The notes beneath the pieces were generated by a model that had not been told where the DNA came from, did no database searches, and worked only from the letters and a program-made list of their open reading frames with translations. From NCBI GenBank assembly GCA_027493875.1, contig JAOSJX010000012.1:248001-312000 (forward strand): a stretch of DNA of 64,000 nt, written 5' to 3'. Below are positions 1 to 64,000 of this stretch, piece after piece. Positions within the stretch are counted from its first letter, which is position 1, and each line of letters starts with the position of its first letter. A program made the position numbers and the translations under genes. Source of the DNA: Deltaproteobacteria bacterium (GTDB lineage Bacteria; Lernaellota; Lernaellaia; JACKCT01).

Positions 1-930
1 AGCGCCGTGCCGATCACGATGAGGGCCGCGCGGAAATACATCGGCATCGGAAAAGGATAAACGAGAATGATGAGAAAGTAGTGCAGGATTAAAAAGAGCA
101 GCGATTCCTTGCCCGCGAACTCCAACCCGTTCGAGAAGCGCGAGGTCCCGGGCCCCCGATACACGTGACGCAGCACGAGAAACGCCAGGCCGCCGCCCGC
201 GCCGGTCTGCAGGACGTAGCCGGGAACGCCGCGGAAGACAAGCTCCGCGGTGCTGCCGAAATACGCCTGTTCGATAAACAGCGAGCCGACGATCATGGCG
301 ATGAAAAGCCCGCCGAGCGCGATCTCGCCGACGCGGCTTCGCGTGCGGTAGATCGCCGCGCCGAGGAGAAAGAAAACCGCCCACGGGAAAAGGGAGAAAT
401 GCGCGAAGAACTGTTTTTCCAGAAGGGCATGGCGTGAATGGCCGCCATCGTGGGATCGATTTTCATACGCACCGGGAGGTAAACGGCGTAGACGGTCACG
501 GCAAGAATCAAATAAACGAAACCCTTCGGCGAGATACCGCGTGACGAGATAAACGAACGCCGTACACAGCGCGACGCCCTGAAAAATATCCGGCACGCCG
601 CCGAGGAGAATGATCGAGCCGACGCCGATGTTGTAGGTATAGCCGAGCGTGAAGAGCAGCAACGCCTGACCCAGATAAAACCTCGTCATCGCGAAGCCTT
701 CTTTGACGCGGTTGCGGTCCCAGAAGGTGAGGACGTTCATGCCGGAAGCGATGAAGAACATCGGCCCCGAAAAAATCCATCACGTAAAGGACGACCTTGG
801 TCGCGAGGGGGAGGGCGTCGAGATCGCCCGCCCGCGCGCGCATCGCATGGCCGACGAGCATGAGATAGCACGCCAATCCCTTGAGCAGGTCGATCTCGTG
901 AAAACGGCCGTCTTTTGCGCCACGCTTCAT
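1..930 (-). CDS. DUF1624/HGSNAT-like multi-pass membrane acyltransferase, C-terminus truncated by window edge, frameshifted
   Basis: N-term MKRGAKDGRFHEIDLLKGLACYLMLVGHAMRA; coding continues across frames (GPMFFIASGMNVLTFWDRNRV..., then FAHFSLFPWAVFFLLGAAIY...). Frame changes near A6 at ~770 and T5 at ~416. Resembles the neighbouring gene 977..2134. Confidence 0.6.
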
Positions 931-976
931 CGTCCCCGAAAAACCGCGTCACACTATCGCAAGGTCCGCTCGCGGG

Positions 977-2134
977 CTAGCCCGTCGGGTCTGCGACGTA
1001 CCGCCGCAGCAAGCGCGCCCGCAGGGTTGGGAAAACCAATGCGAAGGCGTACATCGCCGGAATGCCCGTGACCATGGCGATCGGGACGCGGCCGTAAGCG
1101 AGATGAACGACCCCGGCGGTGAAAAAACCCGCCCAGATGACAAGGCCGGCGGGGACGAAAAACCGTTTGCGGGACAAGGCTTCGCGCGCGCGGACGAGCG
1201 CGGGCAGCGTGCCGAAGGAGAAAGCGACGGCGAGCACGGTCCGGACGTAGAGATTCAACCCGTATTTTCCGAGCAGCAGAATGACGAAAACGACGGCGAG
1301 ATGGTGGACGAGAAAAAGAAAGGATTCGCGGCCGGCGAATTCCAGGGAACGCAGGAGGGGGTTTTCCCGCGCCACGGTAGACGTGGCGGACCAGCAGCAT
1401 CAGCGCGACGGCGGCGCCGGCGTAACGTGCGGTGTAGGTCGATCCGGCGCGCCAAAGCATTTCGTGGTGCGTGAGGTAATACGCGGGACGCATCACGAAC
1501 GTGCCGTATAAAAACAGCGCGAAAAAAGCAGCCCGACCGACCATTGCGCGCGGCGGGACGCCGCCTGCTCGATCAGCAAGCCCATGGCGACGTAGCCCGC
1601 CCATGGAAAAAACGAAAAGTGCGCGAACAGGAACCGCGGGATCGGGCCGAGACGTTCGAATCCTTCGGGCGTCGAGGGCACCGCGTCGTGCGCGCCGCCG
1701 GACACGCCGAACACCGCGACAACGACGACCATCACCATCCACAACGGCGCCCCGACGCGGACAAGACCGTACGCCAGGAGCGTGCCGAGCGCGATGCCCT
1801 GAAAGATGTCGGGCACGCCGAGGTGCAGCGTGCCGAGCGCGAGGTTGTAGGAGAGGCCGAGCCCGAACAGCAGCACCGACTGGATCACGAAAAAACGCGC
1901 CATCCCCGGCGCGGACGCGCCCCGTTTCGCGGTGAAGTTCCACACGTTCGCGCCGGCCGCCGCGAAAAAAACGACGGCGCCGAAATCGATGTCGTAAACG
2001 ATGTTCTGCGCAAGCAGAGGCATCGCGGGGCCGCCGGCCTCGTGGTACGCGGTCTGCACGCGCAGCGGATGGGAAATGACCATCGCGAGGCACCCCAGGC
2101 CGCGCCAGAGGTCGATATCGGGTCGGCGTGTCAT
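977..2134 (-). CDS. DUF1624/HGSNAT-like multi-pass membrane acyltransferase (tandem paralog), frameshifted
   Basis: MTRRPDIDLWRGLGCLAMVISHPLRVQ...; three frames needed, changes near A6 ~1520 and G5T4 ~1360; ends ...LLRRYVADPTG*. Multiple hydrophobic segments. Confidence 0.65.
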
Positions 2135-2147
2135 CCGACGGTGCGCG

Positions 2148-3019
2148 CTACCGGCTCGGCTCGATACCGTCGAGCCACGCGCGCAACGCGCGTCCGTAAG
2201 CCGGTCCCGCCGTCATCGAAACGTCGTTATGACCCGCGCCGGGCACGATGTAGAGCTTCTTCGGTTCGCGCGCCGCGTCGTAGAGTTTTTGCCTTCGTCA
2301 ACGGGGATGAGCTCGTCGCGGTCGCCGTGCACGACGAGAACCGGCACGGTGATCTCCGAGAGCTTTTTCAACGACTCGTAACGTTCGGACGCGAGCAGCG
2401 CGTCCGACGGAATCATCGGCAGAAGCAGGCGTGCCACGGAGGGAATCGACGTAAACGTCGACTCCAGGACAATTCCCATGACACGGCGTCCTTTCGCCAC
2501 TTCGGCCGTCACGCCGCCGCCAAGGGATTTTCCGAAAATCACGATGCGCGCCTCGTCGATCTTTTCGCCGTCGGTGAGATGTTTGAGCGCGGCTTGTCCC
2601 GCGGCGTAGAGAGACGCCTCGCTCGGCTCCCCCGTGCTTTTGCCGTAGCCCGGATAGTCCACGAGGAACAATCCGCATTCGAGCGGCGCAAGTTCCTCGT
2701 GGATGAGCGCCCACTCGAAAACCGTTTGCGCGTTGCCGTGAAAGAACAAAATCGTCGGGCGTCCCTCGGGCGCCGGCCAATAGAGCGCGTGGATTTCGTT
2801 GCCGTCGCCGGCGCGAAAGAAAACCTCGCGCGCGCCGCGCGCGTAGGACGGCGGGCCGGCGTCGCGGGGGAGACGCGTCGGATAATAGAGAAAACGCCTG
2901 ACGATCGTGTCGAACATCGGGACCTCGCTGTCGGGAGTCGACGGGGATTTCCGGCATCCCGCGAAGACCGCCGCGGAGGCGGCCGAAATCACGAAGAACA
3001 AAAGGAGCCGGTTCCTCAT
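2148..3019 (-). CDS. Alpha/beta hydrolase lipoprotein, frameshift near C-terminus (~2286, T5)
   Basis: Signal with lipobox-like AAVFAGC; ILFFHGNAQ, nucleophile elbow GKSLGGG, VLVVHGDRDELIP; C-term ...GAGHNDV...WLDGIEPSR* restored in another frame. Confidence 0.8.
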
Positions 3020-3089
3020 GGTTGTTTTCTAGACCGAAACTCCGTGCGTTGGAAGGATGAGGGATAAAATTATGATAGAGATGTGAACG

Positions 3090-4190
3090 ATGACGACGGT
3101 GAAGGCAAACGACGGTCTCGGCGCTCTTCTGGAGAAGCTGGCGCCGAAGCACGGTTTTCCGCTATCGGGCGCGCTTGATCTCGACGCGGCGATGCCGGCG
3201 TTGGCGGAACACGCGCGCCGGTACGACACGTGGATCGGGCGCGGATATCAGGGGACAATGCGTTATCTGGATCGCGGGCGCGGCCGCCGCGCGGACCCGC
3301 GCGCCGTTTTTCCCGAAGCGCGCGGCGTGTTTTGCGTGGCGGCGCCTTATGGTCCTCGCGACGGCGATGAACATCCCGACGATCCCGCGGACGGCGCGAG
3401 CTACGCGCGCTATCTGCGCGGACGCGATTATCACGCGGTCATGAAGGAGCGGCTGGCCGCGCTTCTGGCCGAGGCCGCGGCCGTGATTCCTTTCGAATAC
3501 AAAGTATGCTGCGACACGAGCGCGGTGCTCGAACGCAGCCTCGCGCATTTCGCCGGACTCGGTTGGATCGGAAAAAACACCTGCCTTATCCACCCGGCGC
3601 TCGGCAGCTATTTGTTTCTGGCCGAGGCGTTTCTATCCGTCTCGCCCGGCGGCGTGCCGCGGCCGATGCGCGACCACTGCGGCACGTGCCGCGCGTGTCT
3701 CGACGCATGCCCCACGTCCGCGTTTCCGGAGACCGGCGTGCTCGACGCCACGCGCTGCGTTTCGTATTGGACGCTGGAACACCGCGCACCATTTGTACCG
3801 TCAAACGCCGATCTCGACGGCGCGCGTCATCGCATCGCCGGATGCGACGTGTGCCAGGAAGTCTGCCCCTACAACCGCAAGCCGCGCCCGGCGTTGTGGC
3901 CGGAGTGGAACGACCGGGACGCCGACGCGACGTTTCTCCGCGCGTGGGAGGATCTGCTGACCGAGTCGGAAGATGAATACGCGCAACGCGTCGCGCGCTC
4001 GGCGTTGTCGTGGGTGAAGCCCGCGCACTTCGCGCGCAATCTCGCGTACGCGGTGACTGCCTGCGCGCGGGATTGGGCTCCCGCGCGGCGCGCCGGCGTG
4101 CGTCTCCTTGTGGAGCAGCGGTTGCGGGATGAGCGTGATGAAAACGCGCGCCAGGCGTGGTCGCGGTGCGTCGCCGCGCTCGGCGAATAA
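3090..4190 (+). CDS. queG: Epoxyqueuosine reductase QueG
   Basis: Intact 366 aa; WIGKNTCLIHP, 4Fe-4S motifs CGTCRACLDACPT and CDVCQEVCPYNRK. Confidence 0.93.
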   Translation: MTTVKANDGLGALLEKLAPKHGFPLSGALDLDAAMPALAEHARRYDTWIGRGYQGTMRYLDRGRGRRADPRAVFPEARGVFCVAAPYGPRDGDEHPDDPADGASYARYLRGRDYHAVMKERLAALLAEAAAVIPFEYKVCCDTSAVLERSLAHFAGLGWIGKNTCLIHPALGSYLFLAEAFLSVSPGGVPRPMRDHCGTCRACLDACPTSAFPETGVLDATRCVSYWTLEHRAPFVPSNADLDGARHRIAGCDVCQEVCPYNRKPRPALWPEWNDRDADATFLRAWEDLLTESEDEYAQRVARSALSWVKPAHFARNLAYAVTACARDWAPARRAGVRLLVEQRLRDERDENARQAWSRCVAALGE

Positions 4191-4191
4191 T

Positions 4192-5385
4192 CTATCGGGA
4201 CAACGCGGATTCGGCGAGCCGCGCAAAGATTTCGACGCCGACCGGCATGACGCGCTCGTCGAAATCGAAGTGCGGATGATGGTGCGGGTGGATGAGGCCG
4301 AGTTTTTCGTTGCGCGACCCGAGAAAAAAATAGCAGCCGGGGACGCGTTCGAGATAGAACGACATGTCCTCCGCCGCCAGCGTGGTTTCCGACTCGACGA
4401 CGGCGTCCGCGCCGAGCACCCCCGCGGCTTCGCGTGCGACGAGGGCGGCCGCGTCCGCGTCGTTGACCGTTACAGGATAGTGCTCGATCCATTCGTAGCG
4501 CGTCTCGGCGCCCATCGCGGCCGCGATGTTTTGCGCAACGGCGCCGATCCGGTCTCGCATGAACGCGCGCCGCTCGGGGCGCAGCGTCCGCACCGTACCG
4601 CGCAGCCGCACCTCCGGCGCGATGATGTTGAAATTCGAGCCGCCGTGAATTTCGCCGACGGTGAGCACCGCGGGTTCCGCGGGCGGGATTTCGCGCGTGA
4701 CGATGGTCTGGAGCGCGCCGACGATCTGCGCCGCGACGGGGATCGGGTCCACGGAAAGATGCGGCATCGCGCCGTGGCCACCCTTACCGACGACAGTGAC
4801 GATGAACTCGTCCGCGGAGGCCATGAACGGTCCGGCCTTCAGCGCGACGTACCCCGCGTCGAGATTGTTCCAAAGGTGCAGGCCGAAAACGCGGGCGGGC
4901 TCGGGATCGCGGAGCGCGCCGTCGCCGATCATCGGCTTCGCGCCGCCCGGACCTTCTTCCGCCGGCTGAAATAAGAGTTTGATCGTGCCGCCGAACCGGT
5001 CTCGCGTCGCGGCGGCGTACTCCGCGAAAGCCAACAGAATGGCGGTATGGCCGTCGTGTCCGCACGCGTGCATCCGACCGTCGTTGACGGACCGGTACGG
5101 ACGATCGGCGGTTTCCGTGAGCGGGAGCGCGTCCATGTCGGCGCGAAACGCGACCGCCGGCCCGTCGCCGCCGCGCAGCGTTGCGATCACGCCGGTTTTC
5201 GCGGCGCGGCGCACGTCGTATCCGAGCGCGGCCAGCCGTTCGGCCACGATCCCTCCCGTGCGCTCTTCTTGAAACGCGAGTTCGGGATGGCGGTGCAGGT
5301 CGCGCCGGGTGGCGACCATTTGATCGTAAAGCGCGCGAATTTCCGGCCTCACGTCGGCCTTGATCTCATCCATGGTTCCCGCCAA
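4192..5385 (-). CDS. M20 family (M20D) amidohydrolase/peptidase
   Basis: Intact; LHRHPELAFQEERT, ALPLTE, MHACGHDGHTAILL, GPGGAKPMI, HGGSNFNIIAPEVRLRGTVRT. Confidence 0.92.
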   Translation of the reverse strand: MAGTMDEIKADVRPEIRALYDQMVATRRDLHRHPELAFQEERTGGIVAERLAALGYDVRRAAKTGVIATLRGGDGPAVAFRADMDALPLTETADRPYRSVNDGRMHACGHDGHTAILLAFAEYAAATRDRFGGTIKLLFQPAEEGPGGAKPMIGDGALRDPEPARVFGLHLWNNLDAGYVALKAGPFMASADEFIVTVVGKGGHGAMPHLSVDPIPVAAQIVGALQTIVTREIPPAEPAVLTVGEIHGGSNFNIIAPEVRLRGTVRTLRPERRAFMRDRIGAVAQNIAAAMGAETRYEWIEHYPVTVNDADAAALVAREAAGVLGADAVVESETTLAAEDMSFYLERVPGCYFFLGSRNEKLGLIHPHHHPHFDFDERVMPVGVEIFARLAESALSR

Positions 5386-5417
5386 TCTTCCCTTGCCGGC
5401 CGTCGAAAGGAAAATGC

Positions 5418-5582
5418 ATGCCGCGAAAACGCCGCTTAGGGATCTTCGTTGTCGGCGGCCTTTTCGTGGCGGCGTGCGTTCCGATCGGCAGCGCCCTCAA
5501 GGACTATGGTTTTTTTCATTCGCTGGGCATCGTCGCCGCGATCGGCCTGGTTCTCTATGCCCGTCACCAGCGCTTGATCTAA
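5418..5582 (+). CDS. Small (54 aa) hydrophobic membrane protein
   Basis: ATG..TAA: MPRKRRLGIFVVGGLFVAACVPIGSALKDYGFFHSLGIVAAIGLVLYARHQRLI; two hydrophobic stretches. Not in the supplied ORF list as such. Confidence 0.5.
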   Translation: MPRKRRLGIFVVGGLFVAACVPIGSALKDYGFFHSLGIVAAIGLVLYARHQRLI

Positions 5583-5762
5583 CCCGCATTTCTCACCAGC
5601 TTTCTCCTACGGCGACGGATCCGCCGGCTACGACTTGCGTTTCGGCCCGCGCCCGCTGCGACGTACTGTTCAAGTACGCCTCGCGTTCGCGGCCCTCCAA
5701 CGCGGCGTCTCGCCTGCCGCCTCCGCCGCCTCGCGACGAAACCCGATGAGAAATGCGGGCTA
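5581..5762. repeat. Inverted-repeat-bounded intergenic element (possible dispersed repeat)
   Basis: 13-bp perfect inverted repeat CCCGCATTTCTCA (5583-5595) / TGAGAAATGCGGG (5747-5759), directly abutting the stop codons of both flanking convergent genes; internal hairpin around GCGACGTACTGTTCAAGTACGCCTCGC. Confidence 0.6.
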
Positions 5763-7573
5763 ATCCTTGCTCAGTTCCTCTTGCACGCGGCCGAGGAGGT
5801 TGGCGGCAATCGAAAACGCCGCGCGCGCGGCGTCCAGCGCGCCGGCCCGGGCGTGGCCCGCCACCTCCGCGAAAACGTCCGTCAACATCCCGATGTCGAA
5901 ATTCGCCGCGGTTTCCGCAATCGCGGCGGCGTGCGTGACGGCGGCACCGAGGTCGCCGGCGTCCAGCGCGTCCCGAAGGCCGGCCTCTTTTTACGCGCGT
6001 TTCGTCCACGAAAAGCCGCGCGAGGTCGCGTACCAACTCGGCGTCGTCGGCGAAGGCGGCTATGAGCGAGGCGCGGTCCACGACCGCGGCCGCGCGCGTT
6101 GACGGCGCCCGTTCTCCGGCACGCGGGATCGGGCCGTCGAGGATGTCGAGCAAGGCGGCGGTTTGGAACGGCCGCGGGAGAACGGCGTCGAATTCCTCCG
6201 TCGGCGTCGTGGCGTCGCCCAAGGCGATCAACCGGGCGCCCGGTTGGCTTCGGCGCAAGGAATCGCGCAGCGCCTCGCCGCCGGACGGCCACGCGGCCGG
6301 ATCGGCGAAGACGATATCCCATCGCGCGCGGCGAAGCTGTTCGGCCGCTTCCTCTTCATCGGCGGCGACCGCGGCGAAGATGCCGTATTTCGCGAGCAGG
6401 TGTTCGAGAATCCACTGGGCCATCGGATTCGGTTCGATCACGAGCGCCCGCGCGCGACCCCGCGTTTCGTCGAGCAGCGAATGGCGCGTGACGATGTCGG
6501 GCGGAGGCGGCCGCAGGCCCGCGGCTGATAAAAGCGCCGACCGTTCGAGAACGGACTCCAACGCCTCGTCCGAATAGGGGGGCGTGAGATAGAAGGAAAA
6601 GCCGATCTCGCGCAGGCGCGCCGCGTCGCCCGGACGCCCGTAGACCGCCAGCAACCCGATGACCGTTGCGTTGAGCCGCTCATCCGCGCGAACGCGCCGG
6701 CCGAGATCCTCGGCCTCTTGCCCCGTCGTTTCCGTCGCGATGACAAGAAGGTGGTACGGCTCGTCCGTCGTTTGAAGCGCGCGATAAGCGGCGTCAAACG
6801 TTTCCTCAACGCGCCACGCGCACGCGTGCCGGCCACAGAGATCGCCGACGCGGCGCAGGGCGGCCGGGTCGTCGCCGGTCAGCAAAAGACGCAATTCCGA
6901 AAGCGTTCCCGGTGCGGCGGCCGTTTCTCCGCGCGGCGCGGCGTGATCGAATGGGAGGGCCAGCGTCATGGTGGTCGACCCCGATTCGCCGGACTGATCC
7001 GTGATCGTGCCGCCGAGGCGGGGGTGCCAACAACGCCAGCAACTGCGCCTCGAGCCCGGTTGCCGCGTCACGATTCTTTGGGGCGTGGTCCGCCGTCACC
7101 GCCACCGCGACGACGACGCGGTTTTCCGTCTCGGATTCAAGCGTGACCTCGATCGGAATGTGGCCCACCGCCGGCACGCCGGTGCGCAGGAGCAGTCCCA
7201 ACGCCTGGCTGAAGCGCGCCGCGTCGCCATAGACGAACGCCGGCACGGCCGGATGGACATCCAGCGTCACCGCGGTGCCGTCGCCCGCGGCGCGGTCCGC
7301 GGCGTTGCGCAGTGCCCGGCGCAGATCGAAGCGCCCGCGCGACACCGGAAAGTTTCCGGCGCGCAGGCGTTCGAGATCCAGAATCTCGTTGAGCGACGCG
7401 ACGACGTCGCGCGTTTGTCCGGCGAGATCGCGCAGGAGCGCGGCGCGCGGCGCGTCGCCTTCCTGCTCGGCGAGGCGTTCCAGCACTTCCAGCGCCGCGC
7501 TGGCCGGCTGGCGGACGCGGTGGCTGAGCGTCGCGAAAAATCCCGCCCGCGGTGTCTTGTCGTTTTTACTCAT
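5760..7573 (-). CDS. Hybrid sensor histidine kinase: HisKA-like, divergent HATPase, receiver-like domains, C-terminal HPt; frameshifted
   Basis: GFFATLSHRVRQPASAALEVLE (H-box), divergent C-terminal ATPase half GLEAQLLALLAPRLGG, receiver-like segments ARALVIEPNPMAQWILEHLLAKYG..., HPt-like C-term. Frame changes near ~7020 (G5) and ~5993 (T5). Confidence 0.75.
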
Positions 7574-8770
7574 TTCGCCCCCGGGCGCCGGTTCAACAAG
7601 CGTTTCGCCTGTTGCGCGGTGGTGGCCGGAACCTGGCGGCTATGCGCCAGACGGTGCAGATCTTTCGCGTTCAATCGGCCGATGTGCCGCACGACGAAGG
7701 CCATTGGCGTTTTCGGATGCCAGAGAAGATTGAAAGCGATTTCGTAACTTCGTACCCACTCACGGTTGCGGCAAATGGTCGCAATGACGTTTTGCGACGT
7801 CGATCGTTCCTTCACGGCGTCCGCAATTTCGCGCGGCGTGATTCGCGGATTCCGCAAAACGCAATCCTGAATCATTTTGCTGGGGCTCTTGATGAGAAAG
7901 GTCCGCGCTTCCTTGTTGCCGCGCAAAGCAAGCAACAGACGGTCCACCATGGTCATCGTGGCGATGCGTTGGATGAAGGGACGCCGCTCGTCCTCCGTGA
8001 GATCCTCATCCGGGTCGCGCATCAGATCGAAGGCGAAAAGGTCGGGGGTATCAAAATCCTCGGAGAGGATGTCCTCGATGCGAAAGCCGGAGTGCAGCCG
8101 GTCGTCGGGGAATTCCATGGCCTGCGCCGGTTTGCCGGCCGCCGCCGCTTCCTCGCGGCGTTTCTTTTCTTCCGCGCGCGCGGCTTCCGCGGCGCGCGCG
8201 GGCCTCCTCGACGGCGGCCCGTTGCTCGCCGCCGAGATCCTGCGCGTAGGGGTGCCCTTTTTCGATTTCGTAGAAGCGCTCGAGCCGCTCGACGAGATTT
8301 CTCGGCGTCAGCGCGTTGTGCGACAGCCCGTAGAGAATATCCGGGCAACGCAGCAGCGCCTGTTCGTTCTTGCCGACGATGTCGACGATTTCGGGCCGAT
8401 CGGTGCGCGCCGCGAGATGGGCGAGCGTCTCGTCGCGCACTTTGGGATGCAGCGCGACTTTCTGGTAGATGTTCGGATTGTCGTAGCGGCGCGTCGCGAT
8501 GAAGTGGAGGATCTTCGGGCTCAATTCCTGATTGATGCCGACCAGTGTCAGCGCTTCGGGCAGTTCCTTGAGGCTGCGTTTGGCCTCGGTCCGGACGCGT
8601 TCGTCTTTGTCGCCGCTGAGATAATAAAGCGCGGTCAGTAGGTCCGTGGTGCCGAGCGGCACCAGCCCCTTGGCGCACGCGAAACGCTTTTCGACCGGCG
8701 TGTCCGGCGGCAGCGTTTCGCGGAGCGTCGGGCTGAGCTCTTGAAATTCAAGCGCCTGAAAGCGGGCCAT
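7570..8770 (-). CDS. HEAT/LRV-repeat-like (DUF2336-like) protein, frameshift ~8200
   Basis: MARFQALEFQELSPTLRETLPPDTPVEKRFACAKGL...; repetitive helical segments (SPKILHFIATRRYDNPNIYQKVALHPKVRDETLAHLAARTDRPEIV); continues in ORF 7570..8118. Confidence 0.6.
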
Positions 8771-8850
8771 GATCCGTCCGGTCGCGAGAGGGTGGGGCAT
8801 GATACCGTAGGCCGGAGAAGCGTCAATGGCGGGCGAACGAAAGAGGCGGA

Positions 8851-9847
8851 TCAGGGCGTTTTCGGCGCGTCCCCCGCGTCCACCGGCGAAGAAGCCGGTC
8901 CGGGCCGATCGATCATGTTGACTTCGATGTCCGGTTTCTGGCCCGGCGCGAGGACGACGACGTTCGCCTCGGGCAATACTTTGCGGATGGTGTCCGTGTA
9001 AAGATCCCAGCGCGTGAGTTCGGGCGTGCGGAGGTACTGATCGAGCACGTGATTGAAACGGTCCGCGGCGCCTTGCGCCAGATGGCGGCGCGACTGAGCG
9101 GCGGCGTCCGCTTCTTCGAGGATGCGGCCCGCCTGGCCGCCGGCGAGGTTGACGACGCGTTCGCGTTCGCGTTCGGCGTCGTTGATGACGCGCGCCGCCC
9201 TCGGCTTTGGCGTCATTGACGTTGCGGAACGCGGCCGCCGCTTCCGCCGGCGGATTCACCGACTGAAGATTGAGCGCGACGAGCGTGATGCCCGCGCCGT
9301 ACCCGTTGAGGCTCGCCTGCGCCTCCGCCCGGGCGTCGGTCTGAATGCCCGCCTTGCCGGACGTGAGAACGTCGTCCACGTTCATCCGCGCGACCGCACC
9401 GACGAGGGCCGCGCGGACCGCCTGATCGACGACGAGTTCCGGCTTTTCGCACGCGAACAGGTACGATCCGAGCCCCGTGATCTTATATTGAATCACGACG
9501 GACAGGTCGATCAGGTTTTCGTCCCCGGTCAGCAGCGAGAACGGCTCGTCGGCGCCGATCTCCGCGCGAAGGACCTCGCCGGTTTTCACCTTCGTAACCT
9601 TCTCGATCCCCCACGGCAGACGCACGTGCAGTCCCGATCCCACGGCGTCGTCCACGAGGCGTCCGAAGCGCTGCCGCGCCGCGGATTCCTCGACGGAAAC
9701 GGCGAAAACCCCCGCGGCGACCGACGCGGCGACGACGAGCGCGGCCAGCGCGAGCAGAGCGCGGCCCTTGTTCGCGCGCAAGAAGACGGCCGTCGCGCGG
9801 ATCGCACGGACGCTGGGCGGCGTCAGGGGGAGATCGTCAGGGGCCAC
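8851..9847 (-). CDS. SPFH domain protein, HflK-like; frameshift ~9205
   Basis: TM then SVEESAARQRFGRLVDDAVGSGLHVRLPWGIEKVTKVKTGEVLRAEIG...GDENLIDLSVVIQYKITGLGSYLF; C-term RWDLYTDTIRKVLPEANVVVL. Confidence 0.85.
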
Positions 9848-10715
9848 TCAAATACCTCATCAGGTCCGAGTTCGACTCGATGAACACCGTCGTATCCTTG
9901 TCGACGATGCGTTCGTAGCTTTGGAGCGTGCGGAGCAGCCGGTAAAAATCCGGATCTTTCTTGTACGCCTCGGCGAACACCTTCATCGCGTCCGCTTCGC
10001 CCTGGCCGCGGATCGCCTCGGCTTTGCCGCGCGCGTCCGCCACGATGCGCTCTTTCTCCGCGGCGGCGCGGGCTTCGACCTTCAGCGCTTCCTCCTCGCC
10101 CTCGCTCCGGTACCGGGTGGCGATGCGGTCGCGCTCGGCGCGCATGCGTTTGATGACGCTTGCGCGGTTTTGCGGCGGAAGGTTGAGCCCGTTGATCTGC
10201 AAATCCGACACTTCGATTCCGAAGCTCTTGCGCGCGATGGCGTCGACGGCCTTCGCCACTTGACCGGAGAGCTCGCGGAGTTTGACCTTTGACGCGTCGG
10301 TGTTGATGAAGCTTTCGATCGGCTCGCGGCCCACCGCCGCGCCCATCTCGGACGCCGCGATATCCAGCAGACGCGCTTCGGCCTCCGGCCGGTTCTTGAC
10401 CGTCTGCGCGAAACGCAGCGGATCGTCGATGCGCCACGCGATGAAATTGTCGATGACCACGTTCTTTTTATCCTGCGTCAGCATCTCGGTGGGTTCGTTG
10501 TCGAAAATGAGCAGGCGCGCGTCCATGCGCACCACGGACTCCACGGGCCACGGCCACTTCAGGTGCAGGCCGGGACCGACGGTCCGATCCAGCGGGCGGC
10601 CGAAACGCGTCACGATCGCCGTTTCGGTTTCGTCGATGGTGAATAGCGCGGTGAGCGCGACGAAGAGCACGATAATCGCCGCCGCGCCGGCCAAGATTTT
10701 TGCGATCGGACTCAT
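9837..10715 (-). CDS. hflC: SPFH domain protein, HflC-like
   Basis: Intact; FTIDETETAIVTRFGRPLDRTVGPGLHLKWPWPVESVVRMDARLLIFDNEPTEMLTQDKKNVVIDNFIAWRI...; YKKDPDFYRLLRTLQSYERIVDKDTTVFIESNSDLMRYL. Start overlaps upstream stop (ATGA). Confidence 0.88.
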   Translation of the reverse strand: MSPIAKILAGAAAIIVLFVALTALFTIDETETAIVTRFGRPLDRTVGPGLHLKWPWPVESVVRMDARLLIFDNEPTEMLTQDKKNVVIDNFIAWRIDDPLRFAQTVKNRPEAEARLLDIAASEMGAAVGREPIESFINTDASKVKLRELSGQVAKAVDAIARKSFGIEVSDLQINGLNLPPQNRASVIKRMRAERDRIATRYRSEGEEEALKVEARAAAEKERIVADARGKAEAIRGQGEADAMKVFAEAYKKDPDFYRLLRTLQSYERIVDKDTTVFIESNSDLMRYLSGP

Positions 10716-13021
10716 GGCGTTTGGTCTCCCTTCGGAGGGATAGGGACATTGGCGTCTTTCCAAAGAACCACGCCGCGGCCCGCGGTGCCGGGGGGCACCA
10801 CGAACTTCTCGCGGCCGGGAAGAACGGACTCCGCCGTTTCGATTTTCAGAAGATGCGACAGCAAATCCGGAGCCACGGCGAAGGCGTCGGACTGGGCGGA
10901 AAAGCCTTGCGACCTCCCGGCGGCGACGGTGCGCGCCCCGTCCGCTTCCGCCGAGGCGGCGGCGACGGTTTTTTCGCCCTGGCCCCGCGCGAGCGGCACC
11001 TCGCGCGCGAGCGTTTCGTGCGCCTGGTGGATACGTGTTTCGCGGTCCTCGCGCGCGCTGGAGACGTCGCGGAACGCGAACACCGCGTCCTGCGGCGGAT
11101 GAACGTCCACAACGTGCACCGAATCGACGCGCACACCGGCGCCCGCGGCGTCAAGGCGTTTTTGGAGGTCTCCGGCGACGAATTTTTCAAGGCCCGGCCG
11201 GTCTTCGGTTACGAGATCGTCGAGCCGCGACCGCGCGACGTACTCGCGCGCGGCGGCCTGCGCGTAGAGCGAAACGATATCGTTCGCCTTGCCGACGCCG
11301 TAGAAAAACGCGTACGGATCGGCCAGCGAATAATGCACGGTGAAACTCACGTCCACGAGATTCTCGTCGCCCGCGATGTACGACGACTCGGCCTCGTTGC
11401 GGTTCATGGCCGCGATGGCGCTATGCCATTGTCCCGGCGCGTTCGACTGCAACAATTGCTTTCGGTTTTCGAGAAGAAAGAGATCCGTCCGGAATCCGAC
11501 GTCGGTTTTGCGGGGATAACGCGTGCGCCACACGTCCGCCCGGCCGACCGGCGCCGGCGGCGCGTAATGCAGCCCCGGCGGGATATCGCGGCGCACGAGC
11601 TTTCCGAAGCGAAATTCGAAAGCCGTCGAATCCGGCGGTACCGTGTAGAAGCCCGAGGCGAGATAGGCGAGGGCGGCCAGCGCGAGTCCGCCGCCGACGA
11701 ACGCCCGGCGCCGCCGTTGCCAGAATGCGCGGCGCTCGTTTGCCGCGGCGTCTTCGGTGCCGCCGAAAAAACCCTCGATGTTGCCGAGAAACTCGCGGAG
11801 GCCCTGGCGGAGGGCGCCGGCTTTGAGGCGCCAGAGGCAAAGCCCGAGCAGGACGATCGCGCTGACCCACTGCAGGTAACCGACGACGCCCTCGCCCGAC
11901 GCGGCGAGTTTCGCGGTGATGTTCCACCCCGTCAGGCCGAGGAAATAGTCCAGCGCGAGACCCGCCGCAAGCGACGTGGCGACGATACTGCCGAGATACG
12001 TGCTGACGAAACGCCGTCCGAAGTGGCGCGTCAAAAGGACGATCGTCGCCGCGTTGGTGGCGGGTCCGGAGAGAAGAAAGACGAGCGCCGCGCCGGGGCT
12101 GAGGCCCTTGGCGACCAAGGCCGCCGCGATCGGCGTGCTGCCCGACGCGCACATGTAAATCGGCACCCCGGCGAGCAGCATGATGAGCATGGCGGGCAGG
12201 CCGGACCCCAAGCCGAGCGCGGCCAGATCGCCGGGGATCGCGACGCCGATCGCTCCGGCGAGCAGAATGCCGACGAGCAGCCAGAACGCGATGTCGTCCA
12301 TCATGATGACGAAGCCGTAGCGGAAAACGCGGCGGAGTATTTGGGGGAACGGCGTGTGCTCCGGCGCCGCGTCTTCCGCCGCCACGGTGGCGCCGTCGCT
12401 CCGAAGCGGTTTGCGCCAGATGTCCGCGATGAACGCGCCCGCGGAACGGGCGAACCCGCCGAAGCCCACCACGTGCGGTTCCGGCGCGGGGGCGTCGGGC
12501 GGCGTCGCGGCCGGCGGCGGCGAATCGTCTTCGGGCCACGCGATGGCCGCAATCCCGGCAACCATCGCCGTGAGAAACGAAGCGAGCGGCCGGGCGATCG
12601 TCATGATCGGCCCGAACATGGCCCATGTCAGCAGGATCGCGTCGGCGCTGGTTTCGGGTGTCGTGATGAGAAACGACAGCCCCGCCGGGCGGCTCGCGCC
12701 CTTATTGCGCAGCTCGATGGACACCGGAACGATGCCGCAGGAGCAGATCGGCAGCGGAATGCCGAAACACGCTGCGGTCGCTACGGCGCCGAGGCCGGTT
12801 CGGCCCATGATCGCGAGCACCAGCCGCCGTGACAGCAGCACGTGGAAAAGCCCCGCCACCAGCAGGCCCAACAGGACGAGCGGCGACGCAAGGAGCATCA
12901 CCTGCCACGATTCCAACAGGATGCGTTTCGCCAAGTCGAGCACGGTTCCCCGAGACGGCGCACAGGATGCGCCCGCCGCCCGCGCGGTGTCAACCGACGG
13001 GGCGGCTCTTCGCTGTCCCAT
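10712..13021 (-). CDS. Fusion: SO_0444-like (Cu/Zn) efflux permease + C-terminal SPFH/HflK-like domain
   Basis: Single uninterrupted 769-aa ORF; permease core ACFGIPLPICSCGIVPVSIELRNKGASRPAGLSFLITTPETSADAILLTWAMFGP; then TM + FYTVPPDSTAFEFRFGKLVRRDIPPGLHYAPPAPVGRADVWRTRYPRKTDVGF. True start may be GTG at 12943. Confidence 0.85.
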   Translation of the reverse strand: MGQRRAAPSVDTARAAGASCAPSRGTVLDLAKRILLESWQVMLLASPLVLLGLLVAGLFHVLLSRRLVLAIMGRTGLGAVATAACFGIPLPICSCGIVPVSIELRNKGASRPAGLSFLITTPETSADAILLTWAMFGPIMTIARPLASFLTAMVAGIAAIAWPEDDSPPPAATPPDAPAPEPHVVGFGGFARSAGAFIADIWRKPLRSDGATVAAEDAAPEHTPFPQILRRVFRYGFVIMMDDIAFWLLVGILLAGAIGVAIPGDLAALGLGSGLPAMLIMLLAGVPIYMCASGSTPIAAALVAKGLSPGAALVFLLSGPATNAATIVLLTRHFGRRFVSTYLGSIVATSLAAGLALDYFLGLTGWNITAKLAASGEGVVGYLQWVSAIVLLGLCLWRLKAGALRQGLREFLGNIEGFFGGTEDAAANERRAFWQRRRRAFVGGGLALAALAYLASGFYTVPPDSTAFEFRFGKLVRRDIPPGLHYAPPAPVGRADVWRTRYPRKTDVGFRTDLFLLENRKQLLQSNAPGQWHSAIAAMNRNEAESSYIAGDENLVDVSFTVHYSLADPYAFFYGVGKANDIVSLYAQAAAREYVARSRLDDLVTEDRPGLEKFVAGDLQKRLDAAGAGVRVDSVHVVDVHPPQDAVFAFRDVSSAREDRETRIHQAHETLAREVPLARGQGEKTVAAASAEADGARTVAAGRSQGFSAQSDAFAVAPDLLSHLLKIETAESVLPGREKFVVPPGTAGRGVVLWKDANVPIPPKGDQTP

Positions 13022-13042
13022 CCAATGAGATTCCGCTAGGTT

Positions 13043-13751
13043 ATGTCCATGCGCCCGTTACGCACCGCGCATCTGACCTATGATGTTGTCGACAAGGCCG
13101 CGTCGCCGCTGGGCGAGGTGATGCTCCGGCGTTACACGGCCGACACCGGCGAGACCGGCTACGAAATCCGGCTCGGCGGCAATTTTCTCATGGCGACGCA
13201 CGGCGACAGCTCCGAGCGCGCGATGGCGCGTCTCGCGCACGACATGCTTGGCGCGCGGGACGGCGTGCGCGTCTTGATCGGCGGGTTGGGCGTCTCGTCC
13301 ACGCTGCGCGAAGCGCTCGAGCTGCCCGGCGTCACGGACGTGCGCGTCGTGGAAATCTGCGAAAAAAGTCGTCGAATGGAACCGCCGGTGGTTCGGTGAC
13401 GCATGCCGCGAGGCGCTCGACGATCCGCGGACAACGGTCGTCATCGCCGATCTCGCCGCGCATCTTCGCGAGACGGCCGACGCCTTCGACCTGATGTTGC
13501 TCGACGTGGATAACGGCCCCGGCTGGCTTGCGGCCGAGGGCAACGCCGGGCTTTACGAAGTGGCGGGCTTGACGCTTTGCCGCCGCCGTCTCGCGCCCGG
13601 CGGCGTGATCGCCGTATGGTCGCCGTCGCCCAACGGCGTTTTCGAGGAGCGTTTCGCGCGCGTTTTTCCGGACCGTCGCGTCGTCGACACGACGGAGCTC
13701 GGCCGGGCCGTGGACGAGCCCGGAGATATCATTTACATCGGCCGCCCTTGA
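13043..13751 (+). CDS. Spermidine synthase-like methyltransferase-fold protein, frameshift at A6 ~13363
   Basis: VRVLIGGLGVSSTLREALELPGVTDVRVVEICEK|VVEWNRRWFG...FDLMLLDVDNGPGWL...LYEVAGLTLCRRRLAPGGVIAVWSPSPN. Confidence 0.82.
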
Positions 13752-13783
13752 CGGGCCGGGGTGCGTCGCGAGAAAAAGCGGAC

Positions 13784-14884
13784 ATGACGAAAAGGCGTTC
13801 GCGAAAGCGTAAGAGGAAGACCAAACCGCCGGGTCTTCCGCCGGGGACGCTCGTCGTCGATCCCGAATCGCCGCCGCCGGTGATCCACGCGATCGCGTAC
13901 GACGCCGACAACATCGTCGAAATGGCGATCACCGAACCTGAAACATTGACGGAGCTGATGACCAGATGGCCGGTGACGTGGATCAACGTCAACGGCCTGG
14001 GCGACGTCGCGATGGTGGAGCGCCTCGGGCAGGTTTTCGGCCTGCACCGCCTCGCCCTCGAGGATATTCTCAACGTCACGCAGCGCGCCAAGCTCGAGGA
14101 GTACGCGGGCGGCTATTTTATCATCGCGCACATGATCCGCCTCCCGGAGCATCTGGCCACCGAACAGATCAGCCTCTTCGTCGGACGCAATTTCGTGCTG
14201 ACGTTTCAGGAGACGGCGGGCGATTGCCTCGACGGCGTGCGCGATCGGCTGCGCCACGCGCGAGGGCGCGTTCGTGGAGAAGGAGCGGATTATCTTGCCT
14301 ACGTGATCCTCGATTCCGTCACCGACAACTATTTTCCCGTCGTCGAAACCTTCGCGGAGCGGCTGGATACGTTGGAAGAGGCCGTGTTCACGGCGCGCGA
14401 GAACGACATCGTCGAACGCATTCACGAGATTAAAACGGAGCTCCAGCATCTTCGCCGCCAGCTCTTTCCCCAACAGCAGGTATTGTCCATGCTGGCCAAG
14501 GACGAGCTCCAGTTGATCCGGCCGGAAACGCGCCTGTTCTTCCGCGACGTGCAGGATCACACGGTGCAGGCGATCGAACTCATCGACAGCCACCGCGAAA
14601 CCGCGACCGGACTCGTGGACGCCTATCTGTCGATGGTCAGCCGTAAGATGAACGACGTGATGAAAGTCTTGACGATCATCGCCACCATCTTCATCCCGCT
14701 GAGTTTCATCGCCGGTCTCTACGGCATGAACTTCGATACGAACCGGTCGCCGTGGAATATGCCCGAGTTGCGTTGGACCTTTGGTTATCCTTTCGCCTTG
14801 GGGTTAATGGCCTCGGTGGCGGCGGGGCTCATTTTCTTTTTCCGCCGGCGCGGATGGATCGGAAACGGCCGGCGGAACGGCTGA
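13784..14884 (+). CDS. corA: CorA family Mg2+/Co2+ transporter
   Basis: Intact; MTKRRSRKRKRKTK start; C-term TIIATIFIPLSFIAGLYGMNF (GMN motif) and second TM. Confidence 0.93.
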   Translation: MTKRRSRKRKRKTKPPGLPPGTLVVDPESPPPVIHAIAYDADNIVEMAITEPETLTELMTRWPVTWINVNGLGDVAMVERLGQVFGLHRLALEDILNVTQRAKLEEYAGGYFIIAHMIRLPEHLATEQISLFVGRNFVLTFQETAGDCLDGVRDRLRHARGRVRGEGADYLAYVILDSVTDNYFPVVETFAERLDTLEEAVFTARENDIVERIHEIKTELQHLRRQLFPQQQVLSMLAKDELQLIRPETRLFFRDVQDHTVQAIELIDSHRETATGLVDAYLSMVSRKMNDVMKVLTIIATIFIPLSFIAGLYGMNFDTNRSPWNMPELRWTFGYPFALGLMASVAAGLIFFFRRRGWIGNGRRNG

Positions 14885-14912
14885 GGCGACTTATCGCCGC
14901 GGCCGGATCGGA

Positions 14913-15848
14913 TTGGGCGTGCGCAAGACGTTATTGATCGTCATCGTCCTCATGGCCGGTATCGCGACGGCCGAAGTGGCGCTGACGCTCGGCCGATACG
15001 GCGATTCCGCTCCCGGCTTGTTGCCCGACGGGACGCCCACGCGCGGCCATTCCTACGAAACGCGCAATCCGTACGTCAACCGGACTTTCTCCGACGCGAC
15101 CATCAACATCGTCGTGTTCGGCGGCGCCTGGGTGTTCGGGCTCGGGTGCGACACCGACGAAACCTTTTCGGCGATCCTCGAAAAATCGTTCGCGGCGAAC
15201 GATCCGCCGGTGCGGGTCGTGAATCTCGGGCAACCGGATTTCACCTCGGCGGAAGTCGCGAAAACTTTTCCGCGGATGCTGGCCCGGTATAAGGCGGACG
15301 CCGCGGTCGTGATGACGGGGCTGACGGACGCGGTGCCCCTTCTTTTAAAGGACGATTACTTCGCGCGCCGTCCGTTTACGATCGCCGAACGCGGGAGCCT
15401 CGACGTCGTCCGTCTCGTGCGGCTCTACGGGACGCTGCGCTTCGCGGCCATGGTGCACGGCGGCGGATTCAAACGCGCGTCGGAAACGACCTTCAAGGCG
15501 CGTTATTTTCCCATGGAAAAAACGCAGGACAATCTCCTCGAAATCGGGAAGCGGGCGGCGCGGCTTCGCGTGCCGGTGGTTTACGTGACGTTTCCGCGAA
15601 ACGAGGCGTCGAGCTGGCTCCACCCTCACTATCCGATTTACAACGAACGCAATCTTCTGATCCGCACCACCGCCTACAATTACAATGCGAAATTGCTCGA
15701 CCTCGAGGCGCTCATGCATCCGCTCAAAACGCCGGAGTACCTATTGCCATGGATGCGTTGGCCGCATCCGAATGCCGCCGGCCACGCCTACATCGCGGAC
15801 AATCTCCGGACGGAACTCATCGCGGCGGTCCCCGGCCTGAATCTTTGA
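14913..15848 (+). CDS. Membrane-anchored SGNH/GDSL-like protein with degenerate catalytic motifs
   Basis: N-term TM; INIVVFGGAWVFGLGCDTDETFSAILEKSF aligns by position with GDSFT(F/Y)G block; C-term WPHPNAAGHAYIADNL. Confidence 0.7.
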   Translation: MGVRKTLLIVIVLMAGIATAEVALTLGRYGDSAPGLLPDGTPTRGHSYETRNPYVNRTFSDATINIVVFGGAWVFGLGCDTDETFSAILEKSFAANDPPVRVVNLGQPDFTSAEVAKTFPRMLARYKADAAVVMTGLTDAVPLLLKDDYFARRPFTIAERGSLDVVRLVRLYGTLRFAAMVHGGGFKRASETTFKARYFPMEKTQDNLLEIGKRAARLRVPVVYVTFPRNEASSWLHPHYPIYNERNLLIRTTAYNYNAKLLDLEALMHPLKTPEYLLPWMRWPHPNAAGHAYIADNLRTELIAAVPGLNL

Positions 15849-15861
15849 AAGGGAGAACGAC

Positions 15862-16251
15862 ATGAGTAAGACCGCGTTATCCACGCCCGACGCCCCCGGC
15901 GCGATCGGGCCCTACAGCCAGGGAATCGGCGTCCCCGGTTTGGTGTTCACCAGCGGGCAGCTTCCGATCGATCCGAAGACCGGTGACATGCCCGGCGACA
16001 TTAAGGCGCAGGCGCGCGTCGCCCTCGCCAACGTCGCGGCGATTCTCAAGGCCGGCGGAAGCGATCTGTCGAAAGCCGTCAAGCTCACGGTCTTCCTTAC
16101 GGACATCGCCGATTTCGCGGCGATCAACGACGTGTACAAGGAGGTCTTCGCCGGCGCCGAGCCCTATCCGGCGCGCTCCGCCGTGCAGGTGGCCGCGCTG
16201 CCGAAACCGGGGGCGAAGGTCGAGATCGAGGCGGTCGGCGTGACGGCGTAG
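15862..16251 (+). CDS. ridA: RidA family enamine/imine deaminase
   Basis: Intact 129 aa; APGAIGPYSQGIGVPGLVFTSGQLPIDPKTG ... YPARSAVQVAALPKPGAKVEIEAV. Confidence 0.95.
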   Translation: MSKTALSTPDAPGAIGPYSQGIGVPGLVFTSGQLPIDPKTGDMPGDIKAQARVALANVAAILKAGGSDLSKAVKLTVFLTDIADFAAINDVYKEVFAGAEPYPARSAVQVAALPKPGAKVEIEAVGVTA

Positions 16252-16339
16252 CCCGGGGTGCGGTATCCGTGTCGGCGAGATGCCGATCGTCCGGTTTCCT
16301 TGATGCGACCCCACGTTCCCGTTCCACAGCGTTTCGCGC

Positions 16340-16371
16340 AGCGGAATGGTACGATGTAAGTCCGCTTTTTT
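16340..16371 (+). terminator. Candidate intrinsic terminator downstream of ridA
   Basis: AGCGGA(16340-16345) ... TCCGCT(16361-16366) followed by a T-run; stem short (6 bp), loop 15 nt. Confidence 0.35.
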
Positions 16372-16529
16372 ATCTTATGTATTGTGCAAAGATCGGCATA
16401 GACCGTGATTCGCGGAAATGCGGGTGATTTTATGTTGAGATTTGCGGCGTAATGAAATTTGCGAAAGTATTTATTGCAATCATCTTGGGTATCGTGATAT
16501 CAATAGCGATATAGAAATGGAGGCAGGGA

Positions 16530-18870
16530 ATGCGCCGCGGCGAAAGAAACCGGATTTTGGTCTTCGCCGCGGCGATGTGCTTAATGGCTATCGGAGCGCC
16601 GATGGGATGCTCCTGTGGCGAGAGTGATTCTGACGATCCGGGCGGGATCGGAGAATTTGACGACGACACCGATCCCAGCGCCGCTGACGACGACGATCTG
16701 ACAGGCGATGACGACGATACTATTCCCACGAATGACGACGATTTCGACGATGACGATCTCGACGACGACGTTGATGATGACCTCGACGACGACGCGGATG
16801 TAGTCGGCGAAGATATTTGCGTCGACGTTTGGGACGACGTCGGCGAGTGCCCGCGCGGTTTTCTGACGCCGGACGGGGCGTGCATCGAACGCATCGCCGG
16901 CGGCGCGCCCGGCCGCGAGGGTGTGTCCCTCGCCGTCGGGCCTGACAACCTATCCTACGTCGCCTCCGTCAAAGGCCGCGATCTCCGCATCTACACCATT
17001 GACTCTTCCGGCGCGGCACCGTCATGCACGGTACGCACGATCGACTTCATGGCCGCCGGGCCGTCGATGGTCGTGGCTTCGGACGGCCGTTTTCATCTCG
17101 CTTATACGAATCTCTGGACCGACACGCTGAAGTACGCGACGGACGCATCGGGAACCTGGATCTTCGAGGATATCGCGGACGTGGGTCCGCAGAGGACCTT
17201 TTCCGACGAAACGCTCTACCACGCGCACGCCTCGGTCGCCGTCGGCCCGGACGGCAACCCGCACATCGCCTACATCAACCGGACGGACGCCGATCTTCGC
17301 TACGCCAAGAAAAGCGGCGGGACCTGGACGACCGAGCCGGTGGTGACCGAGGGCAATTTCGGAGCGCAGACGGGCATCGCGGTGGACCCGTTCGGCCATG
17401 CGCACATGGTCGCGCGCAGCGTAATGACCTTCGGCGCTTATATGGTTTACGCGACGAACAAAACGGGGACGTGGACGACGATGTATCCGTCCGGCAACGC
17501 GCGCGGCCCGGCGGTCGCGACAGACGCGGCGGGGAACGCGCACATCGCGGTCTGGCTCGATCCCGGCTCGTTCCTCCAACTGACGTACATCACCGACGCA
17601 TCGGGTTCCTGGACCTCGGAAACGCCGGGGTCCGTTTTAGCGGGCCACGATCCGGCCATCGTGGTGGATGCGTCGGGCGCGGCGCATATCGCCGACTGGT
17701 TCACCACGTTAAACGGGCTGGGCGCCGGGTAGCTTCACGAACAAGAGCGGAATCTGGAAACGCTCTCTCGCGCTGCGCGAGGACGACGACCACAGCAATA
17801 TCCTCAACTTCTCGCTCGCGCTGGACGCGGCCGGCGAACCGCGGATCGCGTATTACATCCAGGAGGAGATCCGGGCGCTGCGGTTCGTGACCCACGAAAA
17901 CGGAACGTGGGTGGCCGAGGCGTTGGATGCGGGTACCGCCGGAAGTATTTGGTGGGGCATGGACAACATCGACAGTCAGTATTTGCTAACCAATAACTAC
18001 GATTTTCACTACGAATATGGCCATAGAGTTTCAGATACGGACAACTGGGCGTATGAATCAATTATTCCCGAATACCAATCCACCTTGAGCGATTTTACGG
18101 ATTTTATTGTCGACGAGTTCGGACACGCGCACTTCGTTCGCCCTTATAATCGCGATCTGCTTTATGCGACGGATTCGTCGGGGGCGTGGCAAACAGAACT
18201 GTTACCCGCACTATCGGGCGGCGTCTTATTATTTCCCTCAATAGACGTCGGGCAGAGCGATTCCGCGGCCGTTGCCGTTGTCGAAGTCGATAGCGGCGTT
18301 CTCGTTTCTACTTTTGCCGACGGAGAATGGGAATCATTCGATTTGGTTGACGGGTTAGGAACAAACCGTGTCGCCTTAAAATTCGATGCCGTCGGGACGG
18401 TCCATCTCGCTTACGGTCGTGAGGACGGCATCGCATACGCAACGCAATCCGGCGATTCGTGGAACGTCGAGCTTGTTGATTCCGCCGACAACGATGCTTC
18501 TTACGCATACGATCCCATTGTCCTTTGTTTAAGCTCTGGTGACGAACCGCGCATCGCGTACAGCGCCGGTCAGAAAACATATTTTGCGTGGAAATATTTA
18601 GGCAATTCTTGGGTCATTGACGAAATTGAGTTTGACGCGGCTTATCTCTCCTTAGCCGTTGATGACGAAGATATGCCCCATCTCTTTTTATCTCTATACG
18701 ATCAAGCGGGCGTTTATTACGTCACCGGACAGCCAGGTACGTGGCAAACATCAAAAATCGACAACGCGGCATTTATGATTTCTTCCGCTAGCACTTTGGG
18801 TGAAGTCATTCGTTCGGCGTACCTCGGCACTGACAATGAAGCCAATTTAGTAAGGGTTCGTATCAATTAA
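16530..18870 (+). CDS. Lipoprotein with N-terminal Asp-rich linker and repeated beta-propeller-like units, frameshift ~17725
   Basis: RBS GGAGG upstream; lipobox-like MAIGAPMGCSCGES; DDDDLTGDDDDTIPTNDDDFDDDDLDDDVDDDLDDDAD; recurring GTWTTE / GNPHIAYIN / GHAHM units; continues in ORF 17887..18870. Confidence 0.75.
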
Positions 18871-18892
18871 AGGAAGAAAAGGGGAATCAACC

Positions 18893-20288
18893 ATGGCGAT
18901 GAGACGGTTTCTATCAGCGATTATTTTGGCGTTTCTCCCTTCGGTTTCGCTAGCTCAGCCCGCGGACTGGAGTTCATATTCGAGCTATTACACCGCCAGT
19001 GGAGCAATTTCGAGGAAGGAACGGATTGGGACGTTGTTTGGCAGGGAGAATTTTCTCTATCGACAATGCCGGTATTGGGCGGGTGGTTTGATCTTAAGAT
19101 TAATAGCAACTATAACGGTCCGTACTGCGTCGGCATAATAGTCTATAAATCTAAGGCGGAGGTCGGCGCAAGCATCACCGAAGGAGACATATACGGATAT
19201 TTCGCGACAAAAAAAGATCATGTTCCGAACCCATTGGATTGTGACAATCTCGTCAATCTGTCTGACGAGAATCCGGGAATTCGAGCAATACACGCCCCGG
19301 CATTCTCTTCCTCCACGGAGACGGGACGCGGGGATCGTTTCTTCAGGCGATGGAGATGGCGCGCATTACGTCGACGGATGACGTGCCCAAGTTTGTTCTC
19401 ACGATCTCCGGGCCGGGCCAGCAGTACGATTGCTCCGATCCCTATCCCTACGAATGGTACACGACGGATGCATGGATGCCGGAGTGTTTCCTGCCAAATG
19501 GGGGCTTCGGCGATCAAATCAGCTTCGGCGAATCGATGACACACAGCGATGAGGATTCGGACAACGAATATCTGGACGGTTTCTACGCCGACAGCACGCC
19601 GCCCGACGAAGAGCACAGCTATTTCTTCGGCTACGTGTTGGCGACGTTAAGAGGAATAAACTTTTTCAAGCAAGTCTTGGATGTCGATCATAACAGCGGC
19701 GGCGCCCAGGTTACGAACGGAAAGCTGGTCGTGGGCGGAATTTCCGTGGGTGGCATCGTGGCCCTTTTGGCCAACAGCGTGGACGATCGTCTCGACGGCG
19801 CGTTCACCTGGGAGGCGACCGGCGCGCAGGAGTACAGCTTCAAGACGCTGGGCGTATGGATGGCCAACCGGCTTGCGTCCAATTCCACGTACGATCCTTA
19901 TGCTTTTATCGACTGCGACGATACGTCGCCCGATGCGTTGACGAAAAAAGCCTGCGAAATGCTGGATTACTACGACCCGGTCAACTTCGTCCGAAAAAAT
20001 CCTGTGCTGATCGTGACGGGCGCGCAGGACGAAACCTTTACGCCCGTCGCATATCAAGCGGCCTACAACGACTACGTTGCGGATGACTGCGGCGGGACCT
20101 GCCCGAAGGTCTCGCGCGCGCTCATCGGCGACGTGGACCATTTGTATTTCCTCATGCTCACGGACAAAATGGAGCTGCGTTCAATGGAGGCCTACGGAAA
20201 CAAGGATCCGAGTTATGACGACAATCCGGCGGCGGACTATTACGCCGTCAGCACGCAGGCGTTTTCCATTCGGCATTTCGTGCACTAA
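18893..20288 (+). CDS. Secreted alpha/beta hydrolase-like protein, two frameshifts (~19005, ~19290)
   Basis: Signal peptide MAMRRFLSAIILAFLPSVSLAQ; ILFLHGDGTRGSFLQ, nucleophile elbow GGISVGGIV, PVLIVTGAQDETFTPVAYQ, GDVDHLYF; fragments in three frames. Confidence 0.65.
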
Positions 20289-21665
20289 TCAATCAACGGA
20301 CAGGACTACTTCGATCCCCCGACGCCGATTGAAATCGACCTTTCGGTGAACGGAGACGTTTATACCTACACGTTGACCAACTGCTATTCGGAATCCTACA
20401 CGCCCGAGCCGGATGAAGTTCGATTCAACGTGACGGTCGACGGATTCTTTCATACGTTGCCCGCGTGCAACGTCGGCGACCTCAATGAACAGGCGGGAAC
20501 CTACCGATTAGATGACGGCGACGAGCCGCTCTACCTCTATAACTCCAACTGCCGTGACGGGCAGGGCGTTCTCAATCGCAAATGCGCGATCAGCGAATCC
20601 AATATTGTTCTGCTCGATACCGGAGATGTTTTTCTCGGGGTGAATGCGGGCGCTCCGTCAGGTACGGTTTGCAAGCAATTTCAAGTGATCTTCGACGGCA
20701 TCGATCCGCCGGACAATTTCGCGGCGTGGGTAGAATGGCGGTATCAGGTGGAGGACATCGGCCGGGTGGCCGTTACGGGAGAGATCGGCTGTCCGAATCT
20801 GGGAGATGATGACGACGATGACGAGTGCGCGTACGGCGAAATCACGCAGGCTTGCGTTCGCGACAAGCTGATTTTCGGTGAGGGATATCCGGCCTATCAA
20901 ATCAATCCTGATATTGAGTGGATTCATCTCAAGGTCAGCGATGAGGAGGACATCGGGACGTACGTGATCGACCAATACGAGGAATTCGGCGGAATGGTTT
21001 CGGTGCCGTTCGCGGATGTCGAGGTGCTTGAGCAGGACACGGGGGACTCCTATGGAACACCCATAACCGGGACGGCGGACGCGTTCGGTTGGGTCATGTT
21101 GGAGGACATCCCCGATGACACGGTGGCGATCAGGGCTGAGGCGAATGGCTACGCGGCGACGGTGGAATATTTCTTCCCGGTCCCGGTCCAACCGGACTTC
21201 GGGATTCTTCTTTTCCCCGATGACGTGGTGGACGACTGGTACGACGAAGTCAGCGAGACGCGCGAATCGGGCAAGGCAACCCTGTTCGTCCTGGTCGAAT
21301 ACGCGAGTCCCGATTTCGAGACTTACGAGTCGGTCGGGTGCGCCGAAGCGTCACTCGATGTGGCCGGGGACGTGTACTACGTGGCGCCGAATATTTATGA
21401 CGAATGGCTGCCTGATCCTAACCGCGATCCTTCCGACCCCATCGAGGACGGCGAAGGGACGTATCACGAGGAAGGCGAGACGGTCTCGTCGTTCGTGGCG
21501 ATGAACGTGACGCCCGGCGAGGTAACCGTCGCCATCGACGCGGACGGCGAGGAAGAAGAACTCGTCATCCCCGACGTGTGCGCGGACTGCTTCGTCAACA
21601 CCTACATCACCTATTGGACCACGTCCTACGCTTCCAACCCGACCGGCACGTGGTGTACGGAGTAA
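20289..21665 (+). CDS. Beta-rich extracellular domains, probably the C-terminal half of 18893..20288 beyond an in-frame TAA
   Basis: Same reading frame as ORF 19350..20288; after TAA reads SINGQDYFDPPTPIEIDLSVNGDVYTYTLTN...; contains DDDDDDEC stretch and a carboxypeptidase-regulatory-like segment (VPFADVEVLEQDTGDSYGTPITGTADAFGWVMLEDIPDDTVAIRAEANGYAA). Confidence 0.6.
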   Translation, partial: SINGQDYFDPPTPIEIDLSVNGDVYTYTLTNCYSESYTPEPDEVRFNVTVDGFFHTLPACNVGDLNEQAGTYRLDDGDEPLYLYNSNCRDGQGVLNRKCAISESNIVLLDTGDVFLGVNAGAPSGTVCKQFQVIFDGIDPPDNFAAWVEWRYQVEDIGRVAVTGEIGCPNLGDDDDDDECAYGEITQACVRDKLIFGEGYPAYQINPDIEWIHLKVSDEEDIGTYVIDQYEEFGGMVSVPFADVEVLEQDTGDSYGTPITGTADAFGWVMLEDIPDDTVAIRAEANGYAATVEYFFPVPVQPDFGILLFPDDVVDDWYDEVSETRESGKATLFVLVEYASPDFETYESVGCAEASLDVAGDVYYVAPNIYDEWLPDPNRDPSDPIEDGEGTYHEEGETVSSFVAMNVTPGEVTVAIDADGEEEELVIPDVCADCFVNTYITYWTTSYASNPTGTWCTE

Positions 21666-23459
21666 AAAAGTGAGCAACGATGGGGCGCGGCCAATGCCGC
21701 GCCCTCACTCTTGCGCGGCATCGCTTCCGCGGCGAGCAGGTGGCCTTTGAGGAATTGGCGGTAGGGCGCTTCTTCCTCGGGCTGCAAGCCCACCGGGAGC
21801 GGCGCGTCGGCCGCGCGGGAAATCGCCTCCTCGTCGGCCAGGCCGTACCAGATGTGACCGATGACGGCGCCGACCTCGATCACCGCACGGGCGTCCGGAT
21901 CGATCGCGGCGAGGTCGCTGCGAACGATGTCGCTGTCCCATTGCCGGCTCGACGCAACGCCGCACCCGATGCCGAGCCGGCAATAGGGCCACCAGCGTTC
22001 CGGGATCGCCGCGCACTTGTCGACCGCGACTTGCAGGCTGCCGATGTGGAAAAGCCCGTAGGTGATCCCCGCTCCGAAGGACATGCTGCGCTTGGCGTGA
22101 TCGGGAACGCGCTCGATCAGTCCCGGGACCTCCGCCGGGCTGCGTCCCCACTTGCTGCCGATCTCGAGATAGATCACGTCGCGGTCGAACGCGGGGCGTT
22201 TGAGCCGGTCGAGTTGCGGATGCGCGAAGTCAAGCATCGCCGCGTTGCCCGCGACGCCGATGGCGAGAAGGATGCCGAGCCCGCCGAGCGCGGCGATGCG
22301 GCCTTGCTTCGACGCGCGGGCGAAAACGACGGCGGCGCCGGAGCGACATCATCGGGTAAAGCTGAAATATATGGGCGTGTGTCTCCGGGTCGCGGCCCTC
22401 CCATGTCGTGGCGAAAAGCCCGTACCCCGACAAAACGTACGCGCAGAAAAACGCCGCCGAGTAGATCCAGGGGACGGCGGACGCGAGGGCCGCTTCCGCG
22501 CCGGTCTTTCCCTCGCCGCGCGGCAGCATGGCGCGCACCCACGCTCCGAGCCGCGCCCGCTGAATCCAAAGAAAGGTAGCGCCGGCCGCGAAAAGCACGA
22601 TCTCATAGGATATAACTTACCGCCTTGTCGAGCACCGCATGGCCGAGCCGGATGTGCATGCCCGCGGCGAAATCGCGCGTGAGCAGATCGAACGCGCGGC
22701 GAGCGACCTGAATAATCCACGGCGTGTCCGACGAGCGCGCCATGGCGTCGCTGAAGCGGTACAGGCCCCAGAATTCGTGCGTGATGTTGTAGGCGAACCA
22801 CGGCGAAAAGCCGACGAGCGTAAAAGCGGCGGCGATCCAAAAAAATTCCGCGACCGCCACAAACGCGTTTCGGCGAGATGCCAGACAAAAACGCACGTCA
22901 CCGGCGCGACGAGATACCCGTAATGCACCCACGTGCCGAAACCCCAGAGAAAGCCGAGAACCGCCGCGCGCGCCGTCGTGCGCTTCCTTCGAAAAGAAAT
23001 TCATGAAAGAGAAAAAGCGTGAGCGCGGTGAGCGCCGCGGTTTCGGCGTAGTTGCCCCAGGGCAGGGCGGTGATCTGCGTGAGGTAGGGAATCGGCGCCA
23101 GCGCGAGAAGCGCCGTGTAAACGGCCGCGCGCCGTCCCGCGAGCTTTTTCGGCCCATGCGGTCTGGCACAGCACCAGCAGAAGAGTCGTGGCCAGTGACA
23201 CCGCCTTCAGGCCGACGAAGGTGCGTCCGAGGGCGGCAAAAAAAGGAATTGTCAGCAGTCCGAAAAAAAAGGTTCCGCCTTCGTAGTCGCCCGGCTGGTA
23301 TTCGAGCAGCGGCAACGGCGGGCCGTCCATCACGAGCGCGGCGATACTGCCGGTCTTGTACTCTTCTTCGTCATAGACGAATTCCGAAAAACACAGAAAC
23401 AAGACGCGCACGGCAATGACCGCCAAGGTGACGGCGATGAGAAAATTCCGCCGCGTCAT
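21626..23459 (-). CDS. Integral membrane GT39/ArnT-like protein, heavily frameshifted; 3' end uncertain
   Basis: MTRRNFLIAVTLAVIAVRVLFLCFSEFVYDEEEYKTGSIAALVMDGPPLPLLEYQPGDYEGGTFFFGLL...; C-terminal fragment MLDFAHPQLDRLKRPAFDRDVIYLEIGSKW.... Intermediate frame changes include an A7 at ~22850. Confidence 0.55.
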
Positions 23460-24802
23460 GAGGCACGCCCGATTGTGGAGGCGATCGTCTCGGCGCTGGA
23501 GCCGCCTTCAACGGTGAAATCCGTTTCGCGGTTCTCGACCGAACGCGAGGCGACGACGCGCCCGCGCTCGCTCCCCGTGATGAACGCGATGCCGCGGCGG
23601 TTGCCCGTCGCCGTGAATCCGTTCACCAGTGCGTCATCCGTGTCGTAAAGGAAGAGCAAACCTTCCCATCCGTTTCCCGTGCTTCGGCCGCCGAGCACCG
23701 CCGCGCGCGGCGAGGATCTGATCGAAATCCCCTGGTAGCCACAACCGTCGACGCGCGCGTTCAGGATCGTTCCCGCCGGCGCATAGTAGAGGAAAATACC
23801 GTGGCGTTCGCATCGCGTCACCGTGCACTCCTCGGTCACGCTTCCGAAAGAGCCCTGAATGTCGATGCCGGAGTCGGCGTAATTTCAGAATAACAAAACC
23901 GCGGATGTGGATGAAATCCGCTTCCGCGTGAATGCCGTCTTCAAGCGGCGTTTCGCCGCCTTTCGCGCCGTCGAGAATCGGCGCCGGCTGGCCCGGCCAC
24001 GCCGCGAGCACGGTCGGCGCGTTCGGCGTTCCCCACTGGTCGGCGCGAATCGTGACCGTTTCGCGAAACGGTTCGCCCGCGTCGCCGGAGGTCGCGAAAA
24101 CGCGGTCGCCGGCACCCGCGCGCAATCGTTCCACGGCTTTTGCGATGGTGCGCAGCGGTGCGTCTTCGGTCCCGGGCGCGTCGTAGCGTCCGCGAGACGC
24201 GTCCACGTACCACGTCGTTCCGCCAGCCGGAAGATAGGGGAGACCTTCGTCGCCGAAGCGCGACGGATCGCCCGGATCGAACGCCGCGAGCAACCGGCCG
24301 GCGTCGGGCGCATCGGACTGCGCCACCGCGCGTAAGGCGTCGAGAGCCGCCGCCCCTTTTTCATGAACGGCTTTTTCGAGAAACTCCCAACCCTGTTTGT
24401 CGCGAAGACGCGCCAGCGCAAAGTATGCCGCGGTGCGCACGCGTTCGTCGTGCCCCGACGCGGCATCGATCAAGGCGTCGACGGAATCCGAGTCACCGAT
24501 TTCCCCCAAGGCCCAGACGCATGCCGACCGAACGGCCGGCGCCCGCTCGACCGCCACGCATCGCCGCAGCGCGTCCGAGGCGTCCTGATCGCGGATCGCC
24601 CCGAGCATCACCGCGGCGAATTTTTTTGAACGTCGCGGTCGTCGTCCGGGTAGGCCAGCATCTCGCGGAAGGACGCGGCATCGGTCCGTGGGATGAAACG
24701 GCGGGTGTCGGCCGCGCCGGTCGGGGCTTCACGCGTGCACGCCGCGCATGCGCAAAACAGGCACACGATCAAAAACGCGCGCCGGATGGTTTTCGTGAGC
24801 AT
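23456..24802 (-). CDS. Lipoprotein: HEAT-like repeats followed by right-handed beta-helix repeats; frameshifts ~24625 (T7) and ~23885
   Basis: MLTKTIRRAFLIVCLFCACAACTREAP (lipobox); DASDALRRCVAVERAPAVRSACVWALGEIGDSDSVDALIDAASGHDERVRTAAYFALARL; GGTTWYVDASRGRYDAPGTEDAPLRTIAKAVERLRAG; C-term CERHGIFLYYAPAGTILNARVDGCGYQGISIRSS. Confidence 0.75.
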
Positions 24803-24833
24803 GGGGCCGGATAGTAGCACGCGCGCTAAACGC

Positions 24834-24870
24834 AAAAAGAAGACGGCGGAGCCGAAGCTCCGCCGTCTTT
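24834..24870 (-). terminator. Rho-independent terminator for the 24894..26642 gene
   Basis: On the minus strand: AGACGGCGGAGC TTCG GCTCCGCCGTCT then TCTTTTTGCG; 12-bp perfect stem, UUCG tetraloop, T-run. Confidence 0.88.
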
Positions 24871-24893
24871 CGTTTGATTCCATTATTGTCGCG

Positions 24894-26642
24894 TCAGCAG
24901 CCGGAGCAGCCCCCGCAACCGTCATCGTCGTCATCATCGTTGTCGTCGTCATCGTCCGCGGCGTCGTCATCCGCGTCATCGTCCGCGTCGTCGTCCGCGT
25001 CATCGTCGGCGTCGTCATCCGCGTCGTCGTCGTCGCCGGGAACGTTGCACGCGTTGGCCTCGCCGGGGGTGGGCGTTCCGTTTTGCCAGGTATTTGAGAG
25101 GTCCTCGCTTGTTTCGTCATGCGTTGACCCGTCAAAGCGGCAGCCGTTGTTATCCCCCGTTTTTTCTTCCGCGCCTTCATCGGGATCGCATCGTTCGAAG
25201 CTCTGATCCGTCGGATTCGCGGACGAGGAGATCAAATCCTGGTCCGTGGTCGCCGTGTCGTCCTGATAGTCGCTTTCAAGAGCGTCCGCATCGACGCCGT
25301 CAATCGAAACATCGGTTTTGTCGACGAAGCCGGACTTGTCACCCCACCCGGCGATATCGCAGTCGCAGACGAGGTCGTCCTCGCCGTCCCAATAGTAGAG
25401 CACGACGGCCGGACCGTCTTGCGTCAGATCGCCTTGATCGTTGATCGAGCCGGTAAAGGCTTCCATCAATTCCTGAACGCCGTCCGCGCCGCCTTCCTCG
25501 TACAACTCGTAGTCCGGGTCGAAGCCGTACTTGGCGTTGAAGTTGGTCGTCCCCGAAAGGCTGACGACGACGAAGTCGCCCGGGTCGATGCCCTTGCCGT
25601 TGCTCGGGAACTTGGCGTTGAAATAACCGCCCGCGCCTGATTTCGTGTCGACCGTCGCATCCTGCGTCACGACGCCGTAGTAGAGGTCGCTGTTCGACAG
25701 GTAGATATTGCCCAAGCCGATCCACTGGTCGGTCGGGTTGTACAATTCGACGAAATCGTCCGACGTGCTCACCGCGACGATTTCATTGAGCAGCGGACAC
25801 ATCTCGGGAACGAACTCGTAAAAATCGTCGTCATCGTCGATATCGTCGTCATCGACGTCGTCATCCACGTCGTCGTCGACGTCATCGTCAACGTCATCGT
25901 CGGCATCATCATCCACGTCGTCATCGACATCGTCGTCGGCGTCGTCATCGGGGTCGGGCGGCGGACGATCCGCGCCCCCATCGTCGGTGGGGCCGCCCTG
26001 GTCCGGGTCGTCGATCTCGAAAACGATCCAGTCGCAGTGCTGGATCAAGCCGTCTTCGCCGATGCGGATCGGCCATTCGCCGCGAATCGGCTCGTTGGGG
26101 CCGTAGATGATCGGGTTTTCGTCGGTGCCGAAGACATCACGCCGGTGGGCGGTGGGCTGCATGTCCGGACCGCCGAGGAGGTCCGCGCTTGTCGGCGTAA
26201 TGAAAATCCTCAGTGAGGCGCCGCCCGGCAGCGCCTTCGCGTTGATCTTTAACCGGAAGTTCGGGCCCTTTCCGTCGGCGAGGTCGCCGTTGATGTCGGG
26301 GTGCAGCCCGAGCTTCGGGTTCTGCGCGTAGCCGGGAGGCTCCGAGTAGCCCTGGGCGACGATCTTCCAGCTTCCGTCCGGATTGCGTTGAACGTACGCG
26401 CGGTCGCCGGGTGTGAAGCCGTCGTCCCAAACCCCGGGATTCACGATCGACTGCTGCAGCGGCGCGATACCGAGATGCTGCCCCGAGTCGTTGTAGTGAT
26501 CGACAAAATATTGCCAACCGTTTGTTTCGCCGTCCTTCGGCCACTTGTAGGGTTCTTCCGCCCAAACGCTGACGGCAACCGCCACCGAAAGGACAAAGAG
26601 GAGCGCCAGAGCGAGTAGCAATGTGCGACGATGGGACATCAT
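24894..26642 (-). CDS. Secreted lamin-tail-domain (LTD) protein with two Asp-rich linkers and C-terminal Cys cluster
   Basis: SD GGGAGGTGG just upstream; signal peptide MSHRRTLLLALALLFVLSVAVAVSVWAEE; LTD-like LNEIVAVSTSDDFVELYNPTDQWIGLGNIYLSNSD; ends ...GDDDDADDDADDDADDDADDDADDDAADDDDDNDDDDDDGCGGCSGC*. Confidence 0.85.
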   Translation of the reverse strand: MMSHRRTLLLALALLFVLSVAVAVSVWAEEPYKWPKDGETNGWQYFVDHYNDSGQHLGIAPLQQSIVNPGVWDDGFTPGDRAYVQRNPDGSWKIVAQGYSEPPGYAQNPKLGLHPDINGDLADGKGPNFRLKINAKALPGGASLRIFITPTSADLLGGPDMQPTAHRRDVFGTDENPIIYGPNEPIRGEWPIRIGEDGLIQHCDWIVFEIDDPDQGGPTDDGGADRPPPDPDDDADDDVDDDVDDDADDDVDDDVDDDVDDDVDDDDIDDDDDFYEFVPEMCPLLNEIVAVSTSDDFVELYNPTDQWIGLGNIYLSNSDLYYGVVTQDATVDTKSGAGGYFNAKFPSNGKGIDPGDFVVVSLSGTTNFNAKYGFDPDYELYEEGGADGVQELMEAFTGSINDQGDLTQDGPAVVLYYWDGEDDLVCDCDIAGWGDKSGFVDKTDVSIDGVDADALESDYQDDTATTDQDLISSSANPTDQSFERCDPDEGAEEKTGDNNGCRFDGSTHDETSEDLSNTWQNGTPTPGEANACNVPGDDDDADDDADDDADDDADDDADDDAADDDDDNDDDDDDGCGGCSGC

Positions 26643-26817
26643 CCACCTCCCGTCCGCGAAGACATTCATGTTGTGCGGTCCCAACGCTAGCACAATGGCG
26701 CTCGTTCGACAACGAAAATTTCGGCAAAAAGCTTATAACATGTTAATAATACTTGATATTTTATGAGTAAGAGGCGTCTCCATTGACACCGCTTGCGCGA
26801 CGGGCCTAATGGTTTGA

Positions 26818-29478
26818 ATGAAACGACGCGGCATCCGATCTTTCCTGTTGTTTCCGCTGGTGCTGATCGTGACCTGCGGTTTCTGGTCAACGGCAAATCC
26901 CGCTTGGGGCTGGTCCGACGAGCGCGAGTTATTGGTCGTCGCGGACATCGAGAATCCCGCGGACGTCGCCGCCCTCCGTGATGTTCCGGGACTGATCATT
27001 GAAGAAACGTATGACGGGTGGGCGCAGGTGCGTTTGACGGAGTCGGCCTACGAGCAGTTCAAAGACTGAATCTCGCACACGAGATTGCCGTCACCGATCT
27101 GCGCGCCTGGCATTTTCGAAATGCGCAGGCCGCGTGCGTTCCGTGCGGAGATTGGCACGACCATGATTGGATGATGACTCAGGCGGACGCCTGCGCCGCG
27201 GATCATCCGGATATCTGCGCCGTGTCGGACATCGGAACGTCGGCCGGCGGGTACCGGATTGCGGCGGTAAAGATTTCGGACAACGTCGGCGACCATGAAG
27301 ACGAGCCCGCCGTGCTTTTCGAGGGATCGGTTCACGGCAACGAAGTCGTCGGCGCCGAAGTGAACGTTCACATGATGAACTATCTCACGGACAATTTCGG
27401 CCTCGCGCCCGACGTGAATTTTTCTTATCGAAGAGCGCGAAATCTACTTTCTCTTCTCGACCAACCCGGACGGTCTGTGTGCGTGCTCGCGCTATAACGA
27501 CAACGGCGTCGACCTGAACCGTGATTCCGGTTTCGGCTGGCACCACGACGGAAGCTCGCCCGCGCCGCTGTCTCAGCCCGAGTCCCGCGCGATCTGGAAC
27601 ACGTGGCGCGGCCGGCCCTTCGCGTTTTCGACAAGCTGGCACGGCGGCGACGAAGTCTTTCTTTACGCGTGGAGCTTCACCCATGAGGTACCGCTCGACG
27701 TCGCCGAGTACGAATTTCTCGGCGCCGACTACGTCGGCCTCCATCCTTATATCGATGACTACGAGCAAGGTGTCGGCTTGTACGCGCTGCCGTATCACGG
27801 TTCCACGAAGGACACGGCGTACGGTTCGTTCGGATCTCTGGCGTGGACCATCGAACTTTCGACGATCAAAGCGCCGGACTTTGCGACGAGGTACGCGTCG
27901 TACATGGCGGACAACGAAAGCACGGTGCTGCGTCTGATCGATCTCGCCGGCGCGCAGGGCCTTGAGGGCGTTGTGACGGATGCCGACACGAGCGGTCCGT
28001 TGGCCGCGACGATCGAAGTGAACGGCCGGATGATCGCCTACGCCGATCCCGACAACGGCGCGGTCCATCGTTTTCTCCTGCCGGGAATTTACGACCTGAT
28101 CGTTCGCGCGAACGGCTACGAGCCGGCCGAGATGCACGGCGTCACCGTGAACGCGAATCAACTTGCCGATATTTCCGTGGCCTTGGAGCCGGAAGACGAA
28201 CCGCGGGCGTACCTGCATCAGGTTCTTTACAACTTCAGCTCGGTCGATGAAGCGACCGCGGAGCAGGGATTTTTTGTTCTCGGCCCGCCTGACGGCCGGG
28301 CGTTTCCGATCGGCATTCAACAAAATCTTTCCGGCCTGGGCGCGACGGATAGTTTTCTCGTGGCGGATTTCGGGGCGGCGGGTCTCGGCGACGCATCGGG
28401 CGACGATTTCGCGGTGTTCGACGGAGACGCCACGGATGCGGAACCGTATTCGGTGTTCGCGTCCACCGGTGACGCGTTCGGGCCGTGGACCCTGGTGGGC
28501 GAGGGCGCCGGAACGCAGGCCTTTGATCTTGCCGACGCGCCGCTCGCGGCGGTGCGTTATTTGAAAATCGCGCATCGCGAGACCGTCCGCGGCAAGGCCG
28601 ACGACAACGGCTTGGAGCTCGACGCGGTCGGCACGCCGACGACGCAAGCGAATTTTCTGGCGGACGTTACGCAGGGCCCGCCGCCGCTGACGGTGCGGTT
28701 TACGGACCATTCCGTCGGGTCGCCGACGAGCTGGGCTTGGGATTTCGGCGACGGCGGATCGAGTACCGAAACCGATCCCGAACACGTGTACGCCGAGGAC
28801 GGCGTGTACACCGTATCGCTCTCCGTCGTCGGACCGCTCGGCGGGAATACGCATACGAAAACCGATTATATCGTCGTCGCTTCGGAATTCCCCGCCGCGT
28901 CCTTCGACGCGCAGCCGAAAAACGGTTTGCCGCCGCTCGACGTTTCGTTCCTTAATTTTTCCACGGGGACGATCGACGAAACGCGTTGGGACTTCGGCGA
29001 CGGCGAAACGTCGGCGGAAACGGAACCGGCGCACCGCTACACCGCCGCCGGAACGTATACCGTCTCGCTGACCGTCTCCGGCCCCGCCGGCTCGGACAAC
29101 GCGGTCATGGACGGCATGATCGTCGTCGGATGCCCGGCACCCGAGGCGGATTTCAACTATGGTCCCGACGAAGGTCCCGCCCCGCTCACGGTCGATTTCG
29201 CGAACGCGACGGACTCGGTGGAAGGATGCGGGACGGCCGCGTTGTGGGATTTTGGCGACGGTGGCGAGGGCTCCGGAAACGAAATCCGGCACACGTATGC
29301 CGAGCCGGGCGTCTACTCCGTCGGCCTGCTTGTCTCGACGCCGGGCGGCTCCGACCACGCGTTTAAAAACAACATCATTAAGGTCGGCGTGGACGGTTCG
29401 TCGGACGACCTCGACGACGACGCCGATGATGATGACGACGATGACGGAGGCGGCGGCGCATGCGGATGTTCCTCATAA
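26818..29478 (+). CDS. Secreted M14 zinc carboxypeptidase-like protein with PKD domains and Asp-rich/Cys C-terminus; frameshifts ~27066 and ~27420
   Basis: EGSVHGNEVVGAEV (HxxE), FLFSTNPDG, VDLNRDSGFGWHHDG, LAWTIELS; three PKD signatures (WAWDFGDGGSSTETDPEHVY, TRWDFGDGETSAETEPAHRY, ALWDFGDGGEGSGNEIRHTY); C-term DDADDDDDDDGGGGACGCSS*. Confidence 0.85.
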
Positions 29479-31077
29479 GTGGAGACGCGTCCCGTGGAAG
29501 CGCCGCGTAGAACGCCGTCGTTCTTCTCGCGCGGCTTTCTTCTCGACGAGCAATTTGAAACGCGCTGCCTTCTCGCCGGCCTTGGTTTTTTGGCGGTGTT
29601 GAATCTCGCGGTCGCGTTGACGAATCGCGCGCCGCTGACGGTCATCGACAGCCATATCCTGTCGTTTTCGTCGAAAGCGGCGATGAGCATCGTGAACGGA
29701 GAAAATCCGTTTCTGAAATCCTACTACAACTATCCGCCGCTGTTTTTTTGCGTTAACGGCCTCCTCCTCGCCGTCGGCGTTCCCTACGGCCGCTCGGCGG
29801 TGACGTTGCTTGCGACGTTCTGGATGGCGTGGGGAACCGCGGGACTGTTTTTACTCGTCCGCGACGTGTGGGATCGGCGAACGGCGATTTTCGTCACGAT
29901 GCTCTGGCTGGCCACTCCCGCCGCGGCCGTCGGTCTGCGCGTCGTGAACATCGATCACGGGCACATGGCGCTGTTGCCGTGGTTTATTTGGGCCGTCCAT
30001 CGCTCCGCGTTTCTCGACCGATGGGGCTGGGCCGCCGCCGCCGGCTCGCTCTTGGGGGCGGGTTTTTTGGTACGCTGGAATTTTCCCTTTGTCGTGGCGC
30101 TTCCGGTCGCGGTCTTGGCCGCCGCGGCGCTGCGCGGGGCCACGCCGCGGCGCGTGGCGGGTTTGCTCTTTTTTACGGCGCCCGCGGCGGTTGCAGCGCT
30201 TCTTCTCTTCTTTCTGCATCGAAAAGGAATCACGGTAACGCCTGACCTCGGCGGCGGTCTCGAAAGGGACTTTCCGCAATTCTGGGCGGCGGATAGCCTC
30301 TTGTTCTACCCGCGCGTGATTTACCATTTTCTCCTCGGCCCGTGGTTGATCTGGCTGATCGCCGGAGGGCTCGTGGACGCGCTGCGGCGGGACGGACCTG
30401 GAACGATTTGGCCGATACTCACGGTCGCCGGCGCGCTCGTATTTTCGTTTGGGCGCCGAGTAAAAATCGTCTACTTCTTCGCGCTCGTGCCGATGCTCAT
30501 CGCCTGGGCGGCGCCCCTCTTCGCCGCGTCACGGACGGCCGTGCGGTTGCTGATCGCCGCGGCGGTGCTTTTAAGCGTGACGCCGCATTCGCCCGATGTC
30601 CCGCCCATCCGAGATCGTCATCTCGCCGGCTACGGACAATATCTGGGCACCGTTCACTTCGCGGATTCGGGGTTGCCGCCTATCAATCTTTTCTCCGCGC
30701 GGCGTTGCCCCGGGGCGGGACGGTCGGCATCTTGAGGCTGCCGGACCGCGACGCGCCGGAGGGCGACGATCCCGGCCTCGGCATTTATCGCGAGTTTCTT
30801 CTCCACGCGACGTTGTACGCGTCGCTTCGCGTGCCGGTCGCGGCCACCAATATCGATCCGGGACAGACGCTGCCCTCCGGACCTGGACGCGATGCTCGTG
30901 CCGGCGGTCGAGGAGACGAAAACGCTCCTTCGCGGCGCGCCGTTCGAAGGATTCGCCATCGCCGCGCTTGTTCACGAGTCGGTCCGGGACACGTACTGGT
31001 ATTTTGTTCCGAAAGCCGAATTCACGCGGCTGCGCGCGCATCCGGCGACGAGGCTCGTCACATTATCTGAATCTTGA
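29479..31077 (+). CDS. Integral membrane glycosyltransferase-like (GT39/87-type) protein; frameshifts ~30690 and ~30875
   Basis: GTG start directly after upstream TAA; ~10 hydrophobic segments; ENPFLKSYYNYPPLFFCVNGLLL; soluble C-term LVPAVEETKTLLRGAPFEGFAIAALVHESVRDTYWYFVPK. Confidence 0.65.
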
Positions 31078-32233
31078 GGAAAGGCCCGATGTTGTCCTTC
31101 CCCCGGCGGACGTATTTCGCGAACGCGGCGGGATCCCCGGACTTTTGAATCTGCAGTCCAAGCGCCTCTTCGAACTCCTCGTCCGTGAGCGGCCGGGGGT
31201 TGTACTTGGTGACCCGGTTGTTGCACAGGATCGGGTAGAGCTTCATGTCGGCGCGCAGCTTTCCGCCTTTCTCATAGACGATGAGTTTCGCCGTCATGCT
31301 GTAGTTCGGCGCCTTGAGCATCTTGTAGCGGCCGGGGCTGTTGAACATGAAATTGCCCAGGTTGTAGACGATCCAGCGGCCGTCGTGTTTCTCAAACTGC
31401 TGGTACTGGCGCGCGCCGTGGCCGACGATCAGGTCGGCGCCCGCCGTCAGCAGCTCGGGCGCGAGTTTCTTTTGCTTTTTCGTGGCCCAACTGTAGTTGC
31501 CGCCCCAATGCGGATACGCGACGGCGAAAGCGTTCGGGTTTTCTTTTTTGAATTGGCGGATGACGCGCCCGGTGCCCTTGGCCGACAATCGCGACGCCCC
31601 CGGCTTGTCGCCTTTCGCGTAAAACGAATACTTTTTGTCGTAACTGCGGCTGTATTCGAAAGCGCCGAACACGGCGAGCGTAAACGTCTGCCCGCCCACC
31701 GGAAAATCCTTGACGAACGGCGCGCGCGCCTCCTTTTCCGTCTTCCCCGCGCCGAAGACCGTGATCCCGGCCTTGCCGAGCACGTCGAACGTCTGCATCA
31801 GCCCCGGCAAACCGAAATCGAGCGTATGATTGTTCGCGAGGCTCACCGTGCGGATGCCGTATTTGTTCATCGCGCGGGGCGTGTGAACGACGTCGGTCCA
31901 GTGGCAATACGCCTTCGAGTCGGCGTAAGGCGACTCCTTGAGATCGGTCACCGGCGTTTCCAGGTTTGCGATGACGAAATCCGCGTCCCGCAGCATCGGC
32001 GCGAGTTTGCGGAGGGAAAAATCGTAGCCGCGTTTTTTGACGAGCTTGAGGCCGGGTCCGTAATTCTCTCCGTAACTGAAATCACCGGCAAAAAGAATCG
32101 TCACGGCGCCGTCGGGCTCGTCGCCTTTCGTCTCACGCACCGTTCCGGGTTTTTGACAGGCGGCCATCCCGAAAGCCAGAGCCCCCAACGCCAGCGTCAC
32201 AAGATACGATCGCATTCCCGTCCCCATCGTCAT
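31058..32233 (-). CDS. CapA family (PGA_cap) metallophosphatase-like lipoprotein
   Basis: Intact; LGALAFGMAACQK lipobox; VTILFAGDFSYGENYG, DADFVIANLETPVTD, RTVSLANNHTLDFG, AYPHWGGNYSW, LIVGHGARQYQQFEKHDGRWIVYNLGNFMF. Confidence 0.9.
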   Translation of the reverse strand: MTMGTGMRSYLVTLALGALAFGMAACQKPGTVRETKGDEPDGAVTILFAGDFSYGENYGPGLKLVKKRGYDFSLRKLAPMLRDADFVIANLETPVTDLKESPYADSKAYCHWTDVVHTPRAMNKYGIRTVSLANNHTLDFGLPGLMQTFDVLGKAGITVFGAGKTEKEARAPFVKDFPVGGQTFTLAVFGAFEYSRSYDKKYSFYAKGDKPGASRLSAKGTGRVIRQFKKENPNAFAVAYPHWGGNYSWATKKQKKLAPELLTAGADLIVGHGARQYQQFEKHDGRWIVYNLGNFMFNSPGRYKMLKAPNYSMTAKLIVYEKGGKLRADMKLYPILCNNRVTKYNPRPLTDEEFEEALGLQIQKSGDPAAFAKYVRRGKDNIGPFLKIQIM

Positions 32234-32318
32234 GTTGCCCGCGTTGTAGCGCGTGAGGCCGGGGCGTTGCAAGCGGGTTCGTCTTTCGAATCCACCGCCG
32301 CGTGCTAATATCCCGGCG

Positions 32319-34160
32319 ATGCCGAACGACAAGATCGCGGAAAAACTCAAAATCCTGCCGACGCACCCGGGCGTGTACCTCTGGAAGGACGCGCAGGGCG
32401 TCGTGATTTATGTCGGCAAGGCGAAAAATCTGCGCCACCGGGTGCGGAGTTACCACCAGCGCGTCGAGGAAAAGGACATCAAGACGCAGCTCATGGTCCG
32501 CCGCGCGCGTGATCTGGACTGGATCGTCACCGACTCGGAAAAAGCCGCGCTTCTTCTGGAAAACACGCTGATCAAAAAGCACCGCCCGCCTTACAACATC
32601 CGGCTTCGCGACGACAAAAATTTTCTGTCGATTAAACTTTCCACGCGGGACCGGTTCCCACGGCTCTATCTCGTCCGGCGTATCCGGCGCGACGGGTCGA
32701 TCTACTACGGTCCTTTTTCGAGCGCCCACGCGGCCCGCGCCACCTTCAATTTTCTGAACCGGCATTTTCTCCTGCGCGAATGTTCCGACCGGGAATTCGC
32801 GGCGCGGAAACGTCCGTGCATTCGCTACCAGATCGGACGGAGCGCCGGGCCGTGCTGCGATATGGTCTCGAAGGAGGACTACGACGCGATCGTCCGCCAG
32901 GTGCGCCTTTTCTTCGAAGGAAAGGGCGAGGATCTGATCGGCGCCGTCGAGCGCGACATGGAGCGTCTGGCGGAAGAGACGCGGTTCGAGGAGGCCGCCC
33001 GAAAGCGCGATCTCGTCGCCTCGCTGCGCCGGACGTTGGAGAAGCAGCAAACGGAAACGCCCGATCTGACCGACCGCGACGTTTTCGCGCTTTACCGCGA
33101 AGGCGCCTCCGGTGTCGTTGTCGCGTTGTTTGTTCGCAAGGGAAAAACCATCGGCCAGCGCGCGTTTCCGTTTACCAATCAGGAAGGCGATGACGGCGAG
33201 ATCATCGCGCAGGTGGTGCAGGCCTACTACGCCGACGACGCGTTCGTCCCCGAAGAAGTTCTGACGCAGCACGCGCCGGGCGAAATGCCGGAAACGGTTC
33301 GCGAGTGGCTGGCGGACCTCCGCGGTGCCGCGGTGCGCCTCGCGGTGCCGAGGCGCGGCGACAAAGCGCGGATTGTCGAGATGGCCGCGGAAAACGCGCA
33401 CCAACAATTCGAGCAACGCCGGGCGAAGTTGGCGGACGAGCGGGAAATCCTTGAGTCGGTGCGCACGGCGCTCGACTTGTCGCGCCTGCCGCTCGTCGTC
33501 GAGTGTTTCGACATCAGCAACGTCCAAGGAACGCACGCCGTCGGCAGCCAGGTGACGTTTATCGAAGGCCGGCCGGAAAAAAGAGCGCTACCGGCGATAC
33601 AAGGTGCGTGTGAAGGAGACGCCCGACGATTACGCGATGATGCGCGAAGTGCTCGACCGCCGGGTGCGCCGGGCGATGGAGGAGGGCGATTGGCCGGATT
33701 TGCTGCTGGTGGACGGCGGACGCGGCCATCTCGCGGTCGCGGTGCAGGCGCTCGCCGACGCCGGCGCGCCCAAGTTGGAACTCGCCGCCATCACGAAAAT
33801 CCGCGACCGGCCGGCGGGGACGGGGGCGCCGAAGACATGATCTACCGGCCGGGAAGAAAAAATCCGATCACGTTCAAACGCGGGTCGACGGCGCTCCACT
33901 TTTTTCAGCGCGTTCGGGACGAGGCGCACCGGTTCGCCGTCGAGTATCACCGCAAGCTCCGCACCAAAGCGCAGACGCGCAGCGCTGTGGACGACATCCC
34001 CGGCGTCGGCGCCGCCCGCCGCAAAGCGCTCGTCAAACATTTCGGCTCGGTCAAGCGGCTCGGCGAGGCGAGCGCGGACGACATCGCCGCCGTTCCCGGG
34101 ATCGGTCGAAGCCTTGCGGAAAAGATCGTCCACGCCCTCGCGGAACGAGGCGATGCGTAG
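32319..34160 (+). CDS. uvrC: Excinuclease ABC subunit C
   Basis: LPTHPGVYLWKDAQGVVIYVGKAKNLRHRVRSY, CIRYQIGRSAGPC, VVECFDISNVQGTHAVGSQVTFIEG, LLVDGGRGHLAVA, C-term HhH IPGVGAARRKALVKHFGS. Two frameshifts (A6 ~33583; G-rich ~33815). Confidence 0.93.
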   Translation: MPNDKIAEKLKILPTHPGVYLWKDAQGVVIYVGKAKNLRHRVRSYHQRVEEKDIKTQLMVRRARDLDWIVTDSEKAALLLENTLIKKHRPPYNIRLRDDKNFLSIKLSTRDRFPRLYLVRRIRRDGSIYYGPFSSAHAARATFNFLNRHFLLRECSDREFAARKRPCIRYQIGRSAGPCCDMVSKEDYDAIVRQVRLFFEGKGEDLIGAVERDMERLAEETRFEEAARKRDLVASLRRTLEKQQTETPDLTDRDVFALYREGASGVVVALFVRKGKTIGQRAFPFTNQEGDDGEIIAQVVQAYYADDAFVPEEVLTQHAPGEMPETVREWLADLRGAAVRLAVPRRGDKARIVEMAAENAHQQFEQRRAKLADEREILESVRTALDLSRLPLVVECFDISNVQGTHAVGSQVTFIEGRPEKRALPAIQGACEGDARRLRDDARSARPPGAPGDGGGRLAGFAAGGRRTRPSRGRGAGARRRRRAQVGTRRHHENPRPAGGDGGAEDMIYRPGRKNPITFKRGSTALHFFQRVRDEAHRFAVEYHRKLRTKAQTRSAVDDIPGVGAARRKALVKHFGSVKRLGEASADDIAAVPGIGRSLAEKIVHALAERGDA

Positions 34161-36586
34161 GCCGCTCGTTTTCGTCGCCCTCGTCTTCATCGCCGGAATC
34201 GTCACGGGGGCGCGCTTCGACGTCCGCGGCGTCCCGACGATCGCGGCGTGCGCCGTGGCGGTGTCGGCCTTTGCGGCGGCCCGCCGGAAAACCAAACGGG
34301 CGAATCCCTGGTGGCTCATCGCGTTTTTATTCGCGGCGTACGGCTCGTGGTCCGCTTCCGCGGCGTTGCTTCCGACCGCGTCTCCCGGAGACGTCTGGAG
34401 CTACGCCGGGCAAGGCGACGTGACGCTCGAAGGCGTCGTGCGCGACGCACCGGAATCGAGCGGGGACGAAACGCGGTTTGCGCTCGCCGCGGAAAAAGTC
34501 ATGTTGCCGGCCGGCGCCTACGTCCCCGTTCACGGCCGGGTGTCCGTCACGCTTCGGGGCATCGGCACGCCGGTCGACTTCGGCGACCGCGTTCGGTTTG
34601 CGACGAAGCTCCGCCGTATTCAGCCGTACGGCAATCCTGGGGCGTTCCGCGTCGACCGCTTCTATGCGAACAGGGGCATTTACGCCGCGGCCTACGCCGA
34701 TGCGTCGACGGTCGAGCGCGCCGCGTCCGGGCTCGGCTCGCCGATCCGCTCGGCGGTCGAAACCATGCGATCGCGGTTGCGCCGCCACCTGGAAAGCTCG
34801 CTCCCCGACCCCCAGCGCGAAATTCTCAAGGCCCTGTTGCTGGGTGAGCAGGACGGCATTCCCGAACCCGTCCAACGCGCGTTTCGTCAGGCGGGCGTTT
34901 CGCATTTGCTGGCGATTTCCGGCCTGCATATCGGGATGGTCGCCGCCGCGGCGTTTTTTCTCTTTTTTGCCCTCATGCGCCTTTCGCCGCGCCTGCTCCT
35001 CGCGGTCAACGCGATCAAAGTCTCCGCGGCGCTGTCTCTCGGGGCGGCCCTCGTTTACTGCGTTATCGCCGGCGCGCACGTCCCCGCGGTGCGAGCAACG
35101 GTGATGATCGCCGTCCTGCTCGGCGCGATCCTCGTGGACCGCCAGCGCGATCTGCTGTCGGCACTCGCGCTGGCGGCTGTTCTCATCTTGTTGCGGTGGC
35201 CGCTCAGCGTCTTCGAGGCGGGATTCCAACTTTCGTTCGCCGCCGTCACGGCGATTGTGCTTATCGCCCCGCGCGTCGCGGCCTTTGCGAGCGGCGAGGC
35301 GGACGCGATCGATCTGGCGTTTCCGCCGCTCAAGCGGCGCGTCCGCGTCTGGGCGGCGTTGACCGCCGCCACCCCCGTCGCGGCGCTGCTCGGAACGGCG
35401 CCGATCACCTCGTTTCATTTTCACGCGGTCGCGCCGTACGCGCTCGTGACCAATATGCTGCTGGTGCCGCTTTATTCGTTTTTCGTCGTGCCGGCCGCGT
35501 TCCTCGGCGCGGTGCTGCTGCCTCTTTCGGCCGCGTGGTCGATTTTTATTCTCAAACTCGCCGTTTACGCGCTCAATACCGGCTACCTCGCCATCGACTT
35601 TTTTTCCGCGCGGCCCGGCGCGTATTTCATGGTCGGGCAACCGAGTTTTTTTGAAATCGCCGCCTCCTACGGCGCGGTAGCCGCGTTCGCCTATTGGAAG
35701 CGCGGAAAGTGGTTTCGTGCCGGCGCCATCGCCGGCGTCGCGATCGTCGTCGGGTACGGTCCGGCGGTGCGCGCCCTCGACGCCGCGCGGGACGATTTCC
35801 GCTTCACGGTCCTCGACGTGGGACAAGGTTTATCCCAACTCCTCGAAGCCCCACGAGGACGCAAATATCTCATCGACGCCGGTCCCCGATACGGAGAACG
35901 CTTCGACGCCGGCGAACGCATCGTCGCGCCATTCCTGTGGCACCGTCGCATTCGTTCACTCGATGCGGTGATCGCCTCGCACGCGGACGCGGATCACTTC
36001 GGCGGACTGGAATACGTCATCCGTCATTTTCGCGTCGGCGCGTTGTGGGTTACGGGGCGGGGGCCGGCGGCGGACGAAACTCTTTACGCGCAACTCATCG
36101 CGGCGGCGAGGGAGCGCGGTGTCCCCGTTCAGGTGATCGACGGAAACACGCCCCCCGTCGACGCGGGGGGCAACGCTTGGCGTTCTCCGGCCGCGCGAGC
36201 ATCCGGCGGAGGACGCGCTGTCCGACGACAACGCGGCGTCCCTCGTGATGAAGATCGTTTTCGGCGCAACGAGTTTTCTGGTCACGTCCGATATTCACGC
36301 GGAAACCGAATCCGTCGTGCGGGCGTCGGACGCGCTGCTCGCATCGGACGTGATCGTGATGCCCCATCATGGCGGAGAGGGGAGTTCGACGGAGGAGTTC
36401 ATCGCCGCCGTCGGGCCGCGGGTGGCCATCGCCTCCGCCGGCCGCGACAGCCGCTTCAAACATCCCGCGCCCGCGGTGCTGGGACGTTACCGCGACGCGG
36501 GTGCGCGGGTGTTTCGCACGGACAAGAACGGTATGGTGGAATGCGTCAGCGACGGCAAAACCGTTTCGTGCGCGTCGGCGTGGTGA
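34153..36586 (+). CDS. comEC: ComEC/Rec2 family competence protein, frameshift near G6 ~36165
   Basis: SHLLAISGLHIGMVAAAAFFL, VPAVRATVMIAVLLGA; metallo-beta-lactamase part VLDVGQGLSQLLEAPRGRKYLIDAG, IASHADADHFGG, MPHHGGEGSSTEEFI. Confidence 0.92.
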
Positions 36587-36649
36587 TTTCCGCGCGGTTG
36601 AACGTGCCGCGGAAAACGTGATATTGCCCGTCATCCACGGGGAGCGGTC

Positions 36650-37930
36650 ATGCTCGTCAAAGCCATTACCGGATTTCAGGACATTTTGCCGGACCGCGCG
36701 GCGCGCTTCGCGCGGCTGGAGAAGACCGCCCGCGACGTTTTCGCGCGGTACGCTTACCGCGAAATCCGTGTGCCGGAAATGGAATACACGGAACTTTTCG
36801 CCCGCGGCATCGGGCAGACCACCGACATCGTCGAAAAAGAGATGTTCACGCTCCAGGATTCCAAGGGGCGCGCGATGAGTTTGCGTCCCGAAGGAACGGC
36901 GGGCGTCGTACGGGCGTTCATCGAAAACGGCCTCGCCACGCAAGACCCGCAGGCGCGTCTGTTCTATATGGGCGCGATGTTCCGCCACGAAAAACCGCAA
37001 AAGGGCCGCTTCCGCCAATTTCATCAGATCGGCGCGGAGGCGTTCGGCTCCGAGGATGCGCTGCTCGACGCCGAAGTGATCGCCATGCTCATGGATATTC
37101 TGCGCGAAGCCGACGTTCCCGGTCTGCGTTTGGAGATCAACAGTATCGGCGACGACGACAGCCGCGGGCGTTTCCGCAAGGCGCTGGTCGAATATTTTGA
37201 GAAGCACCGCGACCGCTTGTGTAAGGACTGTCTCCGCCGCTTGGACACGAATCCGATGCGTCTGCTCGACTGCAAGGTTGAATCGTGCATCGGGATCGTG
37301 CGAAGCGCGCCGACCATTCTTCCTTTTCTCAACGACGATTGCGCGGCGCACTTCGATTCCGTTCAGAACTACCTGCGCGCTTTCGGCGTCGAATTCTTCG
37401 TCAACGAACGCATCGTGCGAGGCCTCGACTACTACACGCGCACCGCGTTCGAGGTGACGACCGACCGTCTCGGGGCGCAGAACGCCGTCGCCGGCGGCGG
37501 ACGTTACGACGGGCTCGTCGAATCGCTCGGCGGTCCCAAGGTGCCGGGCATCGGCTTTGCGATCGGGATGGAGCGCGTCGTTGAACTTATGGCCGAACGC
37601 GACGAGGACGCCGCGCAAACCGCGTCGATCATGCTCGTGCCCATGGACGAAAACGCGCGGCGGGTGTGCGTGCGCCTCGCGGCGGCCATCAGGGCGCGCG
37701 GCGCAAGCTGCCTCGTGGGCGTCGACGGCCGGAGCGTGAAGGCGCAGATGAAAAAAGCCGATCGCGCGGGAGCGCGTTTTGCGCTCGTGATCGGCGAGAA
37801 GGAACTCGAGGAGAAGCGCGTCGACGTCAAAGACATGGGCGAAAACCGTCTCGCGCCGGACGGCATCACGCCTGAGGATCTCGCCGAGATGTTTGCGGGC
37901 GCGATGGCGGAATCGGGGAGCGCGTCATGA
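36650..37930 (+). CDS. hisS: Histidyl-tRNA synthetase
   Basis: Intact; GFQDILPDRAARFARLE, EMEYTELFARGIGQTTDIVEKEMFT, LRPEGTAGVVRAFIEN, GLDYYTRTAFEVTTDRLGAQNAVAGGGRYDGLV. Confidence 0.96.
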   Translation: MLVKAITGFQDILPDRAARFARLEKTARDVFARYAYREIRVPEMEYTELFARGIGQTTDIVEKEMFTLQDSKGRAMSLRPEGTAGVVRAFIENGLATQDPQARLFYMGAMFRHEKPQKGRFRQFHQIGAEAFGSEDALLDAEVIAMLMDILREADVPGLRLEINSIGDDDSRGRFRKALVEYFEKHRDRLCKDCLRRLDTNPMRLLDCKVESCIGIVRSAPTILPFLNDDCAAHFDSVQNYLRAFGVEFFVNERIVRGLDYYTRTAFEVTTDRLGAQNAVAGGGRYDGLVESLGGPKVPGIGFAIGMERVVELMAERDEDAAQTASIMLVPMDENARRVCVRLAAAIRARGASCLVGVDGRSVKAQMKKADRAGARFALVIGEKELEEKRVDVKDMGENRLAPDGITPEDLAEMFAGAMAESGSAS

Positions 37931-38962
37931 AATCGATTCGCTTGCACGAGCACGGCGGCGTCAGAAGGGATAAAATTCGACGACGTCCCCGAGCCGGGCG
38001 CGCCGGGAGCTGGTCAAATCAAAGTCGCCATCCGTGCGATGGCGCTCAACCATCTCGATCTTTGGATTCGCCGCGGCATGCCGCACATTCGCCCCGCGTT
38101 GCCCCTCGTCATGGGTTGCGATGCGGCCGGCGAAGTGACCGACATTGGAGAAGGCGTCACCGATTTCTCCGCCGGCGACCGCGTCATGCTGACGCCGATG
38201 ACGTTTTTGCCGGCGCTGCGAGGCTTGCCTCGCCGGCGAGCACAGCCAGTGTGTCGAGTTTCAAATGCGCGGCGAACACAACGACGGCTAAGCTTCGCCG
38301 AGCAGGTCGTCGTGGACGAATGGCAGGCGCGGAAAATCGGCCCCGACGTTTCCTTTGAGGACGCCGCCGCTTTCTCTCTGACGTTCTTGACCGCGTGGCG
38401 CATGTTGATGACGAAAGCCGGTCTGCGCCCGGGCGAAACGGTGCTCATTCACGGAATCGGCGGCGGCGTGTCTTACGCGCTTCTCGCCATCGCCAAGCTC
38501 GTCGGCGCCGCCGCGATCGCGACGACGGGCGAGGCGTGGAAACGCGAGAAAGCGCTGGCGCTCGGCGCCGACGCCGCGCTCGATTACACGAGCGACAAGC
38601 TGGTCAAAGAGATCTTCGCCGCGACCGACGGGCGCGGCGTGGATGTGGTCGCCGATTCCGTCGGCGGACCGACGTGGAGCGTCTCGGTCAAAGTCGTGCG
38701 CTCCGGCGGACGCATCGTGACGTGCGGCGCAACGGCCGGCGCTCAGCCCGGCGCGGAGCTCACGCGCATTTTCTGGAAACAGATTCACGTCATGGGCAGC
38801 ACCATGGGTACGCTGGGCGAGTTCACCGAGATCACGCGCCTGCTGAATGGTGGACGTCTCCGCCCGCTCGTGGACCGCGTCTTTCCCGCCGCCGATATAC
38901 ACAAGGCGCACGAACACCTGGAGCACGCGGGCCAATTCGGCAAAATCGTGCTCGTGTTTTAG
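37927..38962 (+). CDS. Zinc-containing alcohol dehydrogenase/quinone oxidoreductase (MDR) family, three frameshifts
   Basis: Overlaps hisS stop; RAMALNHLDLWIRRGMPHIRPALPLVMGCDAAGEV, HGIGGGVSYALLAIAKLVGA; structural zinc motif CRRCEACLAGEHSQC recovered in an alternate frame at ~38213-38290. Confidence 0.88.
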
Positions 38963-38964
38963 CT

Positions 38965-39930
38965 GTGCCGCTGCGAAAAATAATTCTGATCGTGATCACG
39001 ATCGCCGGGGCGATCGTGCTGAAGCTCGCGTTCGACCGTCTCCAAGCCCCGGCTATCGAGGATGCGCCTATTGCGGCGCCGTCGCCGCCGGCGAATAGCG
39101 CACCGCGTATCTTTCGACACGTGCGCGAGAATCTCACATTGAAAAAAGATCTCGATCTCGGCGCGATGACTCTCGACACGATTTTTTCGATCGAGGCCGA
39201 CGGCCTGACGATCGACTGCGCGGGCCATCGCATCGTATCGCGCGCGGAGACGGGAATCGTCGCCAACGATGTTCGCGGATTAACCGTCAAAAACTGCCTG
39301 TTCGAAGGCGTGCGCGATGGATTGGCGTCCCGAGGGGCACGGGATGTCGCTGTTCGTGGCGGCGCCTTCACGGTGCGCCGCCACGGCATCCGCATGCAGC
39401 ACGCGGCGGGCGTGGTTGTGGACGGTGTGACGTTTCGGGCGACGGAGCATCACTCGTTGGCCATGGCCGTCGAGTTTACGCTGTCGGAGAACGTGGCGGT
39501 CGAAAACTGCGTCGTGCGGGGTTTCGACCAGGGCATTCTTTTTGTGGCGAGCCGGGAAGTGAACGCGGCGAACAACGACATCGCGGACATCGTCGAGACC
39601 GGGATCGGAACCTTTCAAGGAGAAAAACTCAATGGGTCCGGGCCGGGCGTGATCCGCGGCAACAAGATCGTCCGGGCGATGATGGGGTTGGAAATCGACG
39701 CCGGCAGTTTCGATCTCGAAATCGCGGACAACGAGATTCGGCGTTGTGAATCCTGGTTGCGTCTTTCGGACGGCGGCGGCGAGCATCTATACAATCCGCT
39801 GCGAAACATCCGTTTCGTCCGCAACCGCATCGACCAGCGGATCGACGTCGAATCCTTCGGTCTCCAGGACGCGACCGGCATTTTTTTCGAGAACAACGTG
39901 GTGGAAAAACGGATCGGCGAAGATTCCTAG
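38965..39930 (+). CDS. Membrane-anchored right-handed beta-helix (NosD-like) protein
   Basis: GTG start; N-term hydrophobic KIILIVITIAGAIVLKLAF; repeated LTVKNCLFEGVRDGL / ENVAVENCVVRGFDQGILFVAS / GVIRGNKIVRA units. Confidence 0.75.
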   Translation: MPLRKIILIVITIAGAIVLKLAFDRLQAPAIEDAPIAAPSPPANSAPRIFRHVRENLTLKKDLDLGAMTLDTIFSIEADGLTIDCAGHRIVSRAETGIVANDVRGLTVKNCLFEGVRDGLASRGARDVAVRGGAFTVRRHGIRMQHAAGVVVDGVTFRATEHHSLAMAVEFTLSENVAVENCVVRGFDQGILFVASREVNAANNDIADIVETGIGTFQGEKLNGSGPGVIRGNKIVRAMMGLEIDAGSFDLEIADNEIRRCESWLRLSDGGGEHLYNPLRNIRFVRNRIDQRIDVESFGLQDATGIFFENNVVEKRIGEDS

Positions 39931-40647
39931 CGCGCGTGCTTTTCGATTTCGCGAAGCGGGAGAATTTCGAATCCGGCGTCCAAGGCGTGGGGAATAATCT
40001 TGTCCAGCGCCGGGATGATCGCGTCGTGCGAATCGTGAAAGAGGACCAAGCCCCCGTCGCCGTTGTGGATCGCCCGGCAGACGGTCTCGACGATCGGCTC
40101 CGGTCCCGGCCATGCCCAGTCGCCCGAGTCGATCTGCCAAAGCACGATGCGGATATGGTTCGCCGTCATGTATCGCCGAAGCATCGCCCGCGTCTTTCGG
40201 TCGCCGCCACGCGTCCACGGCAGGCCCCACGGCGGGCGGAAGTAGTGGTAGGGGTAGTTGTTCGGATACCGGTCGCGCAGCACGTCGTTGACCGCGCGTT
40301 TGGCTTCCATGATTTCCTTGTCGAAAAAAATCCTGCGACGCCCGCGTCAATTTCGCGTGGTTGAACGTGTGCGTGCCGATGAGGTGTCCGTCCTCGTCGA
40401 GTTTGCGCACGACGTCGGGATACTCCCTCACGCGCCATCCTTGAACGAAAAATGTTCCCTCGATGCCGCGTTCTTTGAGGTAGGTGGAAATGTCGAAGGT
40501 GTGCTCGTCCCGCGGCCCGTCGTCGAAGGTCAGGCACAGCCGCCGCCCGAAACGGTGGTGCGAGAGCACGCCGATATCGGCCCCGCCGGTCTCAAGCGTA
40601 TGCCGCAGGGACAGATATCTCTGTTTGATGAAATGCTTCAAACTCAT
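39927..40647 (-). CDS. Polysaccharide deacetylase (NodB homology), frameshift at T7 ~40325
   Basis: LCLTFDDGPRDEHTFDISTYLKERGIEGTFFVQGWRV, LIGTHTFNHAKLT, YFRPPWG, WQIDSGDW, VLFHDSHD. Confidence 0.92.
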
Positions 40648-40797
40648 TGGCCGTGATTTCGGACAGTCGGTCCCGGTACGTTAGCCGTAATCCGCGTCCG
40701 TGAGAATGGAAATTACCGAAACGTCCGAATCGGCTGAAGTAAAAACAAGACTCGGCGCTAAAGACCTGAAAGAAAATGCAAGCTAAGATGGGCGGCA

Positions 40798-41679
40798 ATG
40801 AAAGCGTCCCTCGCTGAAATGCTTTGGATTTCCGTCCGGCCGAAGCATTGGATCAAGAATACGCTCCTGTTCGCGGCGCTCGTCTTTGCGCGCGAACTCG
40901 GCGACATGACGCTTCTGGCTCGGGCCGTGGCGGCATTCGTCGTCTTTTGCATGCTCGCGTCGGCAAGCTACCTCATCAATGACGTTCTCGACCGTCAGGG
41001 CGACCGTATTCATCCCATGAAAGGATCTCGGCCCGTCGCCGACGGACGGTTGGGCGCCGGAACAGCCCTTGCCGTGGCCGTTCTCTTAGCGGTGGCCGGG
41101 TTGTGGGCCGCGTCGACCCTCGGCCGGGCGTTCGCCATGGTCGCCGCCGTCTTTGTCGTCACGCACTTGCTCTATAGCGCCTTTCTTCAGCACGTGGTGA
41201 TCGTCGACGTCTTCGCGCTGGCCGCCAACTATGTCCTGCGGGTCGCCGCGGGCGCGGTTGTGGTGAACGTTCCCATGAGTCCGTGGCTCGTTATTTGTAC
41301 GTTGCTGCTATCGCTTTTTCTCGGCTTGTCGGCGCGTTCGCTTGATTTCAAGCTGCTTGGGGAGCACGCGGGCGCGCATCGCCGCAGCTTGGCCCAGTAC
41401 AACCCCTACCTGCTCGATCAGATGATCGCCGTCATCACGAGCGCGATTCTCATTACGTATACGCTCTATACGATTGCCCCGGAAACGGCGGCGAAGTTTG
41501 AAACGGACAAGCTCGTCTTGACCGTCCCTTTTGTTCTTTACGGTATCTTTCGATACCTCTATCTCTTGCATCGTGGCGATCAACGATTATCGATCGAACG
41601 CGCGCTCGTCGCCGACCGGCCGATGTTGGTCAACGCGGCGCTCTACACTCTGACGATTGTTTTGATTGTTTACGTTTGA
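40798..41679 (+). CDS. UbiA prenyltransferase family, decaprenyl-phosphate phosphoribosyltransferase-like
   Basis: Intact; SVRPKHWIKNTLLFAALVFARELGD, SASYLINDVLDRQGDRIHPMKGSRPVADGRL, LSARSLDFKLLGEHAGAHRRSLAQYNPYLLDQMI. Confidence 0.88.
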   Translation: MKASLAEMLWISVRPKHWIKNTLLFAALVFARELGDMTLLARAVAAFVVFCMLASASYLINDVLDRQGDRIHPMKGSRPVADGRLGAGTALAVAVLLAVAGLWAASTLGRAFAMVAAVFVVTHLLYSAFLQHVVIVDVFALAANYVLRVAAGAVVVNVPMSPWLVICTLLLSLFLGLSARSLDFKLLGEHAGAHRRSLAQYNPYLLDQMIAVITSAILITYTLYTIAPETAAKFETDKLVLTVPFVLYGIFRYLYLLHRGDQRLSIERALVADRPMLVNAALYTLTIVLIVYV

Positions 41680-41706
41680 TGCAGCTCGGCCGGCACGACG
41701 ACGACG

Positions 41707-42472
41707 TCAGGCGCCCGCATCCCTGATTTCCGCGGCGAGGGCTTCAAAAGCCTGCGCGCCTTTGGTGCGCGGCGCGTATTCCCAAATCGTCTGGCCCATA
41801 CTCTGCGCCTCGTCCACTGTGACGTTGTAGCCGATCACCGTTTTTGCCAGCTGCGGCCCGAAAAAGTCCCGCAGCTTCTGCAGAATGGCGTTGGCAAGAC
41901 GCGTATTGCGATACAGCACCGGGAACGACAAGGCTGATACGGAGATCGGATTTACCGTAATTTTTTTGGATTGCTTCGACTGTTTCAACGATTTCCGCGC
42001 AGCCGTCGAGGGCGAGATAGGTCAGGCTGACCGGGATGACGATCTCGGTGGTCGCAACGAGGACATTCAGCGTCAGCAGGCCGAGAGACGGCGGCGTATC
42101 GAAAACGACGACCGCGTAGTCGGTCAGCCCGGCGACTTTCGACGCGAGTTTGGTCGCCCGGTTCTCGTCTCCCGCGGCCGCGATGGAAAATTCCGTGAGG
42201 GTTTTATTCGAGACGATGGCATCGAGTCCCGAAATCCGCGTCGGGCGAACGGCGTCGGAGACCCGGACGGAATTATCCAGCAGCAAATCCAACGTCGTCG
42301 GGCCCGGCGCTTTCACGTCGAGGCCGAGGCACTTGCCCGCCTGACCCTGGGGATCGAGGTCGACGAGCAGCACGCGCCCGCGGCCGTGCTCGGCCAGATA
42401 GGCCGCGACGTTCACCGCGAGGGTCGTTTTGCAACTGCCTCCCTTTTCGTTGACAAAAGCAATGGAACGCAC
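41707..42472 (-). CDS. ParA family ATPase, frameshift ~41922
   Basis: MRSIAFVNEKGGSCKTTLAVNVAAYLAEHGRGRVLLVDLDPQGQAGKCLG (Walker A), VVFDTPPSLGLLTLNVLVA; C-term PVLYRNTRLANAILQKLRDFFG. Confidence 0.92.
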
Positions 42473-42509
42473 GCCGGACTCCTCGCGCTTAAAAAGGAAT
42501 GATCAAGTG

Positions 42510-42827
42510 TCAGCCGAGATCGGCGCCGAGTTTTTCGAGGCGAAGCGCCAAGCTGTCGATGCGGTCTTCGAGCCGGGACACGTTCTTTTCCAGTCCCTGC
42601 GCGCGCTCGGCGAGGCGATCGTAATCCCTCTTACTCGGAATGCCCGCCATCGAGGAAACCAGCGCGACATTGCGGTCAAAACGGCGTTTTGTTTTCGCGG
42701 CGCGTTGAACGGCCGCTCCCAGCGCGGACGCGAACCGCGGATTCGTGAGCAATTCGTGGGTCATATCCGCGATCGTCTCATCGCGCATTTTCCCTAGGCG
42801 CGTAATAAATCCTTCTTGATTACTCAC
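42510..42827 (-). CDS. Small coiled-coil/phasin-like protein
   Basis: Probable GTG start: VSNQEGFITRLGKMRDETIADMTHELLTNPRFASALGAAVQRAAKTKRRFDRN...RLEDRIDSLALRLEKLGADLG; SD-like GGAGAGGA upstream. Track ORF begins at 42854. Confidence 0.55.
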   Translation of the reverse strand: MSNQEGFITRLGKMRDETIADMTHELLTNPRFASALGAAVQRAAKTKRRFDRNVALVSSMAGIPSKRDYDRLAERAQGLEKNVSRLEDRIDSLALRLEKLGADLG

Positions 42828-42989
42828 GGGTTCCTCTCCGAGAAAAACGCCCAACCATCATCACAAACGTTTCCTCCAAGTCAAGTGACGAAGAATTTTG
42901 AATGGCGAAAGCGCCTCGGAAATGACGCGGCGCGGCTGACTAAAAGTCACAAAGATCCTTGAATTTTCGGGGAAATCGCCGTTAGTCGC

Positions 42990-43017
42990 TTGACCAAAGT
43001 CTCGTCTTGGATAGTAT
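42990..43017 (+). promoter_or_regulatory. Candidate sigma70-type promoter for first TetR gene
   Basis: TTGACC (42990-42995), 16-nt spacer, TAGTAT (43012-43017), ATG at 43073. Confidence 0.35.
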
Positions 43018-43072
43018 TTTTCGAAGCAGGGCGGTGTACGGACCACTTTTGTTTTTGAATGCGGGGGATCAA

Positions 43073-43646
43073 ATGAGCGATAAAAAGGATCTGATTATCC
43101 ACGCGGCGACGATGCTATTTGCCCGGCGAGGTTTTTGCCAACACCACGGTCGAGGACATTTCCCAAATGGCCGGCCTTGGAAAAGGGACCGTCTATCTCT
43201 ATTTCCGCAGCAAGGAGGAAATCTTTGTCGAGGTCATGAACGCCGAATCGGAAAAGTTCTTCAAGCCGATCCGCGACGTGCTCTCCAAAGACGGACCCTT
43301 TGAGGCGCGTCTGCGTGATTACATTAAAACGCGGCTCAACTCGATCGACTCGATCGTGAAGAATTACAACATGTCCCAACCGGTGTACGAAGAGACGATC
43401 AACGAGCTCAACCGGGCGGGCCGCCTTTTCGGACGCGTGGAATGCGAGATTCTCGAACAGATGATATCGCAGGGCGTCGCGCGCAAGGAACTCGCGTTCG
43501 ACGATACGCAACTCGTCGCGCAGGCGATTACCGCCACGCTGGATTCGCTCGACATGCCGTGGCTTTTCGAGGAAAAAAGCTCCGACGCCATCGAGCGCAA
43601 AACCGAAACGCTGGTTCGTTTTTTTCTGAAGGGACTCACGGGCTAG
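43073..43646 (+). CDS. TetR family regulator 1, frameshift at T5 ~43132
   Basis: MSDKKDLIIHAATMLFARRGF|ANTTVEDISQMAGLGKGTVYLYFRSKEEIF; removing one T restores the HTH. Confidence 0.9.
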
Positions 43647-43842
43647 GAGCCGGCAGGCCGTGGACCGGCACGTCGACGGATGAGCGCCGGGACGCCGATC
43701 TCAGGGTCACGAAGGCTTCAAATACGTTCCAATATTTCTGCGCCTTCGTTCCTTGATCTCAAAGCTCCGACACTCCACGGCTCGACGATCTTTGCCCCCG
43801 GGCTCCGAGGCGTCCGACGAGCGATAAAATAGACCGATCCTC

Positions 43843-43894
43843 TTGACAAGAAGGCCTAAGGGCGCATCATGACCGCGACGACCGTTTTGGTCAT
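43843..43894 (+). promoter_or_regulatory. Candidate promoter with overlapping TetR-type operator upstream of second TetR gene
   Basis: TTGACA (43843-43848)-N16-CATCAT; inverted repeat ATGACC(43869-43874)...GGTCAT(43889-43894), overlapping the -10 region and start site. Confidence 0.35.
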
Positions 43895-43916
43895 TGATCC
43901 GCCGAGAAAACTAATC

Positions 43917-44496
43917 ATGACTGACGTCAAGAAAAGAAGCCATCGTCGAATCCGCCATCCGCCATTTCGCGCGGCGCGGTCTTCACAAAACGACCGTCAA
44001 CGAGATCGCCGCCGGCGCCGGCATGGGCAAGGGCACCGTCTATCTCTATTTCCAGAGCAAAGAGGAAATTTTTTCCGAGGTCGTGCGGCGGGAAACGGCG
44101 CTCTTTCTCGACCGCCTCGAGGAAGTTGTGCATGAAGACCACGGGATCGCCGACAATCTCAAGCGCTTTATCGTCGCCCGCGTCACTCACCTGTCCGAGC
44201 GCGTCATGCTGCACGCCGTCAATCAAGACATTTTCTCCGAAGTGCGGACCGAGGGTGAAAAAGCCGTCGCGTACGCGGTGGAAAAAGAGCGCGAGATCGT
44301 CGAAGCGATGCTTCAACGCGGTATCGACAAAGGCGAACTGCGAACGTTTGACGTCCACGACATCGCGCTCGCCTTCATTTCCGCTCTCAAGGGGATCGAG
44401 TCACGCTGGGTTTTTCAGGGCGAGGATCTCGGGCTCGAACGGAAAGTGGAGCTGCTTGTTGATTTGATTATCAACGGGGTGAGATACCGGAACTGA
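43917..44496 (+). CDS. TetR family regulator 2, frameshift ~43935
   Basis: MTDVKK|EAIVESAIRHFARRGLHKTTVNEIAAGAGMGKGTVYLYFQSKEEIFSEV; close to TetR 1 in the HTH. Confidence 0.9.
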
Positions 44497-44531
44497 ACGG
44501 CGAACCCACCCCGGGAAAGCGTTCCGTATCC

Positions 44532-45963
44532 ATGGGTTTCTGGCGACCAAGCGCCGGGCCGACGGCCCGGCGCCCGTTCTTAGGAGCATGGCTCTTCGGC
44601 CTCGCGCTCGCCGTCGTCCTCGTCGCCGCCACCGTCCACGCTCAAGACGCCGCCGAGACCGCCGCCGACCTGACGTCTTTAACGCTTGAGCAGGCCATCG
44701 GCATCGGGCTGTCCGCCGGTGAGGAACCGCAAATCGCGCGCGAGGAAATCAATCGTGCCGACGCGGTCGTCACGGAACACTATTCCGCCGTTTTTCCCCA
44801 TCTCACCGGCATCTCCGGCTATACGTACAACATCGAGCGGCCCGTCCAAAAAGTCGATTTCAGCGGCTTTAATCCGCTGCTGGCCGAGTTGAATCTGCCC
44901 CCGATGGAACCCGCAGGAAATACCGCTCGTCTACCGGCACGAATGGGAGTTCGGCCTGCACGCAACGCAGAATCTCGTGACGTTCGGACGCATCGGTAAA
45001 GCGCTCGATCTGGCCAAACAGTCGCGTGAAGCCAGCCGCGAAAGTGCGACGCTGACGGATCAGGACACGGCGGTCCGAATCGCCGAGGCGTACTACGGCG
45101 TGGTCCTGGCGAAAGAGTTGGCGCAGATCGCCCATCAGAACAAACAACTTGCCGATCTGCATCTGAACGACGCCCTCGCGCACCTCAAAGCGGGACTGCG
45201 AAGCGACTTCGACGTCATGCAAAACCGCGCCGAGGTTTCGTCGGCCGAAGCCAATGTGATCGAACTTGAGTCGCGCGAAGAGATTGCGAAAAAAGCGCTT
45301 CTGTCCGCGATGGGGCAGCCGCTGGACCGCGATGTGGAAGTCGCCGAAAACTTTCGCGAAGAAGTCGTCGAGGGCGATGCGGACGAACTGGTGGCCACGG
45401 GTGTGTCCCGCCGGCGCGAGTTGGTCCTTCTCAATCTGCAAAGCGGGATGAGCCGTACCGCCGCGGGTCTGTACACCGCGAACATGCTGCCGACGATCGA
45501 CGCCCGGATGGACTATACCTGGTCCGGCGTGAGCCAGACCGAGGAAGACCGCGTCTGGCCCGTGGAAGACGATTGGCGCAATTTCTGGTCCGTCGGCGTC
45601 GGCCTCACCTGGCCGATCTTCGACGGCTTCGAAAACTGGGGAAAACGGCGTCAGGCGTTGGCGCAGGAACGCATCTCCAAACTTCGTCTGGCGCAAAGCG
45701 AACGCACGATCGCGCTTGAAATCGAGCAACTCACCAAAAGGCGGGACGCGCTGATGAAGCAACTCACCGCCCGCAAGGACGCGGTCGACCTCGCACAGCG
45801 GGCCTTCGAGTTGGCCTCGCTTCGGTACGACTCCGGGTTGGGGACGCTCATCGAGCGGGCGGATGCCAAAGCCGTTTGGACGCGTGCGCGCGTCGCACTC
45901 CTCCAAACGCTGTACGATCTGAATCTCGCGCGGGTGCACTTGCGGCGCGCATTGGGAGAGTAG
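44532..45963 (+). CDS. TolC-like outer membrane efflux protein, frameshift ~44925
   Basis: Signal-like N-term; LTSLTLEQAIGIGLSAGEEPQIAREEI; QNLVTFGRIGKALDLAKQSREASRESATLTDQDTAVRIAEAYYGVVLAKEL; VGVGLTWPIFDGFENWGKRRQA. Confidence 0.9.
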
Positions 45964-45967
45964 AGCG

Positions 45968-47070
45968 ATGAAAAAAAGCGTGGCCATGGTGCTCGGCGTC
46001 GGCGTGGCGGTCGCGGGTCTCGTCGCTTTCCGCTTCGCGTCCCGCGGCGAGGAAAAAGTGGAAAGCATCGAGGATATTCAGAAAACAGAGGGCGTACCGG
46101 TCGAGGCCTTGGCGATTGAACGCGCGCCTTTTGAGCGCTGGCGTGTTTTTTCCGGCGCGGTCGAGGGCAAGGTCCAAGCCTCCATCTACGCGCATTTCCC
46201 GGCGCGCGTCCGCGCCGTCCACGCCCGGCAGGGGGGGATAAGATCGGCGCCGGCAAACTCGTCATCAGCCTCGACCCGCTCTCCAGCGCCGGCTCCTACA
46301 GTGCGCTCAATCAGGCGCGCGTGCGCGTTGAAGACGCCAGGCGGCTCTACGAACGCATGAAGCCGCTCTACGACGCCGGGGCTATCAGCCGCGAAGAATT
46401 CGATCAGGCGAAAAGCGCGTACGACATGGCGTCGTCGGGCCTGACGGACGCGTCGCATTCGGTGCAGTTGGCCAGTCCGATCCAGGGCGTGTTGACGGAC
46501 GTTCGCGTCGACGCCGGCGACCGCGTCGAGAGCGGCGATACGCTCGCCGTGGTCGCGGACCTTTCGGAACTGCGGCTGATTCTGGACGTTTCCCAGAACG
46601 ACGTGGAGGAGTTTGAGGAAGGGCAGGTTGTCGTGATCGGGCGCGACGCCGCGGCCCGATCGAACGCCCCGGCCGGGCGCGTCGCGCGCGTCGGCCTTTC
46701 CGCCGATGCGAAAACGCGGCTCTTCCGAGTGGAAATAGCGCTCGAGGCCGACCCCGAATTACGTCCGGGGACGCTACGTTACGCGCAAGTGCGGACGTAC
46801 CGTCACGACGACGCGATCGCCGTGCCGTTGGCGTCGGTGCTGGAAGACGGCGGAGGGCGATACGTGTACGTCGTCTCTCCGGACGGCGCCGCCGAGCGGC
46901 GGAACATCGTCGTCGGCCGGAGCAGCGAGGAATTTTACGAAGTCGTCTCCGGACTCTCTGACCGGGACCGCGTCGTCGTTTGGGGCCAGAACCGCCTTAA
47001 GGAAGGCGCCAAGGTCAGGATCGTCGGTCAGGGCGACGGCGCCGCGGCGGACGAAGGCGAGGCCGCATGA
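45968..47070 (+). CDS. RND efflux periplasmic adaptor (MFP/HlyD), frameshift at G7 ~46230
   Basis: MKKSVAMVLGVGVAVAGLVAF; ARVRVEDARRLYERMKPLYDAGAISREEFDQAKSAYDMA; LASPIQGVLTDVRVDAGDRVESGDTLAVVADLSELRLILDVSQNDVEEF. Confidence 0.92.
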
Positions 47071-50000
47071 ACGTCGCCCGCGTCGCCGTTGACCGGCCCG
47101 TTCTCGCGACGGTTCTTATCGTCGCGCTGGTCGTGTTCGGCGCCTTTTCCTTCTTTCAATTGTCGCAGGAGTTGATCCCGAAAATCGACTTTCCGGTAGT
47201 CGTGGTGACGACCGTCTATCCCGGCGCGGGGCCGAAGGAAGTCGAAACGCAGGTCACGGAAAAACTTGAAGAGGAAATCGGGTCCGTTGCCGGGCTGCGC
47301 AAACTCGATTCGCAAAGCCTGGAAAATCTGTCCATCATCATCGCGGAGTTCGAGCTCGAAGTGCCCAGCGCGCTGGCGGCGTCGGACGTCAAGGACAAGG
47401 TCGATCTGGCCGTCCAGCAGCTTCCGGATGACGCCGATCCGCCCGTCGTTCAACAGTTCAGTTTCGGCGCCTTTCCCGTCCTCAACGTCGCCGTGTCATC
47501 CGACCGGCCCTCGCCGAAACCACGCACTTGGCCGATACGCGCGTCAAGGACGCGCTCTCGCGCGTGCCCGGCGTCAGCAAGGTCGAATTGGTCGGCGGCC
47601 TCCAGCGCGAAATCGTCATCGCCTGCCATGCGGACCGGCTGCGTTCCTACGGACTATCGATCCTCGACGTCGCCGCGTTCATTCAGGCGGAAAATCTCAA
47701 CTTCCCGGCGGGCACCATCACGGGTCCCCTGAACGAATATTCGTTGCGGATGGTCGGCGAGTTTACCGATCTCGACGAACTGCGGCGCACGCGGCTCGTC
47801 ACACCCTCGGGCGCCGTCGTGCATCTGCGCGACATCGCCGACGTCGAGGACGCGCACGAGGACCCGCGCACGCTCGCGCGCTTTCTCGGCCGCCCGGCGG
47901 TTTCGCTCCAGGTCATGAAAAAGACGACGCCAACACGGTCCAGACCAGTGACGGCGTCACGGCCGCGCTTGCCAAACTCCGACCCTGGCTCGATGCGGAA
48001 CGGATCGATGCCGTCGTCGCCAACGACCGCGCCGACTACATCCGCGAATCCGTCCGCGATGTGCTCACGAACATCGTGATCGGGATTCTGCTTACGTCGC
48101 TGCTGCTCTATCTGTTCCTGCACGATATCCGCTCCACGGTGATCGTCGCCGTCGTCATGCCCGCCAGCATCGTCGCCACGTTCTCGCTGATGTATTTCGC
48201 CGATTTCACGATCAACAACATCACGCTCATGGCCATCGGCATCAGCATCGGCGTGCTCGTCACAAACTCCATCGTCGTGCTCGAGAACATCAACAACAAA
48301 CTCGCCGAGGGCATGAGCAGCCGCGACGCGTCCGTGATCGGCACGTCGGAAATCGCCGTCGCGGTCATTGCCAGCACGATGACCAACCTCGTCGTCTTTT
48401 CGCCGATCGCGTTCATGAAGGGCATCATCGGACGTTTCTTCTACCAATTCGGCCTCACCGTCGTGTTCGCGACGCTCGTCTCGCTGGTCATGTCGTTTAC
48501 GATGACGCCGCTCATGGCGAAGCTGTTGCTCAAGCGGCGCGCCACGGGAGAGGTCGAGCACAAGCACGCCGCCCTGCCGATGCTCGCGCGGTTCGACCGG
48601 GCCTGGGACCGCTTCTACGACGAACTCGCCTCCGACTATCGCCAAGCGCTGACCTGGGCGCTCCACCATCGGGCCCTCGTCATGATCGTCACGGCTCTCT
48701 CCTTCGCCGGGGGCTGCGGCCTCATGACGCAGGTCGGCAGCGAGTTCTTTCCGCACGGCGACGAGGGCATCATTCTCATTCAGGCCAAGTTGCCCGCGGG
48801 AACGAGCATCGAGCAGACCGACCGCACGCTCGCGCAAGTTCGAGGGCTGGTGGAGAACCTGCCCGAGGTCAAAACGACGCTCTCGGAAATCGGGGGCTCC
48901 GGCGTCGGCGTCGAGGAGGGACAGATCACTCTCAAGCTGGTCGGCATGGACGAGCGCGACCGGAGCACCGACGAGATCGTTGACGCGATCCGCCCGCGGC
49001 TCGCGTCGATTCCCGCGGCGGATATCCGCACGGCCACTTCCGCGGGCATGGGCGGCGGCGCCGACTATCCGATCCAGATCGAGATCACGGGCCCGGACCT
49101 GACCGTCGTCAACGGCCTGGCGGAGAAGGTCGCCGGGATCGCCCGGTCGGCGCCCGGCGTCATCGACGTGCATACCACCTACGAGTCCGGCAAACCGGAG
49201 TTGTCCTTTGTTCCGGATCGTTCGCAGATGTCGCATTACGGCGTCACGTCCCTGCAGGTGGCCATGGCGCTGCGCACCGCGTTTCAAGGATCCGAAGTCT
49301 CCTACTACCGCGAGGCGGGGGAGGACTATGACGTGCGCGTTCGCATGGCCGGCGGCGAGCGCGCCGACGTGGCGTCGTTCGAAAACGTCGTGCTCCGCAC
49401 CGCCGAGGGGTACCTGCCGCTCACGCAACTCGGCCAGATCAGCGCTGACGCGGTCGGAAACCAAAATCGAGCGTAAAAACAAACAACGCGTCATCCGCGT
49501 GCGTGCCAACGTCTCCGGAACCACCTCGGGCGAGGCCGTCGAACTGATCCAACCGAAGATCGCCGCAAGCGTCACGCCGCCGCCCGGATACGAAATTTTC
49601 TTCGCCGGCGAGGCCGAGCATATGGCCAAGGAATTCGGCTATATTTTTCAGGCGCTCATCCTGGCGATCCTGCTGACCTACCTCGTGCTCGCCGCGATTC
49701 TCGAGGACTTCGTCCATCCCTTCACGATCATGCTCACGCTGCCCCTCGGCATGATCGGCGTCGCGTTGGCGCTGTTCGTCGGCGCCGTGTCCATCAACCT
49801 CATGAGCCTCATGGCCATCGTCATGCTGGTCGGCATCGTTGTGAACAACGCCATTCTGATTCTGGACTACGCCAAGCAGCTCCGGCTGAAAGGGAAGGAG
49901 CTGGTGGACGCCCTGCTCGAAGCGTCCTCCACGCGGCTGCGTCCGATCATCATGACCAACCTCGCCATCGCCGTGTCGGTCGCGCCGCAGGCCGTCGCGG

Positions 50001-50161
50001 GCGCGGGCGCCGAATTCCGCCGCGCCCTCGCCGTCGTGACCATGGGCGGCGTTCTGGTGAGCGCGGTGTTCACCCTGTTCCTGATCCCCTGCATTTACAC
50101 GGCCTTCGACCGCTTCACGATCAAACCCGCGGTCGAGCCGGCGCCCTCCCGGCAAAGCTGA
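47067..50161 (+). CDS. RND (AcrB/HAE) family efflux transporter, frameshifts ~47510, ~47930, ~49460
   Basis: MNVARVAVDRPVLATVLIVALVVFGAFSFFQLSQELIPKIDFPVVVVTTVYPGAGPKEVETQVTEKLEEEI; LMAIGISIGVLVTNSIVVLENI; LMAIVMLVGIVVNNAILILDYAKQLR. Confidence 0.94.
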
Positions 50162-50212
50162 CCGAATTTCGTCACGGGCCACAAAACCGTTTCCCGCGTC
50201 GCACGATTCCTC

Positions 50213-50218
50213 TATAAT
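50213..50218 (+). promoter_or_regulatory. Candidate -10 box (TATAAT) upstream of the metallophosphatase gene
   Basis: Perfect TATAAT in an AT-rich intergenic segment, 61 nt before ATG 50279; AAGGA SD present; -35 not convincing. Confidence 0.3.
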
Positions 50219-50278
50219 AAAGCGTTAATGATACGCTGTTGACGCGGCCAAGGCCGACGATTCGAAGGATATAAAGTT

Positions 50279-51988
50279 ATGAAAATCGTGCGAATCATCT
50301 TGTGTGTGGGAGCCATCATGGGGATCGGCGTCAACGCCGACGCGGCGTCGCCGTCCGCGGCGCCGGATCATATCCATCTTTCGTGGCAACAATCGCCCGC
50401 CACGACAATGACCGTCATGTGGCGGACGAGCAACGCCGTCACCGCGTCGCAGGTGCAATACGGACCGACCGCGAGCTACGGCAATAACGTCAATGGAACC
50501 TATGAGGCGCTCCCCGAAGGACGCGGCAACGCGCACATCGTGGAGATCACCGGCCTCGATCCGAATTCGACGTATCACTATCGCGTGGGAGACGGCGGCT
50601 CGAATTGGTCGGCGGACTATCTTTTCTCAACGGTTTCCGAATCCACGGACATGTGTACGCCCGTCAAGTTCGTGGCCATGGGCGATTCGCGCAGCAGCAC
50701 CGGCGACGGCGCGTCCATTTATTGGTCAACCGTTATGGACGCCGCGACAGACGAGGAGCCGCAGTTTGTGCTCTTCAACGGCGACGCCATTGCCGAGGGC
50801 GACCAGCAAGAATCCGGATGGGAGGATTGGTTCGAGAAGGCGGCCAGCGACCTCCGCACGCAGCCGATGATGATGGCCTGGGGTAATCACGAGGACCGCG
50901 GCGACGATACGTTCCTGAGGAATTTCGCGCTCCCCGTCAACGACGATTCCGGCACAGAGGATTTTTACGACTTCCGCGTCGGCCCGATCCACTTCTTCGC
51001 CATGGATACCGAGCGCGTGGACAACCGCTGGGCGCGCCAGGCGACGTGGCTCGACGGCAAGCTCTCCGCCACGGACGCGATCTGGACGGTCGCTTATCAT
51101 CACCAGCCGACCTATTCGTCGGGCACGACGCACGGCTCGACGGACGAGTGCATCGACTACTGGGCGCCCGTATTCGACGATCACCATCTCGATATCGATA
51201 TCGGAAGCCACGACCACATCTACGAACGCACCAAGCCGATGTTCGACGAATCGCCGATTCCCAATCAGGATTACAGCCAGGGAACGATGTATCTCGTCAC
51301 CGGCGGCGCCGGCGCGTTCACCAATCCCATTCTCAACATCTTCAACAATTTCTACCTCAAGGGCATCGGCGCAACGCACTACATTCTCTTCGAGGTCGAG
51401 TTCAACAAACTGCGGCTGCGCGCGTTCAGCGAGCTCGGCGTCGCCTACGACGATTACACGCTCGAAAAACCGGAACTTGCTTACCCGACCGCCGCGTTCG
51501 AGGCCGACCGCGCCGAGATTTATCAATACGAAGCGGTCACGTTCAACGGCACCGACTCGGTCGATCCCTGCGGCGAAATCATTCAGTGGACATGGGATTT
51601 CGGCGACGGCGGTGTGGGTAACGGCGAAACCGTGCAGCACACGTACAGCGAAGACGGAACCTTCGATGTCACGCTCACCGTCATGGACCTCGACGCCAAC
51701 ACGGACTCGGTCACGCTGACCTTCGACGTTCTGCCGGGCACGCCGCCGGACGACGACGCCGATGACGACGCGGACGACGACCTCGACGACGACATTGACG
51801 ATGATGCCGACGATGATCTCGACGACGACGCGGACGACGACGCCGTCGACGATGACGACGATTTCAATCCGCCCGACGGCGACGACGATTCGGCGGGCGA
51901 TGACGACGCCGGTGTCGGGGGCGACGACGATGACGAAACGCGCGCTACCGGTGACGACGACGACAGCGACGGCGGATGTGGCTGTTGA
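50279..51988 (+). CDS. Purple-acid-phosphatase-like metallophosphoesterase with PKD domain, Asp-rich linker and C-terminal GGCGC
   Basis: Intact; Fn3-like SWQQSPATTMTVMWRT; FVAMGDSRSSTGDGAS, LFNGDAIAEGD, WGNHEDRG, YHHQPTYSSG, DIGSHDHIYER; PKD WTWDFGDGGVGNGETVQHTY; C-term DDDDSDGGCGC*. Confidence 0.92.
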   Translation: MKIVRIILCVGAIMGIGVNADAASPSAAPDHIHLSWQQSPATTMTVMWRTSNAVTASQVQYGPTASYGNNVNGTYEALPEGRGNAHIVEITGLDPNSTYHYRVGDGGSNWSADYLFSTVSESTDMCTPVKFVAMGDSRSSTGDGASIYWSTVMDAATDEEPQFVLFNGDAIAEGDQQESGWEDWFEKAASDLRTQPMMMAWGNHEDRGDDTFLRNFALPVNDDSGTEDFYDFRVGPIHFFAMDTERVDNRWARQATWLDGKLSATDAIWTVAYHHQPTYSSGTTHGSTDECIDYWAPVFDDHHLDIDIGSHDHIYERTKPMFDESPIPNQDYSQGTMYLVTGGAGAFTNPILNIFNNFYLKGIGATHYILFEVEFNKLRLRAFSELGVAYDDYTLEKPELAYPTAAFEADRAEIYQYEAVTFNGTDSVDPCGEIIQWTWDFGDGGVGNGETVQHTYSEDGTFDVTLTVMDLDANTDSVTLTFDVLPGTPPDDDADDDADDDLDDDIDDDADDDLDDDADDDAVDDDDDFNPPDGDDDSAGDDDAGVGGDDDDETRATGDDDDSDGGCGC

Positions 51989-52083
51989 AAATGGGCGTGG
52001 TTACCGTCGGAGCAAACTCGGTTCAAACACAGTCACGTAAACCCGCGCGGCCGCCAGGCTGGATCGTTCCTTGGGCCGGCGAA

Positions 52084-53020
52084 TTAAGGCTGTCCGTTCG
52101 CCATCAGCTTGACGAGCACGACCTCGTTGCCGTGGTCGTTGTAGTGAACCTCGTCGAAATAGAAGCGCGTCATGAGGATACCCCGGCCGTGCGCTCCGGG
52201 GATGTTGAGTTCGTCGAAACCGTCCATCCAATGCCGCCAGTCGAATCCGTTGCCCTCGTCGGTCACGATGAATCGGCACGCACCCTTTTCCACTTTCATC
52301 TCCACCGTCACCGAGCGGTCGGCGAACCGCGGTTCCGCGCGGCGCTCTTGCAGAACGTGGAGGTAGTGCTCCTGTTCCAACGCCTTCGTTTTCGTTTCGA
52401 AATCGATTTCCAAGCTGCCGTGCTCGATGGCGTTGATCAAAATTTCGTAAAGACCGAGGCGGATCGACGTGCGGTCCGACTCGTCGAAGAACGGCTCGAG
52501 AAAACGCGTAAACAGGTGGGTCGCCGGCGTGACCATCGCGGTGTCGTTGCCGAGCAACATGCGAACGTCCAGGTGATCGACGAGCCCGGCGACCAGGTAG
52601 CCGGACGGCTCGGAAGGTTCCTCGCGCAGCGCCTCATAACGCTGAGCCAGTTCGCGGATTTGTTCGCCCCGAACGGGTTTATCGATCACGCCGCCCGCGC
52701 CCGAGCGCAGGGCGGAAAGCGTCCCCGCGGACTCTCCCGATTCCGTCAGCACAACGACCAGCGTGTCCGGCGCGGCCTGCTTGACGCTTCGGATCAGATC
52801 TTCACCGCCGCCGTTTTTCGCGCACGGCGTCGTGAAGACAAGAAATGGCGCGTCCTCGCGAAACGCGCTGAGCCCGTCGGACGGATTCGGAAGCGCAACG
52901 CACCTCGTAGCCCGAATCGGTCAGCACGCGCCGCAACACGTCGCGATCGTCGCTTTCGCGCTCGACGACCAGGACTCTTTTGAGCCGAGCCCCATCGCGC
53001 GGGTTGGTGTCCACAAACAT
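52084..53020 (-). CDS. Response regulator receiver + HATPase (RsbW/anti-sigma-like) protein, frameshift ~52890
   Basis: KRVLVVERESDDRDVLRRVLTDSGYEVRCA; TLVVVLTESGESAGTLSALRSGAGGVIDKPVRGEQI; RLGLYEILINAIEHGSLEIDFETK, CRFIVTDEGNGFDWRHW, HGRGILMTRFYFDEVHYNDHGNEVVLVK. Confidence 0.85.
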
Positions 53021-53207
53021 GGATCGGGGTCACCTCCGTCCTTTTTTGATCGGCGGAATGGCCAAAACGCTTTAGTTTCCCGGCGCTTTTTACGATTTTG
53101 TTGAACGATCGGTCAAACGGCGTAAGGCGGTTTTTCGCGATCAGCACCATTCCGGTCGGGGGAGAAGACCTTGCAAAAACGCCGGTATTTCGCGTAGTGC
53201 GAACGGC

Positions 53208-54936
53208 ATGCCAAAACCGCGTGAGACGCTTGTGCCGAAACTGTCGAAATATCAACATGTTCTCCTTGTAATTTTCCTTGCGCTTGCGGTCCCGGCGGCC
53301 TCACAAACCACCCCGGACTTTCTTTGGCCCGTGGACGCGCGGCCGAAGGAAGTGACGTCCGTTTTGTGCGACAAGCGCAACGGCCACCCCCACGGCGGGC
53401 TCGATATTTCGCTGTTCGGCCAGGACGGCACCATTCCCATCGTTTCCGTCGATGCCGGCGTGCTCATGCGCATCCGCTCGTCGCGCTTCGGCTACGGCAA
53501 CGCGGTATACGTCAAGATGCCCGGCGGCAAAGTGGCGGTCTACGCGCACCTCAACCGCTTCAGCCCGCGTCTCCAACACGTGGGGGACGACATCCGCCGG
53601 CGCACGGGCCTTACGCGTCTCGATTACTATTACGAAGAATGGGAGATGAACGTGCCGATCGCGCGCGGCGAGGTCGTCGGTTACGGCGGACGCACCGGCA
53701 CCTCCACTCCGCATCTGCACTTCGAACTTCGCCAGGACGACTTGGTCAACCTGAATCCGCTGACGAACGGCTTCGCGGTCGAGGACCGGATCGCGCCGGT
53801 GATCGACGCCGTCCTTTTCGTTCCGGCCGACGATCACGCGCGCGTGAACGGTGGCGCGGCCCCTCTCGTGGTGCGCGTCGAAACTCCGGGGAACCGTCGC
53901 GTCGGTCGCCGGACGCGTGGGAGTGGCCGTGCGTTCGCACGATCGCCATCGCGCGAAGGGGCGGACGTTCTCGCCCTTTCGGATCGTCGTGCGCCTGGAC
54001 GGCGAAGACTTTTTCGAAACGCGATACGACGAGTGGGGCTACATCGACCGCAACATTCACCTCGCGCAGTACGACACGGGACCGGACAAACGGCTCTATC
54101 AACGCGCGTATAACCCGTACCCGGTGGAGATTCCGTTTTTCTCCGCGCCGGACGCGGGGACTTTCGCGTCGCTCGCGCCGGGACCGCACGACGTGGAAGT
54201 GATCGTCGGCGACGCGGCGGGTAACGAGGACCGCGCGACGTTTACCGTCGAGGTCGAGGCCGCCGATCCCAACCGCCGCCCGTGGCCGCGCGGCGCGGGG
54301 ACCGATTTTTTCGACAACAACAAGCTCACCGAGGCGGACGGCGGCGCCTTCGTCGTCGAGGGTTTCGAGTTCAGCTTCTTCGAGCCCTTCAACGGAACGA
54401 TCGCGCGCGACGAGACCGCCGGGCCGTTGTGCTACTCGGTGTCCGGAGCGCCGATGCCGGTGCGTCGGACATTCGGCGTGCGTTTCGCGGCCGGCGACGC
54501 GGCGGATCCGTCCAAGCTCGGCGTCTATCAACGCGCTGGTTCTGACTTACTCCTTTTTCTCGGTAATAAGCAAAGCCCCGTGGCCGGGAGCGTCAGCGCG
54601 GAGGCGACGGACTTCGGGACCTTCTGTTTGCGGCGCGACGACACGCCGCCGACGATCGACACGCTCAAGATCGCGGGACGCGCCGCGCAGCCGGCGACCT
54701 TCCGCGCGCGCGACGACCGTGCGGGGTTCGCCTTCGACGCGGTACACGCGTGGGTGGACGACGAGCTCGCGATTGTGGAATTTCAGACCGGAACAGGGCG
54801 TGGCGCGGTGCAAGTCCCGTGGACGCTTAAGCCCGGAGCGCATACGCTGCGTCTGGAAGTGCGCGACCGACAAGGCAATGAAACGGCGCGCACGACGGAT
54901 TTTCGGATCACCGCACAAGGAACGGCGGCGCCGTGA
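53208..54936 (+). CDS. M23 family peptidase-like secreted protein with C-terminal beta domains, frameshift ~53893
   Basis: NGHPHGGLDISLFGQDGTIPIVSVDAGVLMRI, GNAVYVKMPGGKVAVYAHLNRF, GRTGTSTPHLHFELR. Confidence 0.88.
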
Positions 54937-55473
54937 AAAAAAAATCTCTTCGTCGCGCTGACGCTGGTGACGATGGTGACGGCGTGCGGCAAACCGCCCG
55001 GCGGCGTCATCATGGATTTCGAGGACGAGGCGGACCTGGACCGCCTGCTGTGGAAATGCCACGCGACCTTCGAGCGCACGGAGGCGATCAGCGGCCATGG
55101 TCGTTATGCGTTGACGGCCAAACTTTTTCCGGAGGAATTGTATCCGGGCGTGGAGTTCTTCGATCCGCCGCGCGACTGGCGCGGATACCGGGCGTTCGCG
55201 TTCACGGTGTACGCGCCGGACGCCGCCGGAGAGACGCTGCATATCCGCATCGACGACAACCCGGACGACCGGGATTTCGAGGGCCGCTACCAGGGCTACG
55301 TCAAACTCACGGGCGCGGTGCAGCACGTCGAAATTCCGCTTGACGAGATTCGCAACCAACCGCCGCAGGGCCCGCTCAGCCTGGGCACGATCCGCAAGCT
55401 CGTCATCTACCTCTACAACCAGGACAAACCGCGCACGCTAGTGCTGGACGACCTGAGGCTCGTCGGACCGTAA
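54933..55473 (+). CDS. Lipoprotein with CBM/CIA30-like domain, frameshift at A9 (54936-54944)
   Basis: With A8 instead of A9 the N-term reads MKKNLFVALTLVTMVTACGKPPGG (lipobox) in frame with DFEDEADLDRLLWKCHATFERTEAISGHGRYALTAKL...LDDLRLVGP*. Confidence 0.78.
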
Positions 55474-55497
55474 GGGCGACGCGCGGTCGGACGGCGT

Positions 55498-57268
55498 TTA
55501 TTCAACCCAGCGAATCTCCACGCGCCGGTTTTCCGCGCGCTCGTCGTTGGTCTGATTCGCGTTGAGCGGACGCGAGTCGCCGTAAGCCGCGGTCTCGATC
55601 GAATCCGCGCCGACGCCGAGAGCGACCAGCGCCGCTTTCACCACCGCCGCGCGCCGCTCGGAAAGAAGCATGTTGCGCTCGTCGGTCCCTTCGGGGGACG
55701 CATGGCCGGAGACCATCAAGCGAACGGTTTCACCCTCGGCCTTGAGCTTGCGCACGATTTCCGCGGCGTTCGCGATGGTTTGCTGGTAGGGATAGACGAT
55801 CTCGTTGGAATCGAAATCGAAATGGATCATCCCGAACGAGACCGGTTCCTTCGCCAGAGCGATCGTCACGTTCTCGGAAGCCCCGGCCGCGAGTTGAACG
55901 TCCCGCTCGGCGGAAACCAGACCGGATTTCGAAGCCGTAAGATGATAGGAGCCCGCGTCGAGCTCTCTCTGCCACGTCCCGCTCCCGAGAATCGCCGACG
56001 AAACCGCGCCCTGAGGGTCGCGGACGTCCAACCGCGCCCCGTCGACGGGCTCCGATGTCTTGGCGCCGACAATGTTGACGGTCAACGAGGCCGGGGCCGG
56101 CGCGGGGACCGCATCGAGAACCAGTGTTAACGTCGCCGTTGCTCTTTCGGTTACGACCGCGCCGGATGTCGCGGCGTCATGTCCGTCGGCGGACGCGGTC
56201 ACGCTGTAGGTGCCGGGAGTCACCTCGGCTTGGTAGTTTCCGGTATCGTCGGTGATGACTTTAAAGGCCCGCGGGCCGACCACGCTTAACGTCGCGGACA
56301 ACGGATTTCCGCCGCCGTCGGTGACGCGTACGTCAAGAAACCCATTGTTGGCCTCCGTGTCGCAGGACGGGGCGTAATCGATACCCGCGACCACGCGGTA
56401 GCTTGGCGATCCGAGCCCGCCGCCGAGCCCGCCGCCGCCGCCGCCGGAGGCGCGAACGCCCGATCCCCAAGATTTTCGCAGCGCGCCGAGGATTTCCATC
56501 GGGTTGCCGCGAACGCGGTCGTACGAGGCCGAATCGAACTGCTGTCCCTGGAACTCGACGCCGACGCTCCAACCGCCGCCGATATCGCGGTTGACGCCCG
56601 CGCCGAAAACGTAGGCGTCACCCACGCCGACGCCGAGAATGTCGCGCTCCGGGCGAACGAGATAGCCGCCGTTCGCGGCCACGCGGACCCCACCGAGATC
56701 CTTCTCCGCGGAAAGGCGCGCGCCGAAATGCGCGGCCCCTTCGCCGAGGAAAACATCCGCGTCGCCCGTCGGCAGTGTCGCCCAGGCCGTCATCGCCAGA
56801 CCGGCCCACGCGCGTTCCCGGATCGAGAAAACGAAACTTAACGAGGGCTCGCGCGTCGCCGACGGTGGTGCGGTCCTCCATCGCCGCGCTCTGGAGCCCT
56901 TCGTTCTCGATGTCGTCGAGCGACTTTGCGCGCGCGAAGTGAAACGGAATATCGGCGCCGAGGGCCAACCAGGACACGAGGCCGAAGGAACCGGCCGCGT
57001 TGAGACTCGTCACACGGTCGACGACGCCGGACTCGAAGGCGTCATCCTCCCGCAACTCCACCGGGCTGTCCGCAAAATTCCAATAGAGACCGAGCGCGTA
57101 ACACAGCGAATCCGGGACGCGCGTGTCCTCGGTGCCCAGGTAACGCCCACCGAAGGGATCGGGACGAAAGGACTGCGCGTCGAGCGCGTCGTCCACCGCG
57201 AAAACCGGTGCGGCGGCAAGCGCGACGAGAAGTACCGCCCAACAAATGAATTGACGTCGCGCGCGCAT
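55498..57268 (-). CDS. OmpA family outer membrane protein with Ig-like (CarboxypepD_reg) domains, frameshift ~56840
   Basis: Signal MRARRQFICWAVLLVALAAAPVFA; beta-barrel-like N-term; C-term IHFDFDSNEIVYPYQQTIANAAEIVRKL...VSGHASPEGTDERNMLLSERRAAVVKAALVALGV...AYGDSRPLNANQTNDERAENRRVEIRW. Confidence 0.92.
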
Positions 57269-57283
57269 GCCGTGCGTGCCCCG

Positions 57284-58448
57284 CTACAGGGAGCAGGAGC
57301 CTCCCGTTAATCCGCGTCCGTCGCCCAACTCATCCTCGCCGTCCGCGGGTACCACCTCGTCGTCAAAGTCGTCGTCGGCTTCCGGAATCGTCGTCGTCCT
57401 CCGGAAACGGCGACCCCGAGGTGGTCGTCGTCGTTCCGTCGCCGGTGGTTGTCGTCGTACTCGTCGAAGGCGCGTCCGTCGTCGACGTGGTGGACGTCGT
57501 CGTGGTCGTGACCGTCGCTCCGGTGGTGGTGCTTGTCGCCGCCGTCGTGGTCGTTGTGCTTCCCCCGGTGGTCGTTGTCGTCGACGGGGGGTACTGGTCG
57601 TTGTGGTGGACGGCAGGACCGATGTTGTCGTGGTTGAGCTCGACGTGGTGGACGTCGACGAAGTGCTGGTCGTTGTCGTTGTTGGTGTCGTCGATGTTGT
57701 CGTGCTCGTGGTGGTTGATGTCGTTGACGTCGTCGACGAACTCGTTGTCGTGGACGAACTCGTACTCGTGCTTGTGGAGGACGATGTCGTCGTGGAAGAC
57801 GACGTCGTTGTCGTGGTGGTCGTCGTGGTGGTCGTGCCGCAATACACACTCACGCCGCGAATCATGAGATTGCCGGGGGCCACCTCGGTATCCCAGGGAT
57901 CCCAGCCCGCCGATTCCGACCCGATCCACCCGTGCCCAAGACGCGGCGGCGTCTGGTCAAGCCCCCACCGCACTGTCGCCGCTCGTTTGAAACTCCAGCC
58001 CGACGCACCACGACCCGCCGGCGATCGGCACGTCGAATTCGGGCTCCCCCGACAAGTCGTACGACAGGAAGGCCGGGATCGCCGGGCCGAACGGGTCCGA
58101 CGTCCAGACCGGCGCGCCTTCCGGCGGGCCGTTGCCATCCGAGTCGACGAAAACGATCCACCGCAGCGACAAACTGATATCGAGGGGCGCGAGGAACGCC
58201 GAGATCTCTTGGAGGTACGATGGGGTATCCGCCGGCTCGATGCACGTGACGAACGACACGCCCACCGCGCCGGTGAAAAGCGCTTCCCAGCCGCCGTCGT
58301 CCTCGATCAGCGGTTCGTCCAGCGGGATGGCGCACGCGGTGTCCGCCGTAAACTCGTCCAAGGCGTCAAAATCCGCATGCGCCCGCGCGGCCATCAAGCC
58401 GAGCAACGCTAAAACAAACGCAAGCGGGGCGAGAAAGCGTCGTGTCAT
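57284..58448 (-). CDS. Secreted protein with long Thr/Ser-rich mucin-like tract and Asp-rich C-terminus; frameshifted
   Basis: MTRRFLAPLAFVLALLGLMAARAHA signal; globular FDALDEFTADTACAIPLDEPL...; then GVSVYCGTTTTTTTTTTTSSSTTTSSSTSTSTSS...; C-term PEADDDFDDEVVPADGEDELGDGRGLTGGSCSL*. Confidence 0.65.
57420..57840. repeat. Low-complexity trinucleotide-rich tract encoding Thr/Ser repeats
   Basis: Dense gtcgtcgtggtc-type repeats on + strand (ACN/AGC/TCN codons on - strand). Confidence 0.85.
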
Positions 58449-58542
58449 ACCACCCACCGGCCGTCCCGGAGCGCGTGCGCGCAGGAGGGACAGTCTTCTC
58501 GCTTCTATCGGCGAATCGGCGGAAGGTATTGAATTTAGGTGG

Positions 58543-59606
58543 TTAGGAGTGCGCGGCCTTCAGTTGCCCGCACGCGGCCAAAATGTCCTGGCCACGGCTC
58601 CGGCGCACCACCGTGTTCACGCGGGCGTCGAGCAACACGCGTTGAAAGGCGCGGATCTCCGGCTCGGGCGTCGGCTCGTAAGGGCAGCCTTCCCACGGGT
58701 TGAAGCAAATGAGATTCACGTGCGCTTTGAGCGGAGCCATCAGCCCCACGAGCCGCCGGGCGTCCTCCGGCGTGTCGTTCACGCCGCGCAGCATCACGTA
58801 CTCGTAGGTGATCCGCCGCCGGTTCGACAGCGGGTAGTCGCGGCAGGCCGCGAGCAAATCCTTGAGCGGGTATTTCTTGTTGACCGGCACCAGCCGCGTC
58901 CGCGTTTCGTCCGTCGTCGCGTGAAGCGAAATCGCCACCGACACTTCCGTATCCCGGCCCAGCCGGCGGAGCGCCGGAACAATGCCGGCGGTCGAGATCG
59001 TCACCCGCCGCGTCGAGAAATTCATGCCCATGTCCTGGATCAGAATATTCGCCGCGCGGACGGTGGCGTCGTAATTGATGAGCGGCTCGCCCATGCCCAT
59101 GAACACGACGTTCGTCACGGCGCGTTCGGGCCAGGCGCGCCGCGCCGCGAGAACCTGCTCGACGATTTCCCAGGTCTCGAGATCACGCTCGCGGCGCATC
59201 GTGCCGGTGCGGCAAAACGTGCAGTTCAGGCTGCACCCGACCTGCGTACTGATGCACACGGTCAGGCGGTTCGGTTCCGGGATCAGCACGGCTTCGACCC
59301 GCGCGCCGTCCTGGAAGGCGACGAGGAGCTTGCGCGTGCCGTCCGACGCGGATTGTACGGAAACGGTACGCGCGCGGTCGAGCCGGAACCGGCGAGCCAG
59401 TTCGGCGCGAAAATCCCTGTGGATATCGGTCATGTCCTCGAACGACGCCGCGTCGCGCTAAAAACCCACCGGTAAATCTGGTCGGCCCGAAAGGGTTTCT
59501 GGCCGAGACGGCGCATCTCGTCGCGCAGCGCGTCGGGCGTCAGGCCCTTGACCGCCGGGCGCGTCTCGGGCAGGCCGGGCGCCTTGTTGGTTTGGGTGTT
59601 CCCCAT
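58543..59606 (-). CDS. rlmN: 23S rRNA (adenine2503-C2)-methyltransferase, frameshift ~59460
   Basis: CISTQVGCSLNCTFCRTGTM (radical SAM CxxxCxxC), NVVFMGMGEPLINYDATVRA, RVTISTAGIVPALRRL, LHATTDETRTRLVPVNKKYPL; N-term LGQKPFRADQIYRWVF in another frame. Confidence 0.95.
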
Positions 59607-59681
59607 CGCGGCCGATGACGTTATGGTGACGCGCCGTTTCATGTCAATGTGAAGCGGAGATTTGGGTCCGCGGAAGACTGA

Positions 59682-60916
59682 ATGAGAACAGCCGCCCTTC
59701 GCTTCTTGCTCCCGGCGCTCGCCGCCGGGCTTCTCCTGGTTCGGCTTCCTGCAAGGATCGCTACGGCCCCGTGCCCGGCGTTTCCGAGTATAACGAGCCG
59801 CCCGGTTGGTTCGCGGTCAGCGACGACGAACGGGCATTGTCCACGGTGATCGAGGATCTGGCTGCCGGCATCTCACCGGACGCCGTGCCGGAGCACGACA
59901 GCGCGTTGTCCGCGGCGGCGCGCAATCTCGCCTGGACCGTCAAGAAACGCGGGCTCGATTCCTTGGAGAGCGTCGATCACGAGGAATTTCAAAAAGTGCT
60001 GGTCGACATGGGCGTCACCGACAGCGCGTTTCGAACTGTCTTGTTCAACGTCTTCCGCAAACGCGACGTCAAGGGATTTCTGCGCGACAGCCTCGACCGT
60101 GATTTTCAAACCGCCCAATACACGCATTACGGGGTCGGTGCGGTGCAGATGTGGTGGCCTCCGACGCTCGTCTCCGCGGTCATCCTGTCGCGCAAGCCGG
60201 CGCGTTTCGATCCGTTTCCTCGCACCGTCGATCCGGGCGAGGAGTTTTTTCTGCAAGGCGACCTGCTGATCCGGAGCCGGGGTTACAGGGTCATCGTCCA
60301 GGGACCCAAACGCGCCGATCAATTCGTCCCGAGCGTCACCGCCGCGGGTCTCTTTTTCCAGCCGCTGCGCCTCACGGAGCCCGGCGAACACATCGTCGAG
60401 CTGACGGTCGAGACGAACCAGGGCCCGGAGGTGGCCACGCTATTCACGGTGCGTGTGACCGGCGAGTCCGATATGCCGCCGCCGATTCCCGTGGATCGCC
60501 GCGTCTTCACCGACGGCGAGGCCGCGCGGAACTATCTTTTGGACCTCGTCAACGCGGAGCGCCGCCGGGTGGGCGTCGGGCCCGTCTCGTCGTCCGTGGA
60601 TTTGACCGACATGGCGCAACGTTACGCCGAGGAGATGCGCCGCGAATCTCTGGTCGCGCACGTCTCGCCGATCACCGGCGACTGCGCCGACCGCGCCGAG
60701 GCGGCGGGCATTCCCTTTGAACGCATCACGGAGAACATTGCCGTCAACCAGACCGTGGGCGATGTCCACCGGTCGTTCATGGATTCCCCGGCGCACCGTG
60801 TCAATGTGCTCGATCCGGAAGTCGATTTCGCGGGGATCGGCATTGCCTTCGGGGAAGACGCCAAACAGGTCTACGTGGTCGAAAATTTCATCCGCTACCG
60901 GAACCGGCGTCGGTAA
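59682..60916 (+). CDS. CAP-domain (SCP/YkwD-like) lipoprotein, frameshift ~59738
   Basis: MRTAALRFLLPALAAGLLL then GSASCKDRYGPVPGVSEY (lipobox in alternate frame); CAP domain NYLLDLVNAERRRVGVGPVSSSVDLTDMAQRYAEEMRRESLVAHVSPITGD...ITENIAVNQTVGDVHRSFMDSPAHRVNVLDPEVDFAGIGIAFG. Confidence 0.85.
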
Positions 60917-60983
60917 GACCACGAAAAAACCGGGAAAATTTGGCTTTTTCTCTTAAGCCGGGTGTTCTATACTGCCGAAAATA

Positions 60984-61093
60984 AGGTAAAATACCCTAAT
61001 ACACGCTTGCGGGCGTGAAGGGTAACCCGCATGCCTCGCGGACTTCCGCCGATGCGGAAGTGAGGTTGGGGCTTGCGCGAAGCGCGAGGGTCG
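60984..61093 (+). ncRNA. Structured 5' leader of the REC-GGDEF gene (possible riboswitch or translational control element)
   Basis: Successive hairpins: CACGC/GCGTG (61002-61017); ACTTCCGC-CGAT-GCGGAAGT (61042-61061) with outer CCTC/GAGG; CTTGCGC-GAA-GCGCGAG (61072-61088) overlapping the SD-like GAGGG before ATG 61094. Confidence 0.4.
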
Positions 61094-62241
61094 ATGGCGA
61101 CAACGCAGGAAAACGTGGCCGACGTCCAAGAGGTCGTCAAGCACCACATTCTCATCGTGGATGACGAGGAGGAAAACCTCGATCTCCTGGAGTCCACGCT
61201 GCGCCGCGGGAACGTTCTGTTCAAAGCCGCCAGCGGCGAGGAAGCGAAGACGATCATCGAGAGCGAGACCGTCCAAATGGTCATCACCGACCAGCGCATG
61301 CCCGGCATCTCCGGCACGCAGCTTCTCGAATACCTCCGCGAAAAGGACGACCGCATTATCCGGATTCTCATCACCGGCTACGCGGATATGAAAGTCGCCG
61401 TCGAGGCCATCAACAAGGGCGGCGTTCATCGCTACATCAACAAGCCGTGGGATCCCGGCGAGCTGCGCAAGATCGTCGCCGCGGAACTCGCGCGCTTCGA
61501 CCTCGAGGAACGCAACAAGCAGTTGACCGAGGCGCTGATGCGCCAGAACGAGGAGTTGGAGCGGAAAAAGAGCGAGATCGAGCGCCTGGCGATGGAATAC
61601 AAAAGAGCAAAAAGAGGTCGCCGTCGAGATGAGCGACAAGCTCGCGCGTTCGAACGTCGACCTGCTCAAAGCGCAGGAAGAAATCAAGCTCCAGAACGTC
61701 AAGCTCGAAGCCGCCAACAAAAAGCTCGAGCGCCTGTCCATCACCGACAGCCTCACCGGCTTCTACAACAAGCGGTACATGCATCAACTCCTCGAAAGCG
61801 AACTCGGCCGCGCCAAGCGTTACAGCAAGAGCCTGTCGCTGATGATGGTGGACCTCGACAAATTCAAGCACGCCAACGACTCCTACGGCCATCTCTTCGG
61901 CGACGCGGTGCTCAAAAGCGTGACCGACACCATTCGGAAAAAAATATCCGGGAGACCGACTGGCCGACGCGCTACGGCGGCGACGAGTTCATCATCATCC
62001 TGCCGCACATCGGCGTCGACCGCGCGCACTACCTCGCGAAACGCATTCACGCCGACATCCGCGCGCTGCATTTGCCGGCGCCCACCGGCGAACCTTTCGT
62101 CCCCACCGTGTCCGTCGGCATCGCCTATTTTCCGATGGAGGGAAGGAAGAAGTCACCAAGGAAGAGCTCATCGAGGCGGCCGACAAAGCGCTCTACGAGG
62201 CCAAGGAAGGCGGCCGCAATCGGATTGTGATCGCCGCGTAA
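61094..62241 (+). CDS. Response regulator receiver + GGDEF diguanylate cyclase, frameshifts ~61610, ~61945, ~62145
   Basis: HHILIVDDEEENLDLLESTLRRG, VITDQRMPGISGTQLLEYL, GGVHRYINKPWDPGELR; SITDSLTGFYNKRYMHQLLESELGRAKRYSKSLSLMMVDLDKFKHANDSYGH; IRETDWPTRYGGDEFIIILP (I-site RxxD plus GGDEF); C-term ADKALYEAKEGGRNRIVIAA*. Confidence 0.92.
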
Positions 62242-62244
62242 ATC

Positions 62245-63931
62245 ATGTTGAACCGCATCGTTCGCTGGATCGTCAGAAATACCGCCCTGGGCTTCTTTAT
62301 CTGCGTGACCCTGCCCTCCACGGGCATCCTCGTCTTCGCCGTCATGGCGCTGAACGCCACGGCCGGAAAAGCGCCGACGCCGCGCGAATACGCGCTGGTC
62401 ATCGGCATCTGGGCCATGCTGGCGGTCGGCGGCGGCCTGTTCGCCTTTTTTCGTCGGAAAACGCCTCGGCCAATCGCTGGAAGGCATTTCCGACGCCGCG
62501 GAATCGCTGGCGCGCGGCGATTCCCCCGCGCAACTCAGCGATTTGACGCAAACGGGCTTCTGGAAAGTCACCAAGGCGATTTCACGGCTCGGCGAGGTCG
62601 TCGACGAACGCACCGAATCGCTGTCGGACGAACTCAAAAACAAACTCGGCGCGCAGCTCTCCGAGGAAAAACGGCGCTTCGAGGCCTTCCTTCGCGGCAT
62701 CGGCGACGCGGTGACGATCGTCGACCAGGACTACCGCATCATCTACGTCAACGACACCGTCAAACGCGTCTTCGGCGATCCCACCGGCGAGTATTGCTAC
62801 AAGTTCTACGAACATAAAACGGAGGTGTGCGGCGGCTGCCCCGTGAAAAAATCGTTTGAAACCGGCAACGTCGAGACGAGCCTGCGGCGCGTCTATACCA
62901 AGGAAGACAAGCTGCTCTACATGGAAAACACGGGCAGCCCCATCCGCGACGAACGCGGGCGCATCATCGCCGGCATCGAGCTCGCGCGCGACGTTACCCA
63001 GCGCATCCGCCTCGAACGCAGCGTCGAAATCCGCTCGCGCGAACTCGCGATGGCCAACGAGGAGCTGCGCATCACCAACGAACAGTTGCAGCGCGCCTAT
63101 GAAGAACTCAAAGCCGCCCAGTCCGCGCTCTTCCAGTCCGAAAAAATGGCCTCGCTCCGGCGTTCTCGTCGCCGGCATCGCGCACGAGATCAACAACCCG
63201 ATCAACTTCGTCTACGGCTCCATGCCGCTGTTGGAAGAAAACATCAACGCGCTGCTCGGCCTGATCGCCACGCTCGAAAAGTGCCGCTCCCCGAGGAGCA
63301 TCGCAAGACCATCGAGCTGATGAAAACCGAGCTCGATCTCGACTACGTGCGCGAGGACGTCCGCAAGATCGTCAAAAACGTCACCACCGGCGCGCAGCGC
63401 ATTAAGGAAATCGTCGCCAACCTGCGGACCTTCTCGCGCGTCGATTCCAGTGAAAACGCCGACGTGGACGTGCACGAGGGGCTCGACAGCACCCTCGAAA
63501 TTCTGCGGCACGAATACAAGAACCGCATCGAGATCGTGAAGGAATACGGCGAAGTGCCGCGACTGATCGGCAGCCCCGGCAAGCTCAACCAGGTGTTTAT
63601 GAATATCCTGCATAACGCCATTCAGGCCATCGAGGACCGCGGCACGATCACGCTCCGGACGCGCGTCGAAGACGGCAACAAAGCGGTCATCGAGATTCAG
63701 GACACGGGATCGGGCATTCCCGACGAGGTGCTCAGCAAGATTTTCGATCCGTTTTTCACCACGAAAAAAGTGGGCGAGGGCACGGGGCTTGGCCTTTCGC
63801 TCAGCTACAGTATTATCCAGGACCATAAGGGCAAGCTTTCGGCCGAAAGCCAGCCGGGCAAAGGCACCACGTTCCATATCGAATTGCCCATCCATGGCGC
63901 GGCCGGCGGCGTCCAGCAAAAGGCTTCGTAA
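62245..63931 (+). CDS. PAS-domain sensor histidine kinase, frameshifts ~62460, ~63158, ~63290
   Basis: N-term TMs; PAS IGDAVTIVDQDYRIIYVNDTVKRVFGDPTGEYCYKFYEHKTEVCGGCPVKKSFETG; H-box GVLVAGIAHEINNPINFVYGSMPLLEENINALL in another frame; HATPase NQVFMNILHNAIQAIE, IQDTGSGIPDEVLSKIFDPFFTTKKVGEGTGLGLSLSYSII. Confidence 0.93.
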
Positions 63932-64000
63932 TGAGCGTCCGGAAAATCGTGTTGCATCCCGACCCCGTCCTCAAGGAAAAGTGCGCCCCCGTGCGCGCAT
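63931..64000 (+). CDS. def: Peptide deformylase, 5' end only
   Basis: ATG overlaps the upstream TAA; MSVRKIVLHPDPVLKEKCAPVRA matches the Def N-terminus. Confidence 0.8.
   Translation, partial: MSVRKIVLHPDPVLKEKCAPVRA

Follow-up and report, generated by a model that had tools for sequence, protein, structure and literature searches.

Sorting tags carried at the C terminus of exported proteins are known in several forms, and those compared here (LPXTG, PEP-CTERM, GlyGly-CTERM and MYXO-CTERM) all use a membrane helix together with a protease. Closest to the present case is MYXO-CTERM (TIGR03901) with its myxosortase (MrtX, NF040593). In the model proposed for this system, the transmembrane (TM) helix would hold the protein in the membrane until a Cys has been modified, and myxosortase would cut just after that Cys. 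Specifically, the study of myxosortase describes a generic GCGC motif with an invariant Cys that is needed for cleavage, and places the cleavage on the distal side of the presumed lipidated Cys (PMC11980579). Lipidation is only proposed for MYXO-CTERM too, and the acyltransferase is unidentified, with Lgt as the leading candidate (PMC11980579). At the opposite end of the protein, lipoproteins of Capnocytophaga need no more than an acidic N-terminal motif to be exported to the surface (PMC5080379).

The DNA analysed here, a stretch of 64,000 nucleotides referred to as the window, encodes proteins with an Asp-rich C-terminal tail that ends in a similar Cys signature and has no helix after it. 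No description of this tag was found in the open literature, nor anything on Asp-rich C-terminal tags.

Tagged proteins in the window

The preliminary description had claimed that three unrelated signal-peptide proteins have a common end of Asp residues and a Gly/Cys cluster, and this is borne out by reading of the ORFs (Table 1). As read, the ORF with the weak LTD match (below the Pfam cut-off) ends in DDDDDNDDDDDDGCGGCSGC, the M14-PKD frame in DDDADDDDDDDGGGGACGCSS and the metallophosphatase ORF in GDDDDSDGGCGC, and among the window's frames of 80 aa or more no other has such an end. The tail had been given as (DDDA/DDDV)n with a terminal Gly/Cys cluster; the tail itself stands, but the DDDV of the weak-LTD protein forms an internal linker and is not part of it. 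The terminal motif is also present, in a tighter form than had been proposed (G/C-C-G-C-stop, with CGC at the end of 127 of the 137 tails read), and two of the three copies in the window are atypical variants (GCGGCSGC and ACGCSS).

The PKD and M14 matches of the second protein lie in two frames, and the M14 gene is therefore frame-broken in the assembly of the window. A predicted lipoprotein with the Asp-rich stretch at its N-terminal end lies in the window as well, so that both formats (see below) are present. Separately, a poly-Thr ORF at 57284-58306 on the minus strand ends in ADDDFDDEVVPADGEDELGDGRGLTGGSCSL-stop, and may be related, in a degenerate or frame-damaged form, to the VTGGCCGCG-type tails (L043, L044).

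Table 1. Features of the window that carry, or mirror, the C-terminal tag
Feature	Positions	Strand	Basis and remarks
Secreted protein, weak LTD match	24894..26693	-	ORF reading and Pfam; predicted Sec signal peptide MNVFADGRWMMSHRRTLLLALALLFVLSVAVAVSVWAEE, internal DDDV linker, C-terminal tag
C-terminal tag of the weak-LTD protein	24894..25037	-	GDDDDADDD...DDDDDNDDDDDDGCGGCSGC-stop, directly from the ORF
M14 carboxypeptidase-PKD protein	27018..29478	+	Frame-broken in the assembly: M14 part 27018-27497, rest in another frame to 29478
C-terminal tag of the M14-PKD protein	29398..29478	+	SSDDLDDDADDDDDDDGGGGACGCSS-stop; variant, two residues beyond CGC
Metallophosphatase-type protein, Pur_ac_phosph_N and PKD	50279..51988	+	Pfam; predicted Sec signal peptide and C-terminal tag
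C-terminal tag of the metallophosphatase-type protein	51749..51988	+	DDDADDDADDDL...GDDDDSDGGCGC-stop
Predicted lipoprotein, mirror format	16530..17732	+	MRRGERNRILVFAAAMCLMAIGAPMGCSCGESDSDD...DDDDFDDDDLDDD; Asp-rich tether after the N-terminal lipobox Cys, without C-terminal tag

Anatomy and cargo of the tag

Over the 137 tails, which were chosen for a Cys pair and not for CGC at an exact position, the tag is built of an Asp-rich stretch (median 46 aa including the tag, interquartile range 36-61) followed by (S/G)-(G/C)-C-G-C-stop. The commonest ends are GCGC (82 tails), CCGC (32), SCGC (6) and ACGC (4), and position by position C stands at -3 in 133, G at -2 in 131 and C at -1 in 130 of the 137. 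Two or three Cys (CGC, CCGC, CGCGC) are found in most tails; in some variants the tag runs on beyond its final Cys (ACGCSS, GCCGCG, CGCGV) or has a single Cys (SGGCS, GCGN), and therefore its exact end is not strict. Just ahead of the Asp tail, a short Cys-rich stretch (CVDNCCE-like) occurs in L035, L043, L061 and L085, possibly as a small domain in its own right.

Signal peptides and lipoboxes were assigned from a simple hydrophobicity score and not by SignalP. By this score a Sec signal peptide is predicted in 86 of the 91 complete tagged ORFs from six further genomes of the phylum (G001-G006). Nearly all tagged proteins lack a type II lipobox signal peptide and have the type I form instead, the exceptions with both an apparent N-terminal lipobox and the tag being L061 (L061:937), L072 and L079. 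The cargo is varied, as a search with 67 tagged proteins gave at least 57 Pfam families, among them Kelch, FG-GAP, PKD, metallophosphatases, subtilases, trypsins, M14 and phospholipase C.

Distribution in the genome, the phylum and beyond

Genomes were searched with the pattern D3-x(0-10)-CGC-x(0-5)-stop, with the reversed pattern as a control, and were sampled in stretches. The window's own genome (G000, 5.21 Mb, 78% complete) gave 140+99 raw matches against 0+1 for the reversed pattern, so that the tail pattern cannot be attributed to chance; the matches fall in about 39 distinct places. It had been left open whether the tag is limited to the three window proteins, and the pattern search places it genome-wide and phylum-wide: it was found in all seven phylum genomes examined, with 4 to about 40 or more proteins in each and a reversed-pattern control close to zero. 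Distinct tag stops number about 40 in G001, about 41 in G005, about 31 in G006, 6 in G004 and 4 in G003, and many tag places are present among the matches listed for G002.

Two DNA scans of 85,488 species, which may omit near relatives of the phylum, gave nothing convincing, and a spread of the tag outside the phylum was rejected as a possibility. More specifically, the strict pattern had no match in these species, and the relaxed one (DDDxGCGC-stop) had 15 scattered matches, 13 of which are very short ORFs or chance frames and two of which are single isolated cases, in Krumholzibacteriota (L164) and Kofleriaceae (L174). In 290 genomes of Myxococcota, the phylum of the latter, 38 matches were obtained, with one in frame with its stop by inspection. 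At the patterns used, the tag family thus appears restricted to one phylum.

Tagged ORFs without a recognisable start are frequent in G000 (27 of 41) compared with its relatives (5 of 91), because of apparent frameshifts in the G000 assembly. This assembly seems to hold such frameshifts frequently, the split M14 gene at 27018-29478 being one example.

Relation to MYXO-CTERM and myxosortase

Whole-genome search yields between zero and four TIGR03901 matches per genome, and those inspected are helix-bearing tripartite tails. Full MYXO-CTERM tails with a signature identical to that of the short tag include DDDDDDDGCGCSVTGGKASGFALPALMLMIGVFAYVLGLRRSR-stop in G000, DDDDDDDDGCGCVIGGGADG..LAVSLRKKR-stop in G005 and DEEEEGCGCQTAK..VARRRA-stop in G003. 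When aligned, the short tag matches these co-resident tails up to the Cys, where it stops and the full copies add the helix and the Arg cluster. Helix-bearing copies are few, whereas the same genomes hold dozens of short ends of the type DDDDDSGCGC-stop.

Some of the full copies are neighbours. Adjacent short proteins at G000:C25:4013-4951 (L109, L111) carry the complete MYXO-CTERM tail, from an Asp run and GCGC (or a variant of it) to the helix and Arg, and possibly form a paralogous cluster, and a similar pair lies at G005:C122:68928-69500 (L106, L110). A MYXO-CTERM-like segment is also found at G005:C27:47419-47517 (L112), inside an open frame that runs without a stop into a second signal-peptide-like stretch.

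The preliminary description had inferred that the tag would be of a different class, since its end is free of a TM helix and an Arg cluster, and had named a match to a catalogued sorting tag as an objection. The helix-free, Arg-poor end is confirmed. In all 91 complete tagged ORFs (G001-G006) the final 70 aa are free of TM-like segments, and only three have K/R in the last 12; no match of the short form to an already catalogued CTERM model was seen either, with TIGR03901 and the PEP-CTERM, GlyGly-CTERM and LPXTG models all absent from the families shown for the 67 tagged proteins. The conclusion is nevertheless too strong, because true MYXO-CTERM copies with the same Asp/GCGC signature exist in the same genomes, and the signature equals that of MYXO-CTERM minus the helix. 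Judged by its sequence, the short tag looks like a truncated relative of MYXO-CTERM, with a 'pre-cut' appearance, and would be better named as such.

Two tagged proteins match the NCBIfam 'myxosortase-dependent M36' family, and six genomes have MrtX-like CPBP proteins with EExxxR and HxxxN, none of which reaches the curated cut-off (NF040593). G001, which is 99% complete and has about 40 tags, has no detectable TIGR03901 or MrtX match, which is what one would expect of a short form that can do without myxosortase. On the basis of this one tag-rich genome without a match, and of an end that leaves nothing to cut, processing of the short tag by myxosortase was set aside.

A mirror format in lipoproteins

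An unbiased 300 kb of G006, with 227 genes from a crude codon-usage caller, was taken as a sample. Four of its proteins end in CxC or CC, all with an Asp tail, and none of them is clearly cytoplasmic; in this sample the tag is not found equally in cytoplasmic proteins, which had earlier been considered as an objection. Asp-rich stretches are present in 21 of the 227 genes, namely 15 predicted lipoproteins, five signal-peptide proteins and one tagged ORF without a clear start, the last being the sole such case among 87 genes without a signal; none of the 61 membrane proteins has one. Of the five signal-peptide proteins, two depart from the standard tag, one through a degenerate SGGCS end and the other as an apparent missed lipoprotein. 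Poly-Asp directly follows the lipobox Cys in 15 of the 30 predicted lipoproteins of the sample, and none of the 30 carries the tag.

One domain family appears in both formats. The lipoprotein L208:5528-7126 reads SCGGDDDD...poly-Asp and then the domain, without a tag, and the tagged protein L096:909-2579 reads signal peptide, domain, poly-Asp and GCGC-stop; their common domain is 35% identical over 433 aa (E 1e-64). At the level of the predicted proteins, these lipoproteins, with a Cys followed by poly-Asp, can thus be described as the mirror image of the tag.

Candidate enzymes

Each phylum genome has three Lgt-family genes. The first (Lgt1) stands beside lspA in seven genomes, the second (Lgt2) occurs in six and was not found in the tag-poor G003 (one data point), and the third (Lgt3) occurs in six or seven, since the member in G003 could not be firmly placed; G003 holds a further divergent copy. 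Mapped on Edwardsiella Lgt, the positions equivalent to R143 and R239 of the Escherichia coli enzyme are conserved in each of the three groups wherever the copy is intact. Copy number as such was rejected as a mark of the phylum: a single Lgt is found in 12 of 14 assorted genomes, and Myxococcota commonly have two to five matches. The extra paralogues are the leading candidate acyltransferases for the tag, a role that is inferred, and the evidence is suggestive rather than proof.

Near the Lgt2 gene of G000 lies a bufferin-like cluster (L191:5915-8006, G000:C6) with a small KD-repeat protein ending in GKCGEGSCGGKK, an MNIO enzyme (PF05114) and a partner protein. It suggested that the tag Cys might be modified by MNIO, as in bufferin and its relatives. 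This was rejected, as the enzyme family is present in one of the seven genomes and absent from the six others, and the tag is present in all seven.

Possible mechanisms

The reading we favour, with no better than even confidence, is that the tail serves as a C-terminal Cys anchor at the cell surface, set on an Asp tether and probably lipidated. Sec would export the protein by way of the type I signal peptide that the sequence predicts at its N terminus, and an unstructured and strongly acidic tether, some 46 residues long, would hold the folded domain off the membrane. The terminal (G/C)-C-G-C would be the attachment point, most likely by acylation of one or both Cys on the periplasmic side, and passage to the outer surface by the type II secretion system may follow, a step inferred from the model proposed for MYXO-CTERM. 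Where that model relies on a cut, the gene of the short tag would already encode the cut end, so that in this proposal no protease is needed, and an Lgt-family paralogue would acylate the tag Cys. The specific form of the proposal, a helix-free and protease-free C-terminal lipidation in which a dedicated Lgt paralogue acylates the (C)CGC of Sec-exported proteins for display on the Asp tether, with the need for helix and myxosortase dropped, is put forward only tentatively and with more doubt than trust. The tag family, its secretion signals, the absence of a helix, the identity of the signature with co-resident MYXO-CTERM tails and the domain swap are readings of sequence alone; surface location, anchoring, the lipid, the enzyme and the type II passage are inferred. 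In favour of the anchor stand the signature shared by short and full tails of the same genomes, the Sec signal peptides, the lack of a helix before or past the stop, the tag-rich G001 without a MYXO-CTERM or MrtX match, the mirror format and the domain found in both formats, the two M36 matches, the three Lgt genes together with GspD, and the statements of the myxosortase study on the Cys and on Lgt.

Several points weigh against a lipid anchor. Lipidation is without experimental evidence for the short tag and for MYXO-CTERM itself. It is not obvious how, without a helix, the Cys would stay at the membrane within reach of an acyltransferase; a lipobox is missing from the motif as well, and the variants noted above show that the tag has no strict end. 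The combination of lipobox and tag in the three exceptional proteins would be redundant for simple anchoring. As to Lgt, the additional paralogues may act on ordinary lipoproteins, and having several copies is common in Myxococcota as well.

Alternatively, the paired Cys could act without any lipid, as a crosslinking handle that forms disulfide or other thiol links to a partner in the surface or matrix, with the Asp run as a spacer. Most tails do have two or three Cys, compared with the single invariant Cys of a lipid anchor, and tagged proteins are exported to an oxidising compartment; we consider this unlikely but worth keeping in view, as by itself it explains neither why these genomes also place the signature ahead of a TM helix and an Arg cluster nor how N-terminal lipoproteins come to mirror the tag and to share a domain with a tagged protein. 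The lipoproteins bear on metal binding as well. Cys-x-Cys pairs are common soft-metal ligands, and the composition of the tail, which is seen directly, would allow Asp to bind Ca2+ and CGC/CCGC a soft metal, so as to stabilise the protein or attach it to mineral or exopolysaccharide. However, acidic runs also follow the lipobox Cys in half of the sampled lipoproteins, there without a terminal Cys cluster, and hence the place of the Asp run follows that of the Cys end and not that of a metal site; this and the mixture of families among the tagged domains make metal binding improbable.

It is just as hard to credit that the tail merely signals secretion by the type II system or aids solubility, with the proteins soluble outside and the Cys of little importance. 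GspD is present in 7/7 phylum genomes, and type I signal peptides and enzyme-like cargo would fit, but CGC is far more conserved than the rest of the tail and would not be kept by a pure solubility tail. Finally, the short tag could be an artefact of frameshifts or premature stops in MYXO-CTERM genes, or of stop-codon read-through, with the helix really present. The window assembly does contain frame-broken genes such as that of M14, and 106 of the 137 tails stop at TGA. The same tag is nevertheless found in six further assemblies, with TGA, TAA and TAG stops, and no helix with Arg tail is encoded past the stop in any frame downstream of the tails read, the hydrophobic stretches there looking like signal peptides of neighbouring genes. 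A helix hidden by read-through or frameshift was rejected for this reason, and the artefact can be set aside with very little reservation.

Comparison with known systems

If the tail is indeed an anchor, it suggests an undescribed way to fix proteins on the cell surface, and the tag provides a marker for surface proteins of a poorly known phylum. Like GlyGly-CTERM (rhombosortase), PEP-CTERM (exosortase) and LPXTG (sortase), it is a C-terminal sorting tag on many unrelated exported proteins; those tags are tripartite with a TM helix and a basic end, and the short tag has neither. The C termini of eukaryotic Rab proteins end in CC or CXC and are doubly prenylated. As a lead only, they offer a terminal double-Cys motif on a flexible tail, but they depend on a cytoplasmic prenyltransferase and an escort protein, and nothing tested points to a Rab-like route. 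N-terminal lipoproteins and the Bacteroidetes LES (K-(D/E)2 or Q-A-(D/E)2) also have an acidic stretch adjoining a Cys, with the differences that the tag Cys is C-terminal, without a lipobox or signal peptidase II site, and that the tag has runs of tens of Asp and not two.

The closest likeness remains that to MYXO-CTERM and myxosortase, with which the tag shares the N-terminal Sec signal peptide, the varied cargo, the linker and the CGC/CC signature. It differs in having no TM helix or Arg cluster and in ending at the Cys, in being unmatched by TIGR03901, and in its abundance in a genome without detectable myxosortase. The short tag ends at the key Cys, is used by dozens of proteins in a genome and occurs together with the full form; it separates the Cys signature from the helix and the protease, and the question that MYXO-CTERM poses, of what modifies the Cys and with what, becomes testable on a simple substrate with a short list of candidate enzymes.
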